This document shows positions 1 through 64,000 of a DNA stretch of 64,000 bases, piece after piece. The stretch is from Steromphala cineraria. Its lineage: Eukaryota; Mollusca; Gastropoda; Trochida; Trochidae. Numbering within the stretch: position 1 is the stretch's first letter; each line of letters opens with the position of its first letter. The notes under the pieces were generated by a model. The model was not told the DNA's origin, searched no databases, and was given only the letters and a program-made list of their open reading frames with translations. The DNA lies in assembly GCA_916613615.1 (NCBI GenBank), contig OU744730.1, positions 22,136,406 to 22,200,405 of the forward strand, given 5' to 3'. The translations under genes and the position numbers were made by a program.

Positions 1-3000
1 AAAATTGTTGATTCATGTCTGTTTACATGCACCATCATGCTGCAAAGTGCAAGTCATGAGGAAAACAGCATTTCACTGAGCTATGGCAGCAAGGTGTGAC
101 AGTTCAGCCTCATCATCGTCTTTCTCACACCTGAACATCTTTCAAAATTATTCCTCTCGAAAGAACCCTTTATCATCTTTAATTTCATTTTCATATAAGT
201 CCTGTTATTGAATTGCACTTATTGTATCATCCCAATCATATTTCCCCGTCCCCAGTCAGGAATGAAATAGGTATGTTTAAGATTGTTGTCTAATAGAAAA
301 GTGAATGGGGTCACTAGACCGTGAAGAGGTCACAACAGGGGGTCCTGACGATTTCTACTCCTCGCAGACCTTCCGACAGTTGGCAAATGGAGGGTCGTTT
401 GACTCATTCTTTTCTTTCTAGATTTGGGGCTGATTTAAGGCTCTGCACAAAGGATATTCCGTGGTTGAAGGAGTTTGGGTTCCTTCAAAAGACTCAAGTG
501 TTTCCCTGTGTTAATATGAAATTAGGTTTAATTAGAGTAAATGTAGACAAATTTGTAGAAAAATATTGATGTAAGATTTTTTTGTGGTTGGCAAAGTTCC
601 CTCGGGGACTTTGTAAACATTCGAGATCAGAATGTATTGTTGAGATGATTTTTGAGGGAAAGTAGTTTTTGATTTAACATATGGTGTTTTTTGTTGAATA
701 ATTGAAAGAACCCATGTACATATTGGGAATGGAAAATTTTTATGTTCATGATTTAATGTCATGTTATTTTGCGCAAGATTGATCAATATCAAGTTAAATA
801 TAATGATTTCACAAAGGTTTGCAATCTCTTCAATAGTCTGTTAACCTATATTTCTGGAAATGTATGTTATTAAATACAATTGTTTGTGGTTGGTTTTTTA
901 ATGATTAAAGTTTCCTAAATTTCCAACAATTTGATTGTAGGAATAAGCTGTACATGTCTAAAGGACATATAAAATTATATTTGATATAAGAGTCTAAAAT
1001 TGAAATAACCACAAAGGTGAAAAAGGTTATCTTGCAGTTTCAGTGTTTATATCTTCTAATTCAAATATCAGATAATTAAAGATTTTGTCTGCTGCTGTCA
1101 TTATTTTGGAAGCCTATGTCAAAAAATATAACAATCCAATCAAAATATGTACTTGCCTTTATTTAACATTTCAAACTTCATGGGTCATAAATTCACAAAA
1201 ATGGACTAGTTACATCAAGTACAGTCCTCATATTCACATAAAAATCAGAATCAAACCAAATAGACTGAATATTTACTACTCTAAGTGAATAACCCCAAAC
1301 AAATTCATCCCATTCCTAAAACCTATTCATCCTATTTCCATCAAATCTATTTTCAAAGTGAATCAAATTTTCACTTTTTCACCCATTTTCCCCATCTGTC
1401 TGTCAACAGGTGATTTAAATACAAAACAAACTCCTCCAACGCACCCCACAGATTTTCTATAAATGAGGTTGCTTTTGCATGGTGCAGGGTCTGCACTTAT
1501 CCCACCAGCTGGCTTTGTTGAGCCAATTACACTTGGTCTTTGTAAGCTTTCCCTGGCGGCCATCTTGGTTCCACTTTCTTAGACGTCACCTGCTCTGCAT
1601 GAAACTCCATAACAATCAAATGCTTGAATTACAAGAATGAGTTCATTTTTCCACTCATTTCTTTATGGTTTGGTACCAGGACCTGGTGATTATAAATATG
1701 AAAAATCAGTGGAATGAAATGGGAAATCTTTTAAGCTTGAGTGACACTCATAAATGTCTGTAATTATGCAATGAATTTCACCAAAGTGACACTCAAAGAA
1801 CAGGGAACTATGACGCTGAGCTCTTTTTAAATGTTATTGTCAGAGTTTAATTGAAATTTATAAAATGCATTAAAAAGAGCATGTGCAAAATGAAATGAAC
1901 AGGTACAAACAATTAAGAAGACATATTTCTCGTTATTTTCCAACATTAATGAGCATTTTATGTTCTTCATATGAATATTTTAAATCTTTGTGATGAAAAA
2001 TTAGTTTGAAATAAGTTTTTTATTTGCAAAGTATTTAAACTCTGTTTGAAAAAAAGATGAATAAATTTCTAACAAAGTGTTTTGACTGCTTCAAGTTTGT
2101 GATAGAATGTTGCTTTCATATCCAGAAAGCTGAAATTACATACTGATCAAACCACTCTAATGGAGTTCAGAGACTTTCATGAATTCTATTATCAACGCCT
2201 CAATGCTTTTCAAAAGCACTAAAGAAAGAACTTTTAATTTGAAATTGATTTTTCTGCTCGAGTAAACATAACAGTTATCTGACGTGATTACAAACAAGAA
2301 TTCACCTTTAATTCAAGTTGACCGATGTATAAAGGATTGCTTGGGTTGATCTCTAAGTCGCTCAAATCCTTTCCTGACTCCTAATTAGAAAACAGTAATA
2401 TTTCCTTTTATGCTGGGAAGCAGTTCATTTAATATTTGCAAATTCTTTTCTATGTGTGTTTGTATGTTATGATTTCTTGAAAAGGGTCATGAATTTTTAT
2501 AAAAATATATTTTGTTGTTGATTGTTTCATGACTTTGTGTTCCTAAAAAAAATCATCAAAGTGAATAAGGAAATTAATTCAACATCTAAACAAAACTGAA
2601 AGCTTCATATCTGTTATGCTTAGTCATAGGAACAAAACAATTTCTTTATAGTCAAAAAGAATTCTGTTCTTAGTGATCCTAATACTCACTTAAAATCTCC
2701 CACATAGGGATTAAAAGTGACTACAAAAATCCCACCCATCAGTATCAAATCATTTTAACCTAAAAAATCTAAAAACCAAAACAAAATTAATCAGAAGAAA
2801 TGTCCTGTCATGCTCTTGTTACACAACCAATGTCAGCCATCTCCTTTCTCCTCCCCTCCAAGTTTCATTTGAAATTTTTTTTCACTTTATTTCTTTTTGG
2901 GCAGGGTACAACATTTATGTACAAATTGATATATTGTGTACAAACAGACCCGATAAATATGTTAAACTTAGATAAACAAGTTGTGTAACTTAAATAAGCA

Positions 3001-4346
3001 AGTGTTAAACTTAGATAAACAAGTTGTTAAACTTAAATAAACAAGTTGTTAAACTTAAATAAAACCAGTATTAAACTTAAACAATTATTAAATTAGAAAA
3101 TGATTGAAATGACAATAAATAAATGTATAAATCTAACTTAGCCTTCCCGTTTTACTACACCCCAGCAATAAACACAAATTTCAACAAGAATTTTCAATCA
3201 AAACACTTAACCCAAATGATAATATAAATTGAACAGTCTCTTCCTCCGTCTCCTCCCAAAGGAAACAATTTCATATTTTCCCTAATTCCCCCTCCCAAAG
3301 AAACAAGTTCACCCAAAATGTTTCCCTTTCCCACTGCCACATCCACCCCTAAACATGACTCTCAACCCCTTTCCTCCCCTCTTCTCCACCCTGAAGCAGG
3401 GAATTGACATGACCAGATACCCCAACAAGTGTCCCCTCCCCACCCTATTCATTGCCACCCCGCCCGACCGCCGCCCCCAAGTCATGACCCCCATTGAACT
3501 CCTAAAACCCCCATTCTTCTTTTATGACCTGACAAGCTCTCTTCCAGCCCTTCATAATGTACCCTACAACCCCAGTAGCTATTTAAAGGGTTTTACACTT
3601 AAATGGACTGCATCAGTAAGTTTGGACTTGAAGGCTTTGAGGCATGCATTATGTAGGTTCGGTACAAAGAGCTAAGGGTTTTCAATAATTTCATCGTAAA
3701 TACTTAGTGAGTGTTTTTTTATGGAATCCCTTGATGTTTGGCTTGATGGAGGATTATTTCAAGATGGTTTGAGTTTATCGATGTCGAGAACACAATAGAG
3801 AAGTAATAATACTTTTGTCCTGTTTGTGATCACAATCATAGTAAAGGATGGAAATTAGTATCTACTTTCATCCTATTTGTTTGATCTTTACGTCTAGTGA
3901 TCATTTCATTTCTTAATGACAGCAGATACCTTTCCTCCCTCTCAGCATGATGCAAAATGCAATTTACAGGAAATACAATAATGACTTGTGATTTACAATA
4001 TTGCAATTTTGTCAATGTGAATATAATGTCAAGACGTATGTAACATTGGGTAAAGGTCAGCTTTATATTAGTGACAGCTTTGTCTGAAATTGTTATCAAA
4101 TGTTTACAGCATATATTTATGTTAATTCATAACATGAACTATTTTTATTGTTGACAGAAATATTCAAGATCTACAGATCAGCAATGATGACAATTTGTAC
4201 AAATTACAATGTTGTCAATTTATCACGTCAATATCAATCCTAAATTTCAATCGCAAGAATCTAGTTTCAGTTGATGCAAAATGATTTCATTTCTTGATAA
4301 AAATTATTTACTTATTTATTAATACAATAATTGCAAATTATTACAG
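1..4346 (+). other. Intron or upstream part of the TOX gene
   Basis: AT-rich sequence without a convincing exon. It contains a short tandem array of about 23 bp (TTAAACTTAAATAAACAAG) near 2985-3075 and a strongly C-rich, polypyrimidine block at about 3240-3560 whose open frames come from base composition. The missing TOX N-terminal exons were not found here. Confidence 0.6.
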
Positions 4347-4549
4347 CTGATGTCTATGAAGAGGGCGGCCGCCCCACCCCCACAGATGCCACCGGTAGAA
4401 CTAGCACCTATAAAAACAGTAGAACCACCGACTACAACAACAACAACAACAACTACAGTGGCGGCAACCCAACCCGCGGCGCCATCTGCAGCCAAGAAAC
4501 AGAAAACTCCCAAGAAGAAGAAGAAGAAGGACCCTAATGAACCACAAAA
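4347..4549 (+). CDS. TOX4-like: TOX exon: low-complexity stretch and basic tract
   Basis: The acceptor is TTACAG and the donor AAAA|GTAAGAA, ending in phase 2. It encodes a Pro/Thr-rich stretch with a run of nine Thr codons (ACA/ACT repeats), then the Lys-rich tract that leads into the HMG box. The Thr run comes from a trinucleotide repeat and may vary in length between alleles. Confidence 0.9.
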
Positions 4550-7500
4550 GTAAGAATTCAGAAATCCTACTTGCTTCTCCTTGTCTTTGTTCATGCATTA
4601 TGGGTATAAGTGACTAACACAAATTTATCAATTAAATAATTGCTTTTACAATAAATAAAAGAATACAAAAATCAATATGTTACTATATTCTATTCTTGCT
4701 TTCCACAAATTCTCCTTTTTGAAAAATATTCAATTCAAAATAAGATATTCAATTCAAATTATTTAATTCCTAAAAATTCAATTTAAAATATTCAATTCCT
4801 AAAAATTCAAAATATTCAATTCCTAAGAATTCAATTCAAAATATTCAATTCCTAAGAATTCAATTCAAAATATTCAATTCCTAATAATTCAAAATATTCA
4901 ATTCTTAAAAATTCAATTCAAAATATTTAATTCAAAATGTTTTTGCCCAGTTGCTTATGATCCTAAGCTAAAAAATACCATCTAAAAGCTCTTTTTAAAA
5001 AAAAACCCTGTTCTCTTTTGTATAATCATAAACGTTATTAATCACAAAAAAAACAAATCATCAAATGTTTAAAAAGACAAACTGGTTTGATGGGTCTCAT
5101 TTTATGATTCAATTTGACACTTTTGAAATAAGAATTGGCTTTAGTTTATTGTCTGTTTATGGAATTATTCATTGCTTGATGGTTTTAGTTTTGCTTTCCC
5201 TTTCAAGTTTGATTTAATGCCAATATTTGTTGGATACAATTGTAATACAAAAGAAATCCCTTTGAAATAAGTTGAGATGAAAGAAAAGGACAATTTGATT
5301 CTCAAATTGAAATAAAACACTTTGCTTTGATCACTGCAATTTTGTTTGTTTGATATAGAAATGTTATATACTGTTTCAAAAAGTCATTTCATATTTTTCC
5401 TTTTTATTGAACATTAGAAACCCTTTCAAAAGAAATTTTATTGCAAAAATATACATGTGATAAGCATTAGTTTACCACATTTTAAGTTGTATCTTTTTTA
5501 CTATTACTTGCAAGTTGGTGAGGTTTTACAAAGCTTAAGCCTAATGATAAATCCTATATTAATCAATTATGAAGATAAGTTTGCAATTAATTATCACTAC
5601 GATAATTTTGAAAAACGCTGATATTGTATGTGATCTTAATTCTGAATCCTACTTCCACAGAGTTATCCACCATTATGAAATCAGAAATCTCTTCAATTAT
5701 AAATTCTTCAAATTTAGGAAAAGATTGATCAAAATTCTTCAAACAAAATAGTGTTTGTGAAAAAGGATGTCACAATTCTAAGCCCAAATAAATTCCAAAT
5801 TGTCAAGATTTTTTTTATCATGACTCCAGTGTCAGCTAAACAATCTAAACAAGTAAATAATTCTAGTCTGCCGTTCCCTAAGTATGTTAGGTCAGAGCTT
5901 TGGTTGATATGTTCCATTTAGCTTACTCAAACAAGAGGCAAACTCAGAGTTTGGTTTCAGTGGCTACTGGCTTGAGTCAATAAGAGTCACAATGCATGTA
6001 TTGTGTGAAGGGGGGCTGTTAATACACAAGATAGGTTCGATGGAATGTTTGAATAATGCTACGAGTGCAGGATTCCGTCCCTGACTTCGTTATCTTTAAA
6101 TGCTTGTCATAGTATTACGTTTATCTAATCCAGTTTGAATATTTCATAAGAAATTTGAATATGTTTAAAAAAAACATGCATAAAATGTGATTATGCTTGA
6201 GAAATTTCAAAACATCACCATCGAAAATCAATTTGTATTTGTCAAGCCTTCATACAATGCATTTTAATAGCATGTTTAATGTTCTTATATGATTAAATAA
6301 CACACATTTAAAATTAAAATAAATATTTTCAAAAATAGCCACTCTCTATCATTTTGAATTATGTGTTCAACAATCGGGGAATATGTAATGAATGTAGGTA
6401 GATCATTAAGTTGAGTATTTTTGGAATGTTTGGCCAATTGTAAGAATCCTTATGCCTAGTTTACAGGGAACTAGCTGTTTATAAACTATCTGGAGTCATG
6501 AAAAGTCCAAAACTAGGTTATAACTAGGGAATTGAGCTTACTGAATGAAGAGAATTGTTTAAAGGATTCAGTCAGGGATCATTAGAATAGTTAAATTACT
6601 CTTAGTGCTTGTTCCTTCTTGAAAAGATTGGTTTGCCCAAGTCAGATTTGAAGGTTAAGAAGCAAAGACTGTTCACAATATTGAACTAAATGTTTCTAAA
6701 GCTAAGATTTTATCTCCTCTTCTTTCAGACCTGTCTCAGCGTACGCCCTGTTCTTCCGAGACACACAGGCAGCGATCAAGGGCCAGAGCCCAAACAAGAG
6801 CTTTGGAGACGTGTCGAAGATTGTAGCCTCCATGTGGGACAGCCTTGACCCTGAGAACAAGAGTGTGTACAAGAAAAAGACCGAGGTCGCCAAGAAGGAA
6901 TATCTCAAACAGCTCGCTGCTTACCGGGCCAGTCAGGTCTCACAGGTGTGTTATGAACATTCAATTTGATCAAATCAATTGAGTCCTTGTGGGGAATGTA
7001 GTAATATTCAGTACCTAGCTGTATGCAGTACCCAGCTGTCAGTTCGTAAGCTGTTCATGGTAATGGCCTCTCAACGTCCTGTGGAACATTTGCAGGTTTC
7101 CCTTTAAATCCAAGTTGGAGTGATAAGTTGGATGAGGCTTTCTGTTGATTTATTTTATATAATTGCAAGATATGTATTCTCACCCGGTATGCAAATTCTG
7201 TTTTAGTTTAATCTATAAATCAAATAAATTCTTTGAAAAATATTCATCTTTAATGATATGGATTTAAATTTAATTGCTTAATGCATGTTGATGTATAATT
7301 TTCTGAAACTCTTCAAATGGTTTGTTTTCCTACCCAGGCTGCACAAGATGAGGCAAGTTCAAGATCAGAGAAGTCCCCATCACCCCCAATGGTGACGCAG
7401 ATGTCCACCATGCCCCAAGGGGGTGGTACTCAGATGGGGATGATGTCCCAGATGAACCACATGAACCTCCCCAGCCCCCCACAGCAGACCCAGATGATGA

Positions 7501-8537
7501 GCAATGCCTACACGAGTCCTCCCCATCAACCCATGCAGCAACTGCAGAACCTAACGTCCCAGCCGCCCCAACAGACCATGATGCAGCAACATCATCAGCA
7601 GCAGCAGAACAACGGCATGGTGTATCAGCCCTCCCCAGAATATACTCAGGTAAGAACAGGGCTCATCTTTGGAACTTCATACCTTTAGGAGGAATGCAAT
7701 GATGTCTTAAAGACTTTTAAAAGTCAAGAGTCATGACCCAATGTTTGCCAAAATACTGTAATGCTTTAGCCTATAGTGCTTGAAATTTAAGCGCCATCAA
7801 GACTGCAAGACTGGTCTGGAGTCTTATTGTTATAATCATGAATTTTCCATATACTTTTGTTTATTTCCAAAAATCATGATAATTATGATCTGAAATTTCA
7901 ACTTAACAGTTTTGATGTTTCTCTTCATTCAAGCAGAACCTGAGCCCAATGGATTGTGGAATGAGCAGCAACGGTCTGTGTGTGAGGAACGGCTGCATCA
8001 ACCACGCCATCGAGAACCCCGGCTGGGACAACGAGTACTGCTCCAACGAGTGCGTCGTCAGTCATTGCAGGTGGGTCAGAGGCTAGATTGCCTAGTAAAT
8101 AAGGCCTTGAACCAAGACCATGGTAATGTTCCAGCTTGGCTTGTAACTATTTGAGGTTCTTTGATTTTCTTATTAAATTACTATTAAAAATCACCCAACC
8201 CTTAAAAGTTTTATAAACCCTCTAATATCAAACAAGTCAGGATCGCGGGCTTGCTAAGGATCACTACCCAGGGACTTGATCCCAGTCAGTGTCACCAGTT
8301 ATCAAATCTATAAGGAAAACATAGAACTTGTAAAGAGCTTTTAGTGTAAAATATAAGAAATGTTATAGATAATTAAACATCCAAACACACTGACTATTAC
8401 TTACAAGCTTAAATTTAGAAAAATGCTTTGCTCTTTTAATTGAATTATACTCATTCCGGACTTTCTCTTTCCACAGAGATATCTTCACTGCATGGGTTGC
8501 ATCAAAACAAGGCGGGAGCACATTTCAAGTGAAATAA
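4347..8537 (+). CDS. TOX4-like: TOX-family HMG-box protein gene, 3' five coding exons (5' partial)
   Basis: Joined exons 4347-4549, 6729-6945, 7338-7649, 7937-8070 and 8477-8537 give 308 codons plus a TAA stop, with consistent phases and GT/AG borders. In order, the product has a Pro/Thr/Ala-rich stretch, a basic tract [19 protein letters not shown], one HMG box ([19 protein letters not shown] to [14 protein letters not shown]), a Gln/Met/Pro-rich segment, and a Cys-rich end ([34 protein letters not shown]). The basic tract plus box is diagnostic of TOX proteins, nuclear DNA-structure-binding regulators. The Cys-rich end resembles, from memory, the C terminus of vertebrate TOX4. The first exon shown begins after a splice acceptor, so the N-terminal exons are upstream of the window. 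An ATG three bases into this exon could serve a short isoform, but nothing supports it. The gene converges on TG-A. Confidence 0.95.
4720..4940. repeat. AT-rich minisatellite in a TOX intron
   Basis: Imperfect tandem copies of AATTCAAAATATTCAATTCC in the intron between the basic-tract exon and the HMG exon. Copies differ by loss of the AATTC segment. The rest of the 4550-6728 intron shows nothing recognisable. Confidence 0.85.
6729..6945 (+). CDS. TOX4-like: TOX exon: HMG box
   Basis: This exon encodes nearly the whole HMG box: [34 protein letters not shown], then [18 protein letters not shown]. The borders are TTTCAG| and CACAG|GTGTG, ending in phase 0. The first two bases of its first Lys codon come from the preceding exon. 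Confidence 0.96.
7338..7649 (+). CDS. TOX4-like: TOX exon: Gln/Met/Pro-rich segment
   Basis: A 104-codon phase 0-0 exon rich in Gln, Met, Pro and Ser, with a short Gln run ([11 protein letters not shown]). It lies between the HMG box and the Cys-rich end, where TOX proteins carry a low-complexity activation-type region. The donor is ACTCAG|GTAAGA. Confidence 0.93.
7937..8070 (+). CDS. TOX4-like: TOX exon: Cys-rich C-terminal part
   Basis: Starts after AAGCAG and ends TGCAG|GTGGGT in phase 2. It encodes [14 protein letters not shown], then [19 protein letters not shown]. The repeated Cys pairs and a final His suggest a small metal-binding fold; that function is inferred. Confidence 0.94.
8477..8537 (+). 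CDS. TOX4-like: TOX terminal coding exon
   Basis: After the acceptor TTTCCACAG it completes the split Arg codon and reads [19 protein letters not shown] followed by TAA. The AWVAS ending is shared with the TOX4 C terminus as I recall it. Confidence 0.93.
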
Positions 8538-10440
8538 AGCATTCCCATGGACACAAGAGAGACCAATTTGCGTGTTCCAACATCCACAGTGTATTGTTTC
8601 TCTTGTCGACTAGTGTACAGATATATTTATTTTTGTACAGTCGCTGTCAAACTGCATTGGACATTGTGCCTTTGGCCTTATACAATGGGAGAAGATATTC
8701 ACAGTTTTGATACCTTAGCAAGAAGATCTCTTGGATTGTGAATGAATTAAGTTGCCATGGCAACAGGAAAGTGAACCACTTCGGAAACGATGGGACTTGC
8801 CAATTATTCAATAAAGTGTTAATAATAGTAAAGTTCAAGTATTTGTTGATATTCAAGGAGGGTCGATTTCTTTCTGGGAGTATATATTTCCTGTGTGGCA
8901 AGGGGGATAACTCTTGATGTATATTTGGAAGCCAGGAATGGACAGCAGAGAATGGCTTACATTTGATATTTGTGTATTGTACAAGTTCAGTGAACACGTT
9001 TATTGTACGATATTGTGAACACTAGACATTTCCTGGAGGATGCTTCACTTTTCTACATTATGTCTGTATTTTTGCATCAAGACCTGGGGACCTCAGCTAT
9101 TTATGCAATTGAACCAAGCTTGATGCTTATCGTATTCTCATTAATAAGTTTGTATATAAACCTTTATTCAATAATTTTCTTTACTGTTGATAGTTTATTT
9201 CTGCTATATGGCTCTTTTCTGTTTAAATCACCCGAGAAGTGTTAATATTGTTATCAATTTCATGGAATTGTTTGTGAGATGGAAAATGTCTTCGATTTTG
9301 GATTGCCTTTGTGTAAATAGTTTCAAAATATCTCAAATGAATTCTGTGTTTTGGCCAATTTAATCATGGTATTATATGACAAGGCCCTCTGTAACCTAAA
9401 ACTTTGTTGGTCAAATATGAATGGGAAACCTGGTTCATATAAATTCTCTATATGAATTAAGAACTTGCGGTTATATTTCTTGTAAAAATCAACGCGATTG
9501 ATTAATTACCATCAATATAAAAAGTTATATATTATAAAGCTAGAGTTTCCCAATTATCTATTGAGTTAAATAGTTGTTGATACAGTTTCTTATTATTTGT
9601 TTACTTTTCAATGCCAAAATTTATCAGAATAATTTCTGGTATCAGACTTTTGCTTTCTTGATGTTATGTAACTCTGAGTGCATAAATGCATGTAAATATG
9701 GTTATTGTTGTTGGTTTAAGAAATTATATGAGTCAATAAATTCATAGATCTCATTAAAAAGCAGTTGCCTACAGATTTAATTTGCTTTTGGCTTGTACCG
9801 GTACCTAATTCTATGAACTTATTGACTTGCCCCTTGAGCCTTTTGAACTACTACATAAACTGTCATGAACGAAAACATTGTTATGTTAGTTGATCTACTG
9901 TACTTTATCATGTGCATTTATGGATGATTGTGTATTGTTGTATTATTTACAAATGAACAGACATCTAAAGGATATCATTTTTACTTTGATAAATAGTAAG
10001 TCAGTCTTATAAGACAAATTTATGAAGGTCATATGTTTTAAGTTCAAGTGAGAGACAGAAATGAATTAACATTTGTTTTCACATCAATAATATTGAGAAT
10101 GTTTTTTGGGACAATTTTGTATAGAAATTTTACTTAAAATCTTTTTTTATAATACTGTTTTTATAATTGAAATTTGACACTATATTGTAAAAATATGCCT
10201 TTAGGATGCAAGGTATGGTTGTCTGTTTTTACAACCAGGATAAGATTGTTTATGATCATGTACAAGACTTATTCATAGAAATTGTAATTTGATTGTGTGA
10301 GTCTTTTTCAGCCATCACTTCATCAGTGTCAGCTGAGATTGACATGTGTCAGTTTAAATCATCATATGTACATCACTTTATTGTATATCTTGGTGTCAAA
10401 GTCGATTTTGCTGAAATAAATTTATAAAACCATACAATTT
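8538..10440 (+). other. Probable 3' UTR of the TOX gene
   Basis: AT-rich non-coding sequence downstream of the TOX stop. There are AATAAA signals at 8810-8815 and 10415-10420, the latter followed by T-rich sequence. Either could be used; the long form gives a UTR of about 1.9 kb. There is no splice or coding signal in the stretch. Confidence 0.5.
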
Positions 10441-10897
10441 CCTCTTTGATCTTTTGATGATGTATTGAGTATTTTTTGTCTACATTCGATATGGTAAGAG
10501 GTGCCAAGTTGACAACACAGTATTTGTTTTTTTTATACAGATATTTGGCTCATATCACAATAAAAAGAAACCACCAATTAAAAACAAACCATTTCAAAAC
10601 TAATTATCCTACCTCATGTAAGAAACTTGATCTCAGATTGGTCCACGTGACCCAGGATAAATACTGATTTGACCCTCTTGAACATGATGATAAATCATTT
10701 ATACCCCTTCTCAAAAAAAACATGCAGATTGAGCATCCTGAAATGTACAATGTATGTTACCTCGAACACATCAAGGTTTCTTTGATCAACCGATGTGTAA
10801 CTTTGCTCAAACTATAGCCAAGCATTTGCACAGTTTTCTTACCCTTTCTATTTTCACATTATATGCGTTTTGTTTAAATATTCGGTAAGATTAATTT

Positions 10898-11383
10898 GTT
10901 ATACCATTCAGACAAGGGGGCATTGGGAGATATCAGACTCACACTTGGTGTTATTATGTCTCCCCCCGAAGGGTCGGGACTTTTTCAAGGGTAGTGTTCG
11001 TTTCCGGAGCAGATCTCTAAAACTATTTAAACGATCATCACCAAACTTGGTATATTGTCTCTCCATATCATGTAGATGTGCCTTTTGGAGGTTTGAGATT
11101 TAAAACAAATTATTTAGTTTATTTCCATGCAATTTTGAATATTTTGTTTGCTACAATTGTGGAGTTGATTATTGATTGGTTATTTATTCAAGTTGAATTA
11201 TACAGAGAACATTAATGGTGCTTTATGATAGTATTGTTTAGAGGTTTGGAGCATTTGAGGAAGGGGGAGACATCTGTTTTTACGAGTAAAAACACTTTCT
11301 AGTGTTCCTTGCCTTCGGCTTGTCAAATAACACCAAGCCAGAGGCTGATATCATCTTATTCCCCCGCGTCTGAATGGTATAAC
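10898..11383. mobile_element. Non-autonomous inverted-repeat transposon, about 0.49 kb
   Basis: The two ends are exact inverted repeats of 16 bp: GTTATACCATTCAGAC at 10898-10913 and its reverse complement at 11368-11383, each followed inwards by a run of G or C. There is no transposase. Inside lies a CCGGAGCAGATCTCTAAAAC module that also occurs near 13335. Confidence 0.75.
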
Positions 11384-11387
11384 TTAT

Positions 11388-11410
11388 ATTACATACCGGT
11401 GGGATAAAAA
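11388..11410. mobile_element. Solo terminus of the TATCCCACCGGT element
   Basis: The sequence TACATACCGGTGGGATAAAA is the reverse complement of the left end of the element at about 13253. No partner end is visible, so this is a fragment sitting directly beside the preceding element. Confidence 0.55.
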
Positions 11411-12848
11411 TGAATACCTCGGTAATAGTTCAGTCCTATCAGCTTGGGTACATATGATGGGATGAATCTTTCCACACAATAAAATGAAAACCACAGTAAC
11501 CTCCTGAGTTTATTAGTATCATTAAAAATCCACGAGTATAAAAGGCAAGACTTTGTATTAAATATGTATAAATATATATATAATCTCAAATAGATTTATA
11601 AATCTAAAATAAAAGTATTCTCTAACATGATTATAACAAGTACATATTTCCTAACATGCAAATCTGCATGATCTCTAGATGAGAATGTAAAATATCTAGT
11701 AATATAGCTTTACATTGATGCAAATTTCATTACGAAAACATTTATCTAACACATTTAACTTGACAAGTTTCTATTAAACTTTTTAAATTTAAATAGGATA
11801 GTTGTATACAGTAACAAAATGAGGGGAAAACCTTTTAGCTCTTTGTAAAGATGACGTTTAACTTGTGAATGGCTCTCTATGTAGAATTTTGATCAATATA
11901 AGGGAGACAACTGTGGTTGTCCATAAATTATTGAAGAAGCTCATTTAAAATCCAATACCCAGGAACTTGAGAGTAGTAATTTTATATTATCAGTTTTTGG
12001 AACAAGCATCCACAGAGTGCTAGTCGAAAAGAACCCAAATATAAGAAAAACGGTGAGTCCTATTTTAGAATGATAATATTCTTTGTATTAGTATCTTTTA
12101 TATACAACACTGTTTTCAGTTTAGATTAATGGTTATGGCTTTGCAGTAAGTCTTACTGCAAGTTATGTGAGAATAAGGCGCAGTGAGAAACAGTATCATG
12201 TTAAAAAACTGTGAGACTGTAAGAACCTGTAGATATTTAAAAGTGTGAATAACTGTCATCTTTTTGCCTACAGGCCTATGCTTATTTCAAACACTGATTA
12301 TAAGCCTCATAATATCTGGTAAGCTTTTATATCATTTTATCCGTGAACAAAAAATTTTAGCAAAGAGAATTTTTTCTATATAAATATAAAAATAAAAACA
12401 GTGTTTAAACAAAATGATCATCCTGAGAAAGTTGGAGTATATCAAAAGTATACTTTAGAGTGATGAGTATATGATATTCTGATCAAGGCGATATACCTGA
12501 ACATTTGCCGTTATCTATCAAAAATAATCTTGAATGCCATCCAAATATGCACAACATAATTCACATCAAGATAATGCACAGAATGTTTAAAAACAACAAT
12601 GAATGTTGAAAAAAATACACAAACTATTGAATATGATAGTAACAAATAAGCACTATGAGGTACAGCTATTGTTTGTTACACTGATGTTGAAAATATCTCC
12701 ATTTTTCATTTTGTAATTTTCGATGCCCCATTTTGAAAGGGAACTTAAATAGATCTTTTTACATTTGTTTAATTACAAAAACAATAGGTAGGGCGTTCTG
12801 AACGTCCTGAACCTTTATCCAATTCTGCCACTGGCGCAAACACCCTCC

Positions 12849-13002
12849 TCACTGCTCCAGTTTAACAGAGTAGCTGCCTGCGATGTCCTCCAACTCCGCA
12901 GAGTCCAGCCCGATGTTCAGGCATCTTACTTGGGGCTTCTGGTTAGGTTTCTTGGCCTTCAGCTGTAGTTTTGACCGCCAGGTGGCGCCAGGAGCAATGT
13001 CG
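12849..13002 (-). CDS. TG-A exon 16 (stop codon)
   Basis: Completes a split Ser codon, then [19 protein letters not shown] and on to [10 protein letters not shown], ending in TGA at 12851-12849. No downstream AATAAA was located with confidence on this strand. Confidence 0.93.
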
Positions 13003-16000
13003 CTGTAATATATACATTGAACAGGTCTCAAATTGGATCCAAATTATTAAGATTGTGAAAGAACAATCTTTTTTTTCTAAATTGTTGAGAGATATGTGAT
13101 ATTATGTATATTATATATATGATTGGATATGATGATGTAAAATACTGTTGTGTTGATACATATATTCTATCATGAACAGAGATAACAAATATCTTTGATT
13201 ATTATTCACAATTTCAAATCATATTCAAGATATATTTAGCAGCTTTATTATTTTTATCCCACCGGTATGTAATACCGTGGGATATAGTCATCACCCTGTC
13301 CGTCTGTATGTCCGTCCGTAATCATTTCGTTTTCGGAGCAGAACTCAAAAACTGGTCCACATCTTTCTGAAACTTTACATGTGTATTGCCCACCTACTGA
13401 AGTGGTGCGTTTTGATATTTTCACATTTCTGAAAATTTTATTTTTTATTATTTCCATGGAAACAGCTCTTATTTGGACTCAGTTCATGAAAGGTTTCGTT
13501 TCATATATATTAGCTTATACTATTATGAACCTTGCTCGAAAAAATTTACAATTATCTTTCAAAGGTTTCCATCTTACGATCATGTGGAACTGGTGGGATA
13601 TGTCATCTTCTGATGACTCTTGTTTAAATAAACAGTCCGTTTTAAAAAATATAAATATTTCACTAAAAATGACAGGTTTTGATCACAACTTCGTTTAAAT
13701 GGTGCGTTAAAACATCAACAACAATCTACTTTAAGTGTTCATTTCTTTGACATAATCAAACATAGATATACATGACGGCATATCTCGGCTATGTCTCATC
13801 ATCACTAAACTTGCTTTATTCTCTGGCTATTGTAAGTCATGCTGCATTGAAAAATAAATTTGCCTTGAGTTTGGCACAATAAACATCAAGATCAACAAGA
13901 TTTGAGAAAGGTGTGTAAAGTTCAGTAACAGTCCTCTGATAGGTTTTCCAAATGCAAGGCTGATACTATCCCATCTTCCTACGAACTGTCATTTTATGCC
14001 TTGCTGCAGACCCTTTACTTTTCTGTGCTGCTATAGTGCCCCTACAGACTAGAGAGCAAGCACAGACAACTCAAGGGTCAGCAGCAAGGCGTAAAACTGA
14101 CAGTTCAGAAACTGGTGTTTTTTAGTTTTGCATAGGAAGATGATACTAGCCAGGGATTGAATCTTTCACAAGATCTGCCTTGCTTGTCTGATTGCTCACT
14201 GACCTAATAGTGAACTCCATCTTGGTGGAGCCCACACACTTGAATGGTCCATCCACCGTCACCTTACAGGACTTGAGCGGGACGTCAAGCGGGTTTTTGA
14301 AGGAAATGTCAACCTTGATGGTTTCATCCTTCTTGCATGATTTAGGGCCCTGTGATGAAAGAAACTCATATTGATCATTAGTAGATTCTGAGGGATTCAG
14401 TTGATTAAAATCGGCCTAGTTCCAAGGAATAAAAGTTATATACTCTATCAAGAATTGAACTTGTTATTTCAAAAGGCCCTCTCCACTGAGTCCGACCGCA
14501 GCCCGATAGGTTTCATGTCCTTACATTTACTCAGCTAACCAATCACAAACCGCCGGCAAAAGCCTTCAGGCAAGTAACTCCTCTTAACTATGCTTTGAAC
14601 ATGATCACTGCTAGCATTCTTATAAGCGAGATTATGTGATTGGTTCGCTGTGTTTCAACTGCCCTTAACTGGTAAAAAACGTGAGGTACAGGGGTGTGGT
14701 CAGATCTAGTATAGAGGTAGTCATATCTCTGTAGAGTTGATATTACAAATATTTTATTCCTTGTAACTAGGCCGATTTGAATAAGACTGCTGAGGGATGA
14801 ATAATTAATTAACTATTTGTTCACAACACAATCACAAAGTATTGAATACAATGTTAAGCAAAATTTTCTTGACATGAGCTTATGAAGAAGAAATAACAAC
14901 ATAATTTCCTTTCAACATAATTAATTACCCGGTAAGTATTCATTTCATCTATGTTCAAAAATAAAGACTGACCTTGACTTCAAGGTCAGGCCTCCTCAGA
15001 CGGAAGTCATACTCTTCGGTGACCACATGGTCGTTCTCTTTGAACTCAGCGACAGCCTTCACTTCAAAGTTGAATCCATATTGGGGTTTAGCGTTAGCGT
15101 TCTTCTGCGTCACTTTTATCTTGAACTTTTCGGCTTTGAAATACAGAAGTTACTACAGTGTTACCATTGAAATCAAAATTGTCATTCAGTTACATCAACG
15201 TATTTCTTTCTGCATTGTTCCTACAATATCCTGGTAATTATCAAACCACTGTTCATAACACTAACAGACTACAGGTGCCATATTCATGTTTACACATACA
15301 TTGATGTAACATGATAGAAAATTATAAGTTGTCAAAATTACATAAAAACATAGATAATAGTATCTCCTCCCCTAGTTCAAAAATGAAAATCCCTGAAGAG
15401 GATTTAATTTTATTTCATATCAATGATTATTTTTAACGATTGTAGAGTAGATGGTAGTCATAGAATAATGATGACCCCCTTTTGAAAATCAGTTATAGTT
15501 TCAAGCCGTTTCCCTGTTGACGATATCTGAATTGGACCCTGAACTTTAGCGGTTGGCAGCTATTGGGATACTCACTTTCCCCTGGGCTAAGTTTGATGTC
15601 TTCAAACTTCTCCTCTGCTGCGAAGTCAGTATGCGGGGCATCGAAGTACGTCTTGTACAGGACCTTGGCCTCCAGGGTCATAGTGCGGGTCTCCTTGCCG
15701 CGGTTCTTCACTTTGATGATGAAGCCGAAATCATTGCCCACAAAGACCTCCTCCTCTTCCTCCTCGATTTCTATGTCCACCGGCTATGATAAGATATACA
15801 TGTATATAATATTATATTTGATTAATAAGAACAAAAATTACTCAAAACTGAAATTATTTTGTTTGTCAAAATCCATATAATTTTTTTGCATCTGAAGTGA
15901 TAAGTCTCGAGATTTTTAAACAAACTCTTGTTTAACCTATTGTAAAACTTCCTAATTTGTGATAACTATAAAACTCTGGCATCTCAGGATAACATTTGTG

Positions 16001-19000
16001 TGCAAGGAAGATATAAAGGCTTTCCAGTTTTCTTGAACGGTTACAGGAACAAAGGAAAAGTTCAATGCAAGTCCAACATGTTCAATCATCTGCCCATCCT
16101 CATATGCTCGCTCTCCCTGGTGAGTAGTGCAAAGTACATATTGAGTATTTTCTATAATTTTGCAACTCTGGTATTAAACAGAATATTTTATAATTGTCCT
16201 TGACACACTATGTGTACAACACTCATGCCTAAAATCACTAAAACCAAATTCAGTGTAACGGTGAAAGGTCTAGTGAAAGGTCTAGTAGATGGTCAGCCGA
16301 CCTTTCTGCGACCTATGACCCTCTAATGTTATACATGCGAAGACAGACTATTGTTGCTTGGTAAGATGAATTCTGATTGGTCAATTTGATACGTGGGCTG
16401 ACGTGACCCTCTACTAGACCTTTCTAGACTCAATATCAGAGTAAAACGGGTAATATTGAGGCTAGGTTTACTTAGACTGGTGCAATGTGACCCAGACCGG
16501 TAGGTAGACGGGGGATTCGTAGATAGATTTAACAATTGATGATAAGTAGTATTCCTACAATTGTTATTATTATGTCTTCTACTAATTCACCTACAGCCTA
16601 ACCATAACGTTTGTATAAACGATCAAGGTTCTACTGTATATCCTTCGCTCTTGCTTGAGAAATACTAAGTTTAAGTCCCTCGTGTCGTAAAATAGTATTT
16701 AATCTATGTTTATATAATATTCTTTATAAAAAATATATATAATGCTTACCTCCTCCTCTTCACACTCATGATCACTCTCATCATCATCATCACACCCGCA
16801 CATCTGACGGAACTTCCGGCTTGTCTTCCGGTAGATGTCTCGCTCTTCCTCCGAACCTGCATCAACAATTAATTGTCATCGTCCTTGCATAATGCTTGGA
16901 AACTGCTTCCGCTAATGCTGTCAATATTGTGCTTGTGGAATGCATAGATTTCGTCAAATATTTCAAAATATACTTTTTAAATGTTGTGTGACTTCTTTGA
17001 AGATTCTTGTGGAGTTTTAGGTCATGAAGAAAGAAGGTAGATTTATTGATTAACAATTTCTTTTCTTTTTGTAACTAAAGCAACATTTATCAAACATACA
17101 CATAATGGGCATTAATCTACCTTCAAGGAACTTGTATTGTATTGTAAGATCCTGAAATTGGTTTCTCCCTAGTGTATTATTTCTGGTCGGTTGATGTAGG
17201 CCTATCCACAGTTCAGATGCTAAGATCTACCTTCAGGAACTTGTATTTAGGAGATAAACCTAGTGTGTTAGCAAAACGATCTGAAATGATTGATGATTGA
17301 AATGGATCTTGCATCTAATCTACCTTCAGGGTACTTGTACTGGTCAGTGAGATCCTCCCTCTCCATATCATCTCCCCCCGTGAAGAACCTGAGGAAACTG
17401 CCCATGGTGGAACTGGTGTATGGCTCGCCTGTTGGTTTGTGGGTGCTGATACACTTCCCTACACTGTGGGATAAACATGCACATTGGTTACTTTTTAGAA
17501 ACAATTCTTGCTGCTTAAGTATTTGCATGAAGTTATATACAGGAGAAGATAATATTATAAAATACAATGTTTCCATAACATATCTCATACATCTTATTCC
17601 AAGCATCATAATCTATCCGTACACTATACATAATGTCATGCCATAATATTACCGGTACCATATCGTTTCATCGAATTCCATACACGACACAACCTCACAC
17701 CCATATATAAGTTTTAATGTAATGTAACCAAAATCTTTGATTCTTTGCACTAGCTCCGAATATAGGAAATATTTCAAAATACAAAAATCTGGGTTTTTTA
17801 AACAAAGCAGGACCCTCTTATATTCTAGATCTAATAGCTCACTATGTTCCAGGAAGGACAATACGATCTTTACAACAGCTGTTTTAAACCGTTCCCAGCT
17901 ACAATTTAAATTGTTTTGGACCAAAATCATTCCCATTTGCTGCTCAGAAACGTCTCAAGACCCATGCAACTTCTCCTTACATACAAATAACGTTTCTGCC
18001 ACGTTTCATTGTATATAGTTGTATTTGTGCACAAGAAGCGCTTTGAGCATGACTATGTGTTGTGGGTATAGCGCTATATGAATATGCTACTAATACTTTT
18101 GACATACACAGTGACTTTTGACCTGATTACATCAATAGAATCCAAGAAGTCATCCTGTCTCAGTGTACGAACGTTACGCTAACTCCACTAATCTGTACCC
18201 TGGGCTCAGAAGTTAGATTCGCTCGCGCGGCCTGACTTGGGATATAGCCAATCAGATCATTTTCTCGTTGAAATTTTATCGAGAAGGTGGTGAGAAAATA
18301 ATTTGATTGGCTGCCCAAGTCAGGCCGCGCGAGCGAATCCAACTTCTGGGCCCAGGGTACAGATTAGTGGAGTTACCGTAACGTTCGTACCCTGTGACAG
18401 GGTGACAAGAAGTATAACGATAGCACGCACATGTTCTTCTGGCGCTTGGTCTCTGTCAGACGTCCCGTGTCCGGGTCCTCCTTCCACTGCACCTTGTCAG
18501 CGTTCACCTCCGCGAACACGAAGGGGGTGTCGTACCCGACATCGATGTGACCAGCCTTGATGGCGATCACTGGGGCGGGACCGCAACAGTACACACCTGT
18601 GGGTGGAGCCAGTCGTTGGGGTAGAGGTATTCACACATTTGGGGGTGGTATGTTAGTTGATCGGGACAGAACCAAATATATCAGACAAAAAAATGCATAC
18701 GGTGATGCAAAATGTGTCGGTTGAATTAATCATGTTGTCACCTATGTCGGTGGAGAAGAATTTACGTTGTGATTTTATGATATTTGGAGGTTGAACCGTA
18801 CACCTCAGTAAATAACAAAATTCGAAGATGAATCTTATATTGAGGTCTAATCATAAATGTTTAAATTGAAGCCAACATTACGAAGTCGAATCGAATCATC
18901 TATGTTTAAGTTGAATAAAAAATGTTGAGGGGGAGAGATATATGTTTAAGTTTTATCAAACATGTTGAAGGCGTATACATGCAGAAGTTGAATTAAACTT

Positions 19001-22000
19001 GTTGGCTTGATCCAATACATAAATGTCAGAATCGAATCGAGGTCGAAACATACACATATGTTGAAGTTGAAGGATACATTTTGTAGTTGAAGCACATTTT
19101 TCGCAGGGTAAACTCATACATGTGTGTGAAATTTGAATCAACCTCTTTGGTGTAGAATCATGCGTATCCAAACATACACACAGCGTTAGAATAATAAAAG
19201 AGTGAAGTCAAATCAAAAACGTGGAAGTCGATTCAAATAATAAGTTCAAATGATACATGTTAGTCGAATGATAAAGGCGGAGGAAAATACCTTTATATTG
19301 AAGTTGAAATGTAGAATAGTTAAACAATGCGTAAGTCGAATAGTGATTGAATCATACATGTTAAAATGGAGTCATGTTGATATAAAATGTTGTATACAAA
19401 TCAAATATGTAGAAGTCGAATGATACATGTATGGAAGTCGAGTTCGATGAATACACGTTGATGTCTAATGTTGAAATTAAATCAAATATGTGGAGATGAA
19501 ATCTTGTACATGTGGAAGTAAAACGTTTCGCGGGGAGGTAAAATCTTATATTTGAAGTTCAAATAATTCACATCGAAGTATAATGTAACTTCAATATTAA
19601 TGGAGTCTATGATTGAAAGTTAAGCCGTTCATGTGAAAGCACTTCAAAGCAGAGACGTTATATTCTGTTATTCAAATCTCTGGTGGATATTAGTTACATC
19701 ATACATGTGTAACTTGAATCAAATCATAACATTGGAGTCGATTCTTACGCCATACACGAGGAAGTCGAATTATACATGTGTAAATCGAATCATACATGTG
19801 AAGGTGAATCATACAAGTGGAAGTTACACCATACACGTTTAATGATAATCATACCTATGGAAATTACACCATACACGTATAATGCTAATCATACATGTGG
19901 AAGTTGCACCATACACGTTTAATGCTAATCATACCTGGGGAAATTACACCATACACGTATAATGCTAATCATACATGTGGAAGTTACACCATACACGTTT
20001 AATGCTAATCATACCTGTGGAAATTACACCATACACGTTTAATGCTAATCATACAGGTTTAAGTTACACCATACACGTTTAATGCTAATCATACCTGTGG
20101 AAGTTACACCATACACGTTTAATGCTAATCATACAGGTATAAGTTACACCATACACGTTTAATGCTTATCATACATGGGGAAGTTACACAATACACGTTT
20201 ACTGCTAATCATACATGTGGAAGTTACACCATACACGTTTAATGCTAATCATACCTGTGGAAGTTACACCATACACGTTTACTGCTAATCATACCTGTGG
20301 AAGTTACACCATACACGTTTAATGCTAATCATACATGTGGAAATTACACCATACACGTGGAAATCGAATCATACATGTGGAAATTACACCATACACGTTT
20401 AATGCTAATCATACATGTGGAAATTACACCATACACGTTTAATGCTAATCATACAGGTTTAAGTTACACCATACACGTTTAACGCTAGTAATACATGTGG
20501 AAATTACACCATACACGTGGAAGTCGAATCATACATGTGTACTATGATCATACAAGTGGAGATCGAATTATTTATGTGAAAATTACATTAAACATGTGGA
20601 AGTCGAATCAAACATGTTGAAGACGATCCGTTCATGTTGGCCTGGGTAGAATAATATACTTTGATGTGACCAAAATCTACACAATCTAAATATAAAAAAA
20701 CAGGACTTATAATATCATACATATCAAACTGTCGATCTAAATATATTTAAATTCGAATGTACCAAAGATACCCTGCACTGTCTGCTACAAAAGCAACTCC
20801 TAGCTTATCGAATGTGTCAAAATTCAACAGGAAATATATTTTTTTCAGTATAATTATCAAATCACAATTTGCTGAAGTATTTTTATTAGAGAGAGACACG
20901 TATCATTCATCAAGCACTGTTATTCAATAGAAGCTTACCGTCACTGTGTTCCTGTGGTGTGGCGTCGATAGCGTTCCATCCATCATATGTCATTCCATCT
21001 GTGTTCAAATTCTGACAGCGGAACCAACACTCATTCCACACATGGAAATTCCTATAATATCAACGGTGTTCAGTGAGAAATAGTATATTAATATTTGAGC
21101 ATTATGGTTGAAAGTGAACATTCATATAGCCAAACGTGATGCAAACAAGGAATTGTAATTATCATTTTCAACTTTTATTGCAAATTTTGAATTTGAAAAA
21201 TGATTTGATGTCCTCGGTCGTAAAATGTTTATGAAAACAAGTCTTATAAATACTCTTGTGACATTCACGTGCAGCTTTGATGATTCTTTTCATTGGCTGT
21301 TGCGTAACCTATTGACTTATCGGATATTTCAATTGGATTACATGTATGTATTTTTATTTTATTTTAACTGTATCTGTTTTATTTTATTATGTGATCATTC
21401 TTTGAGAACTTTGTTTCTTTTGAGCTATTTGTTTGACTGTAAGGGTATGACGTCTATACCAGATGGAGTCACGTTTTTCCTCCACCCATTTCCCAGCGCT
21501 GTTCTTCTTCCTGATGACGTCAACGCTGATTCGCTCCAGGTCCGTGTTATGAGCCGAGCTGTGATTGGTCACACTCCGACAAGGCAGACCAATCGCACGG
21601 CACACTAGAATAAAACATTGTCACATTGCAACATAGTTGAAGAGAGGTTCCACATTAATAATGGTTCCAGTTTTCAAAAGGTAGCTTAGATTCGAAACTG
21701 TAGCTTGTCAATCTAAGACAACAAAAATATATAAGGGTTTCAGGTGGTCCTGATTAGATTCGTTTATTCGTTAAATGAAACAATTATACCCAAAACGCTA
21801 TCAATCTATCTCATCAATGCTACCAACCTGTAGTGGTCACTGCGGAGAAGACCCAGCACTGGCCGAACTTGACCGGTAGTCCTTTGTCCATGTAGCGTTC
21901 TAGGATCTTCACGCTTCCGTTCCAAGATGTCGGCTTCTCTCCTCCTGCATAGTTTCCGCTCCAGTTTCCCCACAGTACGCCATTGTCGTCCGAACTGTTC

Positions 22001-25000
22001 ACCTATAACAGGCATGTTGAATGTTAATGCGGGATTCTGGATAAATTTCTCGTGTAATATTAAAAGATGATTTCAATATCAAAATACGATGAGAAACAAC
22101 AGGCTTCGAAGAAAAATACCACTTATTGGTTACTACAGATGACCAATTAATGCATTGTCAGGTCTTTGGCAGGTCGTCAAATTGAAATTTGCTTTTGTAT
22201 AGAAAACAAAAAATGAAGAGTTATCTCCCCTGGATGTTAAATTTCATTGATAGCTTTGCCAGAGCATACGGAAATGACCGAGGCTTTGCGAACGACTGCT
22301 TTTGAAACGGGGTCGTCGCTTATGGCACAACTAACTTGGGTTGTCTCAATCGGATTTCTACCTTTTCTATCCTATGTATTCGGCTTATTAGAACAGAGGC
22401 TTGCTCGCGTATTGGCTGAATATTAAAGACATGGATATGAAATTCAATATTCTGAAGAATTTAAATTGTTATCTATAGCTACATAAATGGGATTTGACAC
22501 GACTACAAATTGACTAAAAACGACCGTCCTAATTGATAAACACACACACCTACTGCTACGTCATAGAAGGTTGACACGCTCGGGACACGCTTCAGTGACC
22601 ACAGATTCTGTTCGCCGGGGCTAATTGGGCAGTGTATTTAAAAAGCCGCATTTAGGCAGGTTACCGTCCGATTTCGAAAATTCAAAGTTGACTCTAATTC
22701 AAATTGCAAGCCCCTTTTTATGAATCCCGAAAGTGGCCATAGACCATTTCAGTCCCCCTTTAACATGACTTACAATGGTAGAGATGACCCTTGACACGGC
22801 TGCAGGACTGCCCATGCTAGGTTTAGTCGTCCCAAAACCTTTCCTGAGAAGATGCAACGATATGTCCAGGATATCGTCCTCAAACTGGAACAAAAGTTAT
22901 CAATATTAAAAATAGCAGTTTTGTCTTTGGTTCATCGTTGATGAAAGACGACAATTCTTAGTAATGTCTTTATCATCTGCATCTAATGCATATCTGACAT
23001 CTTTTGAAACTGTTATGAAGGTAATGTATGATAGAAATAGACGTTTAAAAATATCTGGAGCCGACTTCTCACCAGTCTAAGTAAACTTAGCCACAATATT
23101 ATCCGTTTCACTCCTATACTGAGTCTAGAAAGGTCTAGTAGAGGGTCGCGTCAACCAACCTTTCTGCGACCTATGACCCTCCAACGTTATACGTGCGAAG
23201 GCAGACTATTGTGGCTAGGTAAGATGACTTCTGATTGGTCAATTCGATACATGGGCTGGCGCGACCCTCTACTAGACCTTTCTAGACTCAATATCGGAGT
23301 TAAACGGGTAATATTGAGGCTAGGTTTACTTAGATTGCAAAAACGTATACATCATTCCACTGCTCTACGATCGACCTAATTATATCGGGAGTATAACGGT
23401 AGGGGTCGGCATTGATCAACTAGGAACCTGAGTGGGTCTGCACATTTATAGAAATGATTTGAATTATTGAAGTGTTGCCACATCAAATCGTTGGTGTCGA
23501 ATCGGACCTAATATAGCTTAGAAACAGCGCTTTAAAGACATATTCTTCGTTGCTCTTCGCGGACGACATTGTGTTGTTAGCTCCGAATGAAGAGAGTCTA
23601 CAGTCTATGTTAAATATTGTCGACCAGTGGTGTTCAAAGTGGCTACTCAAGTGAACATAGATAAAACAAAAGTTATACATTTTCGTCCTAACAGTTTTCA
23701 AGTTACAAGTTTTAAATTTTCGTGTGGAAATGAAGACCTTGAAATAGTAGAAAGGTATAAATATCTAGGTCTGTGGTTTGATGAACACTTAGATTTTCGT
23801 ATGACAGTGAAAGAAATTGCTAAATCAGCAAGTCGAGCTTTATCGTGTTTACAGACTAAATGCATTGAAGCAGGAGGTATGACATATGAGACATTCACGA
23901 AATTGTATGAGACGCTTGTTCAACCAGTATTACTATACGGATCTGCAATATGGGGTACTAAAGAGTACAGCTGCATAAACTCAGTTCAGAATAGAGCTTG
24001 TCGTTTTTTTCTTGGACTCACTCGTTCCACCTCCAATTGTGCAATTCGTGGCGAAATGGGATGGAAAAGTTGTTTGACAAAACAACGTATCGAAATATTT
24101 AGACTCTTCTCCAAAATAACGCTGCAGGAAAATACTATATCAAAGAAAGTGTTCGGTTGGTCACGAAGGAAAAGAAAATCTTGGATCCACAAAGTTACCT
24201 CCCTTGCAGCCAAAATGTCTATTAATATTGATTTTATTAACTCTTCATCAATTAACTGTTTTATGCGCCATGTGAAACACAGATGTAATGTTGTTGACGA
24301 CGAACAGTGGTTCAGCGACCTGTGGAACGACAAAAAACTGCAAAATGGAAATAAATTAAGGACATATAGAAAGTTCAAAAAGGACAGAGTACCAGAAAGT
24401 TATCTATTCTGTTCTATGACAAGATATCAGCGAAAGCTCTTAGCTAAACTACGATGCGGTACCCTCCCATTAAGTATAGAAACCGGCAGATATACCCGAC
24501 CCCCGACACCTCTAGAATCCCGCGTTTGCCCATTCTGTGAACATATCGTCGAAGACGAAGAACATTTTCTGATAGACTGCTCCATGTACGCTGACATTAG
24601 ATACCAACTTTTAAACAATGACCTTTTACCTGATAATTTCATAAACTTCACTTCTACCCAAAAGCTAATAACTGTGATGCAGTGTCCCGGAATTCAGCAG
24701 AACCTAGCTAGCTGTATTGACAAGATGTTCCAGAGAAGAAAAAACTTTAACTGATTTTAAAATGATAATATTATTTTACATCTTAAATAATATATACATA
24801 TATATTTTCATATATAATATCATTTACACATCTTATTATTGCTTTATTTCTTTGTGTATGAATGTGTGTCAACGCGTGTATATATTGTATATTATAATAT
24901 ATGTCTTGTATTAAGACGTATGTATGAAATGTATGAAAATTGAAAAATTGTATGAATGAATCACAGAAATGTAGGAATGCATGAAATGCGTGTCAAATGA

Positions 25001-28000
25001 AATGTATGTACGAATGTATGTGAAAGGTATGAAATTTATGAACAAATGAATTGTATGTATGAATGGATGAAATGAACGAACAAATATATGAAATGTACAT
25101 GCATATATGCACGAAAATCAATGTTTGTTTGCAAGAAATGTATGTATGTTTGTACGAAATGTATTCATGTTTGTAAGAAAGTTTGTATGCAAGTATGTAT
25201 GTATGTATGTATGTATGTATGTATGTATGTATGTATGTATGTATGTATGTATGTATGTATGTATGTATGTATGTGTATGGATGGATGGATGGATAAATAC
25301 TTATATCTGTATATATAAAAATCTATTTTTATAACAGTGTGTATGTATTAGTGTGTATCTTTCATATAATATTATGTAATTTTATTTTATTTTATTTTTT
25401 ATCCCAACATATATGTTGTAACAAATTTATGTTATTTTATTGAATTGTCTCTTATAGCCTTATGGCGGCTTGTGCATTTTATATTTTATCAAATTTATGT
25501 ATGACCTTCTGTATGTACGAGATGAGACACGAATAAACAATTTCTCTCTCTCATATAGACTTTCTTTAAATAATACTTGGGAAATATATGTAGGCATAAA
25601 TGTCTTTTAAACGCTGTATACAAAGGAAAATATGCGCTAATAAGATAGCTATATCTGCACGCACCTGCCCGAAGAACCACGGCTTGGCCCCGATCTTCTT
25701 GTAGCTTCCGGTGTAGACCGCTCCTGCATCGTTCAGAACAGTCTCCTCTCGCCACTTCTCGTCTTCCAAATACACCGCGTCCTCTGCAATGTTTAGATAT
25801 AGACTAACTTGTCTTTCATTTTTTAAGCTCAAATGATTAGAAGATAAAGGTATTACAAATTGTCTAACAAATTTGGAAAAAGGTATAAGAATATATATCG
25901 AGACGTCGCCAAATAATAAAATAAGGACGTTGTCCTTGCACCCTTTCAATAATTATCTACCCTTTTAGCCATTGTATTCCTTTAAGAATGCCTTTTCCCT
26001 AAGATATTTGTAGATTATCTTTTTAACCCTTGGATCCCTGTTGACAATATGTTATTGTCATTTTGTCTAGCTAAGGTTTGGTAAAGTGTTAAAGTTAAAC
26101 ATCTGAGAGTGCGTGGTTTGTGGATTATCTTTTCAACTCTTGGATCCCCGTCAACGATATGTAGGGTTAGATTGGCTATCTGATAGTCTGTCATCCAGAC
26201 CCTAAAGTCAAAATATTAAATTGAAGACCAACCAAGTCTAGAAGAGTATAGCAAGTCTAGATTGATGAGCTCTAAAGTTAAAGCATCTTCGGGGCTCCAT
26301 TTTGTTATAATACATGATTTGTTAAAAAATATTGTCAATATTGAAAAAAAATACTTCTGAGACTAAATGTTAGTCTAGCTATCTGAGGGTTGGTGAAGTA
26401 TCTAAGTTGATATCTCTAGCGAAAGTGAGTTTACCTTTGCACCATGGGTTAAAGAGAATCTTGATCCCTTCTTTTGAGTGGTCATACTGCCACCGGATGT
26501 CTCGTCCACTGACCCGGTCCACTATAGTCCGTATACTGAAGTCCCACTCGCCCACCGGGACTCCGTATGGTACGTAGATATCCAGAGTGAGACTGTTGTC
26601 CTTCTGACCCGTCACACACGCCCCCCACTTCTTAGAGCTTTTCGGGATCTCTATCTCCTTCTCCACAACCTTGAAACAGGCGTTCAGACGGCGGCACGGC
26701 TTGTAGTCGTCACCTGGAGCAAATAGTCCAGGTTTTGTGTGTAGAATTTTTACAAATTGTACAGTCGTGGCGGAGAGGTTATCCCTGGGGATTAAGTTCG
26801 AACCCCAATAAAGACAAAATTAAAAAAAAATAATCTTGGAGCACTGTCTATTCAAATCAGATTGATAATACTCTTTTCTTCAACTCACATGCAACGTTAT
26901 CATACTAATTTAGAAATATCATGGTACAATGATAAAAATATAAAGGGTACCTAATGTATTTTTTCAAATATGAAGTTATTTTATCGAATGGGGTAATTTA
27001 TAGTTCACGTGTGTTATGCACTGTGAAGAATAAGGACGGCTTATCACTGAAACATGTCAATGAGAAAGGGCATAATTCTGAAGTGGGGACTTCTATTTGT
27101 AAAAATTATTTGCAAACGCCACTGTGTAAATGGTAAAAGAAAATTTAAAAAAATAAAAATTCAATTTTAATTACTCGTTCGGGAACTCGCGTTTAAAGAA
27201 TCGTTGCCAGGCATATATGACAAGTGCACATGTCTATAAGATATGCCATTGCTTATGTTTCACTGTATACCAAATTTGACATTTTTCATTTAACTTACCA
27301 AGTCTGAACATAAGAGTGATATCATTCTTCTCGATATCATAGGGCCGGTCAAAATGGATGGTCATCTTGAAGGTATCCCCTCTACGAATGACCAGTTCGG
27401 CCTCTCTCTTCTCGTCGCTTGTCTCATGGACATGCTCCTCCGTGCATTCGTACTGGTCAGTGTGGTGCTTGACCACGTTGTCCTGGATGTGCAGGTCAAC
27501 ATCCTTCACGTGCAGTTTGGTTTCCACCTCCTGTCTGTCCACGACCGGACACTCATCCCTGTCGTCATCAGGCACTTGGGGGACATTCACAAACAGAGGT
27601 CAACATTACTGTATAGTCTGATAGCCAGACTCTAAATAAGATAAAAGCCCAAGCAAGTCTTCAAAGGTTTGAGAGCTCAAATTTAGGCTAAAAATGAAAG
27701 TAACAAATCCATTCTTCTTTTAATTTATTTGATTTGTTTTTCAAATTCTTTATTAATTGATCATTTTAATTCTAAATGTTAGACTGATAACTGTTCGGTG
27801 CACTCTCTAAAAACTGACACACATGGGACTGAGCCATTGGTGTTTTAGATGGATGCCAGGACAGAGGGAGTTCGTTTATGCGACATGTTTGGACTAATAA
27901 AAGGAAAAGCAGTATATTCAGGGCATCGTGGAAGGCATAACTCGGGTATAACTGAGCTGCCTCTGTGGGGAGAGAATGCATGGAACGTTGAATGTATATT

Positions 28001-29182
28001 CACGATACACGTTCCGATATAATAGAGAATGATCCTAACGTTTATTCTTGATTATTGAAGATGTATAAGAGTGTGGAATGTATTTAACTAGAGGAAAATA
28101 AAAAATTGCTTTGCCCAATAAATTAACGAAACTAAACAAAACCATGAATTTCAATACATACAAAATATGAAAATCATTCAGGGAAGTAGATTCCATGTAA
28201 AACCCGTATTAGGATGAACTGTCACGAACTCGTTTCAGTTGACATTTACTATCAACAGTGAGCGAATTAAGCAAGGAGATAAAGGGATAGTAGCACGTTT
28301 TTTAAAATTTCAATTATTCACTGCTAATTGTACGCTAATGCTAAATGAATTATTTTGATAGTTTCCGAAATGTCATAACACAAATCAATCATCCATAGTC
28401 AGAGGACAAAGTATAAAGATTCACATAAAATTCATTGGCGGCCATTTTGTGTGAACACCTTTCAGTCATTTTGTGTAAGAAAAAGGAATCGCTCGGCTAA
28501 ACTTTACATTGTATATTTGCATTATTACTGCTTCATTTGGTTTGAAATCTTCAATTGGAACCATTAATTTTCCTTATCCTGACATCACCTCCTTATATTC
28601 CCACTGAAAACGTGCTACTGCGCCTTTGAAGTGACGTTTGAAGGACACGTGTTGTACCTGGTCTGGGTATCCTTGATAGCGCCCGGCCCGGATGTTCAGG
28701 GCGGGCCGCCCTCCTGTCCAGTTCGGACCCCCGGCGCCTTGTGCGCTCGCTCGTGTAGGTGGGGCATGTCCCGCGGTTTCGCCTGGAAAAAAGTCAAAGT
28801 AAATGTATAACCATCTTCCTACGAAAAGTCTAAAACGCCAGTTTCAGAAATGTCAGTTTTATGCCTTTTCCGTCCTTGTTCTCTAGCTTGTTCAGCAGAA
28901 ACTCAAGGGTCGGCAGCAAGGCATACAAGTCACCGTTCTGAAACTAGCGTTATAGGCTTTGCGTAGGAAGATGATGTATAACGAAATGTCCAATTTCCTC
29001 TCTATTCCTCGAAAAGTTAGCCTTAAAGAAAAAATTTGCCAAAGTGACATACATTTCAAAGTGACTTTAATGAATGTCTAATTGAATTATCACCAAAAAG
29101 AACTTTATTTACGAGATCATAGATAAAATTGTTGTTACCGGCCAGGTTTAGGGTCTGTGTTTCTCTTGGAGCGGGAAAACAT
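12849..29182 (-). CDS. Transglutaminase TG-A, complete, 16 coding exons
   Basis: Protein-glutamine gamma-glutamyltransferase, which joins Gln side chains to Lys with Ca2+. Sixteen exons, from 29139-29182 down to 12849-13002, total 2469 nt: 822 codons plus TGA. Domains in order are a basic N-terminal extension (about 1-57), N-terminal beta-sandwich, catalytic core, linker and two C-terminal beta-barrels. The triad is visible: Cys about 367 in FGQCWVF, His about 428 in NFHVWNECW, Asp about 454 in [10 protein letters not shown]. Intron phases run 2,1,1,1,0,0,1,2,1,2,1,0,1,0,2. The start ATG is followed by FSRSKRNT and has an upstream acceptor at 29210, so a non-coding 5' exon is likely. There is no signal peptide. 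The closest types are invertebrate haemocyte/annulin transglutaminases. TG-B and TG-C follow in the same orientation. Confidence 0.97.
13253..13603. mobile_element. Inverted-repeat element with ATCCCACC ends, in TG-A intron 15
   Basis: The left end reads TATCCCACCGGTATG and the right end ACTGGTGGGATATG, so the termini are inverted repeats. Inside is a module of TCCG repeats followed by TTTTCGGAGCAGAACTC, shared in form with the elements at 10.9 and 60 kb. There is no transposase. Confidence 0.6.
13972..14142. mobile_element. Palindromic MITE, CATCTTCC family, copy 1
   Basis: The ends are CATCTTCCTACG and its inverted counterpart GGAAGATG. The arms contain the ACTGTCATTTTATGCCTTGC motif. It is flanked by ATACTATCC and ATACTAGCC, a target duplication of about 9 bp with one mismatch. 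It lies in TG-A intron 15. Confidence 0.85.
14204..14349 (-). CDS. TG-A exon 15, beta-barrel 2
   Basis: 146 nt, phase 0 to 2, the same length in all three genes. [18 protein letters not shown], corresponding to the V-F-NPL-V-L-C segment of barrel 2. Confidence 0.94.
14973..15133 (-). CDS. TG-A exon 14, beta-barrel 1 end
   Basis: 161 nt, phase 1 to 0. [15 protein letters not shown] then [12 protein letters not shown], the strand linking barrels 1 and 2, with the conserved RRPD motif. Confidence 0.93.
15576..15783 (-). CDS. TG-A exon 13, beta-barrel 1
   Basis: 208 nt, phase 0 to 1. [20 protein letters not shown], then [12 protein letters not shown]. The acceptor is ATCATAG. Confidence 0.93.
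16261..16476. mobile_element. MITE, TCTAAGTAAAC family, truncated copy
   Basis: Shares the GGTCTAGTAGA arm, the core CCTTTCTGCGACCTATGACC and the right end GTTTACTTAGA with the full copy at 23.1 kb. The left terminus is missing and replaced by a short duplication of AAAGGTCTAGTG. It lies in TG-A intron 12. Confidence 0.8.
16750..16856 (-). CDS. TG-A exon 12, hinge, with acidic Cys-containing tail
   Basis: 107 nt, phase 1 to 0. [18 protein letters not shown] is the usual post-core helix. It is followed by [17 protein letters not shown], a GAT/GAG-rich acidic stretch absent from TG-B and TG-C. It may bind Ca2+, but this is only inferred from charge. Confidence 0.93.
17324..17463 (-). CDS. TG-A exon 11, end of core
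   Basis: 140 nt, phase 2 to 1. [12 protein letters not shown] then [13 protein letters not shown], equivalent to the IST-DITxxYKYPEGS segment of TGM2. Confidence 0.95.
18155..18400. mobile_element. Long palindromic fold-back element
   Basis: Two arms of about 100 bp are nearly perfect inverted repeats. The left has GTACGAACGTTACGC and TCGCTCGCGCGGCCTGACTT; the right has their complements. The central loop is short. The GC-rich arms stand out from the AT-rich intron. The right arm ends about 30 bp from TG-A exon 10, on its donor side. Confidence 0.85.
18431..18596 (-). CDS. TG-A exon 10, core
   Basis: 166 nt, phase 1 to 2, the same length in all three paralogues. [15 protein letters not shown] then [15 protein letters not shown], the conserved FVFAEVNAD segment associated with Ca2+-binding loops. 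Confidence 0.96.
19800..20530. repeat. 40-bp minisatellite in TG-A intron 9
   Basis: About 17-18 tandem units of 40 bp built from AAATTACACCATACACGTTT and AATGCTAATCATACCTGTGG. Degenerate GAAGTCGAATCATACATG units extend leftwards to about 18.85 kb, so most of the 18597-20938 intron is repeat-derived. Short open frames here have no coding meaning. Confidence 0.9.
20939..21051 (-). CDS. TG-A exon 9, catalytic His and Asp
   Basis: 113 nt, phase 2 to 1. The catalytic His lies in [10 protein letters not shown] and the Asp in [13 protein letters not shown]. The His-Asp spacing of 26 is close to the 23 of human TGM2. Confidence 0.97.
21460..21604 (-). CDS. TG-A exon 8, core
   Basis: 145 nt, phase 1 to 2. 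[20 protein letters not shown], the conserved LGIP-R-VTNF-SAHD segment just after the active-site Cys helix, then DSI and a split Trp codon. Confidence 0.96.
21828..22002 (-). CDS. TG-A exon 7, catalytic Cys
   Basis: 175 nt, phase 0 to 1. [12 protein letters not shown], then [12 protein letters not shown], then [12 protein letters not shown] with the nucleophilic Cys in GQCW. The family motif is YGQCWVFA. Confidence 0.97.
22774..22884 (-). CDS. TG-A exon 6, core
   Basis: 37 codons, phase 0-0: [17 protein letters not shown] then [14 protein letters not shown]. The 2.8 kb intron upstream holds a LINE fragment on the opposite strand. Confidence 0.95.
23076..23334. mobile_element. MITE, TCTAAGTAAAC family, full copy
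   Basis: Terminal inverted repeats of about 80 bp start TCTAAGTAAAC and continue through TCTAGAAAGGTCTAGTAGAG on both arms, with a core of about 100 bp. It lies in TG-A intron 5, beside the LINE fragment. Confidence 0.85.
23650..24754 (+). pseudogene. Reverse transcriptase C-terminal fragment
   Basis: An open frame of about 368 codons from [13 protein letters not shown] through [30 protein letters not shown], and the Cys/His finger to a TGA stop. YKYLG and LYG-IWG are standard features after the catalytic core in LINE polymerases. The catalytic FADD is upstream in another frame, so no intact enzyme is encoded. Confidence 0.85.
25193..25292. repeat. TATG microsatellite with ATGG tail
   Basis: About 20 perfect TATG units followed by four ATGG units. 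Degenerate ATGAATG/TATGAAATG sequence precedes it from about 24920, suggesting growth within the LINE 3' region. Confidence 0.95.
25665..25783 (-). CDS. TG-A exon 5, start of core
   Basis: 119 nt, phase 1 to 0. [20 protein letters not shown] then KPWFFGQ, the typical D-VYL-E-R-EYVLN entry to the core in this family. Confidence 0.95.
26435..26713 (-). CDS. TG-A exon 4, N domain end
   Basis: Phase 1-1. It includes [34 protein letters not shown] and ILFNPWCKG, the conserved WGA, VGEW and FNPWC motifs leading into the core. Confidence 0.95.
27299..27574 (-). CDS. TG-A exon 3, N-terminal beta-sandwich
   Basis: 92-codon phase 1-1 exon of the same length as in TG-B. It carries [16 protein letters not shown], then [20 protein letters not shown] and [12 protein letters not shown], the usual start of the transglutaminase N domain. 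Confidence 0.95.
28281..28627. mobile_element. MITE, GGGGCAGTAGCACG family, copy 1
   Basis: Inverted termini are AAAGGGATAGTAGCACG and its complement CGTGCTACTGCGCCTTT. The interior shares GGCGGCCATTTTGTGTGAAC and TCAATTGGAACCATTAAT with the copies at 33.3, 48.5 and 61.7 kb. It ends 30 bp from the donor of TG-A exon 2. Confidence 0.88.
28658..28782 (-). CDS. TG-A exon 2, Arg-rich N-terminal extension
   Basis: Phase 2 to 1, 125 nt. Two frames are open, but only the Arg-rich one ([19 protein letters not shown]) fits both neighbouring phases. TG-B exon 2 has the same phases and is also Arg-rich. Invertebrate transglutaminases often have such extensions ahead of the beta-sandwich. Confidence 0.82.
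28812..28973. mobile_element. Palindromic MITE, CATCTTCC family, copy 2
   Basis: From CATCTTCCTACG to CGTAGGAAGATG, flanked on both sides by an exact 9-bp ATGTATAAC target duplication (28803-28811 and 28974-28982). It lies in TG-A intron 1, 30 bp from the acceptor of exon 2. Confidence 0.92.
29139..29182 (-). CDS. TG-A exon 1 (start codon)
   Basis: ATG at 29182-29180 begins [14 protein letters not shown] and a split Arg codon, with donor GGCCG|GTAACA in phase 2, matching exon 2. The acceptor CTACCAG ends at 29210, so bases 29183-29209 would be 5' UTR in the same exon. Confidence 0.8.
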
Positions 29183-32100
29183 CTTGATATGTCCAGGAGT
29201 TAGCGAAACCTGGTAGAAGAAGAGATACGGCTTCACATGGGACTTCAATCAATATGGGATACAGCTCCTAAGCTAAGTAATATAGCTAAAGGAAATTAAA
29301 ACACGTGTTCTCGATTTAAACATGATATGGATATTAACATCTTTTGGAGTGATATACAATTTTCAAACTCTACAATAAAAGGGTTTTTCATGGTAGTATG
29401 AGCTAATTTTTCAATGTAAGTCACTTGTTCAGTTATTATAATACTAACGTAGTCCTGCTTCATGACTGTGTATTAAATAGGAGCCTTTTATATAGTCTAG
29501 ATCCTATTCCTGCAAGTCTAGATGGACTGAATACATATGAAATGAAAAGCCTCAAGAAATAAAATAACATAAATGAAGGTACAGTAAGTATTCAAAATAT
29601 TTCATAGACTAAATTTTAGTCTTATACTAAAATTATGGGTTATGATAGTTGCTTGATAATAATTATAACTATATTCCTAGTTCAGTCTCACGCGTCAACC
29701 AACATGTAAAGCAACATAATATGTTTTATTAATTCCGAAAGCCATAACTTTTATTGCTCCACCCGTATAACAAGCTAACCATTGACATTTTGGTTCAGTT
29801 TGCGAATAGTGTACATTTCAACAGTAGCTTAAAGGTGTAAGCTTACATGTTTTATTGACATAAGACCTTCAATGACATTCGTACTAGGTGTGTGCCGTGA
29901 ATAATACACATCTGATTGCGATATATGGAACGTATTGTATTAGAAACCTTACTAGTTTAATCAAATAATACATACCTGGAAATTAAACTAATGATACATA
30001 ATGTTGAAACACATTTGTAGCAACAAATATAGAACACATTAGGTTCATCAGCAAATGCCTTACATAACAAACACGCTCGAAATCTGGGCAACGTTAGGAT
30101 GTTTTCGTTTACATTATACAAAAGCCCTAAAATAAATGTATTACAGATACAAATCGTTTGTTGTGTGCATAAAATATAGCTATAGCCTAACTGAAAAAAA
30201 TATGTTCCCTAAATGCCCATTTCACGAAAGATAAAGCCAATTTTTAAATTGTTGGGTTGACATCTGTATCAAATTCTGTTTTTCTTCGATTGCCACGGCC
30301 TCATTTATAATAAATTCCAATTTCATTTTGGTACATTGATTTTTTAAAGCTTATGAATATGCCTAATACTACCTCAGATGTCAACTTTTATTTCAATTCG
30401 TTCACCGGAACTTCACTTTGTTATCGTGAACCTATAACTTAATGTCTGTTGGTCGTCATAACATGATAATTGTTGAGGGAAACTCGGCGGCGACTCTATG
30501 AACGTATGAATGATCATTCATGCATGACTTTGGTATGCGCTATAGCCTCTGGGCCTACTTTTATACTTTACATTATTTACACGCGTGTTTCTTTTATGCG
30601 TAACCATATCAAAACACTTGTACACCCGTTAATATGTATGTATATTTCCTGATAAAGTATCTTATATATCACACAATACCAAATTACCAATGAAAAGCAA
30701 TGTGTAATGTTTTGTGCAAGGATTTGCAATTTGAGTGACAGATGTGTTAGTCTATTTCATAGAAATTTAAAAATCTCATTTCATAAGACTGAATGGCGAT
30801 AGGGATCCTTAAATTGTGATTTGTATGTGTTATTCCTAACTGTTGTCATTATTAGGTTTAACATCATATACAATATACATGTATCAACTTTCAGGATATC
30901 CGAGACGTATATTGCGTTTTGAAGCTTTTATTGTGCATCTCATATTAATTCTGCCCTAGTTATTATTCACTCTTTGGCAATCTTAAGCTTAGAACAACTG
31001 TAGAACCTTTGCAAAAGTTTACATTTTTGTATCGTTCAGTTTTATTTTAAATAGTAGATCGTTCAATAGTATGAATGATCGAGTATTGAAACTAACAAGT
31101 ATTGAAACTCAATTTGCTTTGTGCCAATTGTGGTGAGAAAAACAAGCATTATATTCCAGCCGTATTTGGTCATTGAGTAACTTAAATTCGTTTCAAACTA
31201 AAGTCTATATGTATACAAGTGTCTTCATGTTGATAGTGTTGAGGACATCGCATAAAAGTTTCAAACCTGTGGTTGCTTTTACGATATCTGTTATGAAGTA
31301 TGACAGGATCGTATTTGGTAATTTCTCTGACAGTTCAAGATTTCAAGTGACTGTGTGAGCGATGACCTACTGACTCACGTCGTGTGCCAATGTGAGAAGA
31401 CATGCAGTATGCGGGACGATTTATGGTGTGAGATCAGCTGTGTTGGGCCAATTGAGCTTAGTGTTAGGCTCCACGAAAAACAGGATGTAGACATTATAAC
31501 CTGCCTGCTTTCCTGTTCACCCCCAGTCCCAACAGACCAAGAGACATGTCTACAATTCGCAAAGACTGTGATAAAGCATCTCCATCATCTTATAACTATC
31601 TCCAATCAAACTAACGTATATATCTCATCACTCCAAACACTGTGTAATGCATGTCCTTTTACTTTGTATATTGTATAAATCAATTCTGTCATAAATCAAA
31701 TTGCATTGCACACACTCTCCTATGGAAGAATAAAAGCATATATATTCTTATTATTTCCTTTAATGGACCTCATAAGCTTATTTTTTTACATTCGGTACGA
31801 TCGGTAAATCTTGAAAATTACCGTGTACAGCCAAGAGATCATTAATTATTCATCCGTGTTGAATAGGATGTTAATAAATTGTGTCTTGTTAGCCAATGGT
31901 AATATTTTCATTAGACCAAATTTGTTGTGATAAATATCATTTTACATCGTTAATTTTAAATATTTCTTACTGAGGAATATTACCAGATTAGATTTGTGCT
32001 TCATCTGTACAAATTAGTATATTGGAGGAGATTGGTTTAGAGTAGTTGTATGTATGGAATCAAATATTTGACAAATTTGATATTAACCTCTGCATTCATC

Positions 32101-33285
32101 AACACTATTTTTCGTGGAATCAAGTTTTCATATGATAAAAATAATTTATTTTAAATTAACACATTCAACGAATTTTGCAGTATGTTGGTTCTTCATAAAA
32201 TGATATGATACTTATTAACATGTCATGTTGAATTATGCTATGTTATAGCACATAAAGCAAAAAGGCATACGACGTGTTATATTAAGGCAAATTATGCATG
32301 AAAACGTTTGTTGGTTAATCAATGATAAGGACATTGACAATGTAACATTATTTTTTCAGCTCCCACAAACGTGTGCATTCCTGCACTTATGAATCAGACT
32401 ACTCACCCAGTTGAAGGACCTCTCTTTTACACAAAGACGTGATTAAGTAACACACTGTCTCAACTATCTCGATCGTACACCCGTCTCCTAATATCGATGT
32501 CAACAAATATACAACGTTGGTCTCCATGTTCATTTGTAAGCGAAGATTCCATTGGTTGACCAGACAATGTCACCCAGACACATAGTGAATATCGCGGCCT
32601 TATTGATCGCAAGGCCAATAACGTAAACGGTTTCTACTGTAGACTGTAGGCTTTCACGCGTGATCATGCGTGGCGGTTTGGGAAACGTGTACAAACTTAA
32701 CTTTATATGACAGGTATGTATGAGTTACATTATGTCGTGTCCTGTTATGATTGAATATTAACATGGAGAATTGACAATAGTAGCTTGGATCTGTTCTGTG
32801 GCCATTGATTGGAAACTGCACTGCAATAGACAACATTGAAATTTACGCTTGAGAAAACTTAACACAAGTGTGCATAAAAGGAAATTCAATATCATCGACG
32901 AAATGTTCACTTTTGTGTAGTATATGAAATAGTTAAAATAGTTTGTCAGTTTTGGAAGAAAGTTTTTCCTGTTGTGATGAAAGGATTTTAAAATCTCACA
33001 ATGACACGGTTGTTTAAATAAAATTATACGCGTATTTGACATACTATATCATACTAAATTTATATACCATTTTCACATCGACTGTGTTGATCATGAACCT
33101 TTCAATGCTCTAATATGAACGACGATTCTTGTATCACTATTGCGTGTTGTAGCTTGGAAAGGCTAAGACATTGAGTGGCGTTCTAAAGCCAACGTTTATC
33201 TGTATCTCGTGGTAATGCTGTAAGGGCTATGATAATCTACACCAAAGCGTCGCCTTTGTGAAAATAGAGACGTCCTTCGTGTATT

Positions 33286-35280
33286 AAAGGGGCAGTAGCA
33301 CGTTTTTTTGACAATTTTACATTTTCAATTTTTCACTGATAATTGTACATCAATGTCAAATTTAATATTTTGATAGTGTCAAAAATCTCATTACATAAAC
33401 CAATCTAGTCTGACAAAAACTTATATAGATTCACATAAAGTCCATTGGCGACCATTTTTGTGTAAACACCTTTAATTCAGTTTTAGTAAGAAAAAGGAAT
33501 CGCTTCACATTATACTGCTTCATTAAGTTTAACTACATTGTCTTTCAATTGGAACCATTAATATTATTTTACATGAATGTCAAGCAGGATTTCGAGCAAA
33601 TTATTCAACGATTGATAATATATTTGTACTTCAATCTCTTTGCCAAAAATACCTAAGAAAGCCAAAACATAGACTTTATGCAGCTTTTATAGATTAAAAA
33701 AAAGCATTTGATTTTGTTAATAGAAAAAAGCTCCTGTATGTCCTTCTTACAAAAGGTGTCCATGGTAAAATGTTTAATCTATTAAAAGACATGTATGATA
33801 AGGTATCTGCGTGTGTTAAATTAAAGTTGGAAATAGGAGATCAGAAATATTTGACACATTATCTGGGGCAAGGCTGTATGCTTAGTCCAGCTTTGTTTAT
33901 TTTTTTTATCAATGAGCTTGTAGATGAAATGAATAATTGTGGATTAAGAGGAATATTTGTCAAAGATGGTTTAAGTGATGTTTTATTGATGTTGTTTGCA
34001 GATGATGTTACTTTACTTGATGACACTATAATTGGCCTGCAAAGAAAACTTGATATATTATATGGTTTTTGTTCAAAATGGGGTTTTGAAGTTAAACTTG
34101 AAAAATCTTGTATAGTTGTATTCAGAAATGGTTGTTATCTTAAGAAATCAGAAAAATGGTTCTATAACGGAACACGAATGAATGTTGAATCCCACTATAA
34201 ATATTTAGGTGTTGTTTTACTACAAAATTGAAACACTAGGTTTACAAGCCAAGAAAGCCTCATTTCCGATTTTTAGAATGTTCAAAGATTTTCCAAATAT
34301 ATCCTTGAATTTTGCATAAGCAATATTTGACAGTAAAATAGCTCCATAATTATTTAATACGGTAGTGAAATCTGGGGTCATTCGTACCGTACTCATATTG
34401 AGAAAATCCATTGTTTCTTTTTCAAACGTTTCCTTTGTGTTAATAAAACTATTTCTTCCAATGCTATACTTGGTGAAATTGGAAGAACATATTTATGTGT
34501 TAAATATTTCAGCAGATGTATAACATATTGGTGCAGAATATTACATATGGATGATCATCGTCTTCCGAAAGCATGTTATGATATGTTAAGATGATCATGG
34601 CAGCTTCAGTTGGGTCACCCATGTAAGCTTGCTTCTGTTTCGTACTGGATTCTCATATGCATGGATTACACAAGACTGTGGTAATATTGATGTATTTGTT
34701 AATGAATTTAAACAAAGATGTAAAGATATTGAACTTCAGAATTGGCATTCTAGAATAACATCCTCATCTTTTCTTAATTATCATGGAGAAATTAAATCTG
34801 CCCTGGAACCTGAGAAATACATTTTAGCACTGAATACTGATAAAGATTTTTTCGTATTTTATGCAAATTTCGCTGTCTGAGTCATAAGTTGAACATTCAA
34901 CAACAAAGGTATAATGTTGATACACAAGTTAGTAAACTCTTATGTGACAAATGTGATTATAATGTTAAACAATGTTAGACAATTGTATATACCCAGTTAT
35001 TATCATACCTTCCCATCCGAATTAAAATTCAAACAACTTCTAACAACAACAAATGTACATTTATTGAAATCTGTTGCAATATTTCTTAAACGCAACCTGC
35101 CTGTGTAAATACAAATTTTGAAATAACACTTAGATGTTATCCTGTCCATACGCAAACTATCATTTAAATGATTGTACTATTGGTCATGAGGCCTTCAATA
35201 CTGAATAAACTTCTTCTTCTTCTTCTTCATTTATTTTCATTTTCCTTATATTCCCCCTAAAAACGTGCTACCGTCCCCTA
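33286..35280. mobile_element. MITE copy 2 split by a LINE insertion
   Basis: The left MITE half (AAAGGGGCAGTAGCACG at 33286 to about 33572) and right half (about 35229-35280, CCTTATATTCCCCCTAAAAA then CGTGCTACCG) match the continuous copies at 48.5 and 61.7 kb. The 1.65 kb between them is LINE sequence. Confidence 0.85.
33573..35228 (+). mobile_element. 5'-truncated, decayed LINE nested in a MITE
   Basis: Begins in reverse transcriptase motif territory (NECQAGFRANYSTIDNIF), then a stop within the FIDxKKAFDFVNRKKLL motif, QGCMLSPALFIFFINEL, and the active-site LMLFADDVTLLDD. YKYLGVVL follows, then several breaks. It ends with AATAAA followed by CTT repeats. The stops and frame breaks show it is inactive. 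The 33770-34231 open frame is its longest intact piece. Confidence 0.88.
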
Positions 35281-36995
35281 AACCGAAATTTATATTGACA
35301 TTAACAGTGCCATGCGCGTTTTGATAACAGATTAAAGTCAACCCAAACCTTTTGTTGGATTAGATATTCTAAACGTATAAATAATATAAGTTAATCTTCT
35401 TATTAAAATGGACCAACAGCGTGTCTTAAAAAAATTAGTGACATTAGTTCGGAATCTCAATCATACAGTACATTATATCTGTAGATACTGTTCCCCCTTG
35501 AATGATGACCGCGTATTGAAATGGTTGTAGTTTTGCCAAACCATTTACAGTTGTTGAAGTTTTTTTCTATCGATCTATTGATTCTGCATGAATGCAGTCT
35601 CAGCTTGATGTGCGTTGCTTTTGATAAGGTTTCCGTTTAACATGCATTCTTAATGTCATTGAACTGGTATCATTGGTTGCAGCAGATATGGTTTTGACTG
35701 TACAATGCCCTCTTGCATCGTCACGGAATGCAACCACAATGCAATAACATTACATAGATGATTCACAAAGCTGTGATTTACACAAAGCATTTATGTTTAG
35801 AAAGAATGTGTTATTACCTGTAAAGTAGTAAAACGATGTACTACAGGCCTGTTGCCTTTCTACCGATTTGAAGATTTTGGGATTGAATAATGAAGACGTC
35901 CTTTAAATAATGACGTAATTATGACATCATCATACAACATATGTAATGGATGCGAGTTGACACAATTAGTTAGGGATATTGTGTTTTCAATGACTGATAT
36001 TTCCTAACGTGTCCCATCAACATTCTTTTGACAAAAATTGACTTAACTCTAGATGATATATTTAACATAAATTTTATAACATTTTATTACATTATATTTT
36101 TACCTTCTTGTCATATAATCATGAAAACAATAGATTCATTTTGTTCCACTATATCTCGCTAACAACATGAGGCATATTTGTGAAATACCAATGCTATTTT
36201 AAAGAATCAAAATAATAAATTGATTGAGCAAGTGATGAAATAAAAAATTAATAAAGATTGCGGTAAGTGGAAAAAAATACATACAATCGATAATGTCTTT
36301 TATGTTGACAAGATGTCGCACACACAAAAGCCACAAGTAACCATCCAAATTATTTGGATGTTACACTACTTTATACAGACTTCTTCAGGCTTAGACCCAA
36401 GAATAATCCTTTTACACAATGTGAATTACTATAATACTGTTAATCATGTCATTTTGAAAATGCTCGACCGCTATTCCTAAGGCATTCCACATGACCAAAC
36501 ACATTCCCTAGTTCCTTTTTCATGGAACTGTCTTTAATAATGAAATTCGATATCTTAGGAAATTAATTTGTTTGACGATGACAAGATTGAAGACATGCGA
36601 ACGTTAGATGAAGGACCGTCGGGGAACTCATGCTCGGGGGCAACACTTCGAGTAAGTCATTTCAGTCTATTTTATAAAGATTCTAAAGAAAGTTATGAAC
36701 ATATATTCTTTTGTTTCCTAGAATTTAAAAAAAAATGACCCTTTCCTTTTCTAAAAAATAACCTCGACAGTCTATTGATAGTTTACATTGAAAAAGGAAC
36801 CGAAGTTTCCAAAATGGCGAATCAAGGAATTGGTTGTAGTTCACTTGATATAAAATGTTCTGGGTATATTACTTATAGCTTTTTTTAGAAGGGTTTGGTG
36901 GGATTAAACCTTTTAATCGCCACTGTAGTCAGCTCCTTGTTAGAAATATCTTTTGTCACTTGGTGGCCAGCCCTCAATCCAGTTTTCTGGTGAGT

Positions 36996-37155
36996 CTACC
37001 AGTTACTGGTGATCTCCATGGCATAGTGCCCGTACACATCCGTCAGCTGCTTGCAGTGGAACCCAATAGTCATGTCTCTCTCGTCCTTGTCTCTCGGGTG
37101 TCTCTTGGGCTGCACTGTCAGTGTCTCTCGCCATGTCATACCCGGCCCGATGTTC
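36996..37155 (-). CDS. TG-B exon 16 (stop codon)
   Basis: [20 protein letters not shown], then [20 protein letters not shown], ending EITSNW and TAG at 36998-36996. Confidence 0.94.
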
Positions 37156-40100
37156 CTGCAGGTAGGACGGGGTCGAGGTTCAAATTATGGACGATATTAT
37201 GACATATTTGATGTTCATTGGCTCGCAAAATTTAAGCGGAAATTGATAATCTTATGAAGTGAAGAAGACGTCATAAACATGGACATATAAACTTGAAGGC
37301 AAATCGTTTCAACTTCAGGGTGATATGAGGACGACTTTGAGGGTTTCATAAACAAAGAAAATGGAAACCGCATTTGATATTTATATTACTGAAGAAGGTC
37401 TTCATAGACATGGACGTGACGTTTTCCTAATAAGAACATGTTTTATAGATAACACTGATTGTTTAGTTGTGTTGTTTTTATAGACAGGAGTGTCTACCTC
37501 TTTGAACCAATACCAAAGAACCAGAACCAATTTTGGAGTTCAAATATTGCAAATTGGTACGCAAATAGGGTTCAATTTTACCGATGTACGAAATGATCTC
37601 TTATCCTATGTATCGTACATTATAACTGATGACCCACGGACCGAAATAATGTTTTTGAAAACCTTGTGACCACAAACCATTTTACAAAGGGTTTATATAA
37701 AATATATACATAATTATATACATGTATACCAAAAGTCATATGAATCACACGTACGGTATGAGGAACTTGTCACTGGAGGGTTTGATGCAGGTGAAGCCTC
37801 CCTCGATGTCCATCTGGCAGTTGGTCAGGGTGACCTTCAGAGGGTTGGTGAAGGACACGTTCAGTTTGACCTTGTCTCTGAGGGCGCCGGAGCGTGGTCC
37901 CTGGGTAGAGTGAACATTGGTATAAAAAAAAGGAAAAGCTTTTATTTCTACTAGGTTTTTGAATCCACGGTTGCTGTTGGCTAAAACGAGCTGATTCCAT
38001 CCACAGTCCTCTGAGAACAGTGTACTTGTAAGCTTCACTAGAATTCTGAAATTTGGTTGACTCCATGAATCATAATCATTTTATCATTAAGTTTTGCCAG
38101 AAGCAACCGTCGTGGTCCTGTAACTAAAAAACCGACCTCCGTAAAATCAACGGACCTGTAGATAATTTGATATATTATTTTTTGTTAGTTAAAATGTAAC
38201 GGTCAAGGTATCTTGACATGATCCTATGAAGCAATTGTTAGCGAATGTAAGTTTTGACCTTATTGAACTTAATTGTACTTTTAATAATAAGGTATCCATA
38301 ATATACCTCCACATGAACATCCGGGCGCCTAAGTCGGAAGTTCATCTTGCCGGAAGCAATGGATGACCGGTCCGGGAAGTCTGCTAGAGCCTTGATCTCA
38401 AAGTTGTATCCGTCCTGGGGTCGTCTTGCAGCCTTCTCCTCGTCAACAGCGATACGGTAGCTGATTTCTGCAAATGTAGACTACATTTGTCAATAATGTT
38501 TATAGCCATCTTTGAACAGTTTATACCACCTGTTCATTTCAAGAATGTTCTATTATTTTGAATTTATATAACCGTTTTATATTGTATGCTCCTTTAATAT
38601 ATCATGTACATAAATATGTAGTTATCGTCTCTCAAAACTGTATTGGGGCGGCAAATCTCTTATACGTCTATTTAATGCATACGGTATATTTTTTGGAGAT
38701 GGAAATAAAATATATCAGTGTCTGTGTCAATAAGCCGCAAGCGCAATTGTAAATTGGCCTTTTTGTCGTGATAACCTCTAAATAATGGACTTTTCGATGG
38801 CATTCCATTAATTCAAGCAAAGTTATCGCTAGAAAATAAAGATGCAATAATACGACGGTATGAAAATTACAACGACAGATTCATATTCAAATTGTCATAT
38901 GAACAGAAAAGATGCCAAGAAAATGAGAAGCAGACATAAAATATCTCATAATTCAAAGCAATGGCAAGTTACCTTCATTTGCCTCCAGCTTGAATGTGTC
39001 GAACTTCTTGACGCCCGCGATGCCGGTGTAGGCGTCGTAGTATGTCTTGTAGAGGACCTTGATGAGCAGCGTCTTCACCATCCGGGCCACCAGGGAGGAG
39101 TTCTTCACACGCACCATGAACTCGAACCCCTCCCCCACAAATATGTCCTCTCCCTGCTCGATCTCAACACTTACACCCTGGGGGAAACAAGAAGGATTTC
39201 ATATAAAAACATCTTAAGGCATTTTTTTTTAAAATTCCTGGTAAATGATGCACATATTCAAGGGGTTATATCCGCACCATGATCATTATCTCGCTCACCA
39301 CACTAAAACCCCCTAGGGAACCTGTGTAGGGTTACGATATTGAATTATTGAAGCGCTAGTAAAAGGCTAGACGAAGACACACATTTTGAAACGAATAATT
39401 GAAGGGAACAAAATTATGTCAAGGGGGAATATCCAAGAATTACATATTGAAGCGCTCGTAAAATAACAGCCAAAACGTACGTGGGAGGTACTTATTCCAA
39501 ACATGAATTTAAGCCCTTGCCTACTAATATCATCTTCCTACGCAGAGCCTAAAAGGCCAGTTTCCAAACTGTCATTTTATGCCTTGCTGCATAGCCTTGA
39601 GTTTTCTGTGCTTGCTCTCTACTCTGTAGGGGCACTATAGCAGCACAGAAAAGTAAAGTCTCTGCAGCAAGGCATAAAATGACAGTTTGGAAACTGGCCT
39701 TTTAGGCTCTGCGTAGGAAGATGACTAATATCGCCTCGCGTGCTCGACATGCTCACACTTATTATATTAAAATATCCTTTATGGAAACGCTCGTAAAATA
39801 CCCCAGGAAGAAAAAAATGTAAAGGGAGTTCTCCACCCGCACATAGAACCCTAACGAATACGTTTTTGATCTCCACACGCACCTTTTGGGTGAAAATGTG
39901 TTAGGAACAACTATCCAAACACCAATCATTGAAGGGGTAGTAAGATTATAAGTGAAACAAACGCATTTACAAAGGTAGTTATTTATCCGCAACAAAAAAT
40001 CCACCACATCCCCTATGAAAATGTCCACCCCTTGCCCTATCGTCACACTCATACACTAGTTAATTAAGTGTGGGAGCAAACTATGGAAATGTTCATTATC

Positions 40101-43100
40101 AAAGCTCTGGTTATATACGAGATCACCGGTACATTACAAAGGGATATGTTATTACCTGTGCTAACTGGATGCTAACTCTTGTCATAGCCTTAGACCGGGC
40201 GTTTATTCAACGCCGGCGATTATTCGAAGATATACAGTATGAATGTGCATTTTAACCTATGCATGTAGATGGTTAGTATGGTACCAATGAAGACCCACCT
40301 CTTCCGACACGACGTTCCTCTCCCCTCCATACCCCTCCCTGTAGGCGGCAGCTCGACGGAACAACAGCTCTGCCTTCCTCACTACTTCTCGTTCCTTGGC
40401 TGACCCTGCATAGCAAGGGGATAACTCCACATATGGTAGGTTAAGTCATAGAATATGTATTATTTTTACAAGTTCAATGAAAACATGAATTTGGATGAAA
40501 TCAAAAGTTCAAATTAAAAGGCCTAACAGAAAGATAAACTGTGTAACCACTTAAATTATTTTAAAGGCAAGCACCTGAAGATTGTGTTGATGTTTAACCT
40601 CTTGTTGACACAATTGTTGACATTATTGCCGTTTCCTATCTCCATACATCTTCCGACGCATAGCTAACTTTTTAGGCTTTGTGAGGAAGATGATCTCTTT
40701 ATGAAAGTTAAGGAAGTTACCAATTCATAAAGATCACTTCATCTCATCTATGTGATTGGACAGAATATTGCAACTTTCTCCGTAAAGCATAGCTTGTGAC
40801 AACCTCCATCACTGGATGATTGATAATTGCTGACTGTCAATATCTGATTGAGCGAAGCACCGATACTGACGAAAAGTGAAAACCTCCAGTCGACTTCAGC
40901 ATGATTGGACAATCACGTTATACTGAGTAAACAGCAGAGCCAACTCAGAAAACTGACGCTTTTGCTAGCAAATTAATGAGATCTGCACAAGTTCTGCCTT
41001 GCAGTGAAATGCAATGTAAAAATAAATGTAAGAGTTCTATCATTAATCATCAGGGAGAGTAAATGGAACATGTTTGCACCTACATTTCCTGTTGTAATTG
41101 ACGGAGTGGTCCAGTCACCCAATTTCTAAGGAACATAGTTTAGAAAATGTTGAGATTTGTTCGAATGGAAACCAATGCTATAAAGAAGAATGTACCCACC
41201 CTCCCTGTACTTGTACTGGTCAGTGAGGTCCAGTCTCTCCAGGTTCTCCTCCCGACAGAAGAACCCCCTCATGGAGTCCCCTCTGTAGGCGCGTCCTGTA
41301 GGCTTGTGGGTCGAGATGGACAGTCCGATCCTAACGAGATACTAGTCATATGTACAAATACTATGGCAACACACGCTTGAGGGATGGGGAACGTGTACCA
41401 TAATGCACAGAAGTTTGTAATTTTGAACACCAAATATAGAAACAGCTTTAATCGACGATCAGGCACTTGTGGAAAACTGTATATCTAGCAATAGGAGCTT
41501 GATCGTCAACTCCAGCTGCTTTGTTACGTATTGTATTTGACAATACAACTACCTATGGCATAATGTGTACGTTAATATTGGCATTCGAAAAACGGGGGCA
41601 CCAAAAAACGCTTACTTTGTCATGAGTCTTAGGTTGCTTATCAGCTTACTTTTCATTGATCGGTGTAGTATCCAGAAATATTAGGTATCTGCTCTCTTGT
41701 CATAAAGTGTTCAGTTTTGAGAAATATTATGTACTGCTCACTTATCGGTGATGCGTTTAGTCTCGAGCAGCATGCCAGTCTTCTCACACTCCTTCCACTC
41801 CACCTCGTCCCCGTTCACCTCGCAGAAGATGAAGGCTCCGTCAGACCCCACCGTGATGTCGCCCTCCTTGATACTCGCCACGGGACACGGGCCCACTGTG
41901 TACACTCCTGTAGGGGACAGATAGGAGAATATGCTTTGCAAAAGTCGAAACTGTGTACAGTACATTAGGGGACAGAAAATGTAACATAAAACACAGAGTA
42001 GAAATACTACAATGAAGTGGGCTCGAGGGCAGATAGGATTTAAGATTCTGCAAAACGAAGGTAACTGGCACAGCCAGTTGTGTATTGGCTCAATTAGTCA
42101 TTCAGTTCTTCGGGCTAACATTAAGGGAGCCATTTTATATTTAATTTTTTTTGTAAGCCTTAATTTCCTCTGATGTAATTGCGTTTAGGGTCTTCCCTCA
42201 ATGATTTTCAATTTCTAAATGGTCGAAAAAGTTCATTTCTTAAACATATTTTGAAATTTCAAGGAATGGTCTCAGAGTAAATGCGCCTTCAGTACCAAGT
42301 ACAATACCTTAACACAGTGGAGAAATCCATAGTAATTCCTAAGGTAACAGGAATGGTAACCCTGCTGGTATTCTTTTTGCGTGTCGTTAACACAAATGTG
42401 TAACTACTATAAATACACAGCATGGCCACATAAAGGCGGTTTTCTGCTGAAGATAGGTAGGACTGACCATCATAGCTCTTCTCCTGTGGGGTGGAGTCTA
42501 TCACCTGCCACCCGTCATACTCGCTAGTCGTCCCCAGGTCCGGCCGTCTCATCCACACCTCGTTCCAGCAGTGGAAGTTCCTGATAGAATTGATATTCAA
42601 CAGATATAAATGATTTCTCCTTTTGTGAAATTTGGAACTTATGTGCAGCTTGATAGAAATAATTTCCGTTTTACTTCTTTTAACAAAATGGTTACACATA
42701 TATTGTCATTAACCATGACAACTTGGTCACAAATATCATATTCATATGAATCATATTTTAAATCAATACGAATAAAATAACCGTTTTCTTATGCCAAAAG
42801 GGTCTTTTTGAAAACAACGCAAATACATTTAGAAATACACGAACAGCTGTTTTTAGAATAAAGAAGTTTAATTTTAGCAATTCCAACTGTTAAAAAGCCC
42901 TTCTACATCTATCTTATTTCTCTCAAGTGAAGAATGAATAAAGACCATTTCGTTGTCCGTGATATCTATCTCATCGAGTGAAGTGAATGAGGGATATTTT
43001 CACGAGCAGCCAAGAATAATCCTATATATCATTGCTCCCTATTTCCACCCACCAGATGGAGTCGGATGATATGTCGTTCCAGTCGCCGTCCTCCCCCTTG

Positions 43101-46100
43101 ACGTTGATGATGTCGATACTCAGATGGTCCGCGTCCGTGTTGTGGGCCGAGGAGAACGTCGTCACAGTCCGACACGGCAACCCTACAGCTCGACAGACTG
43201 TCGAACCACGACAAACCCAGCTTTTATTTATCAGTAGCTATACCCCGCACAAAATAAGATAAGATACAGAATTTTGAACACATGCATGTTATCAAATCAA
43301 AATGTTTTAAGGATAGTCGTGTTTAAGTGATATGATCACAAATTTTGTATAGGCCTTGAGTGATTAACATATTTTCTAACAAATATCTTTGTCGTTTTGT
43401 GTGTGTGAGGAGTTATAGAGATAGAATCTTGACGTTATATTGAAACAGCAGCAACAGTAACGATTTTGGTCGATAGAAATCAAGCGGAAATCTAAGAGTA
43501 ATATTGGTAGGTGTAATTGTTGTGATGATTGAAACTGATATCAGTAGCAGCATGAGTATCAATAAGTAAACAAATTCTGTTTCAATAGTATTTAAATATT
43601 TAGGCAATAACATATTGATGAAGCAGTTGTACAATCATCAAGGACAACTTACATAGAAGGAAGGACGAAGGTATTTGAGTTTAGATATGATGGACACAAA
43701 GTCATTCCTTATTCATAATTCTTTCAATTTAAACTGTCATTTATAAGAAAACATACTATTTACACATTGACAGTCAACAAGACATCATTGCATGTGCTTC
43801 CAGCAAAAATGAGTCATTTCAATGCAATCAACTATTACCCAGTTACCCAATACATCCTGCATACGAAATCATATCAAAGATTCATATTCCGAACTGAAAC
43901 TCTTAAAAATTTAAGTTAAAAATTGCGCGCAGCATTAATCTCGTTGAAATAAGACGAAAACAATGACTCGTCTCTCGCTGGTTTCTTAATACGGGCACGT
44001 TTGATAGACTCGGACTGAGTTTAATGAGATTGCGAGCAGCACTGACCTGTATTAAGGACCCCAGCAAAGACCCAGCACTGCCCGTACTTGACCGGTTTAC
44101 CCGTGTCCATGTACTCCTGGAGTATCTTCACACTGCCCATCCACTTGGTGGGAGAGGTCCCATCCTCGTAGTCACCCGTCCAGTTGCCCATCACCACCCC
44201 GTCATCGTCCGGCGCGTTCACCTGACAACATGGCGTGCAGTTTGGTAAGTAGAGGGTTGTTAATCTACATAAACTTCCAGTGATTTAACACTATTGTTCA
44301 GTTGGGTTCTCCTTTTATCGGACAAACCCCCTAAGTTAGTTACCTGGGCGTTCTTGTGGAAACCCACGAACCTGATTTTTATCCCTTTGAACACTCTCAT
44401 ACAGCTATTACCAAGTACCCGGTGTTTCCCTTAGGAAAGACACGGAAAGATTCTTTTAAAATTCGTTTTCTGGTAGAGTTAATATTCTGAAACTCTTATT
44501 GTTCGGAACAGGGTAGATGTTAATCAAACTTCGATTCATTTCCCCCTATGCCTGAGGATATTTTTTTGGCATAACGAGGTTAAGTATATACTTTTATTTT
44601 AATGAAGTTACCATTTTGGTCAGCATTCTGGAGACTTTAGTTGCATCCCCCATAATGGGCGTGGCTTCATACGCGAACCCCTTCCGCACTAGATGGAGAG
44701 AAGCTTCGAGGATCCCCTCATCAAACTAGAGGAACATATAGGTGAGTCTGGGTTATTTAGCTTATTTAGGTATATTGCAATCAAAACTGAGCATATATTG
44801 CGACCGTGCATCAAACCGTGCATTTACCCCTCCCTATCAAAGATGACATAAAGAATTTTGATTCGAAAAAGGTAATGACGGCATCCGAGTTGCAACTTTC
44901 AATTGCACGAGGATTGTTAATTATGACCCATATTTAAAGTAGGTGAGCATTGTGAGAACTTACCTCTGTGGGGTGAGGATGAGCAAACAGTGGTTATCAT
45001 ATTTCGCAAGAATATCACTCCTCTTTCTATTGGCACTCAAAAAACACTGTACTGTGTTGTCACGCCATAATACCAACCCCTAAACACAACCCCTTCTATT
45101 TATAAGCGTTATTTTTTAGATTGTCTATCTAAGCATAAACTTATTTAGTCTACTGACAAACATTACATTTATCCAACAATGTATGTATCGTTAACAATAA
45201 ATGTCCTGCTTCATACTATGTACATATACAGTAGCGCTGTAGATGAGGGATTCAAAGAACCCGAAAAAAATCCGTTCTGTTCTGTTCTGTGTATCGGCTC
45301 ACCTGACCGTAGTACCAGGCGCGAGCCCCCATACGAGCCGGGTCCCCGTAATACATGACCCCCGAGTCGTTGAGCACAGCCTCCCCCAACCAGTCCTCAT
45401 GTTCAAGGTACACCCAGTCGTCTACAGCAGGTCAAAGTTGAACAGACATATTGGCATATCAAGGATTTAATCATATACCTACATTCATCCTTAAGATTGT
45501 TTTTTTTAGGATTTTAATATCATGTTGAAGATGTATTGATTTATTCTCAAAATTGCATCTATCTAAAGCTTCTCTACTTTTTGATTGTTTATAATTTATA
45601 TATTATTGATACGTCTGTGTCCAAATAGATATAATATGTACAGTTTACAGATAAATCAAAGTTACTAGATACCCTTGTTTCAAGAATCATTTCAGGATCA
45701 TTTCTTTTTTAATTTTCACAAGTATGATATCAGTCTGGACTTTAAAACACACAATATTGGATTTTTTTTTAATCCGATAGAGTAATAAGGCAACAACATT
45801 GCGACTCGACGGGTTGAACAAGAAATAGGAGATCTCGATCCAAATGCAACAATCTAACATGATTTGTTAAACGAGGCCCTGGCCCGGATTCACTAAACTT
45901 CTAAGTAATCGAGTGGTTGCTATGGAACTAAGAATTCTAAGCTCATTTAAGAATTCTTAAGGTTTAAGAAAATTCTTAGAAGTTTGGTGAATCCTGTCCC
46001 TGTTTTCTTTGCACTAAGTCCTACCATGTCTTTGCTTTGAGTAAATATTAAGCATACCAGGACACCATGGGTTGAAGAGGATGCTGAACTCGTCGTTATG

Positions 46101-49100
46101 GTTGTACTGCCAGACCAGGTTCTCGCCCGCTACCGTGTCCACAATGGTCCTGACACTGAAGCCCCACTCCCCTACAGGAGCTGATGCTGGGACGAACACG
46201 GCTAGAGTGACCGTCTTGTCCTGTTGGTTCACCACACTGGCGCCCCACGTCTTCCTGTTGAAGTCAGTGCTGCCAGATTCATCCACCTTGATGGTACAGC
46301 TGATTCGCTTGTTGGGCTTGTAACTCTCTCCTGCAACGGTATTCGGGATTCATGTTTAGTCGGAGATACCTTACTGTGAAACGATTTTCTTCGTTTTGAA
46401 GGGTTGTAAAATTCTTTTCTTAATGTCTATTCCTCTTTATAACAGGCGTACTGTGATGCATAATCTAACTGTAGTAAATACAAATTTTGCATTAAAAAAA
46501 CTCTTGAAAAGCAAATATAGATCTTTTTCTTATGTTTAATGAAATAACTAATTTTGAGAATATTATTTTCAGAGACTGAATATAAGTGTTTGTGATACAG
46601 TATAGGGGCTGATATATCGCTTCGGTATGTACGAGTCCTACGGGTGTCAAGAGTACAATTATCGAAATGATAACTTTGGACCATAATATTTGAATAATGA
46701 CTTCAATGAGAAGATGTATTAAGGAACTTTTAATCATGTTAACGACTCCTCACATAACTATATTGGGATATCTCACTCCTGAATCCCGGGACCCCCTCTG
46801 GATCTGCCATTTCAGTAAAATGTATGAAATGATTGGTAAAGATCTGGACAATTTTTTTGCATGTGTGACCTTTTTATTAGTTTCTTTGAGCCATTTCATG
46901 TTTGCATCAACGTCTTTAATATATACTTGACAACCAAATTCTTAATCAATAATAACTAGTTAAAGGGTCAGTAAGTCCATCTTTCAGTTGACTCCTCACC
47001 CAAGTTGAACAGAAGAGTGATATCATTCTTCTCGATATCATACGGTCGGTCAAAGTGGATAGTCATCTTGAACTGCTGTCCTCTACGGATGACCAGTTGT
47101 GCCTTCATCGCCTTTTTGTCTGAGGTCCGAGTCCTGTCCGAGGTGCACTCATAGCGGTCAGTGTGGTGTGCACGTGTGTTGTCCGGGATGTGCATGTCCA
47201 CTTTGGTCACGTGAAGCTTGGTCTCCAGGACGGGAATACTCACCTCGGTCGTGCACTCATCCTCGTCGTCAGAACCTGGGGATCAGACATTAGTCATGGA
47301 TACACCTCAGAAGCACCTCAGAGTCTACGTTTTGGTATTGATCGAGCGAGATCGAATTCAGGCAAATAAAGTTTGATCTAGCACGATATAAATGTCATAC
47401 TTGAGCTTATTGTTGGTACTTCTCAAGCTTGATGAAATTCCGTTTAATGTGGTTGGATGTACGTCATCATTTTGGTATTGATAGAGCGATAGCAAATTCT
47501 GGTAAATAAAGTTGGATCTAGCACGGTATAAATGTCATACTTGAGCTTATTTTTGGTACTTCTCAATCTGAATCGGATGGTTGGATGTACGTCATCATTT
47601 TGGTATTGATAGAGCGAGAGCAAATTCTGGTAAATAAAGTTGGATCTAGCACAATACAAAATGTCATACATGTGGTTTAGTTTTAGTTTTATTTCTCAAG
47701 CTAAATCGGATGCCCAATAATGCAGTTGGATGTATATCCTTGTCTATTCATTTAGTAGTTGAAGTGAAAAAGAACTCTTCAAATCTACTTTTTATAAAGT
47801 TAGCAAACAACAACTAATGTTAGTTAATAACTGATAAATTGGCAGTGTCATTACAGTTACACATAAATAAACTCATAATGCCGCTTATGGCTGAAATATT
47901 GCCCAAGCGGCGTAAAACAATAACTCACTCACTCACTCTAACTCATATAACTGAGTTTGTTTCATATTCACGATATCCAAAACATATTTATAAATACGAG
48001 GACATGTTATTGTTTGTTAGATATCTTAAATTATTGAAAACTTTAAAAAAATTACAGAGAGAGGTATTGTTTCTTTATATTAGATCAACTTGAAAAAACA
48101 TTTTAAGTAATAAACTCACCACAATATAAATTGACATCACTTGGACCCCAGAAGATCCTGTCCCGATCGAAAGCTCTGGCTCGTATTCTGGCATTGGAGT
48201 AGTATGGGTAATTTCCGACACTTCCCGACACAGTTCTGTGGACGAAAATACAGATGTGATAGTGTATTATTAAGTCGCTTGATTACCTTCTATCGAATAA
48301 TTTGCGGCGAAAGATAATTTGCAATTCTTTGTATTGACTTAATTAACCAATGTTGCACGGGTTCCAAATGAAGGCAGAAGGGGTCAAAGGTTTCCTGTTT
48401 CCAGAATTTCTTTATATTCATGAAGTCAGGTTCATTGAAGTTTTTGGTTTGATCTTACCAACGTATATTCTGAGTTTCATATTTCAAGGGGCAGTAGCAC
48501 GTTTTTTGATAATTTTATATTTTATATTTTTCACTGATAATTGTAAGTTAATGTTAAATGTATTCTTTTGACAGTCAAAAATCTCATTACACAAGCCCAT
48601 CATTCATAGTCAGAGGACAAAGTATGTAGATCCACATAAAATCCATTGGCGAACATTATGTGTGAACACCTTTAATTCATTTTGTGTAAGAAAAAGGAAT
48701 CGCATGGCTGAACTTTAAGTTATATATTTGAATTATTACTGCTCCATTTAGTTTCAATACATTGTCTTTCTATTCGATCCATTAATTTTCATGTTCCTGA
48801 CATCACCTTATATTCCCCCTAAAAACGTGTTACTGCCCCTTTTAAGTCGTCTTTGAAAAGGTGTGGTGTGACTCTTACATGAATGAGTTTAAATGTTATG
48901 ATGTTTAATCTGTGCCAAGCCTTGAGAGACAACCGATCACTTTGCAGCGTCCATGGTGATTTTTTGCTGGTAGTCAGGATCTGTTAAACGGACTTTTGAA
49001 TATCTTTTATTTGTCCTTCTGCATGTTAACTATGCTTTGATGTTGACCAAGCGGTCAATTTGTGTCACCGATGGTGTCATCTTGGAGTACGTTGGCAGTT

Positions 49101-49436
49101 TGAGTTAAATATGAGCAGATACCTGGTTTCATTTTCTTCCTTCTATTTGCGTGTTTCTCACTGAACATTTTGTTCTTCGCAACCATATCATTAACCTTCG
49201 TGATATCTAACTAAAATGGCAAGATTTCTTTTGTCACTTGGAGGGAAATATTTAGAATTAAATTTTCCATTATCAGTATGGCAACTTATGATATATCGAA
49301 ATACATGTAAAGGATCGATCATTGTTTGTTTTCAAACATTCACTCAATATACTGATTAACATATTTTCACTTAAAGCTTCTTTTCGTTTACCTTGGTCTC
49401 CCCGTGGTGGTTCGGGGGGCGTTTCCTCCGTATCTT
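36996..49436 (-). CDS. Transglutaminase TG-B, 15 recognised exons plus unplaced start
   Basis: Second paralogue. Exons are 49392-49436, 48120-48235, 47000-47275, 46058-46330, 45303-45421, 44612-44725, 44047-44221, 43053-43197, 42468-42580, 41742-41907, 41200-41330, 40299-40405, 38973-39177, 38307-38467, 37755-37900 and 36996-37155. They total 2452 nt, about 816 residues plus TAG. Every intron phase equals that of TG-A. The triad is present: Cys in YGQCWVFAG, His in [11 protein letters not shown], Asp in [11 protein letters not shown]. The Arg-rich extension ([19 protein letters not shown]) is kept. The first exon listed has no ATG in frame, so a start exon must lie between 49437 and TG-C. Role and reaction are as for TG-A. 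Confidence 0.96.
37755..37900 (-). CDS. TG-B exon 15, beta-barrel 2
   Basis: 146 nt, phase 0 to 2. [20 protein letters not shown] then [16 protein letters not shown]. Confidence 0.95.
38307..38467 (-). CDS. TG-B exon 14, beta-barrel 1 end
   Basis: 161 nt, phase 1 to 0. [16 protein letters not shown] then [13 protein letters not shown]. Confidence 0.94.
38973..39177 (-). CDS. TG-B exon 13, beta-barrel 1
   Basis: 205 nt, phase 0 to 1. [19 protein letters not shown] then [19 protein letters not shown]. Confidence 0.94.
39531..39723. mobile_element. Palindromic MITE, CATCTTCC family, copy 3
   Basis: The best preserved copy: arms starting CATCTTCCTACGCAGAGCCT fold back almost perfectly on themselves. 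It is flanked by ACTAATAT on both sides (39523-39530 and 39724-39731). It lies in TG-B intron 12. Confidence 0.93.
40299..40405 (-). CDS. TG-B exon 12, hinge
   Basis: 107 nt, phase 1 to 0. [20 protein letters not shown] then [15 protein letters not shown]. It lacks the acidic tail of TG-A and the repeat array of TG-C. Confidence 0.93.
40647..40692. mobile_element. Internally deleted CATCTTCC MITE, copy 4
   Basis: Only about 46 bp: CATCTTCCGACGCATAGC, then AGGCTTTGTGAGGAAGATG. The flanks ATCTCCATA and ATCTCTTTA resemble a decayed 9-bp target duplication (7 of 9 match). It lies in TG-B intron 11. Confidence 0.7.
41200..41330 (-). CDS. TG-B exon 11, end of core
   Basis: 131 nt, phase 2 to 1. 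[17 protein letters not shown] then [12 protein letters not shown]. Confidence 0.94.
41742..41907 (-). CDS. TG-B exon 10, core
   Basis: 166 nt, phase 1 to 2. [20 protein letters not shown] then [15 protein letters not shown]. Confidence 0.95.
42468..42580 (-). CDS. TG-B exon 9, catalytic His and Asp
   Basis: 113 nt, phase 2 to 1. [15 protein letters not shown] carries the His and [15 protein letters not shown] the Asp. It is the closest of the three to the TGM2 motif FHCWVESWMTRPDL. Confidence 0.97.
43053..43197 (-). CDS. TG-B exon 8, core
   Basis: 145 nt, phase 1 to 2. [20 protein letters not shown] then [19 protein letters not shown]. Confidence 0.96.
44047..44221 (-). CDS. TG-B exon 7, catalytic Cys
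   Basis: 175 nt, phase 0 to 1. [14 protein letters not shown], then [15 protein letters not shown] with the active-site Cys. Confidence 0.97.
44612..44725 (-). CDS. TG-B exon 6, core
   Basis: 38 codons, phase 0-0. [17 protein letters not shown] then [11 protein letters not shown]. Confidence 0.95.
45303..45421 (-). CDS. TG-B exon 5, core start
   Basis: 119 nt, phase 1 to 0. [20 protein letters not shown] then RAWYYGQ. Confidence 0.95.
45888..45996. mobile_element. Short inverted-repeat element, GGATTCAC ends
   Basis: The left end CGGATTCACTAAACTTCTAA pairs with the right end CTTAGAAGTTTGGTGAATCC. The AAGAATTCTTAA core is also palindromic. It is about 110 bp in TG-B intron 4. Confidence 0.75.
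46058..46330 (-). CDS. TG-B exon 4, N domain end
   Basis: 273 nt, phase 1-1. [45 protein letters not shown]. Confidence 0.95.
47000..47275 (-). CDS. TG-B exon 3, N-terminal beta-sandwich
   Basis: 276 nt, identical in length and phase to [54 protein letters not shown]. Confidence 0.95.
47330..47700. repeat. Three-copy tandem repeat of about 120-140 bp in TG-B intron 2
   Basis: Copies begin at about 47330, 47469 and 47599 with TTTTGGTATTGATAGAGCGA and continue through GGATCTAGCACGGTATAAAT. The second and third copies are closest to each other. Confidence 0.8.
47870..47945 (+). mobile_element. Fragment of a common gastropod interspersed repeat
   Basis: GGCTGAAATATTGCCCAAGC, then GGCGTAAAACAATAACTCAC and further ACTC units. 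From memory this is the 3' end of a repeat extremely abundant in abalone DNA. It is the main clue to the organism. Confidence 0.6.
48120..48235 (-). CDS. TG-B exon 2, Arg-rich extension
   Basis: 116 nt, phase 2 to 1: [20 protein letters not shown] then [17 protein letters not shown]. The phases match TG-A exon 2 although the sequences have diverged. Confidence 0.88.
48486..48842. mobile_element. MITE, GGGGCAGTAGCACG family, copy 3
   Basis: Termini AAGGGGCAGTAGCACGTTTT and the complement ending GTGTTACTGCCCCTT. The interior is collinear with the other copies. It lies about 250 bp upstream of TG-B exon 2. Confidence 0.9.
49392..49436 (-). CDS. TG-B N-terminal exon (candidate)
   Basis: 45 nt between GTACAG and AAG|GTAAAC. 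In the frame forced by exon 2 it reads [14 protein letters not shown] and a split Arg codon, a Gly/Arg/Thr-rich stretch. The phase fits exon 2, but there is no in-frame ATG and its upstream partner was not found. Confidence 0.6.
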
Positions 49437-50127
49437 CTGTACATTGTGTTGAGTCAAAGTATTCCTTTGTAATTAAAGTTGAAAGTGTGTATTAAGTGAA
49501 AATTTTGTGTCATATAATATCAGTGAACTACAACATCATCATCTGATATATGAATTTAATAAAGAAATCGTGAGACATTCAACATATCTCAGGTCACCAA
49601 TATTTGAGAAATTATCAATATCAATATCAGTACACTTAAAAGAACAATATCATGACACTCTTGCACAGCAGTTGTTAAATTGAACTATGAAGTTTTTTTC
49701 TTTGAATTTTTCTTTAAATTTTAACAGCAAAAATAAAATAAGGAGTTTATCAGAAAATACCTGCTACTTTCATGCAACCAAAATGTCGGCTTCACTGAAT
49801 GTTTGAAGAACTGGAATTCATATCACACTTCTGATACGATACGTGAGTAGAAAAGAGAGGAGGTAGAATTCAGCCCTGTCCCAGTACTACATATAACACT
49901 GTAGATAATCAGTATGTGGATCACACAATCAGCCACCGATGTCACAATATTAATCTCGGCTGGTGGAATCACTGTATGTATAATGGATGCAAAATATGTA
50001 TGTTTGTTGGTAGTTGAACAGAAAATATGCAAACTTAATTGAATTTGACTCGGTAAACATTTTGATTTTGTTTGAATCAAAGAGACTTTTGGTTGAAGGA
50101 AAACTAAATGTATAAAATAAATGTTCA

Positions 50128-50340
50128 TGAAATGCTTGCCTCTAGCGCAAGAGGCCCGGGTTCGAATCCCGTGGAGACACATTTTGTGAACGAGGTCTTA
50201 TCCCTGATAAGACACTTCATCCGCATTACACTCAGTCCACGAAGCTGTTAAATTATACCTGGATGTAAAGACCTATACAAGGCAACAATTAGCGTCAAAA
50301 AGCACCTTTATGGTGTTAATTAACTGGACATATCATGGAA
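50128..50340 (+). mobile_element. tRNA-derived SINE
   Basis: The head has a pol III B box GGTTCGAATCC (50159-50169) inside a T-arm-like CCCGGGTTCGAATCCCGTGG. It is followed by a body with GATAAGACACTTCATCCGCA and TTACACTCAGTCCACGAAGC, which resembles, from memory, the conserved central domain of widespread molluscan SINEs. The start and tail are approximate. Confidence 0.75.
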
Positions 50341-50759
50341 AAGTAAGTTCATCCTCCTCATGTTATTTGCAATAGCGAAATTGACGAGCAATACCATCTC
50401 GTCTACCAGTATTTCTGTATGTGGATAGCTCACCAATTGTTGACAAAGTATTTCAACGTCTTGCTTCTTCTTGCAAGAAGCGTTTTCATTTGTTAAAAAC
50501 GTTCAATGAATTGTGGTGCAATTCTTTCCGCCAGGGGCAACTGTCAGTCTAATTAGAACAGAAGTTCAATCAACATCACTTGATCTGCCTCTGTTGGGAA
50601 AGAATGCCTATCCCTTTGCATTTCACGAATTTATCAAGAACTATCAACACGGAATCAACATAGACATAATGACTGCCACATTCCCAATAACTCAAACCAA
50701 TATCTTACGAATTACTCTACATGCCTATCTATGATATGGAATCTCATAAATTCACGTGC

Positions 50760-51510
50760 ATATCCATGTTCTTGATTTGAAACATTACACATGCCTATCC
50801 ATGTACTTGATTTTATACATTACACGTTCCTATCCACGTGCTTGATGTTATACATTACATGTGCCTATCCACGTGCTTGATTTTATACATTACACGTGCC
50901 TATCCATGTACTTCATTTTATACATTATTCGTGCCTATCCATGTACTTGAATTTACACATTATTCGTGCCTATCCATGTACTTGATTTTATACATTATTC
51001 GTGCCTATCCACGTGCTTGATTTTATACATTACACGTGTCTATCCATGTACTTGATTTTATACATTACACGTGCCTATCCACGTGCTTGATTTTATACAT
51101 AAAACATGCCTATCAATGTACTTGATTTTAAACATTACGCGTGCCTATCCATGTACTTGATTTTATACATTATTCGTGCCTATAAAAATACTTGATAAAC
51201 ATGCTTATCTGTGTAATTGTATATATATACGTTACACGTGCCTATGGATATATTTGATAATATATACCTCACATGTGTCAATCGATGCACTTGATTTGAA
51301 ACATTACAGGTGTCTATTTATGTACTTGATTACCTACATTAAACATGCTTACCTGTGTACTTCATATATACTTACATGTGCCTAAACATGTACTTGATTA
51401 TTTATAGCTTACAATCGAGGTACTGGAGTTTATACATTACACGTGCCTATCCATGTATTTGATTTGAAACATTACATGTGGGTATACATGTACTTGATTT
51501 TATCTATTAC
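50760..51510. repeat. Minisatellite of about 35 bp between TG-B and TG-C
   Basis: About 20 imperfect tandem units of CACGTGCCTATCCATGTACT followed by TGATTTTATACATTA. Unit length drifts and copies decay towards the right. Confidence 0.88.
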
Positions 51511-52916
51511 ATGTTAATAATTTCTATAAGTTTATTTGATCATTTTATCCGAAGTTGATGGTTAACAAGGCAAAAGTAAAATAAATATGTTGCAAAAATT
51601 TATTACGGAAAAATACATGACAAAATACATTTAAAGGTGAAGAAAGTGGCACTTTCACAGAAACTGAACTCGCATAAGCAGTCAATGCATCGTCTTTCCT
51701 TTAATCAATAGAATATATCCTTAGAATATTGGAACTCAAGTAAAACAATTAGCAATCTATCTTTCTTCGTCAATGGACAATAATGCTCTTGTCTAACTTT
51801 GAATGCTTAAAACTGTTGACCCTGAACACCAGCAATTTATGATATGAAACTCAAGCAGAAAATGTGAGATTGAAAAAACTTTTGATAGAGTTTCGTCTCC
51901 ATATCTTCATATAAAGAAAATCTAGCCATGGAATATATCAGAGAACTAAGAACTAAGAAAAATTAAATCTTTAAAATATGATAATAGGAATTAATAATTG
52001 AAACCAAGAAGTAATGTATTGTCCTATAATTGTAACCTGATTGCTGTATCTGGCTCCAGTGAGTAATTCGTTATAAAATTGTTCATAATAGTCATCTCCC
52101 AGCTAAAACAACTATTGTTTTGATGGAAAATAAAAATGAATAAGCTATTTTGTGGAGTATTTTTTTGTTCTGCAAATAAAATAATAATTAAAAGTAAAAT
52201 GTTTATATCAGGTGTTAATTAGTGGTATCTGACGATCTAATTCTTTTTAATGTTGAAAATTGATAATGGTTACATGAAATACATGGACATTATGATTAAC
52301 AGCACATAAGTTTTAACAACTACATGTAAACAATGTGATCACAGATAACAGGTTGACATCGTAATAAAAGGTCAAGTAAATATATCATCTTCCCTTTTAG
52401 GAGCAATTTTAAGTAATGTACAAAAGAAAGTACACACTGAAGTTGGATTCAATATATCTTAATAATATTTCTAAAAGACATATGATGTATTCCATAAAGG
52501 CATGATAACATTAACACATAATATATCCAGAAGCTTGAATGAATTAATAAGTGTCTTGTTTACATTCTGTTAAGAAAATACCATCGCGTTCAAAAATTTG
52601 TAAATATGTGAAGACTGAAGAAAATTTACTGATTTTTACATAAAATACATTCTCTATGTGGAAAAACATTTGTATTTCATCAAGTTGGATTTGGAAAAAT
52701 TATATTTCAAAATTGTTATTACAAAATGTAATTAAAAGTACTTGGAAGTTTCTTTTGAATAATTATTATGTTCCCTAAGGTTTTTAAGTTCAACAAAAAA
52801 AAACCTTGAAATATTTATATAATCATTGGTAATCATACATATGATAAAACCAACCAATGTGTACTTTCTTTTGACCCTCAGGTTATATATAGCTGTGGCC
52901 CAGGTTCTGTGTGGTA

Positions 52917-53067
52917 TTACTGAAGCTCAACACAGAAGTAACCGTAGATGTCGCCCAACTGTCGACTGTCGAATCCGATAGTGAACTCGCGCTCTTTCTT
53001 CTTTTTCGGAAAAGGTTTAGGTTGCAGGACGATTGTCCTTGTCCAAGTTTCGCCCGGACCTAGGTCA
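52917..53067 (-). CDS. TG-C exon 16 (stop codon)
   Basis: [37 protein letters not shown], then [12 protein letters not shown] and TAA at 52919-52917. Confidence 0.94.
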
Positions 53068-56000
53068 CTGAAGGAACAAGCAAGGAGTTGTTTTCATTTA
53101 TGATTCATATTTATTATTTCAAAAATTTACAGGAGCAGTACACGTTTGTATTACTTATCGTGTAATTGTTAATTAATGTAACACCATGTAAATAAATCCA
53201 CCCTATCATTTATAAAGTCATACTACATCATAACTCAAATATTCTTGAACAGTACCTTAAATGAACTATTTATATTAGAAGATTAAGGATATTATTTTCG
53301 CAAAGGAGTGTGAAAAAATCCGTCAAGTATTATTTTCAGATCCATAAAGGCGTAGGAAGCCCTTTGCCAATAGTAACAAACAGGATAAATATCTGTCTTA
53401 TGGCTTATCCAATGTTTATCTCATCGAATGATTTCGAATTTTATATGTAACAAGAGGCGCAGCTTTTAGCAAATACATCGAAAACGATTATCAAATTATA
53501 TTTTGTTCGACAGATTCGAACGAAGTCTCTACAGGATTCGAACAAACACTTGGAAGCAATGCAAACAGAGCGATCCTGTTATCAGTTCCTACCATTCAAA
53601 CCAAAGGATTTATAACAAGTAACTCGCATGTCAATGTTATGTTTTGTCACCATAAAATGTATAATAAAAGCGGTGTGAGACTCACGAAATGGGGAAGCTG
53701 TCAGATCGGGGATCGATGAACGTGAAACCTCCACTCAGGTCGATATCACAGTTAGTCAGGTAGATGCTGAAGGGATTAGTGAAGGAAACCTCAACCTCCA
53801 TCCTTCCAAATCTAGAACACGTCGGGGGACCCTGAAACACAACTGGTATATTCACACGCTGCAATCTTCAATTCCTTATAGTTATTTCATGCTACTGTCC
53901 TAACCTCCTCCTTCATCATCATCTTCATTGTCGTCATCATCATCATCATCAACGTCATATTCATCACCATGATCATAATCATCATCACCAAGATCAGTAT
54001 CATCATCATAATCATCATATTCATCATCATGATCCTAATCATCATCACCAAGATCAGTATCATCATCATAATCATCATATTCATCATCATGATCCTAATC
54101 ATCATCACCATGATCATAATCATCATCATAATCATCATATTCATCATCATGATCCTAATCATCATCACCATGATCATAATCATCATCATAACCATATGGA
54201 TCATAATCATCTTGATCATAATCATAATTATAATAATGACCATTATCATAATCATCGACTTATGCTGATCTCATCGTCATCATCATCATCAGCGCCATCA
54301 TCATCATCATCGTCGTCGTCGTCATCATTGTCGTCGTCGTGATAAGCATCATTATCCTTTTCATGATGACAATCACCAATATCCACGAGTGATACTGATT
54401 CATCATGAAGACAAACACCAATATCCATGAGTGATACTGATTCATCATGGTGACAAACACCAATATCCATGAGTGATACTGATTCACCATGATGACAATC
54501 ACCAATATCCATGAGTGATACTGATTCATCATGATGACAATCACCAATATCCATGAGTGATACTGATTCACCATGAAGACAAACACCAATATCCACGAGT
54601 GATACTGATTCACCATGAAGACAAACACCAATATCCACGAGTGATACTGATTCATCATGATGACAATCACCAATATCCACGAGTGATACTGATTCATCAT
54701 GATGACAAACACCAATATCCATGAGTGATACTGATTCACCATGAAGACAAACACCAATATCCACGAGTGATACTGATTCACCATGATGACAATCACCAAT
54801 ATCCACGAGTGATACTGATTCACCATGAAGACAAACACCAATATCCATGAGTGATACTGATTCACCATGAAGACAAACACCAATATCCACGAGTGATACT
54901 GATTCACCATGATGACAAACACCAATATCCATGAGTGATACTGATTCACCATGAAGACAAACACCAATATCCATGAGTGATACTGATTCACCATGAAGAC
55001 AAACACCAATATCCATGAGTGAAACTGATTCATCATGATGACAAACACCAATATCCATGAGTGATACTGATTCATCATGATGACAATCACCAATATCCAT
55101 GAGTGATACTGATTCACCATGAAGACAAACACCAATATCCATGAGTGATACTGATTCATCATGATGACAAACACCAATATCCATGAGTGATACTGATTCA
55201 TCATGATGACAATCACCAATATCCATGAGTGATACTGATTCATCATGAAGACAAACACCAATATCCATGAGTGATACTGATTCACCATGAAGACAAACAC
55301 CAATATCCATGAGTGATACTGATTCATCATGAAGACAAACACCAATATCCATGAGTGATACTGATTCATCATGAAGACAAACACCAATATCCATGAGTGA
55401 TACTGATTCATCATGAAGACAAACACCAATATCCATGAGTGATACTGATTCACCATGAAGACAAACACCAATATCCATGAGTGATACTGATTCATCATGA
55501 TGACAATCACCAATATCCATGAGTGATACTGATTCATCATGATGACAATCACCAATATCCATGAGTGATACTGATTCATCATGATGACAATCACCAATAT
55601 CCATGAGTGATACTGATTCACCATGAAGACAAACACCAATATCCACGAGTGATACTGATTCACCATGAAGACAAACACCAATATCCACGAGTGATACTGA
55701 TTCACCATGAAGACAAACACCAATATCCATGAGTGATACTGATTCATCATGAGGACATCATTCATAATTATAAAACAATTATCCCAACCACTACATCGCA
55801 TTAAGTACCAAAAGCTTTGCCCTTAGCTCCCACTACCAACGCCACACCCCTTCGGTCATCATCATAGTCGTCACGTTATTGCTTCTGTAAGGGCGGATGT
55901 GATGACAAGCCGCCGTTTTCAATATCATACAGTATATAAGGGTATACAGTATACAAACTGTTGACTTAGTTTTGGGTTAGCACATTCTAGAAGATAGATC

Positions 56001-59000
56001 TAAAGTTTTCAATCACGATTAACAGAATGACTTTAATGTTTTTGGACAGTTTAACCCAATTATCCATCAGCTTCTGACGGCTCTCTATTTCTCTATATTC
56101 TTTTTTACTCACAGTGACTTTGACGTCCGGCCTCCTCAGCCTGAAGTCGAACTCCTCGGTGACCATATCCTCGGAGCCGTCCATCCGCGTGTACGGGACG
56201 ATAGCTTGCAGTTCGAATATGTAGCCGTCCTTGGGTTTAGCCAGGGAGACAGGGGGTTCCATCAGCAGAGAAAACAATTGACCTGTTGCATAGTAATAGC
56301 TGAAGTTTTCGCTCCATACATGATGATTTCTACGACTTTGGAATAATCATTGGAGTTATGGCATATTTCAGCCTCTGAGGAAAATATATTTGGCAGAAAC
56401 CAATTGTTACTGAGGAATTTGGACGATATAACTTAATATAAAATCGTACTTCTGCCCTTTTAATGCCACGATTATATATACGATTATTACCATGATGTAT
56501 ATTCTACAAGGATTATAGACAGTCAAACATTATTTTTCAGTAACAGGCCTCTGTCAAAAATACATACCCATAGATATTAGCATTTTATGCGGGAATTATA
56601 AATAATCGGTTCCATTTAAATTTATGTATATCCTCAACACAATGATAACCGAACGTACTTTGTCCAGGGTCAATAACCATCTTGCCATCGGTTGCAAATT
56701 TCTCCATCTTAGCCAGTCCCGTGTAAGAGTCGTAATACGTCTTGTAGAAGCACTTGAGAGTGATGGACTCAACGTGTACCGGTTCATCGCTAATATTCTT
56801 CACGTGTACACCCAAGCTGAACTCGCTTCCAACAAACACGTCTCCGGGATCCTCAAACTCGATTTCGAGATTCTGAAAAAAAGCAACACAAAATAACTGA
56901 CATTGTTTACTCTCGGGTTTCACTTGCAGAGTTTTTTTTATTTGAAGGGACCCAGAAACATTATGAGAGTTGTTTGATCGAAATGGGTCCAACTTTGTAA
57001 ATGGTATCATTTTATCCAGAGGTACCGGTTGTGTGTGCAAATTACCATTTTTATGCTGAGAGAGAGATTATACGTGTTTGAGGCATATAAACTTACATCA
57101 GTAAAGCCCCATGGATTGAAGAGGAGATTATACTTGGGTGAGGTTTATAAACTTACATCAGTAAAGCCCCAAGGATTGAAGAGGAGATTGTACGTGGGTG
57201 AGGTATATAAACTTACATCAGTAAAGCCCCCAGGATTGAAGTGAAGAGTATATATGGGTGAGGTATATAAACTTACATCTGTAAAGCCCCAAGGATTGAA
57301 GAGGAGATTTTACATGGGTGAGGTATATAAACTTACATCTGTAAAGTCCCAAGGATTGAAGAGGAGATTGTACGTGGGTGAGGTATATAAACTTACATCT
57401 GTAAAGCCCCAAGGATTGACGTGAAGAGTATACATGGGTGAGGTATATAAACTTACATCAGTAAAGCCCCAAGGATTGAAGAGGAGATTATACTTGGGTG
57501 AGGTATATAAACTTACATCAGTAAAGCCCCAAGGATTGAAGAGGAGATTATACTTGGGTGAGGTATATAAACTTACATCAGTAAAGCCCCAAGGATTGAA
57601 GTGAAGAGTATACATGGGTGAGGTATATAAACTTACATCAGTAAAGCCCCAAGGATTGAAGAGGAGATTATACTTGGGTGAGGTATATAAACTTACATCT
57701 GTAAAGCCCCAAGGATTGAAGTGAAGAGTATACATGGGTGAGGTATATAAACTTACATCAGTAAAGCCCCAAGGATTGAAGAGGAGATTATACTTGGGTG
57801 AGGTATATAAACTTACATCAGTAAAGCCCCAAGGATTGAAGTGAAGAGTATACATGGGTGAGGTATATAAACTTACATCAGTAAAGCCCCAAGGATTGAA
57901 GAGGAGATTATACATGGGTGAGGTAAATAAACTTACATCAGTAAAGCCCCAAGGATTGAAGAGGAGAGTATACATGGGTGAGGTATATAAACTTACATCA
58001 GTAAAGCCCCAAGGATTGAAGAGGAGAGTATACATGGGTGAGGTATATAAACTTACATCAGTAAAGCCCCCAGGATTGAAGAGGAGATTATACGTGAGTG
58101 AGGTATATAAACTTACATCAGTAAAGCCCCCAGGATTGAAGTGAAGAGTATATATGGGTGAGGCATATAAACTTACATCAGTAAAGCCCCCAGGATTGAA
58201 GTGAAGAGTATATATGGGTGAGGTATATAAACTTACATCTGTAAAGCCCCAAGGATTGAAGAGGAGATTATACGTGGGTGAGGTATATAAACTTACATCA
58301 GTAAAGCCCCCAGGATTGAAGTGAAGAGTATATATGGGTGAGGCATATAAACTTACATCAGTAAAGCCCCCAGGATTGAAGTGAAGAGTATATATGGGTG
58401 AGGTATATAAACTTACATCTGTAAAGCCCCAAGGATTGAAGAGGAGATTTTACATGGGTGAGGTATATAAACTTACATCTGTAAAGCCCCAAGGATTGAA
58501 GAGGAGATTGTACGTGGGTGAGGTATATAAACTTACATCTGTAAAGCCCCAAGGATTGACGTGAAGAGTATACATGGGTGAGGTATATAAACTTACATCT
58601 GTAAAGCCCCAAGGATTGAAGTGAAGAGTATATATGGGTGAGGTATATAAAGTTACATCAGTAAAGCCCCAAGGATTGAAGAGGAGATTATACATGGGTG
58701 AGGTAAATAAACTTACATCAGTAAAGCCCCATGGATTGAAGAGGAGATTATACATGGGTGAGGTTTATAAACTTACATCAGTAAAACTCCAAGGATTGAA
58801 GAGGAGATTATACATGGGTGAGGTTTATAAACTTACATCAGTAAAACTCCAAGGATTGAAGAGGAGATTATACATGGGTGAGGTATATAAACTTACATCA
58901 GTAAATCCCCAAGGATTGAAGAGGAGATTATACTTGGGTGAGGTATATAAACTTACATCTGTAAAACCACAAGGATTGAAGAGGAGATTATACATTGGTG

Positions 59001-62000
59001 AGGTTTATAAACTTACATCAGTAAAACCCCAAGGATTGAAGAGGAGATTATACATGGGTGAGGTATATAAACTTACATCAGTAAAGCCCCAAGGATTGAA
59101 GAGGAAATTATACATGGGTGAGGTAAATAAACTTACATCAGTAAAACCCCAAGGATTGAAGAGGAGATTATACATGGGTGAGGTATATAAACTTACATCA
59201 GTAAAACCCCAAGGATTGAAGAGCTCTTCATCCCAGGCAGATCCAGAGTGCATCAATGCAAACTTCCTCTGAGCCTTTCGAACAATATCTCTTTCTTCCT
59301 TCGAGCCTGATAAAACATATACATTGATAATAATAATTACAGCAACGTTAATGACGATACCGACAACGATAACGAAATGATTATAACATTAAAGGTTAAA
59401 TAAATAAATACAAATTCGTCATGTGAAACGATCTATAATTATTCATTTTTAATAACCAGCAAATTGACAACCTACAGATCATTTTTATGTCCTTGGCCAG
59501 TTCCTCAATACGACATTCAGCTCCTCTTATGGTCACCCCAATTAACGATTATTTTTGTAAATACCCCCCCCCCCCCCCCCCCCCCCCCTCGATAAAAGAC
59601 AGCTTTAGGGGATGCTCAAATCTTGCTCAACTAACCTTCCTCATATTTGTAGTCAAGCGTTAGGTCCTCTCGCTCAACGTTACTGGCGGTTCTGTTGGCT
59701 ATTGAAGTACTTCTGTACGGCTTGCCTGTAGGCTTGTGAGTACTGATCATTCGTCCCACTCTGTCAATAGGAGATAGCAGAGTTACATACGCAGGGTATA
59801 ATCAATATTCAAAGGACCTTATTAAACATATATAACAATATTCTCTCCGCTTTACTAACAAGGCAAAAGTGAGCGCGGCTCACATACCCCCGCTTGAGTT
59901 TGACCGCCTTCACGTAACATTAATTTGAAAATTTATGATTATGACTTAGAACACAATGATCTTGCAACCCTAAAAACTATTTCACTTCAAAACATCCCCG
60001 GCCATGTAGTTTTTGAATAAAATTCTGGGAACCCTGGAATTACCCCTAAAGGGCACAACAGCACTATACAGTCGAACCTTGTTTTGGTTACAGGTGAAAA
60101 TCGTCCGGATAGCAAATCGTCCGGTTAACTGGGTCATTTTTCTTAAGAAATATAGACACATTGTTTGAAAAATCTTTGTCCGTAAGGTGAGATTTATGGA
60201 TATACGGAGTCTGGGTTGAAGTGTGCAAGTCATTTGGTATTTATATATGCTCCGGAAACAAGATAAAGTAAAATTTTTTGACCGTTTTTGGTCAAAAGTT
60301 CAAAAATTATTTGGACCATTGAGTTGAAACCCCTAAAAGGCACAACAGCACCATATAGGCTACTTTCATACCAAATTTGAAGTTTCTAAGTGGTATAGTT
60401 TTTCAGTTATGCTCCGGAAACGAGACAAAGTCCAAAAATCGGACCGTTTTTGGTCAAAATTTCAAAAATTATTTGGACCATTGAGCTGAAACCCCTAAAA
60501 GGCACCACAGCACCATATAGGCTACTTCCATACCAAATTTGAAGTTTCTAAGTGGTATAGTTTTTCAGTTATGCTCCGGAAACGAGACAAAGTCCAAAAA
60601 TCGGACCGTTTTTGGTCAAAATTTCAAAAAATTATTTGGACCATTGAGCTGAAACCCCTAAAAGGCACCACAGCACCATATAGGCTACTTCCATACCAAA
60701 TTTGAAGTTTCTAAGTGGTATAGTTTTTCAGTTATGCTCCGGAAACGAGACAAAGTCCAAAAATCAGACCGTTTTTGGTCAAAATTTCAAAAATTATTTG
60801 AACCATTGAGCTGAAACCCCTAAAAGGCACCACAGCACCATATAGGCTACTCCCATACCAAATTTTAAGTTTCTAAGTGGAATAGTTTTTGAGTAATGCT
60901 CCGGAAACGATTTCGGACGGACGGACGCACGCACGCACGCACGGACGGACGGACACGCGGAGCGCTATATACCCCCGACTACGTCGTAGCGGGGGTATAA
61001 TTAGCTTTACAAAGGACATTTTGAATGCTTTGACAGAAGTAACTTCGACTGGCTAAAATTGAAATCCAGGTCATAACAGTTAAAGTTCAATCAGTTTAAA
61101 CTTTCCATTAAAATGAACAAATAAATACTCAACGGTAATAATGTTGATCCCGGAGGGAACAATATTTTTATAAACTTATAATAAGCTTATACTATGTTAT
61201 ATAAACTTTCTTAGAGTTTGACCGGCATCGCTCAGTACAGAGTTTGTTTCTGAATGGCAAGAGAGATAACTCTTCTTAACAGTCCTCTACTCACTGTACA
61301 ATATATGGTGCAACTCCATCTTGAAGAGAAAATAACTTATAGTTATATAAACGTTCTAAGAGTTTGACCGGCATCGCTCTGTACAGAGTTTGTTTCTGAA
61401 TGACAAGGGAGATAACTCTCCTAGACAGTCAGAATGACAAGGGAGGTAACTCTTCTAGACAGTCCTCTACTCACACATCCTTCTTCCTCTTCTTCTCCAT
61501 CAACAAACCAGTTTTATGATCCTCTCTGAACTCCACCTTGTCAGCATTCACCTCACTGAAGATGAACGGTCCGTCGTATCCCACAGTTATCTCCCCTTCC
61601 TTGATGGCCTTCAGAGGGGCCGGTCCACAGCAGTACACGCCTAGCCAGAAACAAAGAGGGATTCTTCTTAAAGGGGCAGTAGTACGTTTTTTGATAATTT
61701 TAGATTTCAATTTTTTCACTGATAATAATTGTAAGTTAATGCTAAATGTATTTTTTTGACAGTGACAAAAATCGCATTACACAAACCAATCATCCATTAT
61801 CAGAGGACAAAGTATGAAGATTCACATAAAATTCAATGGCGGCCATTTTGTGTGAACACCTTTACTTCATTTTGTGCAAGAAAAAGCAATCGTATGGCTT
61901 ATCTTAACGTTATATATTTGAATGATTACTGCTCCATTAACTTAAAAATTCATTGTCTTTCAATTGGAACCATTAATTTTAATTTTCCTGACATCACCTT

Positions 62001-63892
62001 ATATATTCCCCCTAAAAACGTGCTACTGCTCCTTTAAAGCTTAATGTATATTATTTAGCAGATGTTTTACATAAGTATTATTTTGAAATCATTCCTATGA
62101 GATTGTTTTGGTACTTATCACCTTAGAATATCCTGTCATATGTTTAATTAGACAATTCCGTGTACATGTCTTTGACACTAGAATGCCACTCAAACAGTAC
62201 ATGTGTGTGACTTTGGTTTTTAAAAGCAGGCCCGTAGCAAGCGGGGGGTCCAGGGCCCACTAATTCTAAGGAAAAAAAAAATTGCAAAAGACATTTACAG
62301 ACTCTCAAAATTCCAGCCCCCCGAATTTGTAATTCAGCCCATACAACCTCACAATCCATAAAATGAGCACGTAAAACACGTGTAAAACCCTGTTATGAGA
62401 CCTACAACCCTTTACGCTCATATTTAAACAAAATAGGATGCAAAAACTTTGTCTTTAAAAGTATCAATATATTGCAATACATATTGCAATATGCTTTTCT
62501 GTATCGTAATACAGTGCAATACAGAAATGAGGAACGATACCCATCCTTATTAACTCTCAATATCTGTTGCACTGTAAGGGTACCTACCGTCGCTTTTCTC
62601 CTGTGGGGTAGCGTCTATGATCTGCCACCCGTCCCATTTACCCGACTCGTCCAGGTCAGGACGCGCCATGTACACTTCATTCCATACGTGGAAGTTCCTG
62701 AAGGGCAAACACATGTATCATGAGTTGGGATATGTGAATGCCAAAACAGTATAGTTATTTCTTCATTCGGTGTTGTCAATTTCAATGCTCCCATCCCGTT
62801 CCATTCTAAGAATCATTGTATCAAGAGAAGCAGGATATTGTCTTTTTTGTCCATGTTGGTACCTAAATTCTTTTAGTGGGAATCATCGGAAAGTTTTCTC
62901 TGGGTTATCGAGGACGTTCATCAAAAGATCGGTTCATTTTTAAGATTTAAGAGAAACAAGATATTGTCCATTGTGTCCATTTGGTACTTAAATTCACATA
63001 GTTGGGAATCAACGGAACTTTTTCTCTTGATCATCGAGGAAGCTTATCACCCGTAAAACCGGTATTCCATAAGTGCTTCCGTCAAACCGCATCGAAAACT
63101 GCTTGTCAAAAAAGAGCCAATACGAAAAGCCGTGGATCCAAACTCTGAAACTTTAAAACTGAATACTTGAAATATTGATATTCTTGGTATCAGTGAGTTA
63201 TAAGAATGCAACACTGTTGTCAGTTTGTAATGGTAATGGAAACTTCTTGAAAGGCATTTTAGAAGTTGGAATGACAATAATGCATACAATGAACAAAGAA
63301 GTTGTCATCCATATATTCCTCAGCATTATGGTAATGAAAGTTTGGATATTTCGTGAGAAATTACAGTGGATAATAGTATAAAAACATGATAGTGTAAGGA
63401 TACCTGAATATATTCAAAAGTGTGGAGTCTTGTTGGCATTTTACCTACAGCCCTATGTTTATTTTTAACACTCCCCAGGTGATGATCAGCCCCATTAGAA
63501 GCGCTTGTAAAATCCTCGACGTAGGTAAGTTATAATTACAAGGACAGAACTACGCTTGAACTGTGGCTGCAATGTTGCTTCCGGGTCTGTTTTTCCCGAA
63601 TTTTCTGACAAAGGAGAGCTATTATCGTTAACACCCTGCTTATCACTCACCGTATACAATATCATATTTAGAAACTATACCGATAAGATACTCACCAATT
63701 AGAATCTGCTTTTATCTAGAGACTACCGGTAAGATACTTACCATATAGAATCTGCGTCATCTGCCCTCCTGATGTGGTCTCCACTGCCGTCCAGGTCGTA
63801 GCGGTAGTCAATAGACAGGTGCTCCGTGTCCGTGTTGTGGGCGGAGGAGAAGTTGGTCACACTCCGACACGGGAGACCCAGGGCACGGCACA
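52917..63892 (-). CDS. Transglutaminase TG-C, last nine exons (5' partial at window edge)
   Basis: Third paralogue. Exons are 63742-63892, 62588-62697, 61475-61640, 59636-59760, 59197-59306, 56659-56872, 56113-56282, 53686-53831 and 52917-53067, about 446 residues plus TAA. They are equivalent to TG-A exons 8-16, with identical intron phases. The catalytic His ([10 protein letters not shown]) and Asp ([11 protein letters not shown]) are present; the Cys exon is beyond the right edge. Core end, hinge and both barrels follow in order. The hinge exon 12 ends inside a 36-copy 60-bp array that duplicates its own 3' end and splice donor. Intron 14 carries a 45-bp minisatellite. The spliced product from the exon-proximal donor is a normal transglutaminase, so the gene looks functional. 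Confidence 0.95.
53131..53185. mobile_element. Decayed end of the GGGGCAGTAGCACG MITE
   Basis: AGGAGCAGTACACGTTTG, then ATCGTGTAATTGTTAATTAA, resembles the left end of the MITE family. The other end is not found. Confidence 0.45.
53686..53831 (-). CDS. TG-C exon 15, beta-barrel 2
   Basis: 146 nt, phase 0 to 2. [20 protein letters not shown] then [16 protein letters not shown]. Confidence 0.94.
53915..54250. repeat. ATC/ATG-rich simple repeat
   Basis: Imperfect ATC trinucleotides with a higher-order unit of about 60-70 bp (CATCATGATCCTAATCATCA) in TG-C intron 14. Open frames in both directions consist only of Ile/Met and similar residues. Confidence 0.93.
54356..55755. repeat. 45-bp minisatellite, about 31 copies, in TG-C intron 14
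   Basis: The unit contains CACCAATATCCATGAGTGAT and ACTGATTCATCATGATGACA. Because 45 is divisible by three and the unit lacks stops in two minus-strand frames, it forms two overlapping frames of about 490-510 codons ([14 protein letters not shown] and [14 protein letters not shown] repeats). Copies differ at a few recurrent positions. No splice site joins it to TG-C. Confidence 0.95.
56113..56282 (-). CDS. TG-C exon 14, beta-barrel 1 end
   Basis: 170 nt, phase 1 to 0, nine bases longer than in TG-A and [21 protein letters not shown] then [15 protein letters not shown]. Confidence 0.92.
56659..56872 (-). CDS. TG-C exon 13, beta-barrel 1
   Basis: 214 nt, phase 0 to 1. [20 protein letters not shown] then [19 protein letters not shown]. 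Confidence 0.94.
57061..59220 (-). repeat. 36 x 60-bp tandem array of a duplicated exon end plus 5' splice site
   Basis: Read on the minus strand, each unit has CTCTTCAATCC, TGGGGCTTTACTGAT, GTAAGT and TTATATACCTCACCC. This is the exon 12 end, donor and start of intron 12. Donor borders fall at 57097 plus every 60 bases up to 59197. Only one unit (58621-58680) has lost GTAAGT, reading GTAACT. The period of 20 codons keeps the frame, but some units contain a TAA in it, the first at 59007-59005. The array starts at the exon and fills most of the 2.3 kb intron 12. Confidence 0.97.
59197..59306 (-). CDS. TG-C exon 12, hinge, ending in the 60-bp array
   Basis: 110 nt, phase 1 to 0, from [31 protein letters not shown], then [16 protein letters not shown], then GAT|GTAAGT. 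The phase 0 end matches exon 13 and both paralogues. The last 9 codons and the donor are the unit repeated 36 times downstream, so further donors at 60-base steps are available. Confidence 0.92.
59564..59588. repeat. Run of 25 C
   Basis: Homopolymer in TG-C intron 11, directly preceded by ATA. The length is likely to be unreliable in sequencing. Confidence 0.95.
59636..59760 (-). CDS. TG-C exon 11, end of core
   Basis: 125 nt, phase 2 to 1. [17 protein letters not shown] then [14 protein letters not shown]. Confidence 0.95.
59884..61003. mobile_element. Non-autonomous element with internal 180-bp tandem repeats
   Basis: The left end ATACCCCCGCT and right end AGCGGGGGTAT are inverted repeats. 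Inside, from about 60230 to 60905, are about 3.5 tandem copies of a 180-bp unit (ACCATTGAGCTGAAACCCCT, TATGCTCCGGAAACGAGACA). A tract of GGACGGAC and GCACGCAC tetramers precedes the right end. There is no transposase. It lies in TG-C intron 10. Confidence 0.82.
61205..61474. repeat. 2.5-copy repeat abutting the TG-C exon 10 donor
   Basis: Copies at about 61207-61294 and 61349-61430, plus a partial one at 61431-61474, share GAGTTTGACCGGCATCGCTC and AGATAACTCT. The first and last end in CCTCTACTCAC; the last of these is the actual intron 10 5' splice site (GTGAGTAGAGG on the minus strand). Confidence 0.85.
61475..61640 (-). CDS. TG-C exon 10, core
   Basis: 166 nt, phase 1 to 2. [20 protein letters not shown] then [14 protein letters not shown]. 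The donor is GATGT|GTGAGT. The adjoining intron sequence is duplicated downstream, and a MITE ends 29 bp from the acceptor. Confidence 0.95.
61670..62035. mobile_element. MITE, GGGGCAGTAGCACG family, copy 4
   Basis: Runs from AAAGGGGCAGTAGTACG to CGTGCTACTGCTCCTTT and is collinear with copies 1 and 3. TTAA-like bases occur at both borders. It lies 29 bp from the TG-C exon 10 acceptor. Confidence 0.9.
62588..62697 (-). CDS. TG-C exon 9, catalytic His and Asp
   Basis: 110 nt, phase 2 to 1. [17 protein letters not shown] and [15 protein letters not shown]. Confidence 0.97.
63742..63892 (-). CDS. TG-C exon 8, core
   Basis: 151 nt, phase 1 to 2. [20 protein letters not shown] then [19 protein letters not shown]. 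Six bases longer than in the paralogues. Confidence 0.96.
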
Positions 63893-64000
63893 CTGGTGTA
63901 CATTGGTATCAGAAGGTTGTTTATCAAGTTTTAAGTATAAGTTCAGTTACAGGCCCGAGGTTTGTGCTTTTTGTCCGTAATTTGCACCAAGATTTTAACT

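Follow-up and report, generated by a model that had tools for sequence, protein, structure and literature searches.

Which 5′ splice site ends an exon when the border of that exon is present 36 times in tandem? This question is raised by a locus on the minus strand of the analyzed window (the whole stretch of 64,000 nucleotides), where a minisatellite with 60-bp units in exact register (57061–59220) straddles the border between exon 12 and intron 12 of a transglutaminase gene, here referred to as TG-C. How the use of a donor depends on its position relative to the exon has so far been approached mostly with two-donor constructs and with the small repeat array of the human factor VII gene (F7). 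The TG-C array tests the choice of a 5′ splice site in a natural setting, as it offers 35 donors of the same sequence with a constant spacing of 60 nt, of which the first four are in frame, and counts of splice junctions along the array would directly measure how donor use declines with distance from the exon. If donor 1, the exon-proximal copy, were used alone, the locus would be a strong natural case of upstream-first donor choice, probably outside mammals.

Structure and variation of the 60-bp array

Tandem Repeats Finder placed the array at positions 57059–59223 with a period of 60, 36.1 copies, 93% matches and 0% indels. Cutting positions 57061–59220 into segments of 60 bp resulted in 36 head-to-tail units of 26 distinct types, which bears out the unit number and unit length reported by a first-pass annotation of this DNA. 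A unit corresponds to the final 24 nt of exon 12 followed by 36 nt from the start of intron 12. Variation was found in 24 of the 60 columns, and the mean pairwise difference between units was 4.9 bases. The motif GTAAGT, for which base composition predicts about 0.76 occurrences in 2160 nt, is kept in 35 of the 36 units, as had been annotated; the exception is unit 10 (58621–58680), which reads GTAACT. On the minus strand, the longer sequence GATGTAAGT has 35 occurrences across the window, every one of them within the array, and the plus strand has none. The annotation had also stated that every unit codes for the peptide LFNPWGFTD. This peptide is encoded exactly by 20 of the 36 units, and FNPWGFTD by 24, so that the statement was too strong as regards the peptide. 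In-frame stops, which do not appear in the account of the first-pass annotation, are present in six of the 36 units (units 4, 7, 8, 13, 32 and 35).

With its head-to-tail organization and a unit length within the range of roughly 10–100 bp, the array is a minisatellite, and the recurrence of its variants in blocks indicates array turnover. For example, the pair formed by units 14 and 15 is repeated as units 17 and 18, and units 31 and 33 are of the same types as units 12 and 14. Unit 36 at the distal edge (57061–57120) is the most diverged one, with eight differences from the nearest unit, and CTC-rich sequence is alike at both array ends (GAGCTCTTC on the exon side and CTCTCTCTCAG on the distal side). 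The recurring runs of unit types, the diverged edge unit and the similar ends fit growth of the array by slippage or unequal exchange. Ten of the 36 units (5, 11–14, 17, 26 and 31–33) contain ACAG two bases before the donor, which is probably one kind of substitution that was spread by turnover. Pseudo-exons that would extend from ACAG to the adjacent donor were considered and rejected, because an exon of 2 nt is not credible.

Further arrays in the window have units of 40, 35, 42 and 162 bp. The TG-C gene itself holds the 42-bp array (33 copies, in intron 14) and the 162-bp array (four copies, in the intron before exon 11). Both resemble the 60-bp array in consisting of diverged head-to-tail units, but they are located inside introns and away from the mapped exons. 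GTAAGT occurs once in the 35-bp array, on the minus strand, and was found on neither strand of the 40-bp, 42-bp and 162-bp arrays. As this segment holds several minisatellites, it is no great surprise that one of them spans an exon border.

The predicted exon border and its downstream copies

The minus strand of the window contains pieces of apparently three tandem transglutaminase genes at about 15–22, 39–44 and 53–64 kb, of which the third is the array-bearing TG-C. Nine predicted exon pieces of this gene were joined with consistent phases; its 5′ end lies outside the window, and "exon 12" is the numbering of the first-pass annotation, which we kept as a label. The predicted product contains a Transglut_core domain above the cut-off and a Transglut_C match only below its Pfam cut-off. 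It also matches 18 PDB sequences (best 9.2e-43), all of which are named transglutaminase, factor XIII or protein 4.2. The introns and the kind of transglutaminase point to an animal gene. TG-C thus shows the transglutaminase arrangement of a core and C-terminal barrels, the barrel match being below the cut-off. In the gene model, exon 11 (59636–59760) has 125 nt and is followed by exon 12 (59197–59306) with 110 nt, which ends with GAT before donor 1 and the last 24 nt of which form the exon part of unit 1. Exon 13 (56659–56872; 214 nt; acceptor TTTTTTTCAG) encodes the start of the first C-terminal β-barrel according to the weak Transglut_C match. In the alignments shown with four solved transglutaminases, the border between exons 12 and 13 falls behind the catalytic core into a region of poor alignment, which we take to be the linker before the first β-barrel.

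Donor 1 (GTAAGT, 59191–59196) is the presumed real 5′ splice site. With this donor the predicted exon 12 of TG-C is 110 nt long, compared to 107 nt in each of the two neighboring paralogues, and the end phase is identical in all three predicted exons. No repeat was found at the exon 12 border of either neighboring paralogue. Since the exon length obtained with donor 1 fits the paralogues and any other donor would add at least 60 nt, the sequence comparison speaks for donor 1 as the ancestral end of exon 12. The phase-consistent gene model and the paralogue lengths likewise agree with the earlier proposal that the exon-proximal unit carries the real exon border, which is a predicted border.

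The strength of donor 1 does not set it apart within the array. The donor sequence common to the array copies, GAT|GTAAGTTT, agrees with the consensus at seven of nine positions and has a computed U1 pairing energy of −5.4 kcal/mol. As 35 of the 36 donors are identical from −3 to +8 and share this energy, donor 1 is, by computation, intrinsically no stronger than its copies. Within the window lie eight TG-C donors with computed energies between −3.0 and −11.0 kcal/mol, among which donor 1 is the seventh strongest; it is also surpassed in U1 pairing by the donors that follow exon 12 in both paralogues (−9.6 and −10.0 versus −5.4 kcal/mol, all computed). The exon upstream of donor 1 differs from the repeat in composition: GAA or GAG trinucleotides occur nine times in the 110-nt exon 12 and are absent from the consensus unit, and among the 36 units they are present only in units 7 and 8. 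We infer that the purine-rich stretches of exon 12 favor donor 1.

Donors 2 to 36 (57091–59136) follow at 60-nt steps and, apart from that of unit 10, all read GTAAGT. An intron of 224 nt remains even behind the last donor, and splicing from every donor should hence be physically possible. As 60 is a multiple of three, the reading frame is kept across the units. The first in-frame stop is a TAA in unit 4 (58981–59040), which lies beyond donor 4, and all exon ends at donors 5–36 (32 of the 36) include an in-frame stop. Because of these stops, only donors 1–4 could give an uninterrupted product, with exon 12 versions of 110, 170, 230 and 290 nt. The ladder of equivalent donors at 60-nt steps suggested by the first-pass annotation is present in the DNA, and each of its donors would be usable in physical terms, but at most four of the rungs would be productive.

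The variation among the units was evaluated for signs of selection. Among the variants of the intronic portion of the unit, four are synonymous, 14 nonsynonymous and two stops, compared to 24:76:8 among the possible changes (by Fisher tests, the synonymous share gives p = 1.0 and the stops p = 0.66, with mutation bias outside the model). This mixture is neutral for the frame and thus gives no sign of coding use. The variants in the exon part lean toward synonymous changes (4 of 9 versus 13 of 72 possible; p = 0.087). Within the donor block from −3 to +6, one of nine columns is variable, compared to 23 of 51 columns in the rest of the unit (one-sided Fisher p = 0.055; column permutation p = 0.023), whereas selection on GTAAGT alone was not significant (p = 0.22 by Fisher and p = 0.10 by permutation). 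The lower variation of the donor block is at most a hint of weak selection that would keep the donors, and homogenization of the array explains it equally well.

RNA structure was also considered as a donor selector and rejected, because all donors are predicted to be poorly accessible and the predicted folds do not stand out clearly from shuffled sequences in stability. The mean predicted probability of being unpaired over 9 nt was 0.0096 for the donors (all between 0.001 and 0.03), and 9-mers along the array had a mean of 0.12 and a median of 0.03. Four pieces of the array were folded, and none of them clearly exceeded its shuffled versions in stability (z = 0.87, 0.02, 0.65 and −0.30). Because the donor segment is complementary to itself (14 pairs, −8.4 kcal/mol), donors might mask one another. 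A search of the window against Rfam at gathering thresholds gave no match.

Explanations for the use of the donors

We consider it probable that a minisatellite grew over the exon border, and that donor 1 is used while the other donors are tolerated and mostly silent. The minisatellite would have arisen from the 24 nt at the end of exon 12 and the 36 nt at the start of intron 12, and tandem duplication would have spread this unit to 36 copies, in the course of which the 5′ splice site was copied along because the exon border sits inside the unit. The donor after position 59197 would be used in nearly all transcripts. Its preference would be due to the fact that donor 1 alone is directly preceded by the purine-rich body of the exon and gives the ancestral exon length. 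Leakage to donors 2–4 would insert 20, 40 or 60 extra residues into the linker between the catalytic core and the first β-barrel, and leakage to donors 5–36 would lead to a stop and probably to nonsense-mediated decay. The downstream copies perhaps support U1 binding. The reduced variation of the donor block, the synonymous tendency of the exon-part variants and the fact that donor 1 is not stronger than its copies speak against mostly silent copies.

A possible, although unlikely, function of the array is that of a landing pad, in which unspliced downstream donors bind U1 snRNP and reinforce the moderately weak donor 1, with the copy number tuning exon inclusion. The low rank of donor 1 in the gene, its weaker pairing than in both paralogues and the slightly less variable donor block would be consistent with such a role, but this conservation signal is marginal. 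A U1 site in intron 11 of the PAH gene, downstream of the exon 11 donor, is reported to boost the natural donor and to be itself unused or used marginally (PMC5933811). The same text describes that skipping of the PAH exon grows with the distance of the site from the exon (PMC5933811), and the nearest copy in TG-C is 60 nt away, which argues against a landing pad. We regard as rather improbable a more elaborate scenario, in which a U1 platform tuned by copy number sets exon 12 inclusion and enzyme level, donors 2–4 provide graded linker lengths, and leakage further along the array leads to decay.

It is distinctly improbable that several donors are used in a regulated manner to produce exon 12 in a series of lengths. 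Such a ladder is compatible with the identity of 35 of the 36 donors from −3 to +8 and with the intron of sufficient length behind the last one; donors 1–4 keep the frame open with an addition of 0–60 residues, and the addition would fall where the alignments shown with four solved transglutaminases are poor. However, unit 4 already contains a stop that is included from donor 5 onward, and the intronic part of the unit lacks coding constraint across the array. In F7, use is reported for the most upstream donor only (PMC6627357). In addition, exon 12 fits the paralogue lengths when it ends at donor 1.

We further weighed whether the real array could be much shorter, with a copy number that was inflated or scrambled during assembly. 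Assembly is difficult where 60-bp units follow one another in nearly identical form, but 26 ordered unit types with both array edges in unique sequence are unlike a stuttered consensus, and an artefact of this kind is very improbable. An effect beyond intron 12, with the array acting as a U1 snRNP sponge, appears exceedingly improbable. A single intron with 35 GTAAGT sites might suggest it, but these sites pair just moderately with U1 (−5.4 kcal/mol), and U1 is very abundant in nuclei, so that the sites of one transcript should not deplete it. Equally hard to credit is an exonic array translated as a 20-residue protein repeat, which the period divisible by three and the 30 of 36 units free of stops in the exon frame might suggest, but which is largely refuted by the stops in six of the 36 units, interrupting an open reading frame through the array, and by the neutral mix of changes in the intronic part.

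Comparison with known systems

Probable use of donor 1 with mostly silent copies has a counterpart in F7, where every further 37-bp repeat of intron 7 holds a copy of the donor and about 5–8 repeats are present. The two arrays share the defining property that the unit holds a 5′ splice site and that its first copy forms the exon border, which is predicted in TG-C. Gene and unit are unrelated, and the units measure 60 bp in TG-C and 37 bp in F7. The first-pass annotation had known of no described case of such an array, but the intron 7 repeats of human F7 are one (PMC6627357). Only the most upstream F7 donor is reported as used, and a mutation is described to cause exon skipping and the use of intronic downstream cryptic donors (PMC6627357). 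This precedent sets the expected behavior of the TG-C array, namely use of the upstream-most donor.

Other systems are less close. The downstream site of PAH resembles the TG-C copies in being an intronic donor-like sequence that is not or only marginally spliced, but it is a single site at about +18 with a function demonstrated by mutation (PMC5933811), whereas a function of the TG-C copies is hypothetical. The DDX3Y/MSY2 locus was rejected as a parallel, because its repeat is described as supplying a transcription start and not a repeated donor (PMC3039753).

Hence, the TG-C array belongs to a known kind, the minisatellite that carries a splice donor, and is an extreme case of it. It has 36 copies where F7 has a handful, and its period keeps the reading frame, which the 37-bp period of F7 does not. 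New relative to the known case are the number of 36 copies and a period that stays in frame.

Position of the array within the transglutaminase cluster

The minus strand at 15500–64000 contains a tandem cluster of apparently three transglutaminase genes. Among these, only the third, TG-C, possesses the array of 36 head-to-tail 60-bp units at the border of exon 12 and intron 12 (57061–59220, minus strand).

Sequence properties of the repeated donors

The segment containing the 5' splice site (donor) of the array units, GATGTAAGTTTATATAC, is self-complementary, with 14 pairs and −8.4 kcal/mol when paired with itself (59180–59200 and other units, minus strand). Therefore, the donors of two array units could pair with each other, each masking the other. 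ACAG, which provides an acceptor-like AG adjoining the donor, was found two bases ahead of the donor in 10 of the 36 units.

Other tandem repeats and open frames

Two further tandem repeats are located in TG-C, namely a 42-bp minisatellite with 33 copies in intron 14 (54361–55757) and a 162-bp repeat with four copies in the intron preceding exon 11 (60246–60910). Two minus-strand frames remain open through the 42-bp array, comprising 501 and 520 codons, respectively, which is a reminder that arrays easily give rise to open frames. Elsewhere in the window, minisatellites of 40 bp (19751–20617) and 35 bp (50746–51511) comprise ~22 copies each, and the latter contains one GTAAGT on the minus strand. 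A 387-codon frame (23591–24754) had no Pfam match. The open frame at 33698–34231 on the plus strand matched RVT_1 (reverse transcriptase; 2.2e-18) and is probably a retroelement remnant.
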